Positions 1-38,257 of a DNA stretch of 38,257 bases are shown piece after piece. The number at the start of each line of letters is the position of its first letter. The first letter of the stretch is position 1. This DNA comes from Prevotellaceae bacterium (lineage in GTDB: Bacteria > Bacteroidota > Bacteroidia > Bacteroidales > UBA932), in NCBI GenBank assembly GCA_031263185.1, contig JAISGH010000085.1, positions 1-38,257 on the forward strand. Direction: 5' to 3'. The translations under genes and the position numbers were made by a program. The notes below the pieces were generated by a model that searched no databases, was not told the DNA's origin, and saw only the letters and a program-made list of their open reading frames with translations.

Positions 1-136
1 ATATTCCGATGTAAACACATTAAAAGTTGAGAAAAATTGAAAATAGTAAAATTCAAATTGTAGATTTAATCATGTGTCTTAATGATACATACAACAGCAT
101 ACTTTTTGCATCACCACCAAATATTTATCTCGCTAT

Positions 137-1204
137 TTGCGAATTTTATGTTTGGCACAGTATATTAGTAAAGTGAGAATTTATGATGTATTTTGTGGAA
201 TGGGAATTTACGAAGACGGTGGGAAGAGAAGCCCCATTGTCGCTTTTGATGTTATTAAAACAATATTTAGAGAAGGCAAACTAAACGGCACTCAAATTTC
301 ATTAAACATAAATGATAAATCAGAAGATTGTGTTAAGAAAGTTAGAAACTATTTTGATACAAATAACAAAAATTTTTGCACGATCAAATGTTATAATAGC
401 GATATTGAGGATATGTTTAACATTGTTCTGCAAGAAGTTTCTAAAACGCCAAATGATACGAGAAATTTAATATTCATTGACCCATACGGTTACAAAGATA
501 TAAACAAAGAACAACTCTTTAGTCTAATGGAAAATGGCAAAACTGAAATAATCCTATTTTTACCGATTTCACATATGCACCGGTTTACACAAAAAGCATT
601 TCAAGATGAAGAAACAGCACAATACGAGCCATTACGAAGATTTGTAAATAGTTTTTTTCCTACAAGCCATAAAATGAGAAAAGAGCATATACCTATTATG
701 GAATATATTCATTTTATAGCAGAAGCATTGAGAAATAAACACTTTTTTTCGACCTCTTATTATATTGAAAGAGATGCCGCAAATCATTTTGCTTTGTTTT
801 TTGTAAGTTCTCATATTTTTGGTTTTGAAAAGATTTTAGAGGTAAAATGGCAATTAGATGATGAAGCGGGACGAGGTTTTAAAATGCCGCAACCGCGAGG
901 ATTATTTGATGAGCAATTTGCAGAGGAAAATAAGAATCAAAATGTTGAAAAGTTAAGAAATATTTTACAGCATTGTTTGTCAGAGCCAAAAACGAACGGA
1001 GAAATATATGAAATTACCTTGAAAAATGAATTTTTGCCCAAGCACACAACAGAAATTTTTGAAAAATGGCAAACGAGTAATCCAAAATTCAAAGTGTATG
1101 ATTTGAAAACGAACAAAGAAGCGAGGAAAAAGTCATTTTATATCTCTTGGCCAAACTATAAAGAAAATACGAATAAGGTTAAATTTACAATTGAAAGACA
1201 ATGA
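137..1204 (+). CDS. tcmP: Three-Cys-motif partner protein TcmP-like, N-terminus uncertain
   Basis: I recognise the TcmP family, found beside three-Cys-motif (DUF5131) proteins as here. The core looks like a class I methyltransferase-type Rossmann fold: a glycine motif YDVFCGMG (residues 16-23) and IDPYGY (114-119) in the place of a DPPY motif. The substrate is unknown. The only start in this frame is TTG at 137. The frame stays open upstream to a TGA at 83-85 and encodes family-like residues ([13 protein letters not shown]) but contains no ATG, so the true N-terminus is either lost or begins at an unusual codon. The stop overlaps the ATG of the next gene (ATGA at 1201-1204), which indicates a translationally coupled pair. 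The AT-rich composition, unlike the core genes from 2490, suggests horizontal acquisition. Family call fairly sure; intactness doubtful. Confidence 0.72.
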
Positions 1205-2027
1205 AAACAACAAAAATTGAATGGACAGATAAAACTTGGAATCCAATAACAGGTTGTACCAAAATGTCGGCAGGTTGCGTAAATTGTTATGCCGAAATGA
1301 TGGCTCACCGCTTGCAAATGATGGGACAGGAAAAATACAAAAACGGTTTTGACTTAACTTTGCATAAAAATATATTAAATGAACCATTACAATGGAAAAA
1401 ACCTCATACAATTTTTGTATGTTCGATGAGTGATTTATTTCACAAAGATGTGCCAGATGACTTTATAAATCAGGTAATGGGCGTTATCAAATTGACGCCA
1501 CAACACAGATACCAACTTCTCACTAAAAGAGCAAAGGAGACGTCAATAAATTAAATTCTTAATTTGGTCAGCAAAAGTAGCATTTTCCTTTAATCTACAT
1601 AATTATTTAAGTAGGTTATTTATTGACATCTCCAAAGCGAATGTCGGAGTACTTTCAGACACGTTCAGTTCCCGACAACGTTTGGCTGGGCGTTACGATA
1701 GAAAACCAAGTAGCAAAAAAACGTATAGATTTTTTAAGAAATTCGAAAGCGCCTATTCGCTTCTTGTCGTGCGAGCCACTTCTGGAAGATTTGGGCGAAA
1801 TGAATCTTGATAGTATTGATTGGGTTATTGTTGGCGGTGAAAGCGGAACAAGTGCAAGGCCGATGAAACAAGAATGGGTATTGTCAATTCAAGAGCAAAC
1901 CGAAAAACAAGGCTCTGCATTTTTTTTCAAACAGTGGGGAACTTGGGGTAGTGATGGGGTAAAACGCAATAAACACGAGAACGGCAAATTGATAAACGGA
2001 AAAATTTACCAACAAATGCCTGTATAA
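1201..2027 (+). pseudogene. Three-Cys-motif DUF5131 (phage Gp37/Gp68 family) gene interrupted by an insertion
   Basis: The first part (1201-1536) encodes [13 protein letters not shown] and cysteines 19, 26 and 29 in C-x6-C-x2-C spacing, the cysteine triplet that names the family. The second part (from 1638) encodes RMSEYFQTRSVPDNVWLGVTIEN, then IVGGESG and FFKQWG, typical of the C-terminal half. Between them is a 96-bp insertion that adds an in-frame stop at 1552-1554. Removing 1537-1637 (insert plus one 5-bp target copy) joins the halves in frame as LTKRAKRMSEYF, with no residue apparently lost. The gene was therefore intact until the insertion. The biochemical role of the family is not firmly known; the coupling to tcmP suggests the two proteins act together. 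Confidence 0.85.
1537..1632. mobile_element. 96-bp MITE-like insertion with terminal inverted repeats
   Basis: The left end GAGACGTCAATAAAT (1537-1551) is the inverse of the right end ATTTATTGACATCTC (1618-1632) with one mismatch in 15. The insert is flanked by the 5-bp direct repeat CAAAG (1532-1536 and 1633-1637), as expected of a target-site duplication. It encodes nothing and is AT-rich. It interrupts the DUF5131 gene, and its clean removal restores the frame. The mobilising transposase is not in the window and I could not assign a family. Confidence 0.85.
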
Positions 2028-2050
2028 ACAAGAGCATCGGAAAAATTTGC

Positions 2051-2058
2051 TACCTTTG
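2051..2058 (+). promoter_or_regulatory. Bacteroidetes-type -7 box (TACCTTTG) before the vapB-like remnant
   Basis: TACCTTTG fits the TAnnTTTG consensus of the Bacteroidetes primary sigma factor. It lies 19 bases before the ATG at 2077. No clear TTTG at -33 is visible, so this is moderate support only. Confidence 0.5.
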
Positions 2059-2076
2059 CGCTCCAATAATACGCTA

Positions 2077-2238
2077 ATGCGTGAAGCATTCAGGTATTCG
2101 GATAATGTTACTTCGGAAAAAGACGTTATCGAAATTGCGCTATCGGAGTATATTTTACGCCGAAAAAAGAAAACCACCAAAGAGTTGAAGGGAAAAATCC
2201 ATTTCTGCGACGATTACGATTACAAGGCAATGCGGTGA
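2077..2238 (+). pseudogene. VapB-type antitoxin remnant, N-terminus missing
   Basis: The 53-residue product (MREAFRYSDN to YDYKAMR) resembles the helical part and tail of VapB/DUF2191 antitoxins, which usually read from a short beta strand into LLKEALxLSG..TKKEVVEEALKEYIRRRK and then a toxin-binding segment. The N-terminal DNA-binding strand is missing. No PIN toxin follows: beyond 2238 the sequence runs straight into a dispersed repeat. I read it as a leftover of a VapBC module. The basic stretch RRKKKTTKELKGKI is the best-matching segment. Confidence 0.55.
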
Positions 2239-2270
2239 TAGCTATGGGAGCTACTAAAAATTCAACTTTT

Positions 2271-2343
2271 ACCTAATTTTCTCAACAAAACAACCTCAGG
2301 AGCAAAGAGAGTAACGATGTGCATTAACCTCACTACCTCATTT
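2271..2343 (-). repeat. TGAGGT dispersed repeat, copy A
   Basis: Read on the minus strand it runs AAATGAGGTAGTGAGGTTAA, about 24 variable bases, then CTGAGGTTGTTTTGTTGAGA and AAATTAGGT. The same order of words occurs at 28171, 30431 and 30530. It sits where the AT-rich left island ends and the GC-richer core chromosome begins. The rest of the gap up to 2489 shows no gene I can support. Confidence 0.75.
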
Positions 2344-2489
2344 GGGGAGTTTTTAAGATTTTCTTAGAAAAAAAGAGGCTGCACAGCTCGTGAAAGAAGT
2401 CACGTCTAAAGTTACCTTAACTATTGTCAAGTTGTTATGGATTAACTATTTCGTTATTCGATTTATTGGAAACCCAAAATGGTATATAC

Positions 2490-3467
2490 ATGGAATTTCG
2501 TACGCAAGTAGATGTAGCGCCAATGGCCTGCAAAATAGGCTACGAGCACAAAATGCTGGTTGTAGGCTCGTGCTTTGCCGTGAGCATAGGCGAGCGGCTG
2601 CAAGGTCTCAAGTTTGCCGCCATGAGCAACCCCTTTGGCGTGCTGTACAACCCTATCTCGCTGGCGCAAAGCCTACAGCGGATGAGCGAAAAGCGCCTTC
2701 TCGCGGCATCCGACTTGTGCTGTGGGCAGGGGTTGTGGTTTAGCTACACGCACCATAGCCGCTTTGCTCACCCCGACAGGGGCGAATGTCTGCGCCGGCT
2801 CAACGAGAGTATCCTGCGCGGGGCGTGGGGGCTGAAAACTGCCGATTTTCTGCTCGTAACGCTGGGAACATCGTGGGTGTACAGGCTGCAAAAAACGGGC
2901 GAGGTGGTAGCCTGCTGCCACAAAATGCCCGATAAGGAATTTGACCGGATTTTTCTTTCGCCGGACGAAACGGCAGCCGTGCTTTGCAGCATGGTGCGCA
3001 GCGTACAGGCCAAAAACCCGGAAGTGCAGGTTATTTTTACCATAAGCCCCATTCGTCACCGGAAAGATGGGGCGCACGGCAACCAGCTGAGCAAAGCTGC
3101 GCTGCTGCTTGCGGTGGAGCAAACGCTGCAAAAGACGGAGAACACCTCCTACTTCCCCGCCTACGAAATTGTGCAGGACGAGCTGCGCGATTACCGCTTT
3201 TATGCCGACGACATGCTCCACCCCTCGGCAGCTGCGGTGGAGTACATTTGGGAAAAATTTGAGCAAGCTGCCATTGGCGACAGCGCAAAAAAAACAATGG
3301 CGGAGGTAAAGCAGCTTCTTGCCGCCAAGGCGCACCACCCGTTTAACGCCGATGCGCCGGAATACCGAAACTTTTTGAAGGCGCAGCAGCAAAATCTGTT
3401 GCTGCTCAAGCAGCGTTTGCCACACTTGGATTGGGAAGATGAAGAATCGTTTTTTGCAAAATATTAG
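2490..3467 (+). CDS. GSCFA domain protein
   Basis: The 325-residue product contains the family signature GSCFA at residues 26-30 (LVVGSCFAVSIGERL), then NPFGVLYNP and a C-terminal DDMLHPSAAAVEYIW. GSCFA proteins are common in Bacteroidetes and belong to the SGNH/GDSL-like esterase group. The GSCF serine and the D..H of DMLHPS fit a catalytic nucleophile and an Asp/His pair, but the physiological substrate is not established. I chose the ATG at 2490 (MEFRTQ) because the family begins close to this point; the 22 codons upstream in the same frame do not look native. It overlaps the next gene by 29 bases. Confidence 0.88.
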   Translation: MEFRTQVDVAPMACKIGYEHKMLVVGSCFAVSIGERLQGLKFAAMSNPFGVLYNPISLAQSLQRMSEKRLLAASDLCCGQGLWFSYTHHSRFAHPDRGECLRRLNESILRGAWGLKTADFLLVTLGTSWVYRLQKTGEVVACCHKMPDKEFDRIFLSPDETAAVLCSMVRSVQAKNPEVQVIFTISPIRHRKDGAHGNQLSKAALLLAVEQTLQKTENTSYFPAYEIVQDELRDYRFYADDMLHPSAAAVEYIWEKFEQAAIGDSAKKTMAEVKQLLAAKAHHPFNADAPEYRNFLKAQQQNLLLLKQRLPHLDWEDEESFFAKY

Positions 3468-3846
3468 CGGCTGGATCTCGGCCATGCGGCGCTGCCCTTA
3501 CTGCGGAGACGGTAAGGTACGCCCCAACCTGCTTTGGTTCATTGACGTGGATGCAAGCCTCACCTGCAGCCGCTGCAAGGCGCAAATGGCGTGCGTTAAC
3601 TTTTTGTGTACGGCTGCGCTTTACTCAATTGGCATCATGCTGCTGTACGTAATGTTTCAACGGTGGGGGCTGAACCACAGCATTGAGCAGGCCAAAACGA
3701 TGACCATAGCGCTGGCTGTGGGGGTATATATTGCGGTAACCGTGCTTCGCTTTGTGTTGTTGTGGCTGCTGTGGTGGATAAAAAACCCCATGCCAGCAAA
3801 GGGCGATAAGAAAAAATCGCCACAAAGCGGTGAGCAACAACAGTGA
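3439..3846 (+). CDS. Zinc-ribbon membrane protein of unknown function
   Basis: The 135-residue product has two CxxC pairs (C19/C22 in RCPYCGDGK and C43/C46 in TCSRCKAQ), which would form one zinc ribbon. Two hydrophobic segments follow at about 52-72 and 88-113, then a basic, polar tail (KGDKKKSPQSGEQQQ). It is probably an inner-membrane protein. The ATG at 3439 overlaps the GSCFA gene by 29 bases, suggesting coupling; ATG 3484 just before the ribbon is an alternative start. I do not recognise a named family. Confidence 0.7.
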   Translation: MKNRFLQNISGWISAMRRCPYCGDGKVRPNLLWFIDVDASLTCSRCKAQMACVNFLCTAALYSIGIMLLYVMFQRWGLNHSIEQAKTMTIALAVGVYIAVTVLRFVLLWLLWWIKNPMPAKGDKKKSPQSGEQQQ

Positions 3847-3859
3847 CAAGCCTTGTCCG

Positions 3860-4699
3860 TCAATCCTTTTTGGGTACACAAACTACCAGGTTATCCATGC
3901 AAAAGTAGGCGGGCGTGTTCATTCCATACGGGCCGTTATCCGTGCTGCTGACCTCAAAAGTCAGCTTGGTTGCCGTACCAAGGGGGGCAAGGCTAAAGTT
4001 AGTCCAATTGTTAACGAGTATGCTTGTCGTCTCACCGAACAAAGTAAGGTGCACTTCCTGCGACTCCCCCCAATCGTCAACGAACACGCTTTTTCCATCA
4101 CGAAAATCGGCAAGGTACACCTCCAGCGAGTCTGTGGCTACACCGCTGCTGTCAACGTTCTTGACAGTAATCTTATACCAGTCACCTGTTGTAAATTGTT
4201 TTGAAAATCCATCTCCGTCTTTCATGCTTTTGTAGGCGTAAGTATTGAGCGCAAAGTCTGCGCTTTGCAGCACGACAGGCTCGTCAAACGTTACGGTAGG
4301 AATAGTCGGCGTAAAGGCATCCATATAGCCAACGGCAAAAATACCGCTGCTGCTTGGGGTGGCAGTATATACGTCAAATTGAGCAGTAATGCCGGTTGCA
4401 GAGGCATCGTTTTGGTTAGAGTAGGCAAAGCCGCCCCACGAGCTGCAAGCGGCGTTGTAGCTATTCAAAAAAACAGCCTTGCCACCAGCAAACTTCCCGC
4501 TGCTGTCGCTGCCATCCCAGTGGCTGTTTGCGGCCAGCGCGAGGTCGGAGAAATCAATGGCAACGGTGTCATACACAATAACGGATGGGCAGGTTACTAC
4601 GTTATTGTCTGCTTCGTCGTTCTTGTTACAGGATGCTGCTACCACGCTTGCTGCCGCAAAGGTTGCAAAAAATAGTTTTCTTGTCATGCGCATAACCAA
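3860..4699 (-). CDS. DUF4465 domain lipoprotein
   Basis: The N-terminus has a short basic region, a hydrophobic stretch and the lipobox VAASC, so it should be a lipoprotein exported by SPII. The body is rich in aromatic and small residues and contains HWDGSDSSGKFAGGKAVF, SSWGGFAYSNQND, YAYKSMKDGDGF, WYKITV and a closing YFCMDNL. This order is typical of DUF4465, a cell-surface beta-sandwich family in Bacteroidetes. ATG 4699, 4693 and 4687 are all possible starts. It ends 13 bases from the convergent zinc-ribbon gene. No molecular function is established. Confidence 0.82.
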   Translation of the reverse strand: MVMRMTRKLFFATFAAASVVAASCNKNDEADNNVVTCPSVIVYDTVAIDFSDLALAANSHWDGSDSSGKFAGGKAVFLNSYNAACSSWGGFAYSNQNDASATGITAQFDVYTATPSSSGIFAVGYMDAFTPTIPTVTFDEPVVLQSADFALNTYAYKSMKDGDGFSKQFTTGDWYKITVKNVDSSGVATDSLEVYLADFRDGKSVFVDDWGESQEVHLTLFGETTSILVNNWTNFSLAPLGTATKLTFEVSSTDNGPYGMNTPAYFCMDNLVVCVPKKD

Positions 4700-4815
4700 T
4701 TTTTTAAAGATTTTAGTGTAAAAATGCTCCGGCTTACTCGTTTTCCGGCGTTTTTTGAAACAATATTTATTGCTTGCGTTTCCATATTTTTTGTTTTTTT
4801 TAATTTTTCAAAGCT

Positions 4816-4824
4816 GCGAAGTTA
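4816..4824 (-). promoter_or_regulatory. Promoter for the DUF4465 gene
   Basis: On the minus strand TAACTTCGC (a frequent variant of TAnnTTTG) is preceded by TTG 20 bases upstream. The implied leader to the start codon is over 100 nt, AT-rich, and shows no riboswitch that I can recognise. Confidence 0.5.
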
Positions 4825-4888
4825 CAACAAACAAGCAAGCTCTGCAAGGTATGTCCATCCTCCTGCTCGCTTTTTCCTCCGCCCCTCG

Positions 4889-5845
4889 TTAATCAACGGA
4901 AATAGCGCCGCGCTCTGCGTCCACCCACTCTGCCCCCTCGTACTTACCAAACCACGTCAGCTGGCGCTTGGCGTAGCGGCGCGTGTTGCGCTTGATGAGG
5001 TCTATCGCTTGGCTGAGCGATATTTCTCCGTCAAAGTGGCGAAAAAGTTCGCGGTAGCCTACCGTTTTGAGCGCGTTCAGGTGTCGGTAGGGCAGCATTT
5101 GCCGCGCTTCGTCCGGCAAGCCTTGCTCTATCATTCGGTCAACGCGGGCGTTTATTCTTTCGTACAGCGCAGCTCTTTCGCGCGTCAGCACGATAAAGCG
5201 GACGCTAAAGCTACGGGGCTTGGGCGAATTTTGGCGAATTTCCGAGAACGGCTTTCCTGCCGACAGGCACACCTCCAGCGCCCGCACCACGCGCATCGGG
5301 TTTTTTACATCTACCACGCTGTAGTAGTCGGGGTCTAAAAGCTGCAGCTCGCGCCGCAAGCTGTCCATTCCCTCGCGCCGCAGGCGCTGCATGAGGGTTT
5401 CGCGCAGCTCTTCGTTCACTGCCGGCATGCTGTCCATGCCGTAGCACACCGCATCAATGTAAAGCCCCGACCCGCCAACCATGAGCAGCGTGCTGTGCTG
5501 CGCAAACAGCTCGTTGAGCAGGGCAAGCGCCTCCTGCTCGTACTGCCCAACGGAGTAGTAGCTTTGCACGGAGCGGTCGGCAATAAAGTAGTGGGGTACG
5601 GCGAGCAGCTGCTCCCGCGTAGGACGGGCTACGCCAACGCTAAGCTCCCTGTAAAGCTGCCGCGAATCGCAGGAGATGATGGGTGAGCCGATTTTTTGCG
5701 CAAGCGCAATGCTCAGCTCAGTTTTGCCTACACCCGTTGGCCCCATCAAAACGACCAGCGTTTTGGGGGCAACAAGGTCGGTAAAGAATACGGTGTTTTG
5801 CTGCTTATTCGTCACCTCCGTGCGGAGTAATGTAGCTATTGGCAT
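4889..5845 (-). CDS. miaA: tRNA dimethylallyltransferase MiaA
   Basis: MiaA transfers a dimethylallyl group to A37 of tRNAs that read UNN codons. Seen here: the P-loop GPTGVGKT (35-42), the CDSRQLYREL motif with catalytic Asp60, ARPT, VPHYF, the GGSGLYIDAVCYG motif and NALKTVGYREL near the C-terminus, in family order. Length is 318 residues, normal for the family. I take ATG 5845 as the start; GTG 5816, overlapping the previous stop, is an alternative. The reading frame continues upstream but enters the pRiA4b gene with no family similarity. It overlaps that gene by 41 bases, which implies co-transcription. Confidence 0.95.
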   Translation of the reverse strand: MPIATLLRTEVTNKQQNTVFFTDLVAPKTLVVLMGPTGVGKTELSIALAQKIGSPIISCDSRQLYRELSVGVARPTREQLLAVPHYFIADRSVQSYYSVGQYEQEALALLNELFAQHSTLLMVGGSGLYIDAVCYGMDSMPAVNEELRETLMQRLRREGMDSLRRELQLLDPDYYSVVDVKNPMRVVRALEVCLSAGKPFSEIRQNSPKPRSFSVRFIVLTRERAALYERINARVDRMIEQGLPDEARQMLPYRHLNALKTVGYRELFRHFDGEISLSQAIDLIKRNTRRYAKRQLTWFGKYEGAEWVDAERGAISVD

Positions 5846-6290
5846 CGAATTCGGGCATTGCTTGGTCAAAGATTGAAGAAAAGGCGCTGTTTGCTTTTCC
5901 GGTCTGCGCGGGAGGCTCGCCGCTTTCGGAGGCAGCGCGGGGGTAGCGCGCGCGTGTCGTTGGCTCCAGCATTTCTTGCAGCTCAACCCTGAAGCTGCGC
6001 TCGTTAATTACGTCAAACGTGTAGAGTAAGCGGTGGCGGTTGGCGCGTACCAGGCTGCCTATGCTTACCTCGTCCATAAGCTCGTCGCCGTCAACCCCCA
6101 GTAGCGAAAATTTTTGCTCAGGGTCCCACCATTCGTTGGCGGTAAAGAACAGCACCGGCTGCGATTCGTCGTAGTTCAAATCGCTTTGGATGAAGCGATG
6201 AAAATCGTACAGCGTTTGCTCCGCGATTACGTCGTACTCGCGCTTAAACTCCGGCTTTTCCGGAAAACTCAACTTAAATCGGGCTACCAT
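5805..6290 (-). CDS. Plasmid pRiA4b ORF-3-like family protein
   Basis: The 161-residue product begins with a strand-rich segment and contains LYDFHRFIQSDLNYDESQPVLFF followed by DEVSIGSLVRANRHRLLYTFD. These are hallmarks of the pRiA4b ORF-3 (IS1096 TnpR-like) family, whose members carry a 'LHxLHxxIQxxxGW..H' segment and a 'YxYDFGD' segment. Here the second reads LLYTFDVIN, a divergent form often found in Bacteroidetes. The tail after residue 120 is polar and probably disordered. Function unknown. It is upstream of and overlapping miaA. Confidence 0.7.
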   Translation of the reverse strand: MVARFKLSFPEKPEFKREYDVIAEQTLYDFHRFIQSDLNYDESQPVLFFTANEWWDPEQKFSLLGVDGDELMDEVSIGSLVRANRHRLLYTFDVINERSFRVELQEMLEPTTRARYPRAASESGEPPAQTGKANSAFSSIFDQAMPEFDANSYITPHGGDE

Positions 6291-6388
6291 GTATTGATAA
6301 ATATAGCGTAAATATACAACAAATTCTCAAACTTATGCACAAGCGCATTAAAAAAAATAGCTTGCCCTGCACCCTGCGCACATGCCGC

Positions 6389-7021
6389 TTAGCGTTTCTT
6401 TCTGAACGAAGTTTTTGGCTCTACGCCGCTCAGCAGCCGCTGAATATTTTTGCGGTGCGTGTAAAACAGCAGCAGGCAGACAAAAGCTACAAAAATCCGG
6501 ACGGAAAGCATCGGCTCCCGCAGCAGGCAAACAACGGTTACCGGAAAGGATAACCCTGCGCTCAGAGAGCTGAGCGACACGTAGCGCGTAACGGCAAAAA
6601 CAACCACAAAAATGCCAAGCGCCACGAGCGCGCCAAGCGGCTGTATGGCAATTGCAATGCCCAGGGTAGTGGCAACGCCCTTGCCCCCGCGAAACCCCGC
6701 AAACACCGGGTACATGTGCCCCACCACGGCCAGCAAGCCGTAGGCAATCTTTACTGTACCAAAAAACTCGGCGCTACGGTCAACTTCCGGAATGAGGCAG
6801 GCCGCCAGCACCGCCAGCAGCCCCTTGAGCGTGTCGACAACAAAAACGGGGATGGCAGCTTTCGTACCCAGCACGCGAAGTACGTTGGTAGTACCGGCGT
6901 TACCGCTGCCATGCTCGCGCACGTCAATACCGTAAAGCGATTTTCCAATCCATACGGCGCTGGGAATTGACCCCAGCAGGTAAGCAACTACTCCTAAAAT
7001 GATAATAATAACAAATTCCAT
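6389..7021 (-). CDS. plsY: Glycerol-3-phosphate acyltransferase PlsY
   Basis: PlsY acylates glycerol-3-phosphate from acyl-phosphate, the first step of phospholipid synthesis, in the inner membrane. The 210-residue product has about five to six hydrophobic segments and the family motifs GSIPSAVWIGK, VREHGSGNAGTTN and GFRGGKGVAT. The basic C-terminal tail is short. Its own -7 box lies in the last codons of the amidohydrolase gene upstream. Confidence 0.95.
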   Translation of the reverse strand: MEFVIIIILGVVAYLLGSIPSAVWIGKSLYGIDVREHGSGNAGTTNVLRVLGTKAAIPVFVVDTLKGLLAVLAACLIPEVDRSAEFFGTVKIAYGLLAVVGHMYPVFAGFRGGKGVATTLGIAIAIQPLGALVALGIFVVVFAVTRYVSLSSLSAGLSFPVTVVCLLREPMLSVRIFVAFVCLLLFYTHRKNIQRLLSGVEPKTSFRKKR

Positions 7022-7051
7022 AATTTAAAATTTACATGCTTTCGTTCAAAA

Positions 7052-8242
7052 CTATTGGCAAATGTAGGAATTTTTTCTTGTAAGCAGGCGCGATTTTGTT
7101 TCGGGCGTGAGTTTTAGCTTATCAAGGTCGAGGTTGGACAGGTGCACCACGCCCGGACGCTTGCCCTTTTCGAGCGACCCAAGTATATGCTGCCGCCCCA
7201 GCGCCGCTGCGCCGCCAAGGGTAGCCCAGCGCAGCATTTCGCTGAGCGGGATGTCGGGAAAATGCTTCGCAAGCAGCTTGAGCTCATCCAGCAGGTTGAG
7301 GCTCGCGTTGGAGGCAAGGCTGTCGGTACCAAGAGCAATGTCGGCGCCCTTGGCGCGCAGCATACGCAGCGGCGGCAGCGCACGCTCAATGTACAGGTTG
7401 GACGCGGGGCACAGCGCCCACGAGATGCTTTTGCAGCGTGCGGCGGCAGCGTCGTAATCGTTGGCAGAGGTATAGGTGTTGTGTACCAGCAGCAGCCTTT
7501 GCCCCTCGGCAACGTGCCGCAGGGTGTGGTAGATGGAGGGCTTGCCGGTGGGCGGCACAGGGGGTAACCCCATGCTCAGGAACAGCTCGCAGAGCGCCCC
7601 CCTACCCTTTTCGAACAGCAAATTTTCGTCGCCGCTCTCCTGATTATGTACGCTCCAGATGCCGCCCTGCGCAAGCGCCTCGTACATTTCGGACTGCGTT
7701 GAGTAGGGCGCGTGTGGAGTTACCGAGGCCGTCAGGCCAAGCTTTGCCGCCGCCTCCGCCAGCTTTTGCGCCGAGTGCGCACCTTGCGCAACATCCTCGC
7801 GGCGTAAGCCAAACCGCTCGATAAAGGTATGGTAAAAAACAGGGCTGCCCGACTTAACCCCAAAAGTTAGCTCGCGGTTGGAAATATCGCCCACGGCAAC
7901 CGTGCCGGCGGCGTACAGCTGCGCGTCGGCGAGGTTGGCGGCGCGGAGCGCCTGCTCGTCGGAGAAAGCGTTGCGGTGCGCAGAAAGGCTTGCAATAAAT
8001 CCCGCCAGCCCGACACCCTGCGGTATCGCGCCCTTGAGGTGCGACAGCTCGAGGTGGCAGTGCGCGTTGACAAAGCCGGGCGCAAGCGCTCCGCTGTAGA
8101 ACTCCACGCCCTCACTCTCCTGCAGCTCTCCGGAGGAAGCAGAGAGGTCGAGCACCGCGCCGCTATCGTCGAGGGTGACAATACCGTTGCGTATGGGAGG
8201 GCCTGCTATCGGAAATATGTAGTGGGCTGCTATTCTTCGCAT
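7052..8242 (-). CDS. Metal-dependent amidohydrolase (cytosine/aminofutalosine deaminase-like)
   Basis: A 396-residue TIM-barrel hydrolase of the ATZ/TRZ/MtaD type. Metal-site residues visible are H61 and H63 (NAHCHLE), H177 (TPHAPYS), H199 (VHNQES, with E202) and the Asp of GTDSLASN near 305. The N-terminal strands and the closing GKRPGVVHL belong to the composite beta domain. The substrate cannot be read from sequence: a deamination of an adenine-type nucleoside is one possibility from family membership, not evidence. It lies 6 bases downstream of the DUF4296 gene, in the same operon. Confidence 0.85.
   Translation of the reverse strand: MRRIAAHYIFPIAGPPIRNGIVTLDDSGAVLDLSASSGELQESEGVEFYSGALAPGFVNAHCHLELSHLKGAIPQGVGLAGFIASLSAHRNAFSDEQALRAANLADAQLYAAGTVAVGDISNRELTFGVKSGSPVFYHTFIERFGLRREDVAQGAHSAQKLAEAAAKLGLTASVTPHAPYSTQSEMYEALAQGGIWSVHNQESGDENLLFEKGRGALCELFLSMGLPPVPPTGKPSIYHTLRHVAEGQRLLLVHNTYTSANDYDAAAARCKSISWALCPASNLYIERALPPLRMLRAKGADIALGTDSLASNASLNLLDELKLLAKHFPDIPLSEMLRWATLGGAAALGRQHILGSLEKGKRPGVVHLSNLDLDKLKLTPETKSRLLTRKNSYICQ
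7059..7066 (-). promoter_or_regulatory. plsY promoter box inside the end of the upstream gene
   Basis: On the minus strand TACATTTG fits TAnnTTTG and is followed 38 bases later by the plsY ATG. The box overlaps the last codons (Tyr-Ile-Cys) of the amidohydrolase gene. The -33 element is not obvious. Confidence 0.45.
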
Positions 8243-8248
8243 CGTGCG

Positions 8249-9127
8249 CTATGGTCTAAGGTTGGGGTAAGGCATTGCCTCGTTTGTCGGCAGGGGACGG
8301 CGCGCGCCAATGACGGAAACCCTTGCGGGTGGCGGCAGCGTATCGACACTCGCGCTGCTTGGGGAAGAAGTCAAGCTTTGCTCGCTGCCGCCGGAGGGCA
8401 AAAAGCGCAGCATGACGTTTTTTGCAGCAGCGTAGCGCGGACGGCAGCCCAGCGAATCGTCATCGTGGTCAAATACGAAGCCCCGCACGTGGGTTGCAGC
8501 GCCGTCGCGGTTGGTAATGGCAAGCGAGTAGTCTTTTCCGGCTTCGTCGCGCTGCACCTCCCGCTCTACCCGCAGCAGCACAGCGTTGCTTTCCGCCGCG
8601 TACAGGTACATGGTCATCCGCGGACGGCTCGCCGAGTCGGCGCCGTAAAGCGCAATGTTTGCCTCCAGAATATACTCGCCCATCCCCTCAACGGGAATAG
8701 AAAACGGCAGGCGCAAAGTATCGCCGTCGTTGGGGAGCGTCCACTCCGACTTTTCCGTCCAACGGTTTTGCCGCCTGTGCAGCGCCTCTACCTTGCGGCG
8801 TACGTGGCTTTGCTGCTTTTCCAGCCGCTTGCAGACTTTGTCGTACAGCTTGGTGGACTTGCCTGTGGAGGTGCCGTAGCGGGATAAAGTGTTGTACAGC
8901 TGCTCCGTCGTGTAGCCATACTTGTCTAATATCGCCACGTACACCGACGTAGAATCAGACCTCCACGAGGCCTGCTCCGGTATGTGCGCCTCGTCCAGCA
9001 AGGCGTCGGTTTGGTGCATCTCTGCCAGCATTTTGACCAGCTTGCGCTCAGGAATATACTTTTCGCCGCACGCCACGGCGAAAAAGAAAAGGAAAAGCAA
9101 ACCGAAAGCAACGTGTGAAATTCGCAT
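8249..9127 (-). CDS. DUF4296 lipoprotein
   Basis: The N-terminus is a signal peptide ending in a lipobox (FFAVAC). Then comes the DUF4296 segment: IPERKLVKMLAEMHQTDALLDE, followed by SVYVAILDKYGYTTEQLYNTLSRY. This family is confined to Bacteroidetes and its role is unknown. The C-terminal 60 residues are Ser/Pro-rich. I prefer the start at 9127 (MRISHVAF) or 9136. The ATG at 9151 would lie inside the -7 box at 9149-9156. Confidence 0.8.
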   Translation of the reverse strand: MRISHVAFGLLFLFFFAVACGEKYIPERKLVKMLAEMHQTDALLDEAHIPEQASWRSDSTSVYVAILDKYGYTTEQLYNTLSRYGTSTGKSTKLYDKVCKRLEKQQSHVRRKVEALHRRQNRWTEKSEWTLPNDGDTLRLPFSIPVEGMGEYILEANIALYGADSASRPRMTMYLYAAESNAVLLRVEREVQRDEAGKDYSLAITNRDGAATHVRGFVFDHDDDSLGCRPRYAAAKNVMLRFLPSGGSEQSLTSSPSSASVDTLPPPARVSVIGARRPLPTNEAMPYPNLRP

Positions 9128-9148
9128 TGTCAGCATTTTTTTACGCCC

Positions 9149-9156
9149 CAAATGTA
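9149..9156 (-). promoter_or_regulatory. Promoter box for the DUF4296-amidohydrolase operon
   Basis: The minus strand reads TACATTTG, a good TAnnTTTG match. It argues against translation starting at 9151 and for 9136 or 9127. Confidence 0.5.
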
Positions 9157-9305
9157 CGCAAAAAATTTTGAATATGAACGCTTAATTCAGGAATTACGAA
9201 TACAAGCGAGGTTCTCCCCCGCTTGGAGTTAAACCTAACTCCGCAAAAAATCAGGTAGCCTGTCCACCAGCCCACGCACAGTATGATTGAAGTTTATTTG
9301 GAGTT

Positions 9306-9440
9306 TATAGACAGGCACTAATTATCAACTTGATTCATGTTACAACAAACAAAAACGGGATTAAAAGTAACTGCAAAATTGGATGATACAGAGTATAAAA
9401 CAGGAATAAAAATTAGCGATGTAATGATATTGATAATTTT
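9306..9440 (+). pseudogene. Remnant of the C-terminal end of an ISAzo13-type transposase
   Basis: In one frame 9306-9350 reads VYRQALIINLIHVTTNK; after a frameshift in the A-rich run near 9350 it continues TKTGLKVTAKLDDTEYKTGIKISD. Both parts resemble the conserved tail of ISAzo13-family transposases (…NLIxxTTTKTGLKVxAxLDxxxYxxGIKVSD). The final block after KISD is lost at the edge of a fold-back repeat. The rest of the gap from 9157 holds only a small hairpin (9221-9238) and no gene I can support. Confidence 0.55.
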
Positions 9441-9476
9441 TGAAATCTTACAGTATAAAAATGCGACGAGGTGCAT

Positions 9477-9656
9477 TTCAAATTGTCGCTTTTGCTCATT
9501 CCGTAGGAATGAATCGCTCGGTAGAAAAGAAAATGTTCTGGCGGTTGTTGGCATCCCGTTAGGGATGCATCCCTAACGGGATGCCAAAGAGGGACACCAT
9601 TCGTGCTTTCTACCGAGCGATAATCCCTACAGGATTATTTAAAGCGACAATTTGAA
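9477..9656. repeat. 180-bp fold-back element with a perfect palindromic centre
   Basis: The outer 16-bp arms at 9477-9492 and 9641-9656 are perfect inverted repeats (TTCAAATTGTCGCTTT). A second pair of 15 bp, ATCGCTCGGTAGAAA at 9513-9527, matches 9607-9621 inverted. At the centre 9550-9585 is a 36-bp perfect palindrome around ATGCAT. The 10-bp direct repeat ATGCGACGAG lies just outside at 9461-9470 and 9664-9673, which could be a target duplication. There is no coding capacity. Confidence 0.85.
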
Positions 9657-9703
9657 TACACCCATGCGACGAGTGGAAGTGAGGTTGCCATGAAAATTAT
9701 TTG

Positions 9704-9711
9704 TACTTTTG
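9704..9711 (+). promoter_or_regulatory. ndh promoter
   Basis: TACTTTTG matches TAnnTTTG, with TTG at 9685-9687 as a possible -33 element (spacing slightly short). The ATG follows 44 bases after the box. Confidence 0.55.
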
Positions 9712-9755
9712 TACCGTTTTATAAGTAGAATTCAAGTATAAATCAAGTATAAATT

Positions 9756-11102
9756 ATGAGTTTTAATATTCAAAAAACAGAAAAGAAAAGGGTTATAATT
9801 GTTGGTGGCGGATTTGCCGGACTTAAACTTGCAAAACGATTGAAAAATGCTGATTTTGAAGTGGTGCTGATTGATAAAAATAACTATCATCAGTTTTTGC
9901 CGTTGATTTATCAGGTAGCTTCTGCCGGAATAGAGCCCTCTTCTATTTTATTCCCTTTTCGAAAGATTTTTCAAAAGCGCGCTCACCTCTTTTTCCGATT
10001 AGCGGAAGTTCGGGCGATTTTTCCGGAGATGAATATGGTGCAAACCTCCATCGGGAAGGCAAGCTATGATTATATCGTTTTTGCAGCGGGGACTGTCACC
10101 AACTATTTTGGGAGCAAGCATATTGAAGACATCGCCATACCGATGAAGAATGTATCGGAGGCCATGGGGCTGCGCAACGCCTTGCTGGCAAATTACGAAA
10201 GAGCTATAACCTGCGCCACCGAAAAGGAAAGGCAGGAATTATTGAATATCGTGATTGTAGGCGGCGGCGCTACCGGTGTAGAAATTGCCGGCGCTATTTC
10301 GGAAATGAAAAAATACATCCTGTCGAAGGATTATCCCGAAATGGATAACTCGGAGCTAAATATTTACTTAATTGAGGCGTCAGACCGCCTGCTTTCGGGC
10401 TTATCGAAAAAATCGTCCGAAAGCGCCCGGCAATTCTTGCAGGAAATGGGCGTGAACGTTTGGCTAAATGAAAGGGTAACAGGGTATGAAAATTATCAGG
10501 TAACCCTGGAAAGCGGTAAAGCTATTCCGACACGCTCGTTTATTTGGGTAAGCGGCGTGAAGGCGGTAGCAATCGGCAACATGCAAGCGTCGGTTATCGG
10601 GCGGGGCAATCGAATAATCGTAGATGAGTTTAATCGTGTTAAAGGCTATAGTAACATATTCTCCATTGGCGATCAATGCATCCAAACCACCGATGAATGT
10701 TACCCAAGCGGGCATCCGCAAGTAGCCCAGGTAGCCATACAGCAAGCTAAGCAGCTGGCCGAAAATCTGGTTAATCTGGAGCGCAGTAAGCCTTTGAAGC
10801 CGTTTCGCTACCGAGATTTAGGTTCAATGGCAACGATTGGCCGGAATAGAGCGGTTATCGAAATGGGTGCGCTCAGGATGAAAGGCAGGGTGGCATGGTT
10901 TACGTGGCTTGTAATCCATTTGCGGCCGATAGTAGGGTTAAGAAATAAGCTGATTATCCTGCTTGACTGGTTTTGGAGCTACATAACTTACGGCAATTCC
11001 CTGCGGTTTATTGTTTATGCACGAAAAACTAAAGAAATACAGCTCAGGGAAGAGCGGGAAGCCGTCACGCACTGGGGCGAAGATATTTTGGGAGCTGTAT
11101 AG
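9756..11102 (+). CDS. ndh: Type II NADH:quinone oxidoreductase (NDH-2)
   Basis: A single-subunit, non-proton-pumping NADH dehydrogenase that passes electrons from NADH through FAD to quinone on the inner face of the membrane. The FAD-binding GGGFAGLKLAKRL lies near residues 17-29, YHQFLPLIYQVASAGI follows, and the NAD-binding VGGGATGVEIAGAISEM lies near 165. The segment IFSIGDQC near 305 contacts FAD, and the hydrophobic C-terminal part (about 375-420) is the membrane anchor region. Length 448 is normal. The gene is monocistronic and convergent with batE. It is less GC-rich than its bat neighbours. Confidence 0.92.
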   Translation: MSFNIQKTEKKRVIIVGGGFAGLKLAKRLKNADFEVVLIDKNNYHQFLPLIYQVASAGIEPSSILFPFRKIFQKRAHLFFRLAEVRAIFPEMNMVQTSIGKASYDYIVFAAGTVTNYFGSKHIEDIAIPMKNVSEAMGLRNALLANYERAITCATEKERQELLNIVIVGGGATGVEIAGAISEMKKYILSKDYPEMDNSELNIYLIEASDRLLSGLSKKSSESARQFLQEMGVNVWLNERVTGYENYQVTLESGKAIPTRSFIWVSGVKAVAIGNMQASVIGRGNRIIVDEFNRVKGYSNIFSIGDQCIQTTDECYPSGHPQVAQVAIQQAKQLAENLVNLERSKPLKPFRYRDLGSMATIGRNRAVIEMGALRMKGRVAWFTWLVIHLRPIVGLRNKLIILLDWFWSYITYGNSLRFIVYARKTKEIQLREEREAVTHWGEDILGAV

Positions 11103-11125
11103 AGAGCTACCCCCCTATTCATCAA

Positions 11126-11881
11126 TCAAATGCTCTCTATGGTATTTGCCGGCAGCCACCCCTGGTTGCCGTCGGCTGTTTTTACTTTTTTCCAGCTGCC
11201 AATGGTTTCCAGCGCTACCACTTTTGTTCCCTCGTGGAGCACAAACAAGTCAACGCCTCCCGCGTCGGGCGAAGCTTTGACGGAGGTTACCGGAGCGTAC
11301 ACTATGGCCTCGGAGTGGCTGTTGAGGTGGCGCTTCTCATGCACGGCAACGTAGGTGGACGCCAGCGACAGGCACAGGCAGGCAATGGCAAAGGCAAACG
11401 ATACCTTTTTGCGCGCCGGCGTACGTCCGAATACTACAATGAGCGCCAGCATTAGCGTTACTGTAAAAAGGGCAATGCCTATGGCGCCCCACGTATCAAC
11501 GCCAAAAATACCGCAAAATGCCTGTATCCACGCTACAATGAAGAACTGCTCTATCGGCTCTATTTTGTCCACTATTTGCAGGTTGGAGAGCTCCAAATTG
11601 TAGCGAATATCTTCATCGTCGGGGGCAAGGCGGAGCGCGCGCTCATAGTAGAGGATGGCCTTGGCCATTTCGCCCTGCTTGTAAAACGAGCTGCCGGCAT
11701 TGTAGAATAGCGCCGCGTTGACTTTGCCGCTTTTTTCGAGCTGTAAGTACACCTCCGAAGCCTCGGCGTACTTACCTTCGGAGTAGAGCATATTCGCCTT
11801 TTGCCACGCAGTATCCGCTGCCTGCGCACAAGCAATAAGCGGCAACATTGCCGCACAAAACACAATTGCTATTTTTTTCAT
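11126..11881 (-). CDS. batE: BatE: TPR and SH3-like membrane protein
   Basis: Last gene of the bat cluster, whose products have been linked to aerotolerance and envelope stress in Bacteroides and Leptospira. The 251-residue product has a signal peptide (MKKIAIVFCAAMLPLIACAQA), tetratricopeptide repeats (LYSEGKYAEASEVYLQLEK, ALFYNAGSSFYKQGEMAKA, ILYYERALRLAPDDEDIRYN), two membrane segments around 115-150 and 158-180, and a C-terminal bacterial SH3-like domain (VKASPDAGG...GTKVVALETIGSWKKV..GNQGWLP). I chose ATG 11881. The frame extends to 11959, but those 26 codons are read through a heptamer repeat tract (SDFRIQNSDFRIQNS) and are unlikely to be native. Confidence 0.85.
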   Translation of the reverse strand: MKKIAIVFCAAMLPLIACAQAADTAWQKANMLYSEGKYAEASEVYLQLEKSGKVNAALFYNAGSSFYKQGEMAKAILYYERALRLAPDDEDIRYNLELSNLQIVDKIEPIEQFFIVAWIQAFCGIFGVDTWGAIGIALFTVTLMLALIVVFGRTPARKKVSFAFAIACLCLSLASTYVAVHEKRHLNSHSEAIVYAPVTSVKASPDAGGVDLFVLHEGTKVVALETIGSWKKVKTADGNQGWLPANTIESI

Positions 11882-11894
11882 CACCTTTTTTTTT

Positions 11895-11990
11895 GAATTT
11901 TGAATTCTGAAATCTGAATTTTGAATTCTGAAATCTGAATACCTGACGGCGTAAGCCAATTCAAAATTCAGAATTCAAAATTCAAAATTT
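11895..11990. repeat. Heptamer repeat tracts between batD and batE
   Basis: From 11895 come the 7-mers GAATTTT, GAATTCT and GAAATCT, then the same three again, so two perfect 21-bp units. After a short unique core the tract 11959-11990 is ATTCAAA, ATTCAGA, ATTCAAA, ATTCAAA. The two tracts are roughly inverse, so the spacer can fold back on itself. Confidence 0.85.
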
Positions 11991-11995
11991 CTCCT

Positions 11996-13846
11996 CTACT
12001 TCACCCGCTGCTCCAGCTTGCTGATAACGCCGACGGCTTCGCTGTATAGCTGCGCCATTTCTTTGCGGCCGCTGCCCGGAGCATACCTTGCAAACTCACA
12101 CTCATCAATTACGCTGATGAACGTTTCGATGTACTGCTCTTCGATGCTGCGCTCAACAAATGCTTCGCGCGCGTTCTCGCGCGACAACTCGGCCACAGGA
12201 ATATTAAGCTTGTCGCTCAGGTAGCCCCACATGGCGTGCAGCAGCTCGTCGTAGAAGCCTTGGGCGTTGCCCATTTTGAGCAGCCGGGCAGAATTTTTCA
12301 ATCGTTTTTTCGCAACTTTGTTGGCCTTCCTGTTGCGCACCAGCACCACATTTTGGCTATTTTTTCTGTGCTTTTTCAGCCATGCGTACAGCGCAGCAAA
12401 TGCCAAAATCAGCGCAATGTACAGCAGGTAGAACTGCATGGAGCCAAAAAACAGCCTGTCCTGCTGCGTAAGCGTTACGCCGGTTTTGATGAAGCGTATA
12501 TCTTTTCCCAAAAACTTTATGCCCTCTCTGCGCCCCTCCGACGAGGTGTAGGTTTGCTGCGATTTGGTATCTTTCTCCACCGATATGTCGTGCGCCTGAG
12601 TGTGCAGCGTAACGTACTTTCCGGTGGCGGGGTTGAAGTAGGTGAACTCAACGGGGGGAATGGTGAACTCGCCGGCGCTGCGGGGGATGAACGGAATTTC
12701 AAACTGCCGGTAGCCGCTTGCTCCGGCGTCGGAATTTTTGATGGCATCGGTGGTTTTGGTGTCGTACGGCTCAAAGTCCACAGGCAAATCAACCTTGGGC
12801 ACATTCATCAGCTTCAGGTTTCCGTTGCCCGATATGCGGATGGTAAGCGTGGCAGCGTCGTTGGCTACCAGCTGATTTTTGGAGAGCGACGACTCTATTT
12901 TGAAGCTGCCCACCGCCCCCGAAAACGAGGCGGGCGCTCCGCCGGGAAGCTCCTTGACCCTCACTTTCAGCGCTTTCGATTGCAACGGTTTGCGAATATT
13001 CTGGTAGGTTCCGCCAAAAAAATCATCAAATATGTCGCGCGATCTTGTTCGCACCTGCACTATCACATCTATCTCGTTTGGCGTAATGGTCAGCTCGCCC
13101 GATTGCTGCGGGAAAAGCAGCTGCTTCCACAGCAGACCCACATCGTACACAACCCCGTTTACGTTTTCCCGCGTAAACTTGATTTCCTGCGGCACCTCTA
13201 TGTCCTGACTCCAAAAGCCGTTGTACGTGGGCTTTTTTATATTTTCAAAGCTGCGAATAGAGTTGCCGCGCGTGTACAGCTTGGTTGCAGCAACCAAACA
13301 TTCGCCGCGATACACTTCTGTTTTGCTTAGCGCAACGCCCAAGTACATTGAGTTGTCGCTGCCGGTAGAGGCTGCCGGTTGCTGTTGCGGCTGCTGCCCG
13401 CCTTGCTGCTGTCCGCCGCCACCTTGCTGCGCGGCTCGCGGCTCGCCCTTTACGCTTTCGATGACAAATGGCTGCGTCTGCGCTTCTTCGCTCCCTCCCT
13501 TTATCCTCGCCGTGCCAATGGTAAACTTTCCTTCCTTTTCGGCGTACAGCGTGTAGGTGAACGTGTAGGTTACGCTTTGCGTAACTTTTCCGCCGAGTAT
13601 CTGCATCTGCGTACTGCTTCCCTGCACCGGCCCCGCGGTAACAACAAAACCCTCTATGCTTGGCGTGATAAAGTTGTCAATTTTTCCATTGGCCACAAAT
13701 GTTACGCGAAACATTTCGCCAACCGTAACCACGCGCGGCGCCTGTATTTCCAGCTGCAAGCCCTGGGCGTAACCCTGCGCCGTGCACAGCATGATGACCG
13801 TCGCTGCGAGCATCGCTCTTAACCCGATAGCAAATTTGTTGAACAT
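11996..13846 (-). CDS. batD: BatD oxygen-tolerance protein
   Basis: The 616-residue product has a signal peptide ending at about GYAQG. Repeated Ig-like beta domains follow, the first with QAPRVVTVGEMFRVTFVANGKIDNFITPSIEGF, a typical BatD opening. A Gly/Gln-rich linker lies near 140-160 (GGGGQQQGGQQPQQQ). A single membrane segment lies near 475-495 (FYLLYIALILAFAALYAWL), and the cytoplasmic tail holds YDELLHAMWGYLSDKLNIPVAELSREN. The extracytoplasmic domains probably bind BatA/BatB partners (family knowledge). The gene lies between batC and batE in the usual order. Confidence 0.92.
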   Translation of the reverse strand: MFNKFAIGLRAMLAATVIMLCTAQGYAQGLQLEIQAPRVVTVGEMFRVTFVANGKIDNFITPSIEGFVVTAGPVQGSSTQMQILGGKVTQSVTYTFTYTLYAEKEGKFTIGTARIKGGSEEAQTQPFVIESVKGEPRAAQQGGGGQQQGGQQPQQQPAASTGSDNSMYLGVALSKTEVYRGECLVAATKLYTRGNSIRSFENIKKPTYNGFWSQDIEVPQEIKFTRENVNGVVYDVGLLWKQLLFPQQSGELTITPNEIDVIVQVRTRSRDIFDDFFGGTYQNIRKPLQSKALKVRVKELPGGAPASFSGAVGSFKIESSLSKNQLVANDAATLTIRISGNGNLKLMNVPKVDLPVDFEPYDTKTTDAIKNSDAGASGYRQFEIPFIPRSAGEFTIPPVEFTYFNPATGKYVTLHTQAHDISVEKDTKSQQTYTSSEGRREGIKFLGKDIRFIKTGVTLTQQDRLFFGSMQFYLLYIALILAFAALYAWLKKHRKNSQNVVLVRNRKANKVAKKRLKNSARLLKMGNAQGFYDELLHAMWGYLSDKLNIPVAELSRENAREAFVERSIEEQYIETFISVIDECEFARYAPGSGRKEMAQLYSEAVGVISKLEQRVK

Positions 13847-13853
13847 ACGTATA

Positions 13854-14041
13854 TCAATTAATAATTAATAATTAACAATTAATAATTAACAATTAATAAT
13901 GAATAATTAACAATTAATGATGGAGGACCAACTATTAACAATGAATAATCGTCAACTGTCATTAGAAATTACGAATTGTCAACTGTCAACTGTCAACTGT
14001 CAATTGTTAATTGTTAATTGTTAATTGTTAATTATTAATTA
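13854..14041. repeat. Heptamer repeats forming a long inverted pair between batC and batD
   Basis: The left tract from 13854 is an unbroken run of 7-mers: TCAATTA, then variants of ATAATTA, ACAATTA and ATAATGA (nine units). The right tract ending at 14040 is also 7-mers: CTGTCAA three times, TTGTTAA four times, then TTATTAA. The two are close to complementary, giving a large AT-rich hairpin with an irregular core in between. No gene here. Confidence 0.9.
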
Positions 14042-14854
14042 TCACCAATTTTTATCTGTTGTGCGCTGCTTGGCTTTCTGCGCTTTTTCCTTTTTTACTT
14101 TTTCCTGCGTATCTTTTTCCTGCTGCTCCAGCGCCTGCAACATTCGCTGTGCATCTTCTTTAGAAATTTTTTCCTCTTGCTGCTGCTGCCTGTCCTGCTG
14201 ATTTTGCCGGTCTTGGTTATCCTGATTTTGCGGCTGTTGCTGTTGCTGCTGGTCTTTATTTTCGTCCTGATTATTTTCGTCGTTCTTATTCTGGTCTTGA
14301 TTTTGCTGCTGCGGCTGCGGTTGCTGCTGCTGGAGGTTGCTCATGGCTTGGGCGTAAACCAAGTTTTGCTTGGCCTCCATATCGTTTGGCTTGAGGCGCA
14401 GCGATTTTTTGTACGCCTCAACAGCAGCCCGAAAGTCTTGCTCCCGCATGAAGGCGTTACCCTGATTGTAGTATGCCGCCGCCTTTTGCTCGTCGCTCAC
14501 GGCCGATTCGGCAACGTTTTCGTACAGCTTACGCGCCTGCTCCATTTGCTGCTTGCTTGCTTCGCTCTGCATGTCGGCAGAGTCCAGCTGCTTGTAGAGC
14601 GCGTTGCTCAGGTTAAATTTGGCGTTGGCGCTTTCGGCAACCTTGTCTAAGGCGCGGCGGTATTCTATTTCGGCGGCGGCGTAATCGCCCTTTTTGTACG
14701 CTTTATTGCCGGCCCGTACATCCTTGCGCTCGGCAGGCAGCGCGTAAAGCACGGCAGAAGAAAAGCAGGCGAGCGCAAAAAGCGCAAAAAACCTCTTCAC
14801 CCCTCCGGCGGAGAGGTGCCGAAGCGTAGCCGATGTTAACTCTAATTTTTTCAT
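14042..14854 (-). CDS. batC: BatC: TPR protein with Gln/Asn-rich tail
   Basis: The 270-residue product has a signal or anchor segment (FFALFALACFSSAVLYALPA), TPR motifs (GNKAYKKGDYAAAEIEYRRAL, YNQGNAFMREQDFRAAVEAYKKSLRLKPND) and a very Gln/Asn-rich stretch at about 170-225 that is probably disordered. A charged coiled-coil tail follows (SKEDAQRMLQALEQQEKDTQEKVKKEKAQ). This is the standard BatC layout in Bacteroidetes. I chose ATG 14854 (MKKLEL) over 14905 because 14854 follows hepT by 10 bases, while the longer form would overlap it. Confidence 0.88.
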   Translation of the reverse strand: MKKLELTSATLRHLSAGGVKRFFALFALACFSSAVLYALPAERKDVRAGNKAYKKGDYAAAEIEYRRALDKVAESANAKFNLSNALYKQLDSADMQSEASKQQMEQARKLYENVAESAVSDEQKAAAYYNQGNAFMREQDFRAAVEAYKKSLRLKPNDMEAKQNLVYAQAMSNLQQQQPQPQQQNQDQNKNDENNQDENKDQQQQQQPQNQDNQDRQNQQDRQQQQEEKISKEDAQRMLQALEQQEKDTQEKVKKEKAQKAKQRTTDKNW

Positions 14855-14864
14855 GGCTCTATTA

Positions 14865-15278
14865 CTATGCATTTCGTGTATTTCGTATATCATGAATAAA
14901 CTCACGGAATAATGGCAGCTTTTTCTTTACTATGGCGTAAACTATTTCCAAGTCAATTTTTTCGTAGCGATGAACTATAAAATTTCGGAATTTCACCATT
15001 TCAGTATAATCCGGATTGTTGGAAATGATGCCAAGCTCCTGCACTTTTTTTACCGTATCGGCCGAGCTGCCTGCAGGTGCCTGCTGTTCGAGCGCCAATA
15101 TTCGCTCGCAGGTATCAATCACCGCTTCAATTGCTACCTGCAGAGCGCGCTCCGTTGCTTTTTGCAGCATAGTATTTTGTTGCAGCATGGCAAAAGAGGT
15201 AATCTTCCAGCTTTCGAGCAGGCTTACTTCTTTGTCTATAACCAACAATTTTTTTTCAACTATCCCATTGTACTTCAT
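14865..15278 (-). CDS. hepT: HepT-like ribonuclease toxin (DUF86/HEPN)
   Basis: HepT is a HEPN-fold RNase whose RX4-6HXY motif cuts RNA; here it reads RNFIVHRY near residue 100. The preceding helices, with AIEAVIDTCERIL and PDYTEMVKFRN, are also typical. The 137-residue size fits. It overlaps mntA by 23 bases. In characterised pairs MntA adds AMP to the tyrosine of this motif and so silences HepT; that tyrosine is present. The pair lies in the bat operon between batB and batC, same strand, with only 10 bases to batC. Confidence 0.88.
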   Translation of the reverse strand: MKYNGIVEKKLLVIDKEVSLLESWKITSFAMLQQNTMLQKATERALQVAIEAVIDTCERILALEQQAPAGSSADTVKKVQELGIISNNPDYTEMVKFRNFIVHRYEKIDLEIVYAIVKKKLPLFREFIHDIRNTRNA

Positions 15279-15672
15279 ATCCGCGATACTCCAATCTTTT
15301 TTTCATCCAGTATATTTCGTCCTCGTACAGGCGGCACGTGCGGGTGTAAAAGTTTGTGTACTCCTCCATATTTTCGTCCCGCACAAAAAGCAACTTGCCC
15401 TTGAGCGCCTCAAAAGCCAAAACAGGGTCGGCCTTTTGCAGCACCACAACGTCTATCGGAATGGCGTTCCCGACAACATTTTCTACCTGCGCCTCAACCG
15501 CAAACCGGGCAAACACGTCGCTGCCGGTGTAGTAAACGGCAACATCAACATCGGAGCCGGACTTCACCACCCCACCCTGCGACGAGCCGAATATGTATGC
15601 AAAGCTTATATCGGAAAAATGCTCTCTGATTTTTTGCGCTATCAGCGGAATATCAATATTTTTTGTACACAT
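15256..15672 (-). CDS. mntA: MntA-like nucleotidyltransferase antitoxin
   Basis: The minimal nucleotidyltransferase signature GSX10DXD is exact: GSSQGGVVKSGSDVDVAV, preceded by FAYIFGSS. A third acidic residue is provided by PIDVVVLQKADP. The 138-residue size is normal for MntA. Its expected activity is to transfer AMP from ATP to the tyrosine of HepT (known for the family). A -7 box of its own (15728-15735) lies in the 105-bp gap after batB. Confidence 0.88.
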   Translation of the reverse strand: MCTKNIDIPLIAQKIREHFSDISFAYIFGSSQGGVVKSGSDVDVAVYYTGSDVFARFAVEAQVENVVGNAIPIDVVVLQKADPVLAFEALKGKLLFVRDENMEEYTNFYTRTCRLYEDEIYWMKKRLEYRGYEVQWDS

Positions 15673-15727
15673 GCGTATTTATTGCGGCATCAACCGTTCG
15701 CTATCTCTAAAGGTGTTTATTCTTCTA

Positions 15728-15735
15728 CAAATGTA
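15728..15735 (-). promoter_or_regulatory. Promoter-like box for mntA-hepT
   Basis: On the minus strand TACATTTG fits TAnnTTTG, 56 bases before the mntA ATG, in the only sizeable non-repeat gap of the bat cluster. A TTTG lies further upstream than usual (26 bases), so -33 support is weak. If active it would also feed batC, batD and batE. Confidence 0.45.
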
Positions 15736-15777
15736 TGAAATTCTTTCATTAAAAATCGGAACAAACTTCCCCAGCGG

Positions 15778-16785
15778 CTATCGGCTAAAAAGATTCCAGC
15801 TCCTTTTTCGCTCGATGATTAGCAGCTCCAGCACCAGCAACGCAATGGCAACATAAAAAAAGTAGTGGTACTGCTCGTTAAAATCTTCGTAAATAACGCT
15901 CGACAGCTCCTGCTTGTCGAGCTTGCGCACGTCGCTTACAATATCGCTAAGCCCAATGTTGGAGGTGGTTGCGCGTACGTATATGCCGTTGCCTGCGGCG
16001 GCGGTTTTTTCCAGCGTTTCTTCGTCCAAGCGCGTTACCACCATGTTGCCCTGCCTGTCCTTCATCAGCCCGCCCTCCTTGAGCGGAATGGGGCTCCCCT
16101 GCGGCGAGCCGATGCCGATGGTGTAAACTTTTATGCCTTCCTTTACCGCAAGCTGGGCGGCCTCTATGGGGTCGTCCTCATGGTTTTCGCCATCGGAAAT
16201 GATGATGAGCGCGCGGCTTTTTTCGCTTTGCAGCGAAAATGACCGGATAGCCGTGATAATGGCCTTGCCGATAGCTGTCCCCTGTCGGGGTACGATGCCC
16301 GTGTTGATGGCGTTCAAAAACAGCTTTGCCGAAACGTAATCGCTCGTAATGGGCAGCTGAATGTAGGCGTCGCCTGCAAAAACGATAAGCCCTATGCGGT
16401 CGCTGCCCAGCTGATCAACAAGGCGGGCAATGGCTCGCTTGGCATTTTCCAGCCGGTTGGGGGTAAAGTCCTGCGCCATCATGCTGTTCGACACGTCGAG
16501 CGCAATGATGATTTCTGCACCCTTACGCTTTACCTCCTTCACCCTTGCGCCCAGCTGAGGGCGGCAAATTCCCAGCACCAAAAACAGGAACGCCAGCGAC
16601 CACAGCAGCAGCTTTGTCCAACCACGCGCTACCGAGGCGCCAGGCATAAGCTGCCGCAGCGTTTGGATGTTGCCAAACCGCGATAGCGCCCTGCGCCGGC
16701 TGCGCAGGTGCAGCGCGTACAGCAGCGCTGCCAAAGGAATTGCCAGCAGCAAAATAAAGTACTCCGGTTGTGCTAAACGAAACAT
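15778..16785 (-). CDS. batB: BatB: VWA-domain membrane protein
   Basis: The 335-residue product has N-terminal membrane segments (about 8-27 and 57-77), a von Willebrand A domain with the metal-binding MIDAS motif DVSNS (97-101), then AQDFTPNRLENAKRAI, TSDYVSAKLFL, ISDGENHEDDP and a C-terminal membrane segment (about 310-327). The layout matches BatA/BatB family proteins, and the position after batA identifies it as BatB. The second serine of the MIDAS motif is kept, so metal binding is likely. Confidence 0.92.
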   Translation of the reverse strand: MFRLAQPEYFILLLAIPLAALLYALHLRSRRRALSRFGNIQTLRQLMPGASVARGWTKLLLWSLAFLFLVLGICRPQLGARVKEVKRKGAEIIIALDVSNSMMAQDFTPNRLENAKRAIARLVDQLGSDRIGLIVFAGDAYIQLPITSDYVSAKLFLNAINTGIVPRQGTAIGKAIITAIRSFSLQSEKSRALIIISDGENHEDDPIEAAQLAVKEGIKVYTIGIGSPQGSPIPLKEGGLMKDRQGNMVVTRLDEETLEKTAAAGNGIYVRATTSNIGLSDIVSDVRKLDKQELSSVIYEDFNEQYHYFFYVAIALLVLELLIIERKRSWNLFSR

Positions 16786-16791
16786 GGTTTT

Positions 16792-16887
16792 AATTAGGAA
16801 TTACGAATTAGGAATTAGGAATTACGAATTACTAAAACATAATGTACCTCTTTAATTGTTAATTATTAATTGTTAATTATTAATTGC
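16792..16887. repeat. Heptamer repeat tracts between batA and batB
   Basis: 16792-16833 is AATTAGG, AATTACG, AATTAGG, AATTAGG, AATTACG, AATTACT. After a 19-bp core, 16853-16887 is TAATTGT, TAATTAT, TAATTGT, TAATTAT, TAATTGC. Both have strict 7-nt period but use different words. Confidence 0.88.
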
Positions 16888-17889
16888 TCACGGTATTCTC
16901 CTCAGCACCGTCAGCCTCAAGAGCAGCTCGAGGAACAGGCAGCCCAGCGCTATCAGGGCAAACGGCGTGTACTCCTCTTTGTGGTGGATGAGCGAATCTA
17001 CCTCTACCTTGTCGCGCTCAAGCTTGTTTATCTCCCCGTAGATTTCGAGCAGCTTGGTGTTGCTGGTGGCGCGGAAATATTTTCCGTCGGTCATCTCTGC
17101 AATTTTGCGCAGCATATCCTCGTCTATCTCCACCTGCATTTGCTGCATTTGTACGCCAAAGGGCGTCATTGCCGGGTAGGGAGCAACGCCAATGGTGCCT
17201 ATGCCGATGGTGTAAACCCGTATGCCGTACGTTTTGGCAATTTCTGCGGCGGTAAGCGGGGCAACCTCTCCGCTGTTGTTCACGCCGTCGGTGAGCAGTA
17301 TCACCACGCGGCTGACGGATTTGCTGTCCTTGAGGCGGGCTACTGCGGTTGCCAGCCCGTTGCCAATGGCGGTGCCGTCTTCTATCATGCCGCACTCCAC
17401 GTCCTTCATCAGGTTGATGAGCGTAACGCGGTCGGTGGTAAGGGGGCACTGCGTAAAGCTTTCGCCGGCAAACACAACAAGGCCGATGCGGTCGTTGGGG
17501 CGGTCGGCAACAAACTGCGTACCTATATCCTTTGCGGCTTGCAGGCGGTCGGGGGTAAAATCGCGCGCCAACATGCTGCCCGATATATCGAGCGCAATAA
17601 CGATGTCGATGCCTTCGGTATATACGCTCTCTGACTTGGTGGTTGACTGCGGCCGCGCCAGCGCAACAAATATGCAGGCCAGCGCCACGCAGCACAGGCC
17701 AAAGGGCACGTGCTGCAGGTAGTAGCGCATTCCCTTTTTTGCGCCAAGCAACCCGCCAATGCTCGATACTTGCAGCGTTGCCCTGCGCCGGTTAGCCACA
17801 AAAACATACCACGCCGCCAGCAGCGGGAGCAGCAGCAGCAGCCACAAAAATTTAGGTTGCGCAAAAATTATGTCGTTGTATCCGTACAT
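16888..17889 (-). CDS. batA: BatA: VWA-domain membrane protein
   Basis: The 333-residue product has two N-terminal hydrophobic segments (about 12-31 and 62-77), the VWA MIDAS motif DISGS (101-105), ARDFTPDRLQAAK, TTDRVTLINLMKDVE, LTDGVNNSGE and a final membrane segment near the C-terminus (ALIALGCLFLELLLRL). It is the first of the two VWA proteins after the DUF58 gene, as in other Bacteroidetes. Expected role: part of an inner-membrane complex with the other Bat proteins, powered or assembled by MoxR (inferred from conserved neighbourhood). Confidence 0.92.
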   Translation of the reverse strand: MYGYNDIIFAQPKFLWLLLLLPLLAAWYVFVANRRRATLQVSSIGGLLGAKKGMRYYLQHVPFGLCCVALACIFVALARPQSTTKSESVYTEGIDIVIALDISGSMLARDFTPDRLQAAKDIGTQFVADRPNDRIGLVVFAGESFTQCPLTTDRVTLINLMKDVECGMIEDGTAIGNGLATAVARLKDSKSVSRVVILLTDGVNNSGEVAPLTAAEIAKTYGIRVYTIGIGTIGVAPYPAMTPFGVQMQQMQVEIDEDMLRKIAEMTDGKYFRATSNTKLLEIYGEINKLERDKVEVDSLIHHKEEYTPFALIALGCLFLELLLRLTVLRRIP

Positions 17890-17893
17890 AGGG

Positions 17894-17927
17894 ATTTAAA
17901 GATTTCAAATTTCAGATTTCAAATTTA
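17894..17927. repeat. Short heptamer tract before batA
   Basis: ATTTCAA, ATTTCAG and ATTTCAA follow one another with a related unit on each side. The tract fills the whole gap between batA and the next gene and ends in that gene's stop codon region. Confidence 0.75.
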
Positions 17928-18899
17928 GCCCTCAGCATTTAGGTTATCATTCGCCAGTTGCTCCAGCTTGGTTTTTTCTACAAACAGCTGTGTCCGGTGA
18001 AAGCAGCTTTCGTTCTCGTCGGGGGAAGGTATGAATTTGGCAAACTTTACCAAGTCCGAGGTGTAAAACACCTCCCGCAGCGATTCCAAATGCTCCTGCA
18101 GGCAAAGCTTGCTCTGCTCCAAGTCGCGCAAAATTTCCTCCGAAGTCTGCTCCATTGCCTGTACGCTGTAGCGGTCTTCGATGTATATGCGAATAATTTC
18201 GGATATTCGGGTATGAAATTCTTTCACCCGCCCCTGCTGCCAGAGTTGCTCGCCCTTGAGCTTGCTCAGCTCTCTGAAGGCAACTATGTGCGCGGGTTCC
18301 TTGGGCTTAGGCTTAAAAAACAGGGGTCGGTTGCTGCTCCGCCGGCTGAAGTAGTAAACGGCAAATACAATGAGCGCAATCAGCAAAATGCCTCCGCCAA
18401 CGTACGGCGCAGCCTCCGCAAAGGTAATGGGGTACTGCACCGGCGGCTTGACGTCGTTGGGCGTAAACACGCTGTCCATGGGCGGAAACGCCACCTTGAG
18501 CGTTAGCTCGTTGGAGGTAAACGTGTCCACCGCCACGCCGCGGTTGAGGCTGAGCATGATTTTGGGAAGCGTGTATATGACGTTGCCGTCAAAGGAGGTA
18601 AGCGTGTACTTGCGCTGCACGTTTACCCTGTCTTCCTCTTTCTTGCTGCGCAGCGTATCGACCTTTGATGTTTTCACAATTTCGATGCCCGGCATGAGCG
18701 TATCGCCCAGCGCGGGGAACGAGAACAGGACAGACTTGCTGTACGAAACTTGCAGCGTCATGTCCACCTGATCGCCCACCAAAATGCTGTCTCTGTCGAG
18801 GCTTAGCTTGATGAGAATATCATCATCCTGCGCCGGCGCGGATTTTGCGCCGGTCAGCGCCGCAAGCAGCAGCAGTATAATTTTACGTGTAAGCTTCAT
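17925..18899 (-). CDS. BatD-like single-pass membrane protein of the bat/moxR cluster
   Basis: The 324-residue product has a signal peptide to about 23, then a beta-rich periplasmic segment (LSLDRDSILVGDQVDMTLQVSYS) resembling the Ig-like opening of BatD. One membrane segment lies at 166-184. The cytoplasmic part contains AFRELSKLKGEQLWQQGRVKEFHTRISEIIRIYIEDRYSVQAMEQTSEEIL, similar to the cytoplasmic tails of BatD-type proteins. It occupies the usual slot between DUF58 and batA in Bacteroidetes, where an unnamed protein is normal. Role inferred from context only. Confidence 0.75.
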   Translation of the reverse strand: MKLTRKIILLLLAALTGAKSAPAQDDDILIKLSLDRDSILVGDQVDMTLQVSYSKSVLFSFPALGDTLMPGIEIVKTSKVDTLRSKKEEDRVNVQRKYTLTSFDGNVIYTLPKIMLSLNRGVAVDTFTSNELTLKVAFPPMDSVFTPNDVKPPVQYPITFAEAAPYVGGGILLIALIVFAVYYFSRRSSNRPLFFKPKPKEPAHIVAFRELSKLKGEQLWQQGRVKEFHTRISEIIRIYIEDRYSVQAMEQTSEEILRDLEQSKLCLQEHLESLREVFYTSDLVKFAKFIPSPDENESCFHRTQLFVEKTKLEQLANDNLNAEG

Positions 18900-18953
18900 T
18901 CTGTAACATTCTGTGGCATTATGGTACTTTCGTCATTTTTTAGTATTCGGATT

Positions 18954-19847
18954 TTATCGCTGCTTAAAAAGCGTAATCAGGGGCCGCACGTAATCCTCGC
19001 CGGTGCTGATGCTCACGTTGTCCACCTTGCACTTGGAGAGCGCTTGCAGCATGGCCTGCTCGGTGGTTTTCCACCAGCTTCCGTAGCGGCTGCGCACGCT
19101 TTGCGAAGCGGTATCCACCCAAATTTTTTGGCTGCTTTCGGCGTCTATCAGCTCCACAATGCCTATGTTGGGCAAGCTTGCCTCGCGGTGGTCGTAGGTA
19201 CGGATAATGCCGATGTCGTGCTTGCTGGCGGCAATCTTCAGCGCACTCTCGAACTTCACCGCGCCTTCCGGCGAAAAATCCATCATATCGCTCAGCACAA
19301 AAGCCGAGCAACGCTTTTTTATGGCGTTGGTCAAAAAACGCAGGGCTTCCGAGATGTCGGTTTGGCGGCTCTGCGGCTGCAATTCCAGCAGCTCGCGGAT
19401 GATGCGCAGCGTGTGCGACCGCCCCTTTTTGGGTGGGATAAACTTTTCGATTTTATCGCTGAAAAAGATAACGCCAACCTTATCGTTGTTCATGCCGGCC
19501 GAAAAGGAAAGCACGGCGGAGATTTCGGTGATCAGGTCTTTCTTGAGCTTATCGGTGGTGCCGAACAGCCGCGACCCGCTCACGTCCACCAGCAGCATGA
19601 CAGTAAGCTCGCGCTCCTCCTCGAACACCTTTACAAACGGCGCACCGTGGCGGGCGGTTACGTTCCAGTCTATGTTGCGGATTTCGTCGCCGTACTGGTA
19701 CTCGCGCACCTCGCTGAAGGCCATACCGCGACCCTTGAACGCGCTGTGGTATTCACCCGCAAATATTTGCCGGGACAAGCCCCGCGACTTAATCTCAATC
19801 TTCCGTACCTTTTTTAAAAGCTCTGTTGTGCTTGCTGTACTTGCCAT
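18954..19847 (-). CDS. DUF58 (VWA-like) protein, MoxR partner
   Basis: The 297-residue product shows the DUF58 signature SEVREYQYGDEIRNIDWNVTARHG (44-67), which is followed by a degenerate VWA domain with DVSGS (88-92). Proteins of this kind accompany MoxR ATPases. It has no signal peptide or membrane segment, so it should be cytoplasmic. It lies 45 bases after moxR and 54 before the BatD-like gene, in one operon. Confidence 0.9.
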   Translation of the reverse strand: MASTASTTELLKKVRKIEIKSRGLSRQIFAGEYHSAFKGRGMAFSEVREYQYGDEIRNIDWNVTARHGAPFVKVFEEERELTVMLLVDVSGSRLFGTTDKLKKDLITEISAVLSFSAGMNNDKVGVIFFSDKIEKFIPPKKGRSHTLRIIRELLELQPQSRQTDISEALRFLTNAIKKRCSAFVLSDMMDFSPEGAVKFESALKIAASKHDIGIIRTYDHREASLPNIGIVELIDAESSQKIWVDTASQSVRSRYGSWWKTTEQAMLQALSKCKVDNVSISTGEDYVRPLITLFKQR

Positions 19848-19860
19848 TGACCTTTCTGCT

Positions 19861-19892
19861 TAGTTCTTAACTCTCAGTTCTTAACTCTCAGA
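19861..19892. repeat. Heptamer-pair tract between moxR and DUF58
   Basis: AGTTCTT AACTCTC occurs twice in a row, i.e. a 14-bp unit made of two 7-mers, directly after the moxR stop. Confidence 0.75.
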
Positions 19893-20888
19893 TTACGGAA
19901 CCTCCACGGCGTTCAGCACCTGCGTTATGACATCCTCGCTGGTTACGTTTTCGGCTTCGGCTTCGTAGGTAAGCCCAATGCGGTGGCGCAGCACGTCGTA
20001 GCTTACGGCGCGTACATCCTCGGGGATAACGTAGCCGCGTCGCTTGATGAATGCGTAGGCTTTTGCGGCGAGCGACAGGCCGATGCTGGCGCGCGGCGAC
20101 CCGCCGTAGCTGATAAGCCCCTTGAGGTTGCCCAGCTTGTAGTCTTCGGGGGTACGCGTGGCGTAAACGATGTCCACGATGTAGCGCTCAATTTTTTCGT
20201 CCATGTAAACATCGCGCACCACCTGCCGCGCTTTTACAATGTCCTCGGGCTTCAGCACGCACGAGGGCTTGGGAAATTCGCCCGTTACGTTTTGGCGGAT
20301 GATGAACTTTTCCTCCTCTTTTTTGGGGTAGGAGATAACCACCTTGAGCAAAAAGCGGTCAACTTGCGCTTCGGGTAGCGGGTAGGTTCCCTCCTGCTCC
20401 AGCGGGTTCTGCGTAGCCAGCACCAGAAACGGCTCGGGCAGCTTGTAGGTTTGGTCGCCAAGCGTAACCTGCCGCTCCTGCATGGCCTCCAGCAAGGCGC
20501 TCTGCACCTTGGCCGGCGAGCGGTTGATTTCGTCTGCCAGGATGAAGTTGGCAAAAACGGGGCCTTGCTTCACCATAAACTCCTCCTTTTTTTGGCTGTA
20601 AATAAGCGTACCCAAAAGGTCGGCGGGGAGCAAGTCGGGGGTAAACTGTATGCGGCTAAACTTAGCCTCAATAGCGTAAGCCAGCGTGTTGATGGCAAGC
20701 GTTTTTGCAAGGCCGGGAACGCCCTCAAGCAGCACGTGCCCGTTGCTTAGCAGCCCAATAAGCAGGCTCTCGGTGAGGTGTTTTTGGCCTACAATTACTT
20801 TTGACATTTCCATGCTCAGGATGTCAACAAAGTGGCTCTCCTTTTGGATTTTCTCGTTCAGCTCTTTGATGTTTACGTTTGTGCTCAT
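19893..20888 (-). CDS. moxR: MoxR-family AAA+ ATPase
   Basis: A 331-residue AAA+ chaperone-like ATPase. Walker A is GVPGLAKT (56-63), Walker B is ILADEINR near 117, and the sensor segment is LATQNPLEQEGTYPLPEAQVDRF. The C-terminal lid contains GGSPRASIGL. MoxR proteins act with VWA partners in assembly or activation of complexes, here probably DUF58 and BatA/B. It is first in the cluster; the upstream 46 bases lead directly into a fold-back repeat (20930-21104), so its promoter must lie in or beyond that element. Confidence 0.93.
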   Translation of the reverse strand: MSTNVNIKELNEKIQKESHFVDILSMEMSKVIVGQKHLTESLLIGLLSNGHVLLEGVPGLAKTLAINTLAYAIEAKFSRIQFTPDLLPADLLGTLIYSQKKEEFMVKQGPVFANFILADEINRSPAKVQSALLEAMQERQVTLGDQTYKLPEPFLVLATQNPLEQEGTYPLPEAQVDRFLLKVVISYPKKEEEKFIIRQNVTGEFPKPSCVLKPEDIVKARQVVRDVYMDEKIERYIVDIVYATRTPEDYKLGNLKGLISYGGSPRASIGLSLAAKAYAFIKRRGYVIPEDVRAVSYDVLRHRIGLTYEAEAENVTSEDVITQVLNAVEVP

Positions 20889-20929
20889 AAGATTTTTTGT
20901 TTGGTTACAGTACCTGATAAATGATGATT

Positions 20930-21104
20930 ACTATAGTGAATCAAGGGGTTGAGACCTCACCCCCGGCCCCTCTCCAAAGGAGAGGGGAGACGGCACACGA
21001 GGGTAGCGGCGACGACTCTGCTCTCTGCTCCCCCTCTCCTTTGGAGAGGGGCCAGGGGTGAGGTCTCTTGTACTTCAACTTTTGCAACCCTTGATTCACA
21101 CTAT
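20930..21104. repeat. Fold-back (MITE-like) element upstream of moxR
   Basis: Ends GTGAATCAAGG (20936 on) and CCTTGATTCAC (to 21099) are inverse. Inside, GACCTCACCCC is followed by a 20-bp inverted hairpin CCCCTCTCCAAAGGAGAGGG, and the mirror arrangement occurs near 21030-21064. The short direct repeat ACTAT flanks it (20930-20934 and 21100-21104). It is non-coding and lies between moxR and whatever drives it. Confidence 0.8.
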
Positions 21105-21349
21105 TACCATAGCAATGCTGACGTACTTCATTGCCTGCAATGCAAAAGGAGCACAAAAGTCGAAATTAATACCCATACGAATATTTAATCACAGTTAATA
21201 AAAACGAAGAATTTTAGCGAGCAAAAATTTTTTAACGGATGCAGATTTTGAGAATAAATAAAATTCATGAAAGGGTTGGTATATTTAACCTGCAAAGGAA
21301 TTTTTGTCTAACGGTTAATCTCCGCCTGCGCCGTCATTTTCCATTCTTG

Positions 21350-21469
21350 CCGTCATTCCGAGCACAGCGAGGAATCTCCTCTTACGCCCACCGCACTTGG
21401 GTAGCTCGATAGGAGGAGATTCCTCCACTTCGCGCACTTGTTCCTCGTGCGCTTCGGTCGGAATGACGG
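21350..21469. repeat. Imperfect inverted repeat built on CCGTCATTCCGA
   Basis: CCGTCATTCCGA at 21350-21361 is inverse to TCGGAATGACGG at 21458-21469. GAGGAATCTCCTC (21369-21381) is inverse to GAGGAGATTCCTC (21413-21425). It is of the type of fold-back repeat scattered in bacterial chromosomes. The gap 21105-21822 holds this, the palindrome at 21495 and no gene I can support. Confidence 0.75.
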
Positions 21470-21494
21470 TGCGGGGTAGCGTGGTGTCATTCCA

Positions 21495-21520
21495 TAGAGA
21501 CGGGGCGCGCCCCGTCTCTA
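21495..21520. repeat. 26-bp perfect palindrome
   Basis: TAGAGACGGGGCG is followed directly by its inverse complement, centred on GCGC with no spacer, and so could form a cruciform or a strong RNA hairpin. Confidence 0.8.
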
Positions 21521-21792
21521 CATGCCCTGCGTACGTCAGCAGAAGAAATTACGCAGGGTTACGCACTCTACCCGCGTAGGAGGCAGAACGTGGATAGAAG
21601 CCGGGATGAGTAAATTTATAATTTTCCTCCCATTTCCGGAGGTTATCTAGCATAACGTTTAACAGCTATAAAATAAACATTTTATTCAGTAAACCAGCCT
21701 ATTAAAACACTCATACATAATAAGTTAATAAAAATGCAAGCAAGGTGAATGTTACTATTTGTCATAAAGTTGCCTTTTATTCTCAAAAGCTG

Positions 21793-21800
21793 TAACTTTA
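21793..21800 (+). promoter_or_regulatory. Promoter-like box before the small membrane ORF
   Basis: TAACTTTA is one base off TAnnTTTG, with TTG about 20 bases upstream; the small ORF starts 22 bases after the box. Confidence 0.4.
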
Positions 21801-21822
21801 CAAAAAAATAAAACCCAAAATA

Positions 21823-21966
21823 ATGAAGAAAAAAGGTAGGATACTCTTGATTTTTACGATAGCCAGCGCCATCGCAATTGCTATTGCCTACTACTGCCTC
21901 GAAAGCAAGCCAAAAGTTCAAAAAGACAGCGTAGAAGATTACCCGCGAAACGCTACGCTGGCGTGA
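21823..21966 (+). CDS. Small single-pass membrane protein, unknown
   Basis: A 47-codon ORF encoding MKKKGRILLIFTIASA, IAIAIAYYCLESKPK and a polar end (VQKDSVEDYPRNATLA). It has a basic N-terminus, one membrane segment of about 20 residues and a charged tail that would face the periplasm. A plausible start context and a promoter-like box precede it. It is convergent with the antiporter gene. I recognise no family. Confidence 0.5.
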   Translation: MKKKGRILLIFTIASAIAIAIAYYCLESKPKVQKDSVEDYPRNATLA

Positions 21967-22000
21967 GCAAAATGAAGAACTTCAGCTTTTGATTTTCCGC

Positions 22001-23494
22001 CTACTCCCAATCCACCTGTCCGCTCACCCCAAGTATTTCCAAAGCGTTGGCCATGCCAACAGCGTCCTCCGAAACGATAAGCAGCCTGTCGTGCGCCTCA
22101 AGCGTGGTGGCGCCGTAGGGCGTGATGTATTTGTCCCCACGAATGATGAGAGAAATGGCAACCTTGGGCGGAAATCCCAGCTCTACCAAAGGAATGTCCA
22201 GCACCTTTGAGGAGGTCGGTATGGTAACCTGCACAAACTTGGACTTTACATCCTCATGGTCGGTCAAGTCAATGTCAATTGATATTTTGCGCTGGCGCTT
22301 GAAGGGCTGCGATACGCCAAAGAGCTTTGCCGCGCGCGACAGCGTAGTGCCCTGTATCAGCACAGAGGTTGCCGAAACAAGGAACACAATGTTGAACATG
22401 GTGTCGGCCTTGTCTAACCCTGCCACGAGCGGGTAAGTGGCAAACACGATGGGAACAGCGCCCTTAAGCCCTACCCACGAAACAAAAAGCTGCCGGTTGA
22501 ACGGAATTTTTAGCGGAAGCAGCGAAATAAAAACGCTCAACGGCCGCGCCACAAACATCAGGAAGGCCGAGATGACCAGCCCAATGCCGATAACCGGAAC
22601 GATGTGGCTGGGGTAAACCAGCAAGCCCAGCACAATGAATATGGAAATTTGCATAATCCACGCCAGCCCGTCGAAGATTTTGGCAATGGTCTTCCGGTGT
22701 ATCAGCTTCTGGTTGCCTAAGTAGAGCGCGCTGGCGTATACAGCCAAGAAGCCGTTGCCGTGCAGCAGGTTGGTAGCCGAGTAGGTGAAAAACATAAGCG
22801 CAATGACCAGCACGGCGTACAGCGCGTCGTACTCCAGCCGGATACGGTTGATGATGCGCTTGCCAACCCAGCCCAAGCCCAAGCCCATGAGCACCCCCAC
22901 CACCATTTGCACTCCCAGCATGGGAATGTTTGACCAAATGCTCTCTTCGGGGTGCTGCGCCATGCTCAAAAACGTAATGGTGAGGAGGTACGCCATAGGG
23001 TCGTTGCTGCCGCTCTCGAACTCCAGCATGGGGCGCAAGCCGCCCTGCAGGCCAAGGTTGCGCGACCGCAGTACGGCAAACACAGCGGCGGCATCCGTAG
23101 AGGAAACAATGGAGCCTAACAGCAGCCCCTCCACCAGCGAAAAGCTCGGTATAAGGCACCATATAAACAAGCCCAGAATAATGGCCGTAAACAGCACCCC
23201 AAAAAGCGAAAGCATTGCTCCGGGCCTGATAACGGGGCGTATTTCCTTGAAGTTGGTGTCGAAGCCGCCAAAGAAAAGAATGAAGTTGAGCGCAATAATA
23301 CCGACAAACTGTGCAGCCTGCGGGCTGTTGAACTCGATACCAACGCCCTCGCTGCCTGCAATCATCCCTATGACCATAAAAAAGAGCAGCGTTGGTACGC
23401 CTACACGGTAGGATGTTTTGCTTGCAATAACGCTTGCAAACAAAAGAATGGCTATCACTAACAGCAGGCTATCGGAAAACACAAAATCCAGCAT
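22001..23494 (-). CDS. CPA1-type potassium/proton antiporter with TrkA-C domain
   Basis: The 497-residue product has about 12 hydrophobic segments covering residues 5-385 and the CPA motifs GSIVSSTDAAAVFAVLRSRNL and LEFESGSNDPMAYLLT (the ND pair of ion-binding residues). A cytoplasmic TrkA-C-like domain occupies the end (SKVLDIPLVELGFPPKVAISLIIRGDKYITPYGATTLEAHDRLLIV). The arrangement matches NhaP2/CvrA-type antiporters. Ion selectivity (K+ rather than Na+) is inferred from the TrkA-C domain. A TATACTTG box lies about 20 bases before the ATG on the minus strand. Confidence 0.9.
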   Translation of the reverse strand: MLDFVFSDSLLLVIAILLFASVIASKTSYRVGVPTLLFFMVIGMIAGSEGVGIEFNSPQAAQFVGIIALNFILFFGGFDTNFKEIRPVIRPGAMLSLFGVLFTAIILGLFIWCLIPSFSLVEGLLLGSIVSSTDAAAVFAVLRSRNLGLQGGLRPMLEFESGSNDPMAYLLTITFLSMAQHPEESIWSNIPMLGVQMVVGVLMGLGLGWVGKRIINRIRLEYDALYAVLVIALMFFTYSATNLLHGNGFLAVYASALYLGNQKLIHRKTIAKIFDGLAWIMQISIFIVLGLLVYPSHIVPVIGIGLVISAFLMFVARPLSVFISLLPLKIPFNRQLFVSWVGLKGAVPIVFATYPLVAGLDKADTMFNIVFLVSATSVLIQGTTLSRAAKLFGVSQPFKRQRKISIDIDLTDHEDVKSKFVQVTIPTSSKVLDIPLVELGFPPKVAISLIIRGDKYITPYGATTLEAHDRLLIVSEDAVGMANALEILGVSGQVDWE

Positions 23495-23566
23495 CTTTTG
23501 TACAGTTTATCAAGTATAAAAATTATCCCGCTACCCCTTGCTTGCAAGTAAACTTTCGAGGCGTTA

Positions 23567-25108
23567 CTACTTGGCGTAGTTTACCGCGCGGGTTTCGCGA
23601 ATTACCGTAATTTTGACCTGCCCGGGGTAGGTCATTTCGTCCTGAATTCTTTTTGCTACCTCCATTGAGATTTTTTCGGCTTCATGGTCGGTCACCTTTT
23701 CGCTGCCCACAATCACGCGCAGCTCCCGTCCGGCTTGTATAGCGTAGGTTTTTACTACGCCGGGGTACGACAAGGCAAGGTCTTCCATATCTTTGAGGCG
23801 CTTAATGTAGGAGTCAACCACCTCGCGGCGGGCGCCGGGGCGGGCGCCGGAAATAGCGTCACATGCCTGCACTATGGGCGAAATAATGGAGGTCATTTCT
23901 ATCTCCTCGTGGTGCGCCCCAATGGCGTTGCACACCTCCGGTTTTTCTTTGTACTTTTCGGCCAAATGCATTCCCAAAATGGCGTGGGGCTGCTCGGGGT
24001 CTTCCACAGATACTTTCCCTATGTCGTGCAGCAGGCCGGCGCGCTTGGCCAGCTTGGCGTTCAGCCCCAGCTCCGAGGCCATGATGGAGGAGAGGTTGGC
24101 CACTTCGCGGGAGTGCTGGAGAAGGTTTTGCCCGTACGACGAGCGGTAGCGCATGCTGCCAATGAGCTTTACCAGCTCCGGGTGCAGGCCGTGTATCCCC
24201 ATGTCTATGGCAGTTCGCTTGCCCGTTTCGATGACCTCCTCGTCCACCTGCTTGGTAACCTTTGCCACTACCTCCTCGATGCGGGCGGGGTGAATACGGC
24301 CGTCCATTACCAGCTGGTGCAGCGACAAGCGCGCAATTTCGCGGCGCACCGGGTCGAACCCCGAGATGAGGATTGCCTCCGGCGTGTCGTCCACCACAAT
24401 TTCCATGCCGGTGGCCGCTTCGAGCGCGCGTATGTTGCGCCCTTCGCGGCCAATAATGCGCCCTTTGACTTCGTCGCTATCAATGTGAAATACGGTTACC
24501 GAGTTTTCTACCACCACCTCGGTTGCCACCCGCTGAATGGTTTGCAGCACAATGCGCTTGGCTTCCTTGCCGGCGGTCATCTTGGCTTCGTCCACCATCT
24601 CGTTGATGTACGACAGCGCCTGTGTTTTGGCTTCGTCCTTCATGCTCTCCATAATCATGTTCCGGGATTCTGTGGCCGACAGGCTTGCGATGTTTTCCAG
24701 CTTTTCGATATGCTGGCGGCGTGTCTTTTCCAAGTCTTCCATGCGCACCTTCACGGCCTCCATTTGCTGCATAAGGTTTTCGCGCTGCAAATCCAGCTCG
24801 TTTTTCTTGCGCGATACCTCCTCCATGCGCTGGTTGAGCGATGTTTCTTTTTGCTGAATTCTGTGTTCGGCTTGCGCTACCTTGCTGTTGCGCTCGTTGA
24901 TAGTGCGCTCGTGCTCTACCTTTAGCTCCTGAAACTTTTCTTTGGCGTGAAACATTTTCTCCTTTTTCACCAGCTCGCCTTCTGCTTCTGCGTCCTGAAT
25001 AATTTTTCTTCGCTTCTTTTTCGTCAGAGAGCTCATCATAAAGAACGACAGTAATCCTCCAATAAGCAATGCACCTGCAAATGTCGCCAAAACGGGTAGT
25101 GTAGCCAT
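23567..25108 (-). CDS. rny: Ribonuclease Y
   Basis: RNase Y is a membrane-anchored endoribonuclease that initiates mRNA decay. The 513-residue product has one N-terminal membrane segment (about 5-27) and a long charged coiled coil (about 30-190). A KH domain carries [15 protein letters not shown] near 215, and an HD domain carries [10 protein letters not shown] and GLLHDIGK near 335-365, where the metal-binding His-Asp pair is present. The C-terminal part includes [13 protein letters not shown]. Length and order match the family. Confidence 0.96.
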
Positions 25109-25304
25109 AATCTATTAAATATAAGTTATATGATTGTTATTTTAGTATTATATGCAATAGGTAATTTTTTCTGACAAAATATACAATGCTGCTGCAAGCG
25201 ATCCGGCGAAGCTACCGCTTCAAAACGGTTGCGCCAAAAATATTCAAAATTTGACGCTACCCTTCTCCCTACGCCCAAAAAAAGCACAAGCCTCCAAAAA
25301 AGGT

Positions 25305-25443
25305 TTGACGAAAACCCAAAATAGTATGGAAGGAGTACCGGGTAAGGTCGAACGTCCACTGCGCCGAAATGGCGACCATCAAATGGTTGAGGCCTGTTCT
25401 TGGTGTTACCCGAGTTTTACTCCAATGGTAATAATGTTAGTTT
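25305..25443 (-). ncRNA. ssrS: Probable 6S-like RNA between zapA and rny
   Basis: Read on the minus strand, the 5' and 3' ends pair (CGAAAAC at 25446-25440 with GTTTTCG at 25315-25309). Inside, GGAGTA pairs with TACTCC and CGGGTAA with TTACCCG. The apical part holds the small hairpins ACCATTTGATGGT and CGCCATTTCGGCG. This long rod with internal loops is the 6S RNA architecture. The gap has no ORF. A -7 box-like TTACTTTG lies at 25454-25447 just before the 5' end. zapA next to 6S RNA is a known arrangement in some bacteria. I did not fold it by computer. Confidence 0.55.
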
Positions 25444-25512
25444 TCGCAAAGTAAATTGAAAGCTTGTGCGGATGTTTAATACCTATGCAAAGAACGTTGT
25501 ATAGCGTATTGC

Positions 25513-25812
25513 TCACTTTTCGGTTACGTAGTCAAGGTATTCGGACAGCTTTTTATCCAAGTCCTGCAACCCGTTAATCGCTTTGGAGAAAGATTGATTT
25601 TGCTCGTTCTCTGCTACCTCCCTGATCGCAAAAAACATGCAAACCATAGCAAGCCAATCCTGCGCGTCCTTGTCGCCGTAATGCTGCTTATAGTTCAACA
25701 CCTTTTCGTTAATCAGCTTCACCGCCCGCCGCACTTTTTCTTCGTCGCTTCGCTCAATTTTGAGCGGATAGTAGCGCTCGGCAATGTTCACCCGTATTGA
25801 GAACTTTTCCAT
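25513..25812 (-). CDS. zapA: Cell division protein ZapA
   Basis: The 99-residue product has the ZapA head (VNIAERYYPLKIERSDEEKVRRAVKLINEKV) and a helical, coiled-coil tail (LSEYLDYV). ZapA binds FtsZ and bundles its filaments at the division ring. The ATG at 25812 (MEKFSIRV) is preferred: the upstream in-frame ATG at 25854 would overlap the preceding gene. It is the second gene of a two-gene operon. Confidence 0.9.
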   Translation of the reverse strand: MEKFSIRVNIAERYYPLKIERSDEEKVRRAVKLINEKVLNYKQHYGDKDAQDWLAMVCMFFAIREVAENEQNQSFSKAINGLQDLDKKLSEYLDYVTEK

Positions 25813-25829
25813 TACAAAATACTGCTTTT

Positions 25830-26123
25830 TCACTTCGCTAAAAGCGTGATACACTTATCAATTTCCCGCACAATCTTGCTGATTTTCTCTTTGGCTTCTT
25901 CCGTGCTCCCGTTAGCTGCCGCAAATGCTTGAGTAACCAGCAAGCTCTTATTCCGTTCCTCCTGCTCCGTCAATTTGGCCTCCAGCTCATGCCCACGCTC
26001 TACCAGCGCCCTGTAATCCTGCTGCATCGTATCGTATTCAACACGAGTTTTTTCGTATAGCGATACCAGCTGCTCGAATTTACCGTTCAAGCTATCCAAA
26101 ACATCATTTACTGCTGTGCTCAT
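25830..26123 (-). CDS. Short coiled-coil protein upstream of zapA (ZapB-like in layout)
   Basis: The 97-residue product is almost all heptad-type helix (VLDSLNGKFEQLVSLYEKTRVEYDTMQQDYRALVERGHELEAKLTEQEERN), followed by a helical tail. It lies 17 bases before zapA in the same operon and has the size and shape of ZapB-type division proteins, but homology is not shown by sequence. The start at 26123 (MSTAVND) is chosen because 26168 lies inside the promoter box. Confidence 0.7.
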   Translation of the reverse strand: MSTAVNDVLDSLNGKFEQLVSLYEKTRVEYDTMQQDYRALVERGHELEAKLTEQEERNKSLLVTQAFAAANGSTEEAKEKISKIVREIDKCITLLAK

Positions 26124-26167
26124 TTTTGTGCTGTACGATTTTTTGACGAATTTTGAAGTTAACCTCA

Positions 26168-26175
26168 CAAAGGTA
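26168..26175 (-). promoter_or_regulatory. Promoter of the coiled-coil/zapA operon
   Basis: The minus strand reads TACCTTTG, a full TAnnTTTG match, 44 bases before the ATG at 26123. Confidence 0.55.
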
Positions 26176-26355
26176 GTAAATCTTACGATAATTTCAAGTA
26201 CGTCTTTGTCTTTTTTTCATAAAACAATATCAACCCGAAGCGGAAACAGCAAAGAAAAGCGTACTTTTGTGCAAAAAACAGGCTGATGATATTTGTAGTT
26301 AGGGTAGCCTGTAGGGGGTATGTAATTTATAGTAACCATATCATACCAAATATTA

Positions 26356-26363
26356 TATTTTTG
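26356..26363 (+). promoter_or_regulatory. Promoter box for the M23 peptidase gene
   Basis: TATTTTTG fits TAnnTTTG and is 22 bases before the ATG at 26386. No clear -33 element. Confidence 0.4.
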
Positions 26364-26385
26364 TATTTTATAACACACAAAGACC

Positions 26386-28116
26386 ATGCAAACTACCATC
26401 CAACGCTTATCGGCGCAAGCTGCGGCAGCTGCGCTCATCATGACTTGCCAAGCAGCAACGTCGCAAAATGTTATTTCCTACGCTCCGCCCATGAAGAACG
26501 CCATGTCGCTGTCGGGTAGCTTTGGCGAGCTGCGCGCCAACCACCTGCACTCCGGCATAGACCTCAGGGTTGGGGGCGTGGAGGGCGAGCCGGTGTACGC
26601 CGCTGCGCAGGGATACGTATCGCGCATCGTAGTCAGACCCAACGGCTACGGCAACGCGCTGTACGTTGCGCACCCCAACGGCGCAACCTCCGTGTACGGG
26701 CATTTGCAGCGGTTTGCTCCGGCAATTGCTGCATGGGCGCACGAAAAGCAGTACGCCAGAGAGTCGTTTTTTCTCGACGTAGAGCTCGACTCGCTTACCT
26801 TTCCGCTCAGGCAGGGCGAGCAAATCGGCTTTGCGGGCAACAGCGGCAGCTCCTCCGGGCCGCACCTGCACTTTGAAATCCGCAACCACAGTCAGCAACC
26901 TCTCAACATTATGCAGCAGGATATTTACAAAATAGCGGACAAGCAACCGCCAACAATCCGCCAGCTGGTTGTTTACTGCTTTGATACGGTGCAAGGCACG
27001 CCGCTCCCCAAAAAGTACAAAGCGCTTGGCGTGAGGCCGGCGCAAGGCGCATACAAGCTTGCCGGAGGCGATACGGTAACGGTTGACGGCGCGTGCTACT
27101 TCGGGCTGGACATGCTGGATAAAATGGACGGCGCTGCGTACACCTTTGGCGTAAACCACTGTACGCTGCACATCAACGAGACCCTTGCCTTTGCTTACAA
27201 CATAAGCGCCTTTAACTTCGACGAAACGCGGTACAGCAACGCTATGGTTGATTTTGCGGAGAAGCAGCGCGCCAAGGCCAAAATCATCCGGCTGTACGTG
27301 GCGCAGGGCAACCGCCTGAGCATTTACCGGCAGGTAAAAAATCAGGGTATAGTGTCGCTCAAGCCGCACGAAAAGGCCAAGGTTTGCATTACCCTTACCG
27401 ACGACGCCGACAACAGCACGCAGCTGACGTTTTGGGTAAAGCAAGCTGCCGGCGCTGCCGCCAAAAGGCCGGACGCAAGCGCGGAGAAAGTCTTGCTGTG
27501 GTCCAAAAATAACACCTGCGAGGTGGACGGCTTCAAGATAGCTATCCCCACGGGAGCGCTCTACGAGTCGAGCCTTTTTGAGATGCAAACCACGCCGCCA
27601 AGCCACAACAGCGTTTCGCCCGTATTTTGCGTAAAGCAGCCCGTAACGCCGCCGCACCGCGCCGTGAGCGTAGGCGTGAGGGCAAGCGTACCCGAAGCTC
27701 TGTGGGCAAAAGCGGTGGTAGTGTGCATGGATGGCGACGGCAACAAAAGCGCTCTTGCCACCACCCTCCGGATGCCCTACTTCACCGCCGACAGCCGCAG
27801 CTGGGGATGCTTTTTTGTGGAAATCGATACCGTGCCTCCGCAAATTACGCCCGTCAACTTTACCCGCGATGCGCAGCTTGGCAGCGCTCAGCAGCGCATC
27901 ACGCTCAGGGTAAAGGATAAGCTCAGCGGAATAAAATCCTACGCGGGCTACATCGACGGCCGCTGGGCGCTGTTTGAGCACGACGAAAAAAGCAGCCTCA
28001 TGCACTACTACATCGACCGCTCGCGCGTAAAAAGCGACGCGCAGCACAGCATTACGTTCACCGCCTCCGACGTTGCGGGCAACAGCAGCACGTTTACCTG
28101 TACGCTGCATTTTTAG
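26386..28116 (+). CDS. M23-family (LytM) metallopeptidase, secreted
   Basis: The 576-residue product has a signal peptide (about 1-26) and an N-terminal M23 domain with all zinc ligands: H55 and D59 in HSGIDL, and H160/H162 in SGPHLHFEI; GYGNALYVAHPNG and YGHLQRF lie between. The domain should cleave peptidoglycan cross-links in the periplasm, an activity known for the family. The remaining 400 residues are beta-rich Ig-like segments (for example ITPVNFTRDAQLGSAQQRITLRVKDKLSGIKSYAGYIDGRW). N-terminal placement of the peptidase followed by such a tail is typical of Bacteroidetes members. Confidence 0.92.
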   Translation: MQTTIQRLSAQAAAAALIMTCQAATSQNVISYAPPMKNAMSLSGSFGELRANHLHSGIDLRVGGVEGEPVYAAAQGYVSRIVVRPNGYGNALYVAHPNGATSVYGHLQRFAPAIAAWAHEKQYARESFFLDVELDSLTFPLRQGEQIGFAGNSGSSSGPHLHFEIRNHSQQPLNIMQQDIYKIADKQPPTIRQLVVYCFDTVQGTPLPKKYKALGVRPAQGAYKLAGGDTVTVDGACYFGLDMLDKMDGAAYTFGVNHCTLHINETLAFAYNISAFNFDETRYSNAMVDFAEKQRAKAKIIRLYVAQGNRLSIYRQVKNQGIVSLKPHEKAKVCITLTDDADNSTQLTFWVKQAAGAAAKRPDASAEKVLLWSKNNTCEVDGFKIAIPTGALYESSLFEMQTTPPSHNSVSPVFCVKQPVTPPHRAVSVGVRASVPEALWAKAVVVCMDGDGNKSALATTLRMPYFTADSRSWGCFFVEIDTVPPQITPVNFTRDAQLGSAQQRITLRVKDKLSGIKSYAGYIDGRWALFEHDEKSSLMHYYIDRSRVKSDAQHSITFTASDVAGNSSTFTCTLHF

Positions 28117-28170
28117 ATAGAATGTGGGGCAGGTGGAAACCTCATTTTTTCGTGTCCATTTCATCGTTTT

Positions 28171-28256
28171 AATGAGGTAATGAGGTTGTTGATATGTGTA
28201 TTAATTCATTGCTACTGAGGTTGTTTTGTTAGAAAAATGAGGTTGAAAATGAGGTT
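28171..28256 (+). repeat. TGAGGT dispersed repeat, copy B
   Basis: AATGAGGTAATGAGGTTGTT, a 24-base variable spacer, then CTGAGGTTGTTTTGTTAGAA and two more TGAGGT words. It begins 55 bases after the M23 stop and marks the left edge of an AT-rich accessory stretch. The gap 28117-28466 shows nothing else apart from a promoter for the next gene. Confidence 0.8.
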
Positions 28257-28428
28257 TTAAACTTTCGCGGGAATGACGGTGGGAGAGAGGAGGGAAAGAC
28301 TCAAAATGAAATTTTCATAGCATCTCAAAAAAGATTTAGCCCAAAACCAAAAATGCGCTTAATATTATTGTAATATATTAAATATCAAAATGCTATATTT
28401 TTTTGTCATGTGCTAAGTAATTTTACCT

Positions 28429-28436
28429 TATCTTTG
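28429..28436 (+). promoter_or_regulatory. Promoter of the 58-residue protein
   Basis: TATCTTTG fits TAnnTTTG, with TTTG at 28402-28405 as a possible -33 element. The ATG follows 31 bases after the box. Confidence 0.55.
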
Positions 28437-28466
28437 TTGCTACAATTGATAAACAACAATTTTATT

Positions 28467-28643
28467 ATGGCAACACCTATTAGAAGTATTCCGGTATTGG
28501 AAGGAGATGTGGCGCGCAAGTTTTTGCGAGACATCAAAAGAAACGAAACCCGGCGCGGTACATATAAAATTTCACAGGAGGCAAGAGAAGGTTTCAAGAA
28601 AATTGAAGCCGAATACAGAAACCGAATTGCAAGTGAACTATAA
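28467..28643 (+). CDS. Small basic protein, possible orphan antitoxin
   Basis: The 58-residue product (MATPIRSIPVLEGDVARKF...YRNRIASEL) is basic, helical and free of membrane segments. The LEGDVARKFLRDI and KISQEAREGFKKIEAEY parts suggest helices of the size seen in small type II antitoxins, but I cannot name a family. Immediately after the stop (TAATG) a frame opens for only six codons (MKFWET) and stops, as if a coupled downstream partner had been lost. AT-rich; in an accessory stretch. Confidence 0.5.
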   Translation: MATPIRSIPVLEGDVARKFLRDIKRNETRRGTYKISQEAREGFKKIEAEYRNRIASEL

Positions 28644-28860
28644 TGAAATTTTGGGAAACATAATGTACGGTTTCGGCTCAGCGAAAAAACAAAAGTCGAA
28701 AAGATTTAGCCAAATTGTTATTCTTTTTGCACAACCAAAAATATCATTACTTTTGCTTTCAAAATATAAACGAGAAATACTTTGAATATGGTATAGAACA
28801 CAATGCGTTAAGTCGCATAAAATAAAATATATTAAAGAAAAAGCGTTAGCTTTTATTCTT

Positions 28861-28970
28861 GGTTTAGAAACTTAGACAATTTCAAAGCCACAAGAGTAAG
28901 TAGTCGACGCTCACGCTTTCCGGCGTGGGCTTACTTATTTGTGGCACAGGTAGTCTAAGACCTCTAAACC
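28861..28970. repeat. 110-nt rod-like hairpin element
   Basis: Four nested helices: GGTTTAGA (28861-28868) with TCTAAACC (28963-28970); CTTAGAC (28871-28877) with GTCTAAG (28953-28959); GCCACAA (28887-28893) with TTGTGGC (28939-28945); GTAAG (28896-28900) with CTTAC (28930-28934); and an apical CACGC/GCGTG stem. The loops and bulges are small and uneven. It could be an RNA gene, a dispersed fold-back repeat or a terminal structure of an element. No reverse transcriptase or transposase is nearby. Confidence 0.75.
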
Positions 28971-29024
28971 AGATATAGTTATAGTCCCACGCTTTTCTAT
29001 TTTAAATTAAAATCAATTTTAAAC

Positions 29025-29408
29025 TGCCGACTTGGGACGGATTACCTGAAATTTTACTCCAACCGGCGGCTTTTGGGCGAGCATGTGCCCTACGCCATTG
29101 AGGCATGGCCGGAAGGCAGCCAGCGCCACCTTTCGGCGGAGAGCGGGCTGTACTGCAGGATTATCACGGAGGGGCTTTTCGGAATTCGTCCCATCGGGCT
29201 GAGGTCTTTTACCATCACGCCCAGGCTGCCGGAAGAATGGAACGAAATGGCGCTGCGAAATGTGTATGCATTTGGGGATGCTCCCTTCGACATTAAGATT
29301 TCGAGATGCCCAAAAGGCGTAAAAACGGAAATATATTCGGCAGGAAAGCTTACTAAAACCTACACGGGAAAAAGCGGAGCAACAATGGCTGTGCAATTAA
29401 CAATGTAG
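29025..29408 (+). pseudogene. C-terminal fragment of a six-hairpin-type glycoside hydrolase
   Basis: The frame reads DYLKFYSNRRLLGEHVPYAIEAWPEGSQRHLSAESGLYCRIITEGLFGIRPIGLRSFTITPRLPEEWNEMALRN and then a beta-sandwich end. This matches the last catalytic helices and C-terminal domain of large (alpha/alpha)6 glycosidases from Bacteroidetes, which normally have 600 or more residues. Everything upstream is missing: the fragment begins abruptly about 50 bases after the 110-nt hairpin. There is no start codon other than TTG 29073 in this frame. Identification of the exact GH family is not possible from this part. Confidence 0.7.
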
Positions 29409-29468
29409 CTTTGTGGCGTTTCCGATGGGGGGAGATTCCCGTCGTGCATGTTATATCAGAAAAAACAG

Positions 29469-29505
29469 TATCTTTGTTATCGCTAAAATTTGACAAATAT
29501 CTTTG
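29469..29505 (+). promoter_or_regulatory. Tandem promoter boxes before DUF3791-DUF3990
   Basis: Two exact TATCTTTG boxes at 29469-29476 and 29498-29505. The TTTG of the first lies 21 bases before the second and so can serve as its -33 element. The gene starts 15 bases after the second box. Confidence 0.65.
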
Positions 29506-29519
29506 CAAAACATTCAAAT

Positions 29520-29756
29520 ATGGAGCCTAAAAAAATAAGTAAAGAGCAGAGCAATAAAGTGGCTTTTTTGAGCTTTATCGTACCGGAGTTTGCGAAATCC
29601 TACAAAATGTCAATGCCCGATTCCTACCGGTATTTGAAAAAATACGGAGCATGGGACTACCTGAATGAAAATTGGTGGGCGCTGCATACCGACAACCCGT
29701 TTTGGACAGTAAGGTATTTGTATGATGTGTGCTACGAAAACGGAGGGCTAAAATAA
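29520..29756 (+). CDS. DUF3791 protein, probable antitoxin partner
   Basis: The 78-residue product has the DUF3791 look: ISKEQSNKVAFLSFIVPEFAKSYKMSMPDSYRYLKKYGAWDYLNENWWALHTDNPFWTVRYLYDVCYENGG. The family commonly sits beside DUF3990 genes and is predicted to be the antitoxin. The TAA stop overlaps the ATG of the DUF3990 gene (TAATG), showing translational coupling. Confidence 0.85.
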   Translation: MEPKKISKEQSNKVAFLSFIVPEFAKSYKMSMPDSYRYLKKYGAWDYLNENWWALHTDNPFWTVRYLYDVCYENGGLK

Positions 29757-30442
29757 TGCAGGTATTTCACGGCAGCTATACTGAAATTTTTGATATTGAC
29801 TTGGCAAAAAGTCAACCGAACAAGGATTTTGGAAAAGGTTTTTATGTAACCAAATTTCGTAATCATGCCGAAACATGGGCGACAAATGTTGCCCGTCGTT
29901 ATCACAAAACGCCTTTCGTAACGGAATTTATATTTTACGAACGCGCTTATGAAGATGATCGCTATAAATTACTGCGATTCAGCGATTATTGTGAAGCATG
30001 GTTTGACTTTATTATACTTAACCGCAATCCTGAAACTACCGCACAAAAACACGACTACGACATAATCGAAGGTCCAATAGCAGACGACAAAATACAAAAT
30101 CGAATCACTGATTTTTTTGACGGATTGATAACGAAAGCCGACTTTCTGAATGAATTGAAATATCATGAAGAAACGCACCAGCTGTGCTTTTGTACGGTAA
30201 ATTCTCTGCAAATGCTGAAAAAAATTGATACCAAATACTCCTCTTACGTCGTACGAATTTCCGAGCAGATAATTGAAAATCTGATTTCGGATTTGAGTAT
30301 TGACGAATCCGCCGCCGCCGATATTTTTTATACTTCAAATACTTACGCCCAACTATCCGACCCAACCACCGGAATTTATAAAAATGACTGGACGGAAATC
30401 TACAAGATATTGAAAAAAGAGATATCACTTAAAATGAGGTAA
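29756..30442 (+). CDS. DUF3990 protein, ADP-ribosyltransferase-fold candidate toxin
   Basis: The 228-residue product starts MQVFHGSYTEIFDIDLAKSQPNKDFGKGFYVTKF. The FHGS and GKGFYVT segments fit the His and Tyr motifs of the ART fold into which DUF3990 is placed; a third acidic motif is less clear. The family is often paired with DUF3791 as a predicted toxin-antitoxin module; the actual target is unknown. The last codons (Lys-Met-Arg-stop) are part of repeat copy C, so the original C-terminus may have been replaced or trimmed by repeat insertion. Confidence 0.85.
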   Translation: MQVFHGSYTEIFDIDLAKSQPNKDFGKGFYVTKFRNHAETWATNVARRYHKTPFVTEFIFYERAYEDDRYKLLRFSDYCEAWFDFIILNRNPETTAQKHDYDIIEGPIADDKIQNRITDFFDGLITKADFLNELKYHEETHQLCFCTVNSLQMLKKIDTKYSSYVVRISEQIIENLISDLSIDESAAADIFYTSNTYAQLSDPTTGIYKNDWTEIYKILKKEISLKMR

Positions 30443-30518
30443 TTAGGTTATTGATAGATGCGTAATTTATTGCTACTGAGGTAGTTTTGTTGAGAAAATT
30501 AGGTAAAAATGAGGTTGT
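30431..30518 (+). repeat. TGAGGT dispersed repeat, copy C
   Basis: AAAATGAGGTAATTAGGTTA, variable spacer, TTGCTACTGAGGTAGTTTTG, then AAATTAGGT and ATGAGGTT. It supplies the stop codon of the DUF3990 gene (ATG AGG TAA at 30434-30442) and is followed after about 11 bases by copy D in the opposite orientation. Confidence 0.8.
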
Positions 30519-30529
30519 ACCCTCAAAAG

Positions 30530-30615
30530 AACCTCATTCCCAACCTCATTTTTATAACAAAACAACCTCAGTAGCAACATGTTATGAATATCTCCACAAC
30601 CTCACTACCTCATAA
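30530..30615 (-). repeat. TGAGGT dispersed repeat, copy D (inverted to C)
   Basis: On the minus strand: TATTATGAGGTAGTGAGGTT, variable spacer, TTGCTACTGAGGTTGTTTTG, then AAAATGAGGTT and ATGAGGTT. C and D make an imperfect inverted repeat of about 185 bp between convergent genes. The DUF6088 remnant takes its TGA stop from this copy. Confidence 0.8.
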
Positions 30616-31155
30616 TGATAAAAATATTTTGCGTACCCAGAGCGGCATAAGCTGCAGGTCGGTCTCAAATTCCTGCTTTGTAATATGCGAAAAATGCTCT
30701 TTGATAATTTCCAGCTGTTGCGGCATTATTTTACCTTCGCCTATTTCGCGCAATGCCGATACAATCAGCATTAGGAGTTTGGATTTGTACGCCAAGCTCC
30801 GCGCTTCGGAAGTGTGCTTAAACAAAATGCCCATACCTTTGCCAACGGCAATTCTACGCGGTGCGCCGTCTGTAATAAATACTGCGTTTGCAGGCACTTG
30901 TGTAGAAAGCCCCAAAGCGTTGAGAGCATACGCGCCTGTCGGCACAATGCGGATTTTGTCGCGTTTGGCAATGCCGTAGGCGATTTCGTCAATAGACGGC
31001 GACAGATATTTGCTTTTTATGTATTTGTTGCGATTGATTTTCGGGTAATAGTAAATCCCGTGTGCAACGCGTATCAGCAAACCTAATTTTTGCAGCTTGC
31101 CGAGCGCCAAACGAATAGCATCAGGTGTACCCAATGCTGCAAAATCGTCAGGAAA
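30610..31155 (-). pseudogene. Truncated DUF6088 (AbiEi-type antitoxin) gene
   Basis: The frame from 31155 reads FPDDFAALGTPDAIRLALGKLQKLGLLIRVAHGIYYYPKI, the winged-helix N-part of DUF6088/AbiEi-like antitoxins, then the C-terminal part with VPTGAYALNALGLSTQVPANAVFITDG. The usual first ~20 residues before FFPDDF are missing: a stop (31156-31158) precedes directly. The only possible start is TTG 31134. No nucleotidyltransferase toxin (AbiEii-like) follows on the minus strand; the repeat D begins there and provides the stop. I treat it as a remnant. Confidence 0.72.
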
Positions 31156-31245
31156 TTATATCAATAAAATATATAGGCCACTATGTTTCGCGCGTTTACC
31201 CTGCATTTTTTAGGGCAATAAAAAGTTTTTGTGCCGTAAATTCGC

Positions 31246-31261
31246 TACTTTTGTATTTTTG
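31246..31261 (+). promoter_or_regulatory. Overlapping promoter boxes for uvrD/pcrA
   Basis: TACTTTTG (31246-31253) is followed directly by TATTTTTG (31254-31261). TTTTTG ending at 31231 lies 22 bases before the second and could be its -33 element. ATG at 31283. Confidence 0.5.
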
Positions 31262-31282
31262 TTTCACCCCAAATAGCAGCTA

Positions 31283-33616
31283 ATGTCCGATATTCTTTCG
31301 TCCCTCAACCCCATTCAGCTCGAAGCGGTGGAGAGCTACCAGGGCGCGTCGCTGATTATAGCCGGCGCAGGCTCCGGCAAAACGCGCGTGCTCACCTGCC
31401 GCATTGCCAACATGCTGGCGCACGGGGTGCCGCCATCGGCCGTGCTGGCGCTCACGTTCACCAACAAGGCGGCTGCCGAAATGAAGGAGCGCATTACGGA
31501 GGCAACAGGCGAGCGGGCGCGGTACCTGTGGATGGGCACTTTCCACTCCATCTTTTCAAGAATACTGCGCTACGAGGCCGAAAAGGTGGGCTTCACCTCA
31601 TCCTACACCATCTACGATACCGCCGACAGCCGCAACCTGCTCCGCGCCATCGTCAAGGAAATGAAGCTGGACGAAAACGTGTACAAGGTAAACGACGTTC
31701 ACGCCCGCATCTCGATGGCCAAGAACAACCTCATCACGCCGCAGGCCTACGCCTCGAGCGGCAGCATTGCCGCCAACGACATGCAGGCGCGCAAGCCGCA
31801 CATGGCCATGATTTACGCCGCCTACACGCGCCGCTGCGCCGCCGCCAACGCGATGGACTTTGACGACCTGCTGCTCTTTACCAACGTCCTCTTTCGCGAC
31901 CACCCCGACACGCTGCAAAAGTACAGCAGCAAGTTCAAGTACGTGCTGGTGGACGAGTATCAGGATACCAACTACGCGCAGTACCTTATCGTAAAAAAGC
32001 TCACGAGCGTACACCGCAACCTCTGCGTGGTGGGCGACGACGCGCAGAGCATATACTCCTTTCGCGGAGCAAAGATTGAGAATATCCTCAACTTCCGGAA
32101 AGATTTTCCGGAGTGCAAAACCTTTAAGCTGGAGCAGAACTACCGCTCTACGCAGAGCATAGTGAACGCGGCCAACAGCGTAATAGCGCAGAACTCGGGG
32201 CAGCTCAAGAAAAAATGCTTTTCCGCCGGCGACAGGGGCGAAAAGGTGGGCGTGCTGTCCGCCTTTACCGACCAGGAGGAGGGGCTGCGCGTGGCGGGCA
32301 ACATCTCGGACTACCTCTACGGGGCGCAGGCGCAGTACAGCGATTTCGCCATACTGTACCGCACCAACGCGCAGTCGCGCATTTTTGAGGATTCGCTGCG
32401 CCGAAAAAATATTCCCTACCGCATTTACGGCGGCCAATCTTTCTACCAGCGCAAAGAAATAAAAGACCTGCTGGCGTACCTGCGCCTCATCGTGAACCAC
32501 AACGACGACGAGGCTTTTAAGCGCATCGTAAACTACCCCCGCCGCGGCATTGGCGACACCACCATATCCCGCCTCGATGAGCTTGCCTCGAAGTCGAACC
32601 AAAGCATGTGGGACAGCATCCTGAGCCTCACGCCGGAGCAGGCAGACATCCGCGGCGCTGCCTACAAAAAGGTATCGCAGTTCCTGCTCATGATAGACAC
32701 CATGAGCAGCAGCGCCCGCGAGCAGGAGGCATACGAGCTGGTGAACGCAGTGGCGCAGCAGTCGGGCATACTGGCCGAGCTGCACGCCGACAAAACGATT
32801 GAGGGTATTGCCCGCTTGGAGAATGTGCAGGAGCTACTGAACGGCGTTAAGGAGTTTTGCGAGCGCTACCGGGAGGAAAACGGCGAGCTGCCCGCCATTG
32901 CGCAGTACCTCGAAAACGTGTCGCTGCTCACCGACGCCGACAAGGACAAGCCGGAGGAGGTCAACACCGTTTCGCTCATGACGGTGCACTCGGCAAAGGG
33001 CTTGGAGTACGCCTACGTGTACATTGTGGGGATGGAGGAAAATTTGTTTCCGGGCAAGCTGGCAATGATGTCCCAGGCCGAGCTGGAGGAGGAGCGCCGC
33101 CTGTTCTACGTGGCGCTCACCCGCGCCAAAGTCAAAGCTACGCTCTCGTTTGCCCAGTCGCGCTACCGCTGGGGAAAGCAGGAAAGCAACCCGCCCAGCC
33201 GGTTTATTCGGGAGATTGACCCCGCCTGCATTGATATTGCCGCCCTGCTGCCCGACGAAGATATGTTCTCGCAAGACCCCGACGACTACCCGGAAAACTT
33301 CTACCGGAGCAGCCCGCCGCGCTTTGCCTCCAAAACGCCCAAGCCTTCGCTGCCAACGCAGCCTCGTGCGCTTCCCAACGGCGCCGTAAGGGCAAACCAT
33401 GCCTTGCCGCCCCTGCGCTCGGCCAACTTTGCGCCCAGCCACGTGGGCAGCATCACCGTTGGCGCGCTGGTGGAGCATAAGAGCTTTGGACGCGGCGAGG
33501 TGCTGGCCATAGAGGACGTAGGCGGCGACGTAAAGGTTACCGTCAATTTTAAGCACGTCGGGAAAAAGACGCTCCTGATGAAGTACGCCAAGCTAATGCT
33601 GGTGGAAAATAATTAA
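31283..33616 (+). CDS. UvrD/PcrA-type ATP-dependent DNA helicase
   Basis: A 777-residue superfamily 1A helicase that unwinds DNA 3'-5' in repair and at stalled transcription or replication. Motifs in order: AGAGSGKT (27-34), TFTNKAAAEMKER, GTFHS, VDEYQDTN, GDDAQSIYSFRGA, QNYRS, SLMTVHSAKGLEY and RRLFYVALTRAK. The C-terminus carries GALVEHKSFGRGEVLAIEDVGGDVKVTVNF, the Tudor-like domain by which PcrA/UvrD contacts RNA polymerase. A Pro-rich linker lies before it. UvrD and PcrA cannot be told apart safely by sequence alone. Confidence 0.96.
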   Translation: MSDILSSLNPIQLEAVESYQGASLIIAGAGSGKTRVLTCRIANMLAHGVPPSAVLALTFTNKAAAEMKERITEATGERARYLWMGTFHSIFSRILRYEAEKVGFTSSYTIYDTADSRNLLRAIVKEMKLDENVYKVNDVHARISMAKNNLITPQAYASSGSIAANDMQARKPHMAMIYAAYTRRCAAANAMDFDDLLLFTNVLFRDHPDTLQKYSSKFKYVLVDEYQDTNYAQYLIVKKLTSVHRNLCVVGDDAQSIYSFRGAKIENILNFRKDFPECKTFKLEQNYRSTQSIVNAANSVIAQNSGQLKKKCFSAGDRGEKVGVLSAFTDQEEGLRVAGNISDYLYGAQAQYSDFAILYRTNAQSRIFEDSLRRKNIPYRIYGGQSFYQRKEIKDLLAYLRLIVNHNDDEAFKRIVNYPRRGIGDTTISRLDELASKSNQSMWDSILSLTPEQADIRGAAYKKVSQFLLMIDTMSSSAREQEAYELVNAVAQQSGILAELHADKTIEGIARLENVQELLNGVKEFCERYREENGELPAIAQYLENVSLLTDADKDKPEEVNTVSLMTVHSAKGLEYAYVYIVGMEENLFPGKLAMMSQAELEEERRLFYVALTRAKVKATLSFAQSRYRWGKQESNPPSRFIREIDPACIDIAALLPDEDMFSQDPDDYPENFYRSSPPRFASKTPKPSLPTQPRALPNGAVRANHALPPLRSANFAPSHVGSITVGALVEHKSFGRGEVLAIEDVGGDVKVTVNFKHVGKKTLLMKYAKLMLVENN

Positions 33617-33687
33617 CAATTAACAATTAATAATTAATAATTAATAATTAATAATTAATAATTAATAATTAATAATTAATAATTAAG
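33609..33687. repeat. Heptamer tract after the helicase gene
   Basis: AATTAAC, AATTAAC, then about eight units of AATTAAT in a row with strict 7-nt period. It begins in the last codons and stop of the helicase gene. Confidence 0.88.
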
Positions 33688-33748
33688 GGATGAATGTTCA
33701 ATGTTTTACCTGAAAAACATGGCTTGGTACAGAGAGGATTTTTCCCAA

Positions 33749-33787
33749 ATTCAAAATTCAGAATTCAGAATTCAGAATTCAAAATTT
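33749..33787. repeat. Heptamer tract before the DUF3078 gene end
   Basis: ATTCAAA, ATTCAGA three times, ATTCAAA, then ATTT. It uses the same words as the right tract at 11959. It lies just outside the 3' end of the DUF3078 gene; between it and the 33609 tract are about 60 unique bases. Confidence 0.85.
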
Positions 33788-33794
33788 CTACCGG

Positions 33795-34784
33795 CTACTT
33801 TTTTGCAAACCGGTAGGTAAGCCCCACGTTGAGGGATTCTGTCCACTGCAAATCCGGCCCTTTGGTTACCCACAGAGGGTTGCCGGCGCTGTCAACGCCG
33901 TCTTTTGCCGTGTAGCGGTCTTTGTCGCGGTACACCATCCGGTTGAAAAAAACAACGCTGAAAAAGCGGTTCAGGCTAAAGGATACGCTGGTTGTCCAGT
34001 CCACGTCTATGTTTTGCGGGTTGTCCTGATAGTTGGAGAACAGCTCAAGCGTTGTCTTCACGCTAACGTACTTGTTTAGATTCGACACGTATGCGAGTTG
34101 GCTGTACGCGCCAACCTGTGCGCGAAAATAGCGGGGATTTTCGGCAAAATCTATGTCCACGTACTTTGCGTAGGCGGTATCGCAAACAACGGTAAATCGC
34201 CCCGAAAGCGGCGATATTGCCATGCTTAGCCCCCATTCTGCCTGATAGCGCATACCCAGCGAGGCTATGATGTACGCCGGCGCAAAAAATTTGGAAACTT
34301 TTACCAGCTTTGCATCTTCGCCCACATCAAACTGTGTTTTCAGGTCGAGCTGCCCAACCCAGTAGAAAGGCGAGGCCGTCGCAATTCGGTAGCCAAAAAC
34401 GCTGTTGAAGTTCAGCCTGTCTTCCTTCTTTACGGAGGCTGCCGCTTCTCTTTCCTTAGCGCGCGCGTACGCCATGTCGAGGCTGTTCCTGAAAAGAACG
34501 CGCTTTCGGATGTAGGTAGTTGAGCTCAAAAATGCCGCGCGAAACCCAATGGAGTTAACGCCGTCTTTCCAACTGTCGGAGTACTGCGCCTGCGAAAAGG
34601 TAAGCGACGGCATACCCTCAGCGGTAAAAATGGTAGTATCGCTATCGTCGTAAGCTACGGTTGCCGCCAGCTTTTGCTTTTGGTCGTTAGATAGCCATGT
34701 CTGGGCGCGCGCAACAGCCAACGGGTAGCATTGCAGCATTGCCGCGGCAACAAAAAATAAAATCAGTATAGCCGGTTGCTTCAT
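33795..34784 (-). CDS. DUF3078 protein, exported outer-membrane barrel candidate
   Basis: The 329-residue product has a signal peptide (to about residue 28) and alternating amphipathic strands with aromatic girdles to the end (TWLSNDQKQKL, SFSQAQYSDSWKDGVNSIGF, LTYRFAKK). DUF3078 is a Bacteroidetes family; the segments PSLTFSQAQYSDSWKDG and RLNFNSVFGYRIATASPFYWVGQLDLKTQFD match my memory of it. The C-terminal residues fit an outer-membrane beta-barrel, but this is inference. The gene lies 24 bases downstream of manA on the same strand, so the two could be co-transcribed. Confidence 0.8.
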   Translation of the reverse strand: MKQPAILILFFVAAAMLQCYPLAVARAQTWLSNDQKQKLAATVAYDDSDTTIFTAEGMPSLTFSQAQYSDSWKDGVNSIGFRAAFLSSTTYIRKRVLFRNSLDMAYARAKEREAAASVKKEDRLNFNSVFGYRIATASPFYWVGQLDLKTQFDVGEDAKLVKVSKFFAPAYIIASLGMRYQAEWGLSMAISPLSGRFTVVCDTAYAKYVDIDFAENPRYFRAQVGAYSQLAYVSNLNKYVSVKTTLELFSNYQDNPQNIDVDWTTSVSFSLNRFFSVVFFNRMVYRDKDRYTAKDGVDSAGNPLWVTKGPDLQWTESLNVGLTYRFAKK

Positions 34785-34808
34785 CGCTTATCAAATCAAC
34801 GTGTCAAA

Positions 34809-35780
34809 TCAACAAATGTACACCTCCAGCAGCTCGGCTTGCTGCTGCGGCTCCAGCAGCACATAGCCGGTGAGCGAGGCAGGGATAAGCAGCGTTTCGC
34901 CTTTGACAATGCTTTCGGACTGATTGCCGCAGGTAACGGTGGCTGCTCCGCCGGTGCAGATGTACGCCACAAACGAATCAAATTCTTCGTAGCTGCGGCG
35001 TATGCTGCCGGTGAGCGTTAGCTTGTTGGTGGTAAAGTAGGGGCAGCTCACCAGCTGCTCCGGGCGGTTGAGCGCTTGAGGCGGCGCCACCTTGTGCCCC
35101 TGCGCCGCGTGATAGCAGATGACGTCCATAGACAGGTCAACGTGCAGCGGACGGTTGGGCAAGTTGCGCCCCCAGTCGTACACGCGGTAGGTAATGTCCG
35201 ATGTTTGCTGTATCTCGGCAATCAACAGCCCCTTGCCGATGGCGTGGATGCAGCCCGCCGGAATAAAGTACGATTCGCCGGCCTTTACCTTTTCTACGTT
35301 AAGAATGTCCTTCAGGGTGTTGCTCTTGATGTGCTCAAGCATTTCGGTAAGGTTGGTTTCCCTGTTGAAGCCCACAATCAGCTCGGCGTCAGGCTCGGCG
35401 TCTATCACGCACCACATTTCGGTTTTTCCGTAGGCGTGGTGGCGCTGGGCGGCAATAGCGTCGTCGGGGTGCACCTGCACCGACAGCGGCTCGTTGGCGT
35501 CAATAAACTTGATGAGCAGCGGGAACTCCTGCCCAAACTGCTCGTACACCTTTTCGCCCACCAGCTCGCCCATGTATACTTCAATCAGCTCCTGAATGTT
35601 GTTGCCCTTGAGGTAGCCGTTGGCCACCACCGAGAGGTTGCCCTTCACCCCCGACAGCTCCCAGCTTTCGCCGATATGCTTGTCGGCATCAACGTTTTTG
35701 TTGAGGATAGTGCGCAGCCTGCTGCCTCCCCAAACAATTTCCTTAAATACAGGCTTAAACTTTAGCGGATATAGCTCCAT
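34809..35780 (-). CDS. manA: Mannose-6-phosphate isomerase, type I
   Basis: It interconverts mannose-6-phosphate and fructose-6-phosphate. The 323-residue product shows the zinc ligands: Q102 and H104 in LSVQVHPDD, E121 in GKTEMWCVID, and the His of AGCIHAIG near 177. WGGSRL (17-22), ESWELSG and YRVYDWGR are also family features. Length matches the short bacterial class. It has its own promoter at 35873-35880 and a leader of about 85 nt. Confidence 0.95.
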   Translation of the reverse strand: MELYPLKFKPVFKEIVWGGSRLRTILNKNVDADKHIGESWELSGVKGNLSVVANGYLKGNNIQELIEVYMGELVGEKVYEQFGQEFPLLIKFIDANEPLSVQVHPDDAIAAQRHHAYGKTEMWCVIDAEPDAELIVGFNRETNLTEMLEHIKSNTLKDILNVEKVKAGESYFIPAGCIHAIGKGLLIAEIQQTSDITYRVYDWGRNLPNRPLHVDLSMDVICYHAAQGHKVAPPQALNRPEQLVSCPYFTTNKLTLTGSIRRSYEEFDSFVAYICTGGAATVTCGNQSESIVKGETLLIPASLTGYVLLEPQQQAELLEVYIC

Positions 35781-35872
35781 AATAGCTTCAATTTTTGTTT
35801 TTTAGTGATAAATAATAAATAATTCGGGAGGGGGCAAATTTGTAAGGTTGCATAGCTTCCTGTTTTTTTTTG

Positions 35873-35880
35873 CAAAGATA
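35873..35880 (-). promoter_or_regulatory. manA promoter
   Basis: On the minus strand TATCTTTG with TTTG 21 bases upstream (plus-strand CAAA at 35902-35905). One of the best-formed promoters of the window. The gap 35781-35972 holds only this and the leader. Confidence 0.65.
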
Positions 35881-35972
35881 TAAAAATCTTTTCATTTACA
35901 CCAAAAAAAACATCGCATAACCCTTTTGGGTGTTGGGTTACACGATTTCTTGGCGAATTTTACAGCAAAGTT

Positions 35973-36155
35973 CTACTCTTCTACACCCACTGCAATTTTA
36001 AATGCGGATTTGGAAAGTAGCTTTAAGGATTGCCCAATAACAGGAACGTCAAGTACTTTTTTGTCGCCCGAAACAAGATAATTGGAATTGCTTTGGTATG
36101 CCAAGATGAAGTAGCTTATCCAAATGTTGACGTCAAATACGGTTTTGCTTTTCAT
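35973..36155 (-). pseudogene. PIN-domain toxin with internal deletion
   Basis: The 60-residue product begins KTVFDVNIWISYFI, the N-terminal PIN strand with the first catalytic Asp. It then jumps to SNSNYLVSGDKKVLDVPVIGQ, the segment around the last acidic residue near the C-terminus. A PIN toxin of this type has about 130-140 residues, so about 75 central residues with the other catalytic acids are gone, in frame. It overlaps its antitoxin gene by 23 bases. It should be inactive as a nuclease. Confidence 0.75.
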
Positions 36156-36366
36156 GCCGCTCTTTTCTTACCGTATTTACTTCGTCAACAATCTCCTGCA
36201 TTGTCATTTCGTGCTCAGGTGCCGAGCTGTCGAGTTTTTGCGCCATAGCCCGCAAATACATTGTTTTCAGCCCATTTTCTAGCATTGCAGGCTGGCTGCG
36301 CTTCAGCGTCGAAACGTAGTAGCTGATGCGCTGCGCTCGATTGCTTCTTTCAAGTGTTGCTTCCAT
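36133..36366 (-). CDS. Antitoxin of a PIN-domain module
   Basis: The 77-residue product (MEATLERSNRAQRISYYVSTLKRSQPAMLENGLKTMYLRAMAQKLDS...MTMQEIVDEVNTVRKERHEK) is helical and polar, with a C-terminal part of the sort that folds onto a toxin. It overlaps the deleted PIN gene by 23 bases, as in functional modules. I chose ATG 36366 because 36405 lies at the promoter box. It appears intact although its toxin is not. Confidence 0.72.
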   Translation of the reverse strand: MEATLERSNRAQRISYYVSTLKRSQPAMLENGLKTMYLRAMAQKLDSSAPEHEMTMQEIVDEVNTVRKERHEKQNRI

Positions 36367-36394
36367 TGCTGATTTTCTTGTTGAGTATTTTCTG

Positions 36395-36402
36395 CAAAAG
36401 TA
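36395..36402 (-). promoter_or_regulatory. Promoter of the PIN module
   Basis: TACTTTTG on the minus strand with TTTG exactly 19 bases upstream (CAAA at 36422-36425 on the plus strand). Close to the consensus arrangement. Confidence 0.65.
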
Positions 36403-36433
36403 CAAAATTCCTCTGTACCAACAAACCTTTAGT

Positions 36434-36547
36434 AGAGTTTATATTCAATAGATGCTTGCGCCGTCCCTAATGGGACGGCGCAAGCATCCCTCACCGTTGC
36501 AACACAATCATTTTTGGTACGCTACCCAACTGTTGAATGTAAACTCT
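36434..36547. repeat. Fold-back element with a 17-bp perfect stem
   Basis: GATGCTTGCGCCGTCCC (36451-36467) and its exact inverse (36472-36488) enclose TAAT. The outer ends AGAGTTTATATTCAA (36434-36448) and TTGAATGTAAACTCT (36533-36547) are inverse with one mismatch. The element touches the 3' end of rsmG, whose stop begins at 36546, and lies just upstream of the PIN-module promoter. Confidence 0.82.
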
Positions 36548-37169
36548 AATGTTTTTTTACGTGTACTATTTTTTTTGTTTCAAAAAATGCTTCATCAAAA
36601 AAATCGGAGATGGCCATTACGCTGGCTTCCTGCGCCACTCCCTTCAGCTCTTCGGTCAAGTCGCCACCCTTGAGGTAGAGTATTCCGTTGGGGATGGAGC
36701 ATTGTCCGCCGGGGATGATTTTGTCCCAAACCCAGCCCGCAAAGGTGGGCAAATCGGCAACGGCGCGGCTCACCACAAAGTCAAACTTTTGCGGAAGCGC
36801 TTCTACCCGCGTTTGTACGACCTGCACATTGTTCAGGCGCAGGGCGCTTGCAATTTCTTGCACCGCCGCGACCTTTTTCCCCACCGAATCGGCAAGCGTA
36901 AAGCGGCACTGCGGAAGCGCGATGGATAGCGGTATGCCGGGAAACCCTCCGCCGGTGCCGGCGTCCAGCATTTTTGTACCGTCGGCAAACTGCGCTGCCT
37001 TGGCTATGGCGAGCGAGTGCAGAACGTGCCGCTCGTACAGCCGGTCAATGTCCTTGCGCGAGATGAGGTTGAGGCGCTCGTTCCAGCTGCGGTAGAGCGG
37101 CTCCAGCCGTTGCAGCAGCGCCACCTGTGCAGGCGTAAGGTCAGGGAAATATTTACGGATACAATTCAA
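36546..37169 (-). CDS. rsmG: 16S rRNA (guanine-527-N7)-methyltransferase RsmG
   Basis: RsmG methylates G527 of 16S rRNA using SAM. The 207-residue product has LDAGTGGGFPGIPLSIALP (about 67-85), the SAM-binding motif, and WNERLNLISRKD, RHVLHSLAI and VVSRAVADLPTF in family order. The C-terminus (FFETKKIVHVKKH) is of normal length. The stop codon lies in the end of a fold-back element, which therefore adjoins but does not disrupt the gene. Confidence 0.95.
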   Translation of the reverse strand: MNCIRKYFPDLTPAQVALLQRLEPLYRSWNERLNLISRKDIDRLYERHVLHSLAIAKAAQFADGTKMLDAGTGGGFPGIPLSIALPQCRFTLADSVGKKVAAVQEIASALRLNNVQVVQTRVEALPQKFDFVVSRAVADLPTFAGWVWDKIIPGGQCSIPNGILYLKGGDLTEELKGVAQEASVMAISDFFDEAFFETKKIVHVKKH

Positions 37170-37172
37170 GGA

Positions 37173-37255
37173 GGTTAGAGGTTAGATTTCAAATTCCGGA
37201 CGGGCACATTTCAGATTTCATTAGTTTTTAGTTTTTAATTTTTAGTTTTTAATTC
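37173..37255. repeat. Heptamer tracts between MBL hydrolase and rsmG
   Basis: GGTTAGA GGTTAGA at 37173-37186, and from about 37221 units of TTTTAGT and TTTTAAT (five in a row, 7-nt period) up to the stop codon of the MBL gene. Confidence 0.75.
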
Positions 37256-37895
37256 AGCTTTCCGGCTGTAAAAAAGGGTTTTGCCATCTTTCGCTGCCAA
37301 TGCTTGTTTCAAAGCCGTGCCCCGGCATTACGGTGGTTGCGTCGGGGAGGGACATCAGCACAAGGTGCAGGCTGCTCAGCAGCTCGTTGAGGTCGCCGCC
37401 GGGCAGGTCGGAGCGGCCAATGCTGCCTTTGAAGAGCGTATCGCCGGTGAACACCACACCCTCCTTTTCGCTGTAAAGCGAAACGGAGCCTTTGCTGTGT
37501 CCGGGCGTGTGCAGCGCCCGCAGCTGCGTACTTCCGAATACGACGGTGTCGCCCAGAATTTTTGGCGCCGGCGGCGCTTGCAGCGCAAAGCCAAACATCG
37601 AGCCGTACGCGGCAGCGCCGTCAAGGTTGTAGAAGTCGTCGCTGTGCAGGTAGCTGTCAATGCCGTACCGCCGGCACAGAAAAGCGTTGCCCACAACGTG
37701 ATCAACGTGCGCGTGCGTGTTGACAAGCGCAACTGGTTTAAGGTTTTGCGCCACAATAAACCGCTCTACGCGGTCTTGCTCCTTGTCGGTATAGCAGGGG
37801 GCGTCTATAAAAATACACTCGCCGCTTTCGTCCCACGCTATGTACATGTTGACACGAAAAGAGTTGAGTATAAGCGTTTTGATTTTCATATACAA
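37254..37895 (-). CDS. MBL-fold hydrolase (glyoxalase II-like)
   Basis: The 213-residue product has the metallo-beta-lactamase signature HAHVDH (61-66), HTPGHSKGSVSLY, FTGDTLFKGSIGRSDLPGG and MPGHG, giving a full two-metal site. Such proteins hydrolyse thioesters or similar bonds; the substrate is not identifiable here. The ATG at 37889 (MKIKTL) is an equally likely start. It lies 3 bases after pcm, in one operon with it. Confidence 0.9.
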   Translation of the reverse strand: MYMKIKTLILNSFRVNMYIAWDESGECIFIDAPCYTDKEQDRVERFIVAQNLKPVALVNTHAHVDHVVGNAFLCRRYGIDSYLHSDDFYNLDGAAAYGSMFGFALQAPPAPKILGDTVVFGSTQLRALHTPGHSKGSVSLYSEKEGVVFTGDTLFKGSIGRSDLPGGDLNELLSSLHLVLMSLPDATTVMPGHGFETSIGSERWQNPFLQPES

Positions 37896-37898
37896 TTT

Positions 37899-38257
37899 TT
37901 AGCTAATGCCCTGTAGCATGGGCACAAATGAGCACTCCTTGAGCTTGGTTTGCCTTACTCCGGTTTCGCTTACTTTGTCAAAAATGCACATGTACAGCGA
38001 ATTTCCGGAGCCTACGGGGATTACCATTCGCCCGCCTACGGCCAGCTGGCAGAGCAGCGATTGCGGCACGTGGTTTGCGCCGCAGGTTACAATTATTTTG
38101 GTAAACGGCGCGTGGCAGGGCAGCCCCTCAAATCCATCGCCGTAAACAAGGTTGGGGTGGTAGCCCATTTGCGCCAGCAGGTTTTTCGCCGTGCCGTGCA
38201 GCAGGCTTTGCCGCTCAACGCTGGACTCGTCGGCGCCCAGCTCGCAGAGCACCGCCG
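37899..38257 (-). CDS. pcm: Protein-L-isoaspartate O-methyltransferase, C-terminal part
   Basis: Partial: the start lies beyond the right edge of the window. The frame shows SVERQSLLHGTAKNLLAQMGYHPNLVYGDGFEGLPCHAPFTKIIVTCGANHVPQSLLCQLAVGGRMVIPVG, matching the SAM-binding and substrate-loop segments of PCMT (VEI..L, GDG..G, DxIIVTA, LxxGGRLVIPVG). The TCGA segment replaces the more common TAAA. The enzyme repairs isoaspartyl residues in damaged proteins. Confidence 0.88.
   Translation of the reverse strand, partial: AVLCELGADESSVERQSLLHGTAKNLLAQMGYHPNLVYGDGFEGLPCHAPFTKIIVTCGANHVPQSLLCQLAVGGRMVIPVGSGNSLYMCIFDKVSETGVRQTKLKECSFVPMLQGIS

Follow-up and report, generated by a model that had tools for sequence, protein, structure and literature searches.

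A HepT/MntA-type toxin-antitoxin pair between batB and batC: probably one genus-restricted insertion, inherited and eroding

In the stretch of DNA analysed here (the window; 38,257 nt), the moxR-bat cluster is interrupted between batB and batC by two small overlapping genes resembling a toxin-antitoxin pair, and the question raised is whether such a pair, once inside a conserved operon, becomes tied to its neighbours. It looks as if it mostly does not, the start region of batC being a possible exception. The genus provides a natural series at this one locus, with the junction empty, occupied, toxin-mutated, antitoxin-lost or nearly erased, in which a type VII pair is seen to enter a conserved operon and to decay.

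The cluster lies on the minus strand. It includes a moxR-type gene at its head (19893-20888), a DUF58-type gene and a membrane-protein gene, these three being named from sequence without a family scan, followed by batA (16888-17889) and batB (15778-16785) for VWA proteins, the latter with a VWA domain plus a BatA N-terminus, mntA (15256-15672), hepT (14865-15278), batC for a TPR protein (14042-14854, the start being taken as the ATG at 14854), batD (11996-13846), and a batE-like gene for a TPR protein (11126-11959). The genes from batA onwards were assigned from open reading frames and family matches. The mntA and hepT genes overlap by 23 bp, and a 10-bp gap separates the hepT stop codon, which ends at 14865, from the batC ATG, which starts at 14854. 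Given this spacing and the shared direction, mntA-hepT is likely to be co-transcribed with batC.

MntA (138 aa) has an intact GSX10DXD motif from residue 29, and HepT (137 aa) an intact RX4HXY motif from residue 98. Among shuffled proteins of the same composition, these motifs were found in 48 and 55 of 20,000, respectively (~0.25% each). Pfam matches were obtained to HepT-like for HepT (E 2e-27) and to Polbeta for MntA (E 5e-16), and the NCBIfam equivalogs HepT_toxin and MntA_antitoxin gave 91.8 and 67.3 bits, respectively, where the cut-off is 60 for both. The closest solved structures for the two proteins are HepT/MntA entries, e.g. 5yep. Among the anti-phage defence models of PADLOC, HepT was without a match and MntA gave only weak PDC-S09 matches. 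The preliminary description of this DNA had reported a pair with both motifs complete, overlapping, and placed between batB and batC at a short distance from batC, all of which is confirmed by the reading frames and family scores. By its sequence, the module is of a known kind, a type VII HepT/MntA toxin-antitoxin system, in an unusual place. Four further HepT-like genes occur in the genome of the window (L001, L003, L004 and L005), all of them overlapping with, or adjacent to, a small nucleotidyltransferase gene.

Members of the HepT family are RNase toxins, and those of the MntA family are adenylyltransferase antitoxins that add AMPs onto the Tyr of the RX4HXY motif. In the window, MntA would inactivate the HepT RNase via AMP addition to this residue. 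The Shewanella oneidensis HepT has been shown to be a toxic RNase that is neutralised by MntA through AMP transfer to the Tyr, and when the Tyr is changed HepT is still toxic and its neutralisation is weaker (PMC7641770). The window pair is similar to that of S. oneidensis (SO_3166/SO_3165; PDB 5yep, 6m6u-w, 7bxo, 7aer) in length and motifs and matches it in sequence (HepT, E 1.7e-6; MntA, E 6e-4). It differs in being distant in sequence and in lying inside a bat cluster.

The pair was not found to be a regular part of bat clusters, being absent from the batB|batC junction outside the genus and in the congener G007. A BatB search covered 60 relatives, and the junction was inspected in those loci that were fetched. 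Outside the genus, batC homology followed batB without an MntA or HepT match in 21 of 22 loci, and no batC was seen in the flank of the remaining one (L015, G011). In G011, batB and a batA-like match lie on different contigs (G011:C1 and G011:C7), with no batC after batB, and the cluster may be split. Other Bacteroidales moxR-bat clusters have, in the relatives read, the same batA-batB-batC-batD order and, unlike the window, no mntA-hepT between batB and batC. The uninterrupted junction that the preliminary description had proposed to look for in relatives is present, both in these 21 loci and in G007, where batB and batC are 37 bp apart and the module is absent.

Of 159 genomes sampled from the order, 81 gave HepT-like matches and 145 gave BatB; among the matches listed, HepT lies within 3 kb downstream of BatB only in the window's genome out of the 145, an incomplete count since the weakest HepT matches fall outside those listed. 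In G131, from another family of the order, a HepT match is located ~0.9 kb upstream of moxR (L086, G131:C110, about 9695-9949). The nearest MntA-HepT outside the genus is that of the MAG Dysgonamonadaceae bacterium Cc175_bin72 (L085), where MntA is 64% identical and mntA likewise overlaps with the HepT frame that follows it, which contains RNFIMHRY; it differs in that the 6 kb upstream are devoid of bat genes, and the contig ends inside hepT. In the samples searched, mntA-hepT at batB|batC is restricted to the genus. The congener genomes may be termite-gut MAGs, judging from the style of bin names such as Gx481_bin120. Literature searches on toxin-antitoxin pairs, either of termite-gut Bacteroidales or as operon insertions, yielded nothing specific.

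The genus is represented by eleven draft genomes, the window's included. Eight of these, again with the window, have the pair or its remnants at batB|batC, and batC is kept in all eight. A complete pair is present in three (the window, G001 and G010, the 5' end of mntA in G010 being cut by a contig end). The RX4HXY motif is altered in two others, judging in each case from a single base in a draft MAG: G005, which has a second nucleotidyltransferase gene (MNT2) as well as mntA and hepT, has His in place of the AMP-accepting Tyr, and G008, which has an lgt copy (lgt2), an apparently frameshifted MNT2, mntA and hepT, has Arg in place of the catalytic motif His. Since a change of the Tyr weakens neutralisation in S. 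oneidensis, the natural version in G005 is informative. In G009, hepT stands alone and mntA is absent. G003 has lgt2 and a decayed hepT, the frame of which reads into batC as a 379-aa open frame (L069), and in G002 only the last ~50 nt of hepT remain before batC, beside a HigA-like gene and a partial HigB-like stretch. No BatB or BatC match was obtained in G004 and G006, and the junction is incomplete or missing in G002, G004 and G006.

A pair that is present intact or in ruins in eight congeners, always with batC kept, is most simply explained as gained once, inherited, and eroding. G007 is basal in the genus in the bat protein tree; hence, a single gain after the G007 split is the simplest account. 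As lgt2 (G003 and G008) and MNT2 (G005 and G008) are each represented in both of the remaining subclades, the ancestral insertion probably comprised lgt2, MNT2, mntA and hepT. The trees of mntA-hepT and of the bat proteins are congruent only with respect to the window and G005, and G010 takes another position in the former, with moderate support (84), so that exchange within the genus is possible.

The lgt2 gene lies between batB and the toxin-antitoxin genes, at 2701-3624 of L070 in G008 and in L069 in G003. The copies of these two genomes share 83% identity, and their identity to the other lgt of G008 is about 54%. That lgt2 is a relocated essential lgt was rejected, as a further lgt match at ~50% identity lies elsewhere in each of the eleven genomes (in pieces in G003 and G007); lgt2 is thus an extra copy.

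Pairwise dN/dS values, obtained by a simple counting method without a test, were 0.14-0.30 for MntA and 0.10-0.42 for HepT, as compared with medians of 0.11 for BatA, BatB and BatC and 0.18 for BatD. Such low values indicate that the pair was constrained during a large part of its history and is not simply inert cargo. The highest mntA/hepT values are those between the two closest genomes, the window and G005, and the constraint may be relaxing recently.

The reading that we prefer is the following. A single insertion into the batB-batC junction, in an ancestor shared by most of the genus, would have placed the pair there, next to MNT2 and an extra lgt copy. From then on, the pair would have been passed down together with the bat genes and probably transcribed by operon read-through. 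Purifying selection acting on the pair as such would have maintained it over much of this period, with inactivation or loss on several occasions. Very probably, this is an ordinary type VII pair from one genus-restricted insertion, inherited and eroding, on which the integrity of the operon does not depend and for which no link to bat function has been demonstrated.

It is also conceivable, although we incline against it, that batB|batC is a tolerated landing site at which HepT/MntA, MNT2 and HigBA each arrived separately. This would account for MNT2 and lgt2 in two genomes each, for the HigA-like gene and partial HigB-like stretch that precede batC in G002, and for two ORFs between batD and batE in the same genome. 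However, the events are few and all come from one operon of the genus, and the five HepT-like and six PIN matches in the window genome overall indicate that such genes may land in many places. Moreover, the arrivals are compatible with a single insertion followed by erosion, and the two explanations do not exclude each other. The two ORFs of G002 occupy the 593 bp between batD and batE (L078, 3455-4047), are without a Pfam match, and form a putative pair in that their layout resembles a toxin-antitoxin pair. After batA of the same genome, a gene with a weak Rce1/CPBP-like match precedes the contig end (L079, G002:C90 end), so that the batA-batB junction there may also be interrupted.

If a single insertion is eroding, a part of it might nevertheless have become useful to batC. 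The 3' end of hepT could have been captured as the translation-initiation region of batC, the toxin gene decaying while its tail is kept, which would be an entrenchment of a selfish module in a conserved operon. The stretch concerned comprises the hepT 3' end and the 10-bp gap that leads into the batC start (14855-14910, minus strand). Seven congeners have it almost unchanged, most of them with a gap of 4-10 bp, and it is still present in G002 and G003, which have otherwise lost hepT or retain it in decayed form; furthermore, the BatC N-termini differ in G007 and G034, both of which are without the module. Capture of the tail nonetheless seems rather doubtful, since in G010 hepT and batC are 184 bp apart and batC starts differently, the stretch is duplicated in G008, and the survival of a short tail could be due to chance or recency. 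The n-region of the BatC signal peptide (LTSATLRHLSAGGVK; 14780-14854) varies in sequence and length between congeners, as though through insertion of short repeat-like DNA.

The preliminary description had proposed closer ties, in which transcription of batC-E would start partly from a promoter of the toxin pair, marked by a TACATTTG box just before mntA. A motif scan located this box upstream of mntA (15728-15735, minus strand), but at 55 bp from the mntA ATG, so that "just before" was loose. Bacteroidota promoters have TTTG and TAnnTTTG elements 19-21 bp apart. Upstream of mntA, no TTTG was found at 19-21 bp from TACATTTG, and TAnnTTTG is commoner in the window than expected (49 vs 31 in shuffles). 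Bacteroidota promoters are outside the coverage of the sigma-70 scan. When the window was aligned with G005, the first 72 nt from near the batB stop, TACATTTG included, were found to correspond. These nucleotides run into MNT2 in G005, and a similar stretch (TACTTTTG) is located ahead of MNT2 in G008. As MNT2 is missing from the window (approximate site of the loss relative to G005, 15700-15722 on the minus strand), the TACATTTG stretch now precedes mntA. Read from this alignment, the box is joined to mntA by deletion of MNT2; it may be active as a promoter. No such box was seen in the 23-bp batB-mntA gap of G001. A promoter of the pair's own for batC-E was rejected, since the box traces to the MNT2 upstream region and the two-element pattern is absent.

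Nor did the suggestion hold that loss of the module would cut the operon and so stabilise the pair: mntA is lost in G009 and only remnants of hepT are left in G003 and G002, with the batC-D-E order kept, and in neighbouring genera batB and batC adjoin without the pair. Nothing was found that links the pair to oxygen or envelope stress, on which it had been thought to report. In Leptospira biflexa, deletion of all bat genes left oxidative tolerance unaltered (PMC3557215). Although the co-directional position 10 bp from batC, the TACATTTG upstream and the purifying selection on the pair would agree with a stabilising or stress-reporting role exerted through its own promoter, such a role is highly improbable in view of natural losses that leave batC-D-E in place, the absence of the pair from most relatives, a box that belongs to the MNT2 upstream region without a -33 element, and the G001 gap in which no box was seen.

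Some minor features of the window were also recorded. An Rfam scan of the window gave no match, and terminator-like sites are about as frequent as in shuffles (20 vs a mean of 16.5). An inverted repeat with 37-nt arms that are 97% complementary lies upstream of the moxR-type gene (20951-21067). For some Bacteroidetes, heptamer (TAACTGA) repeats have been described in intergenic regions (PMC4679880). Arrays of tandem repeats with a period of 7 bases are present in the window at 11894-11989, 13856-14044, 16792-16886, 17900-17926 and 19862-19891; they occupy most of the native bat junctions, and both junctions flanking mntA-hepT are without them. The same pattern of arrays was observed in several congeners, the strongest case being the MNT2-mntA gap of G008.
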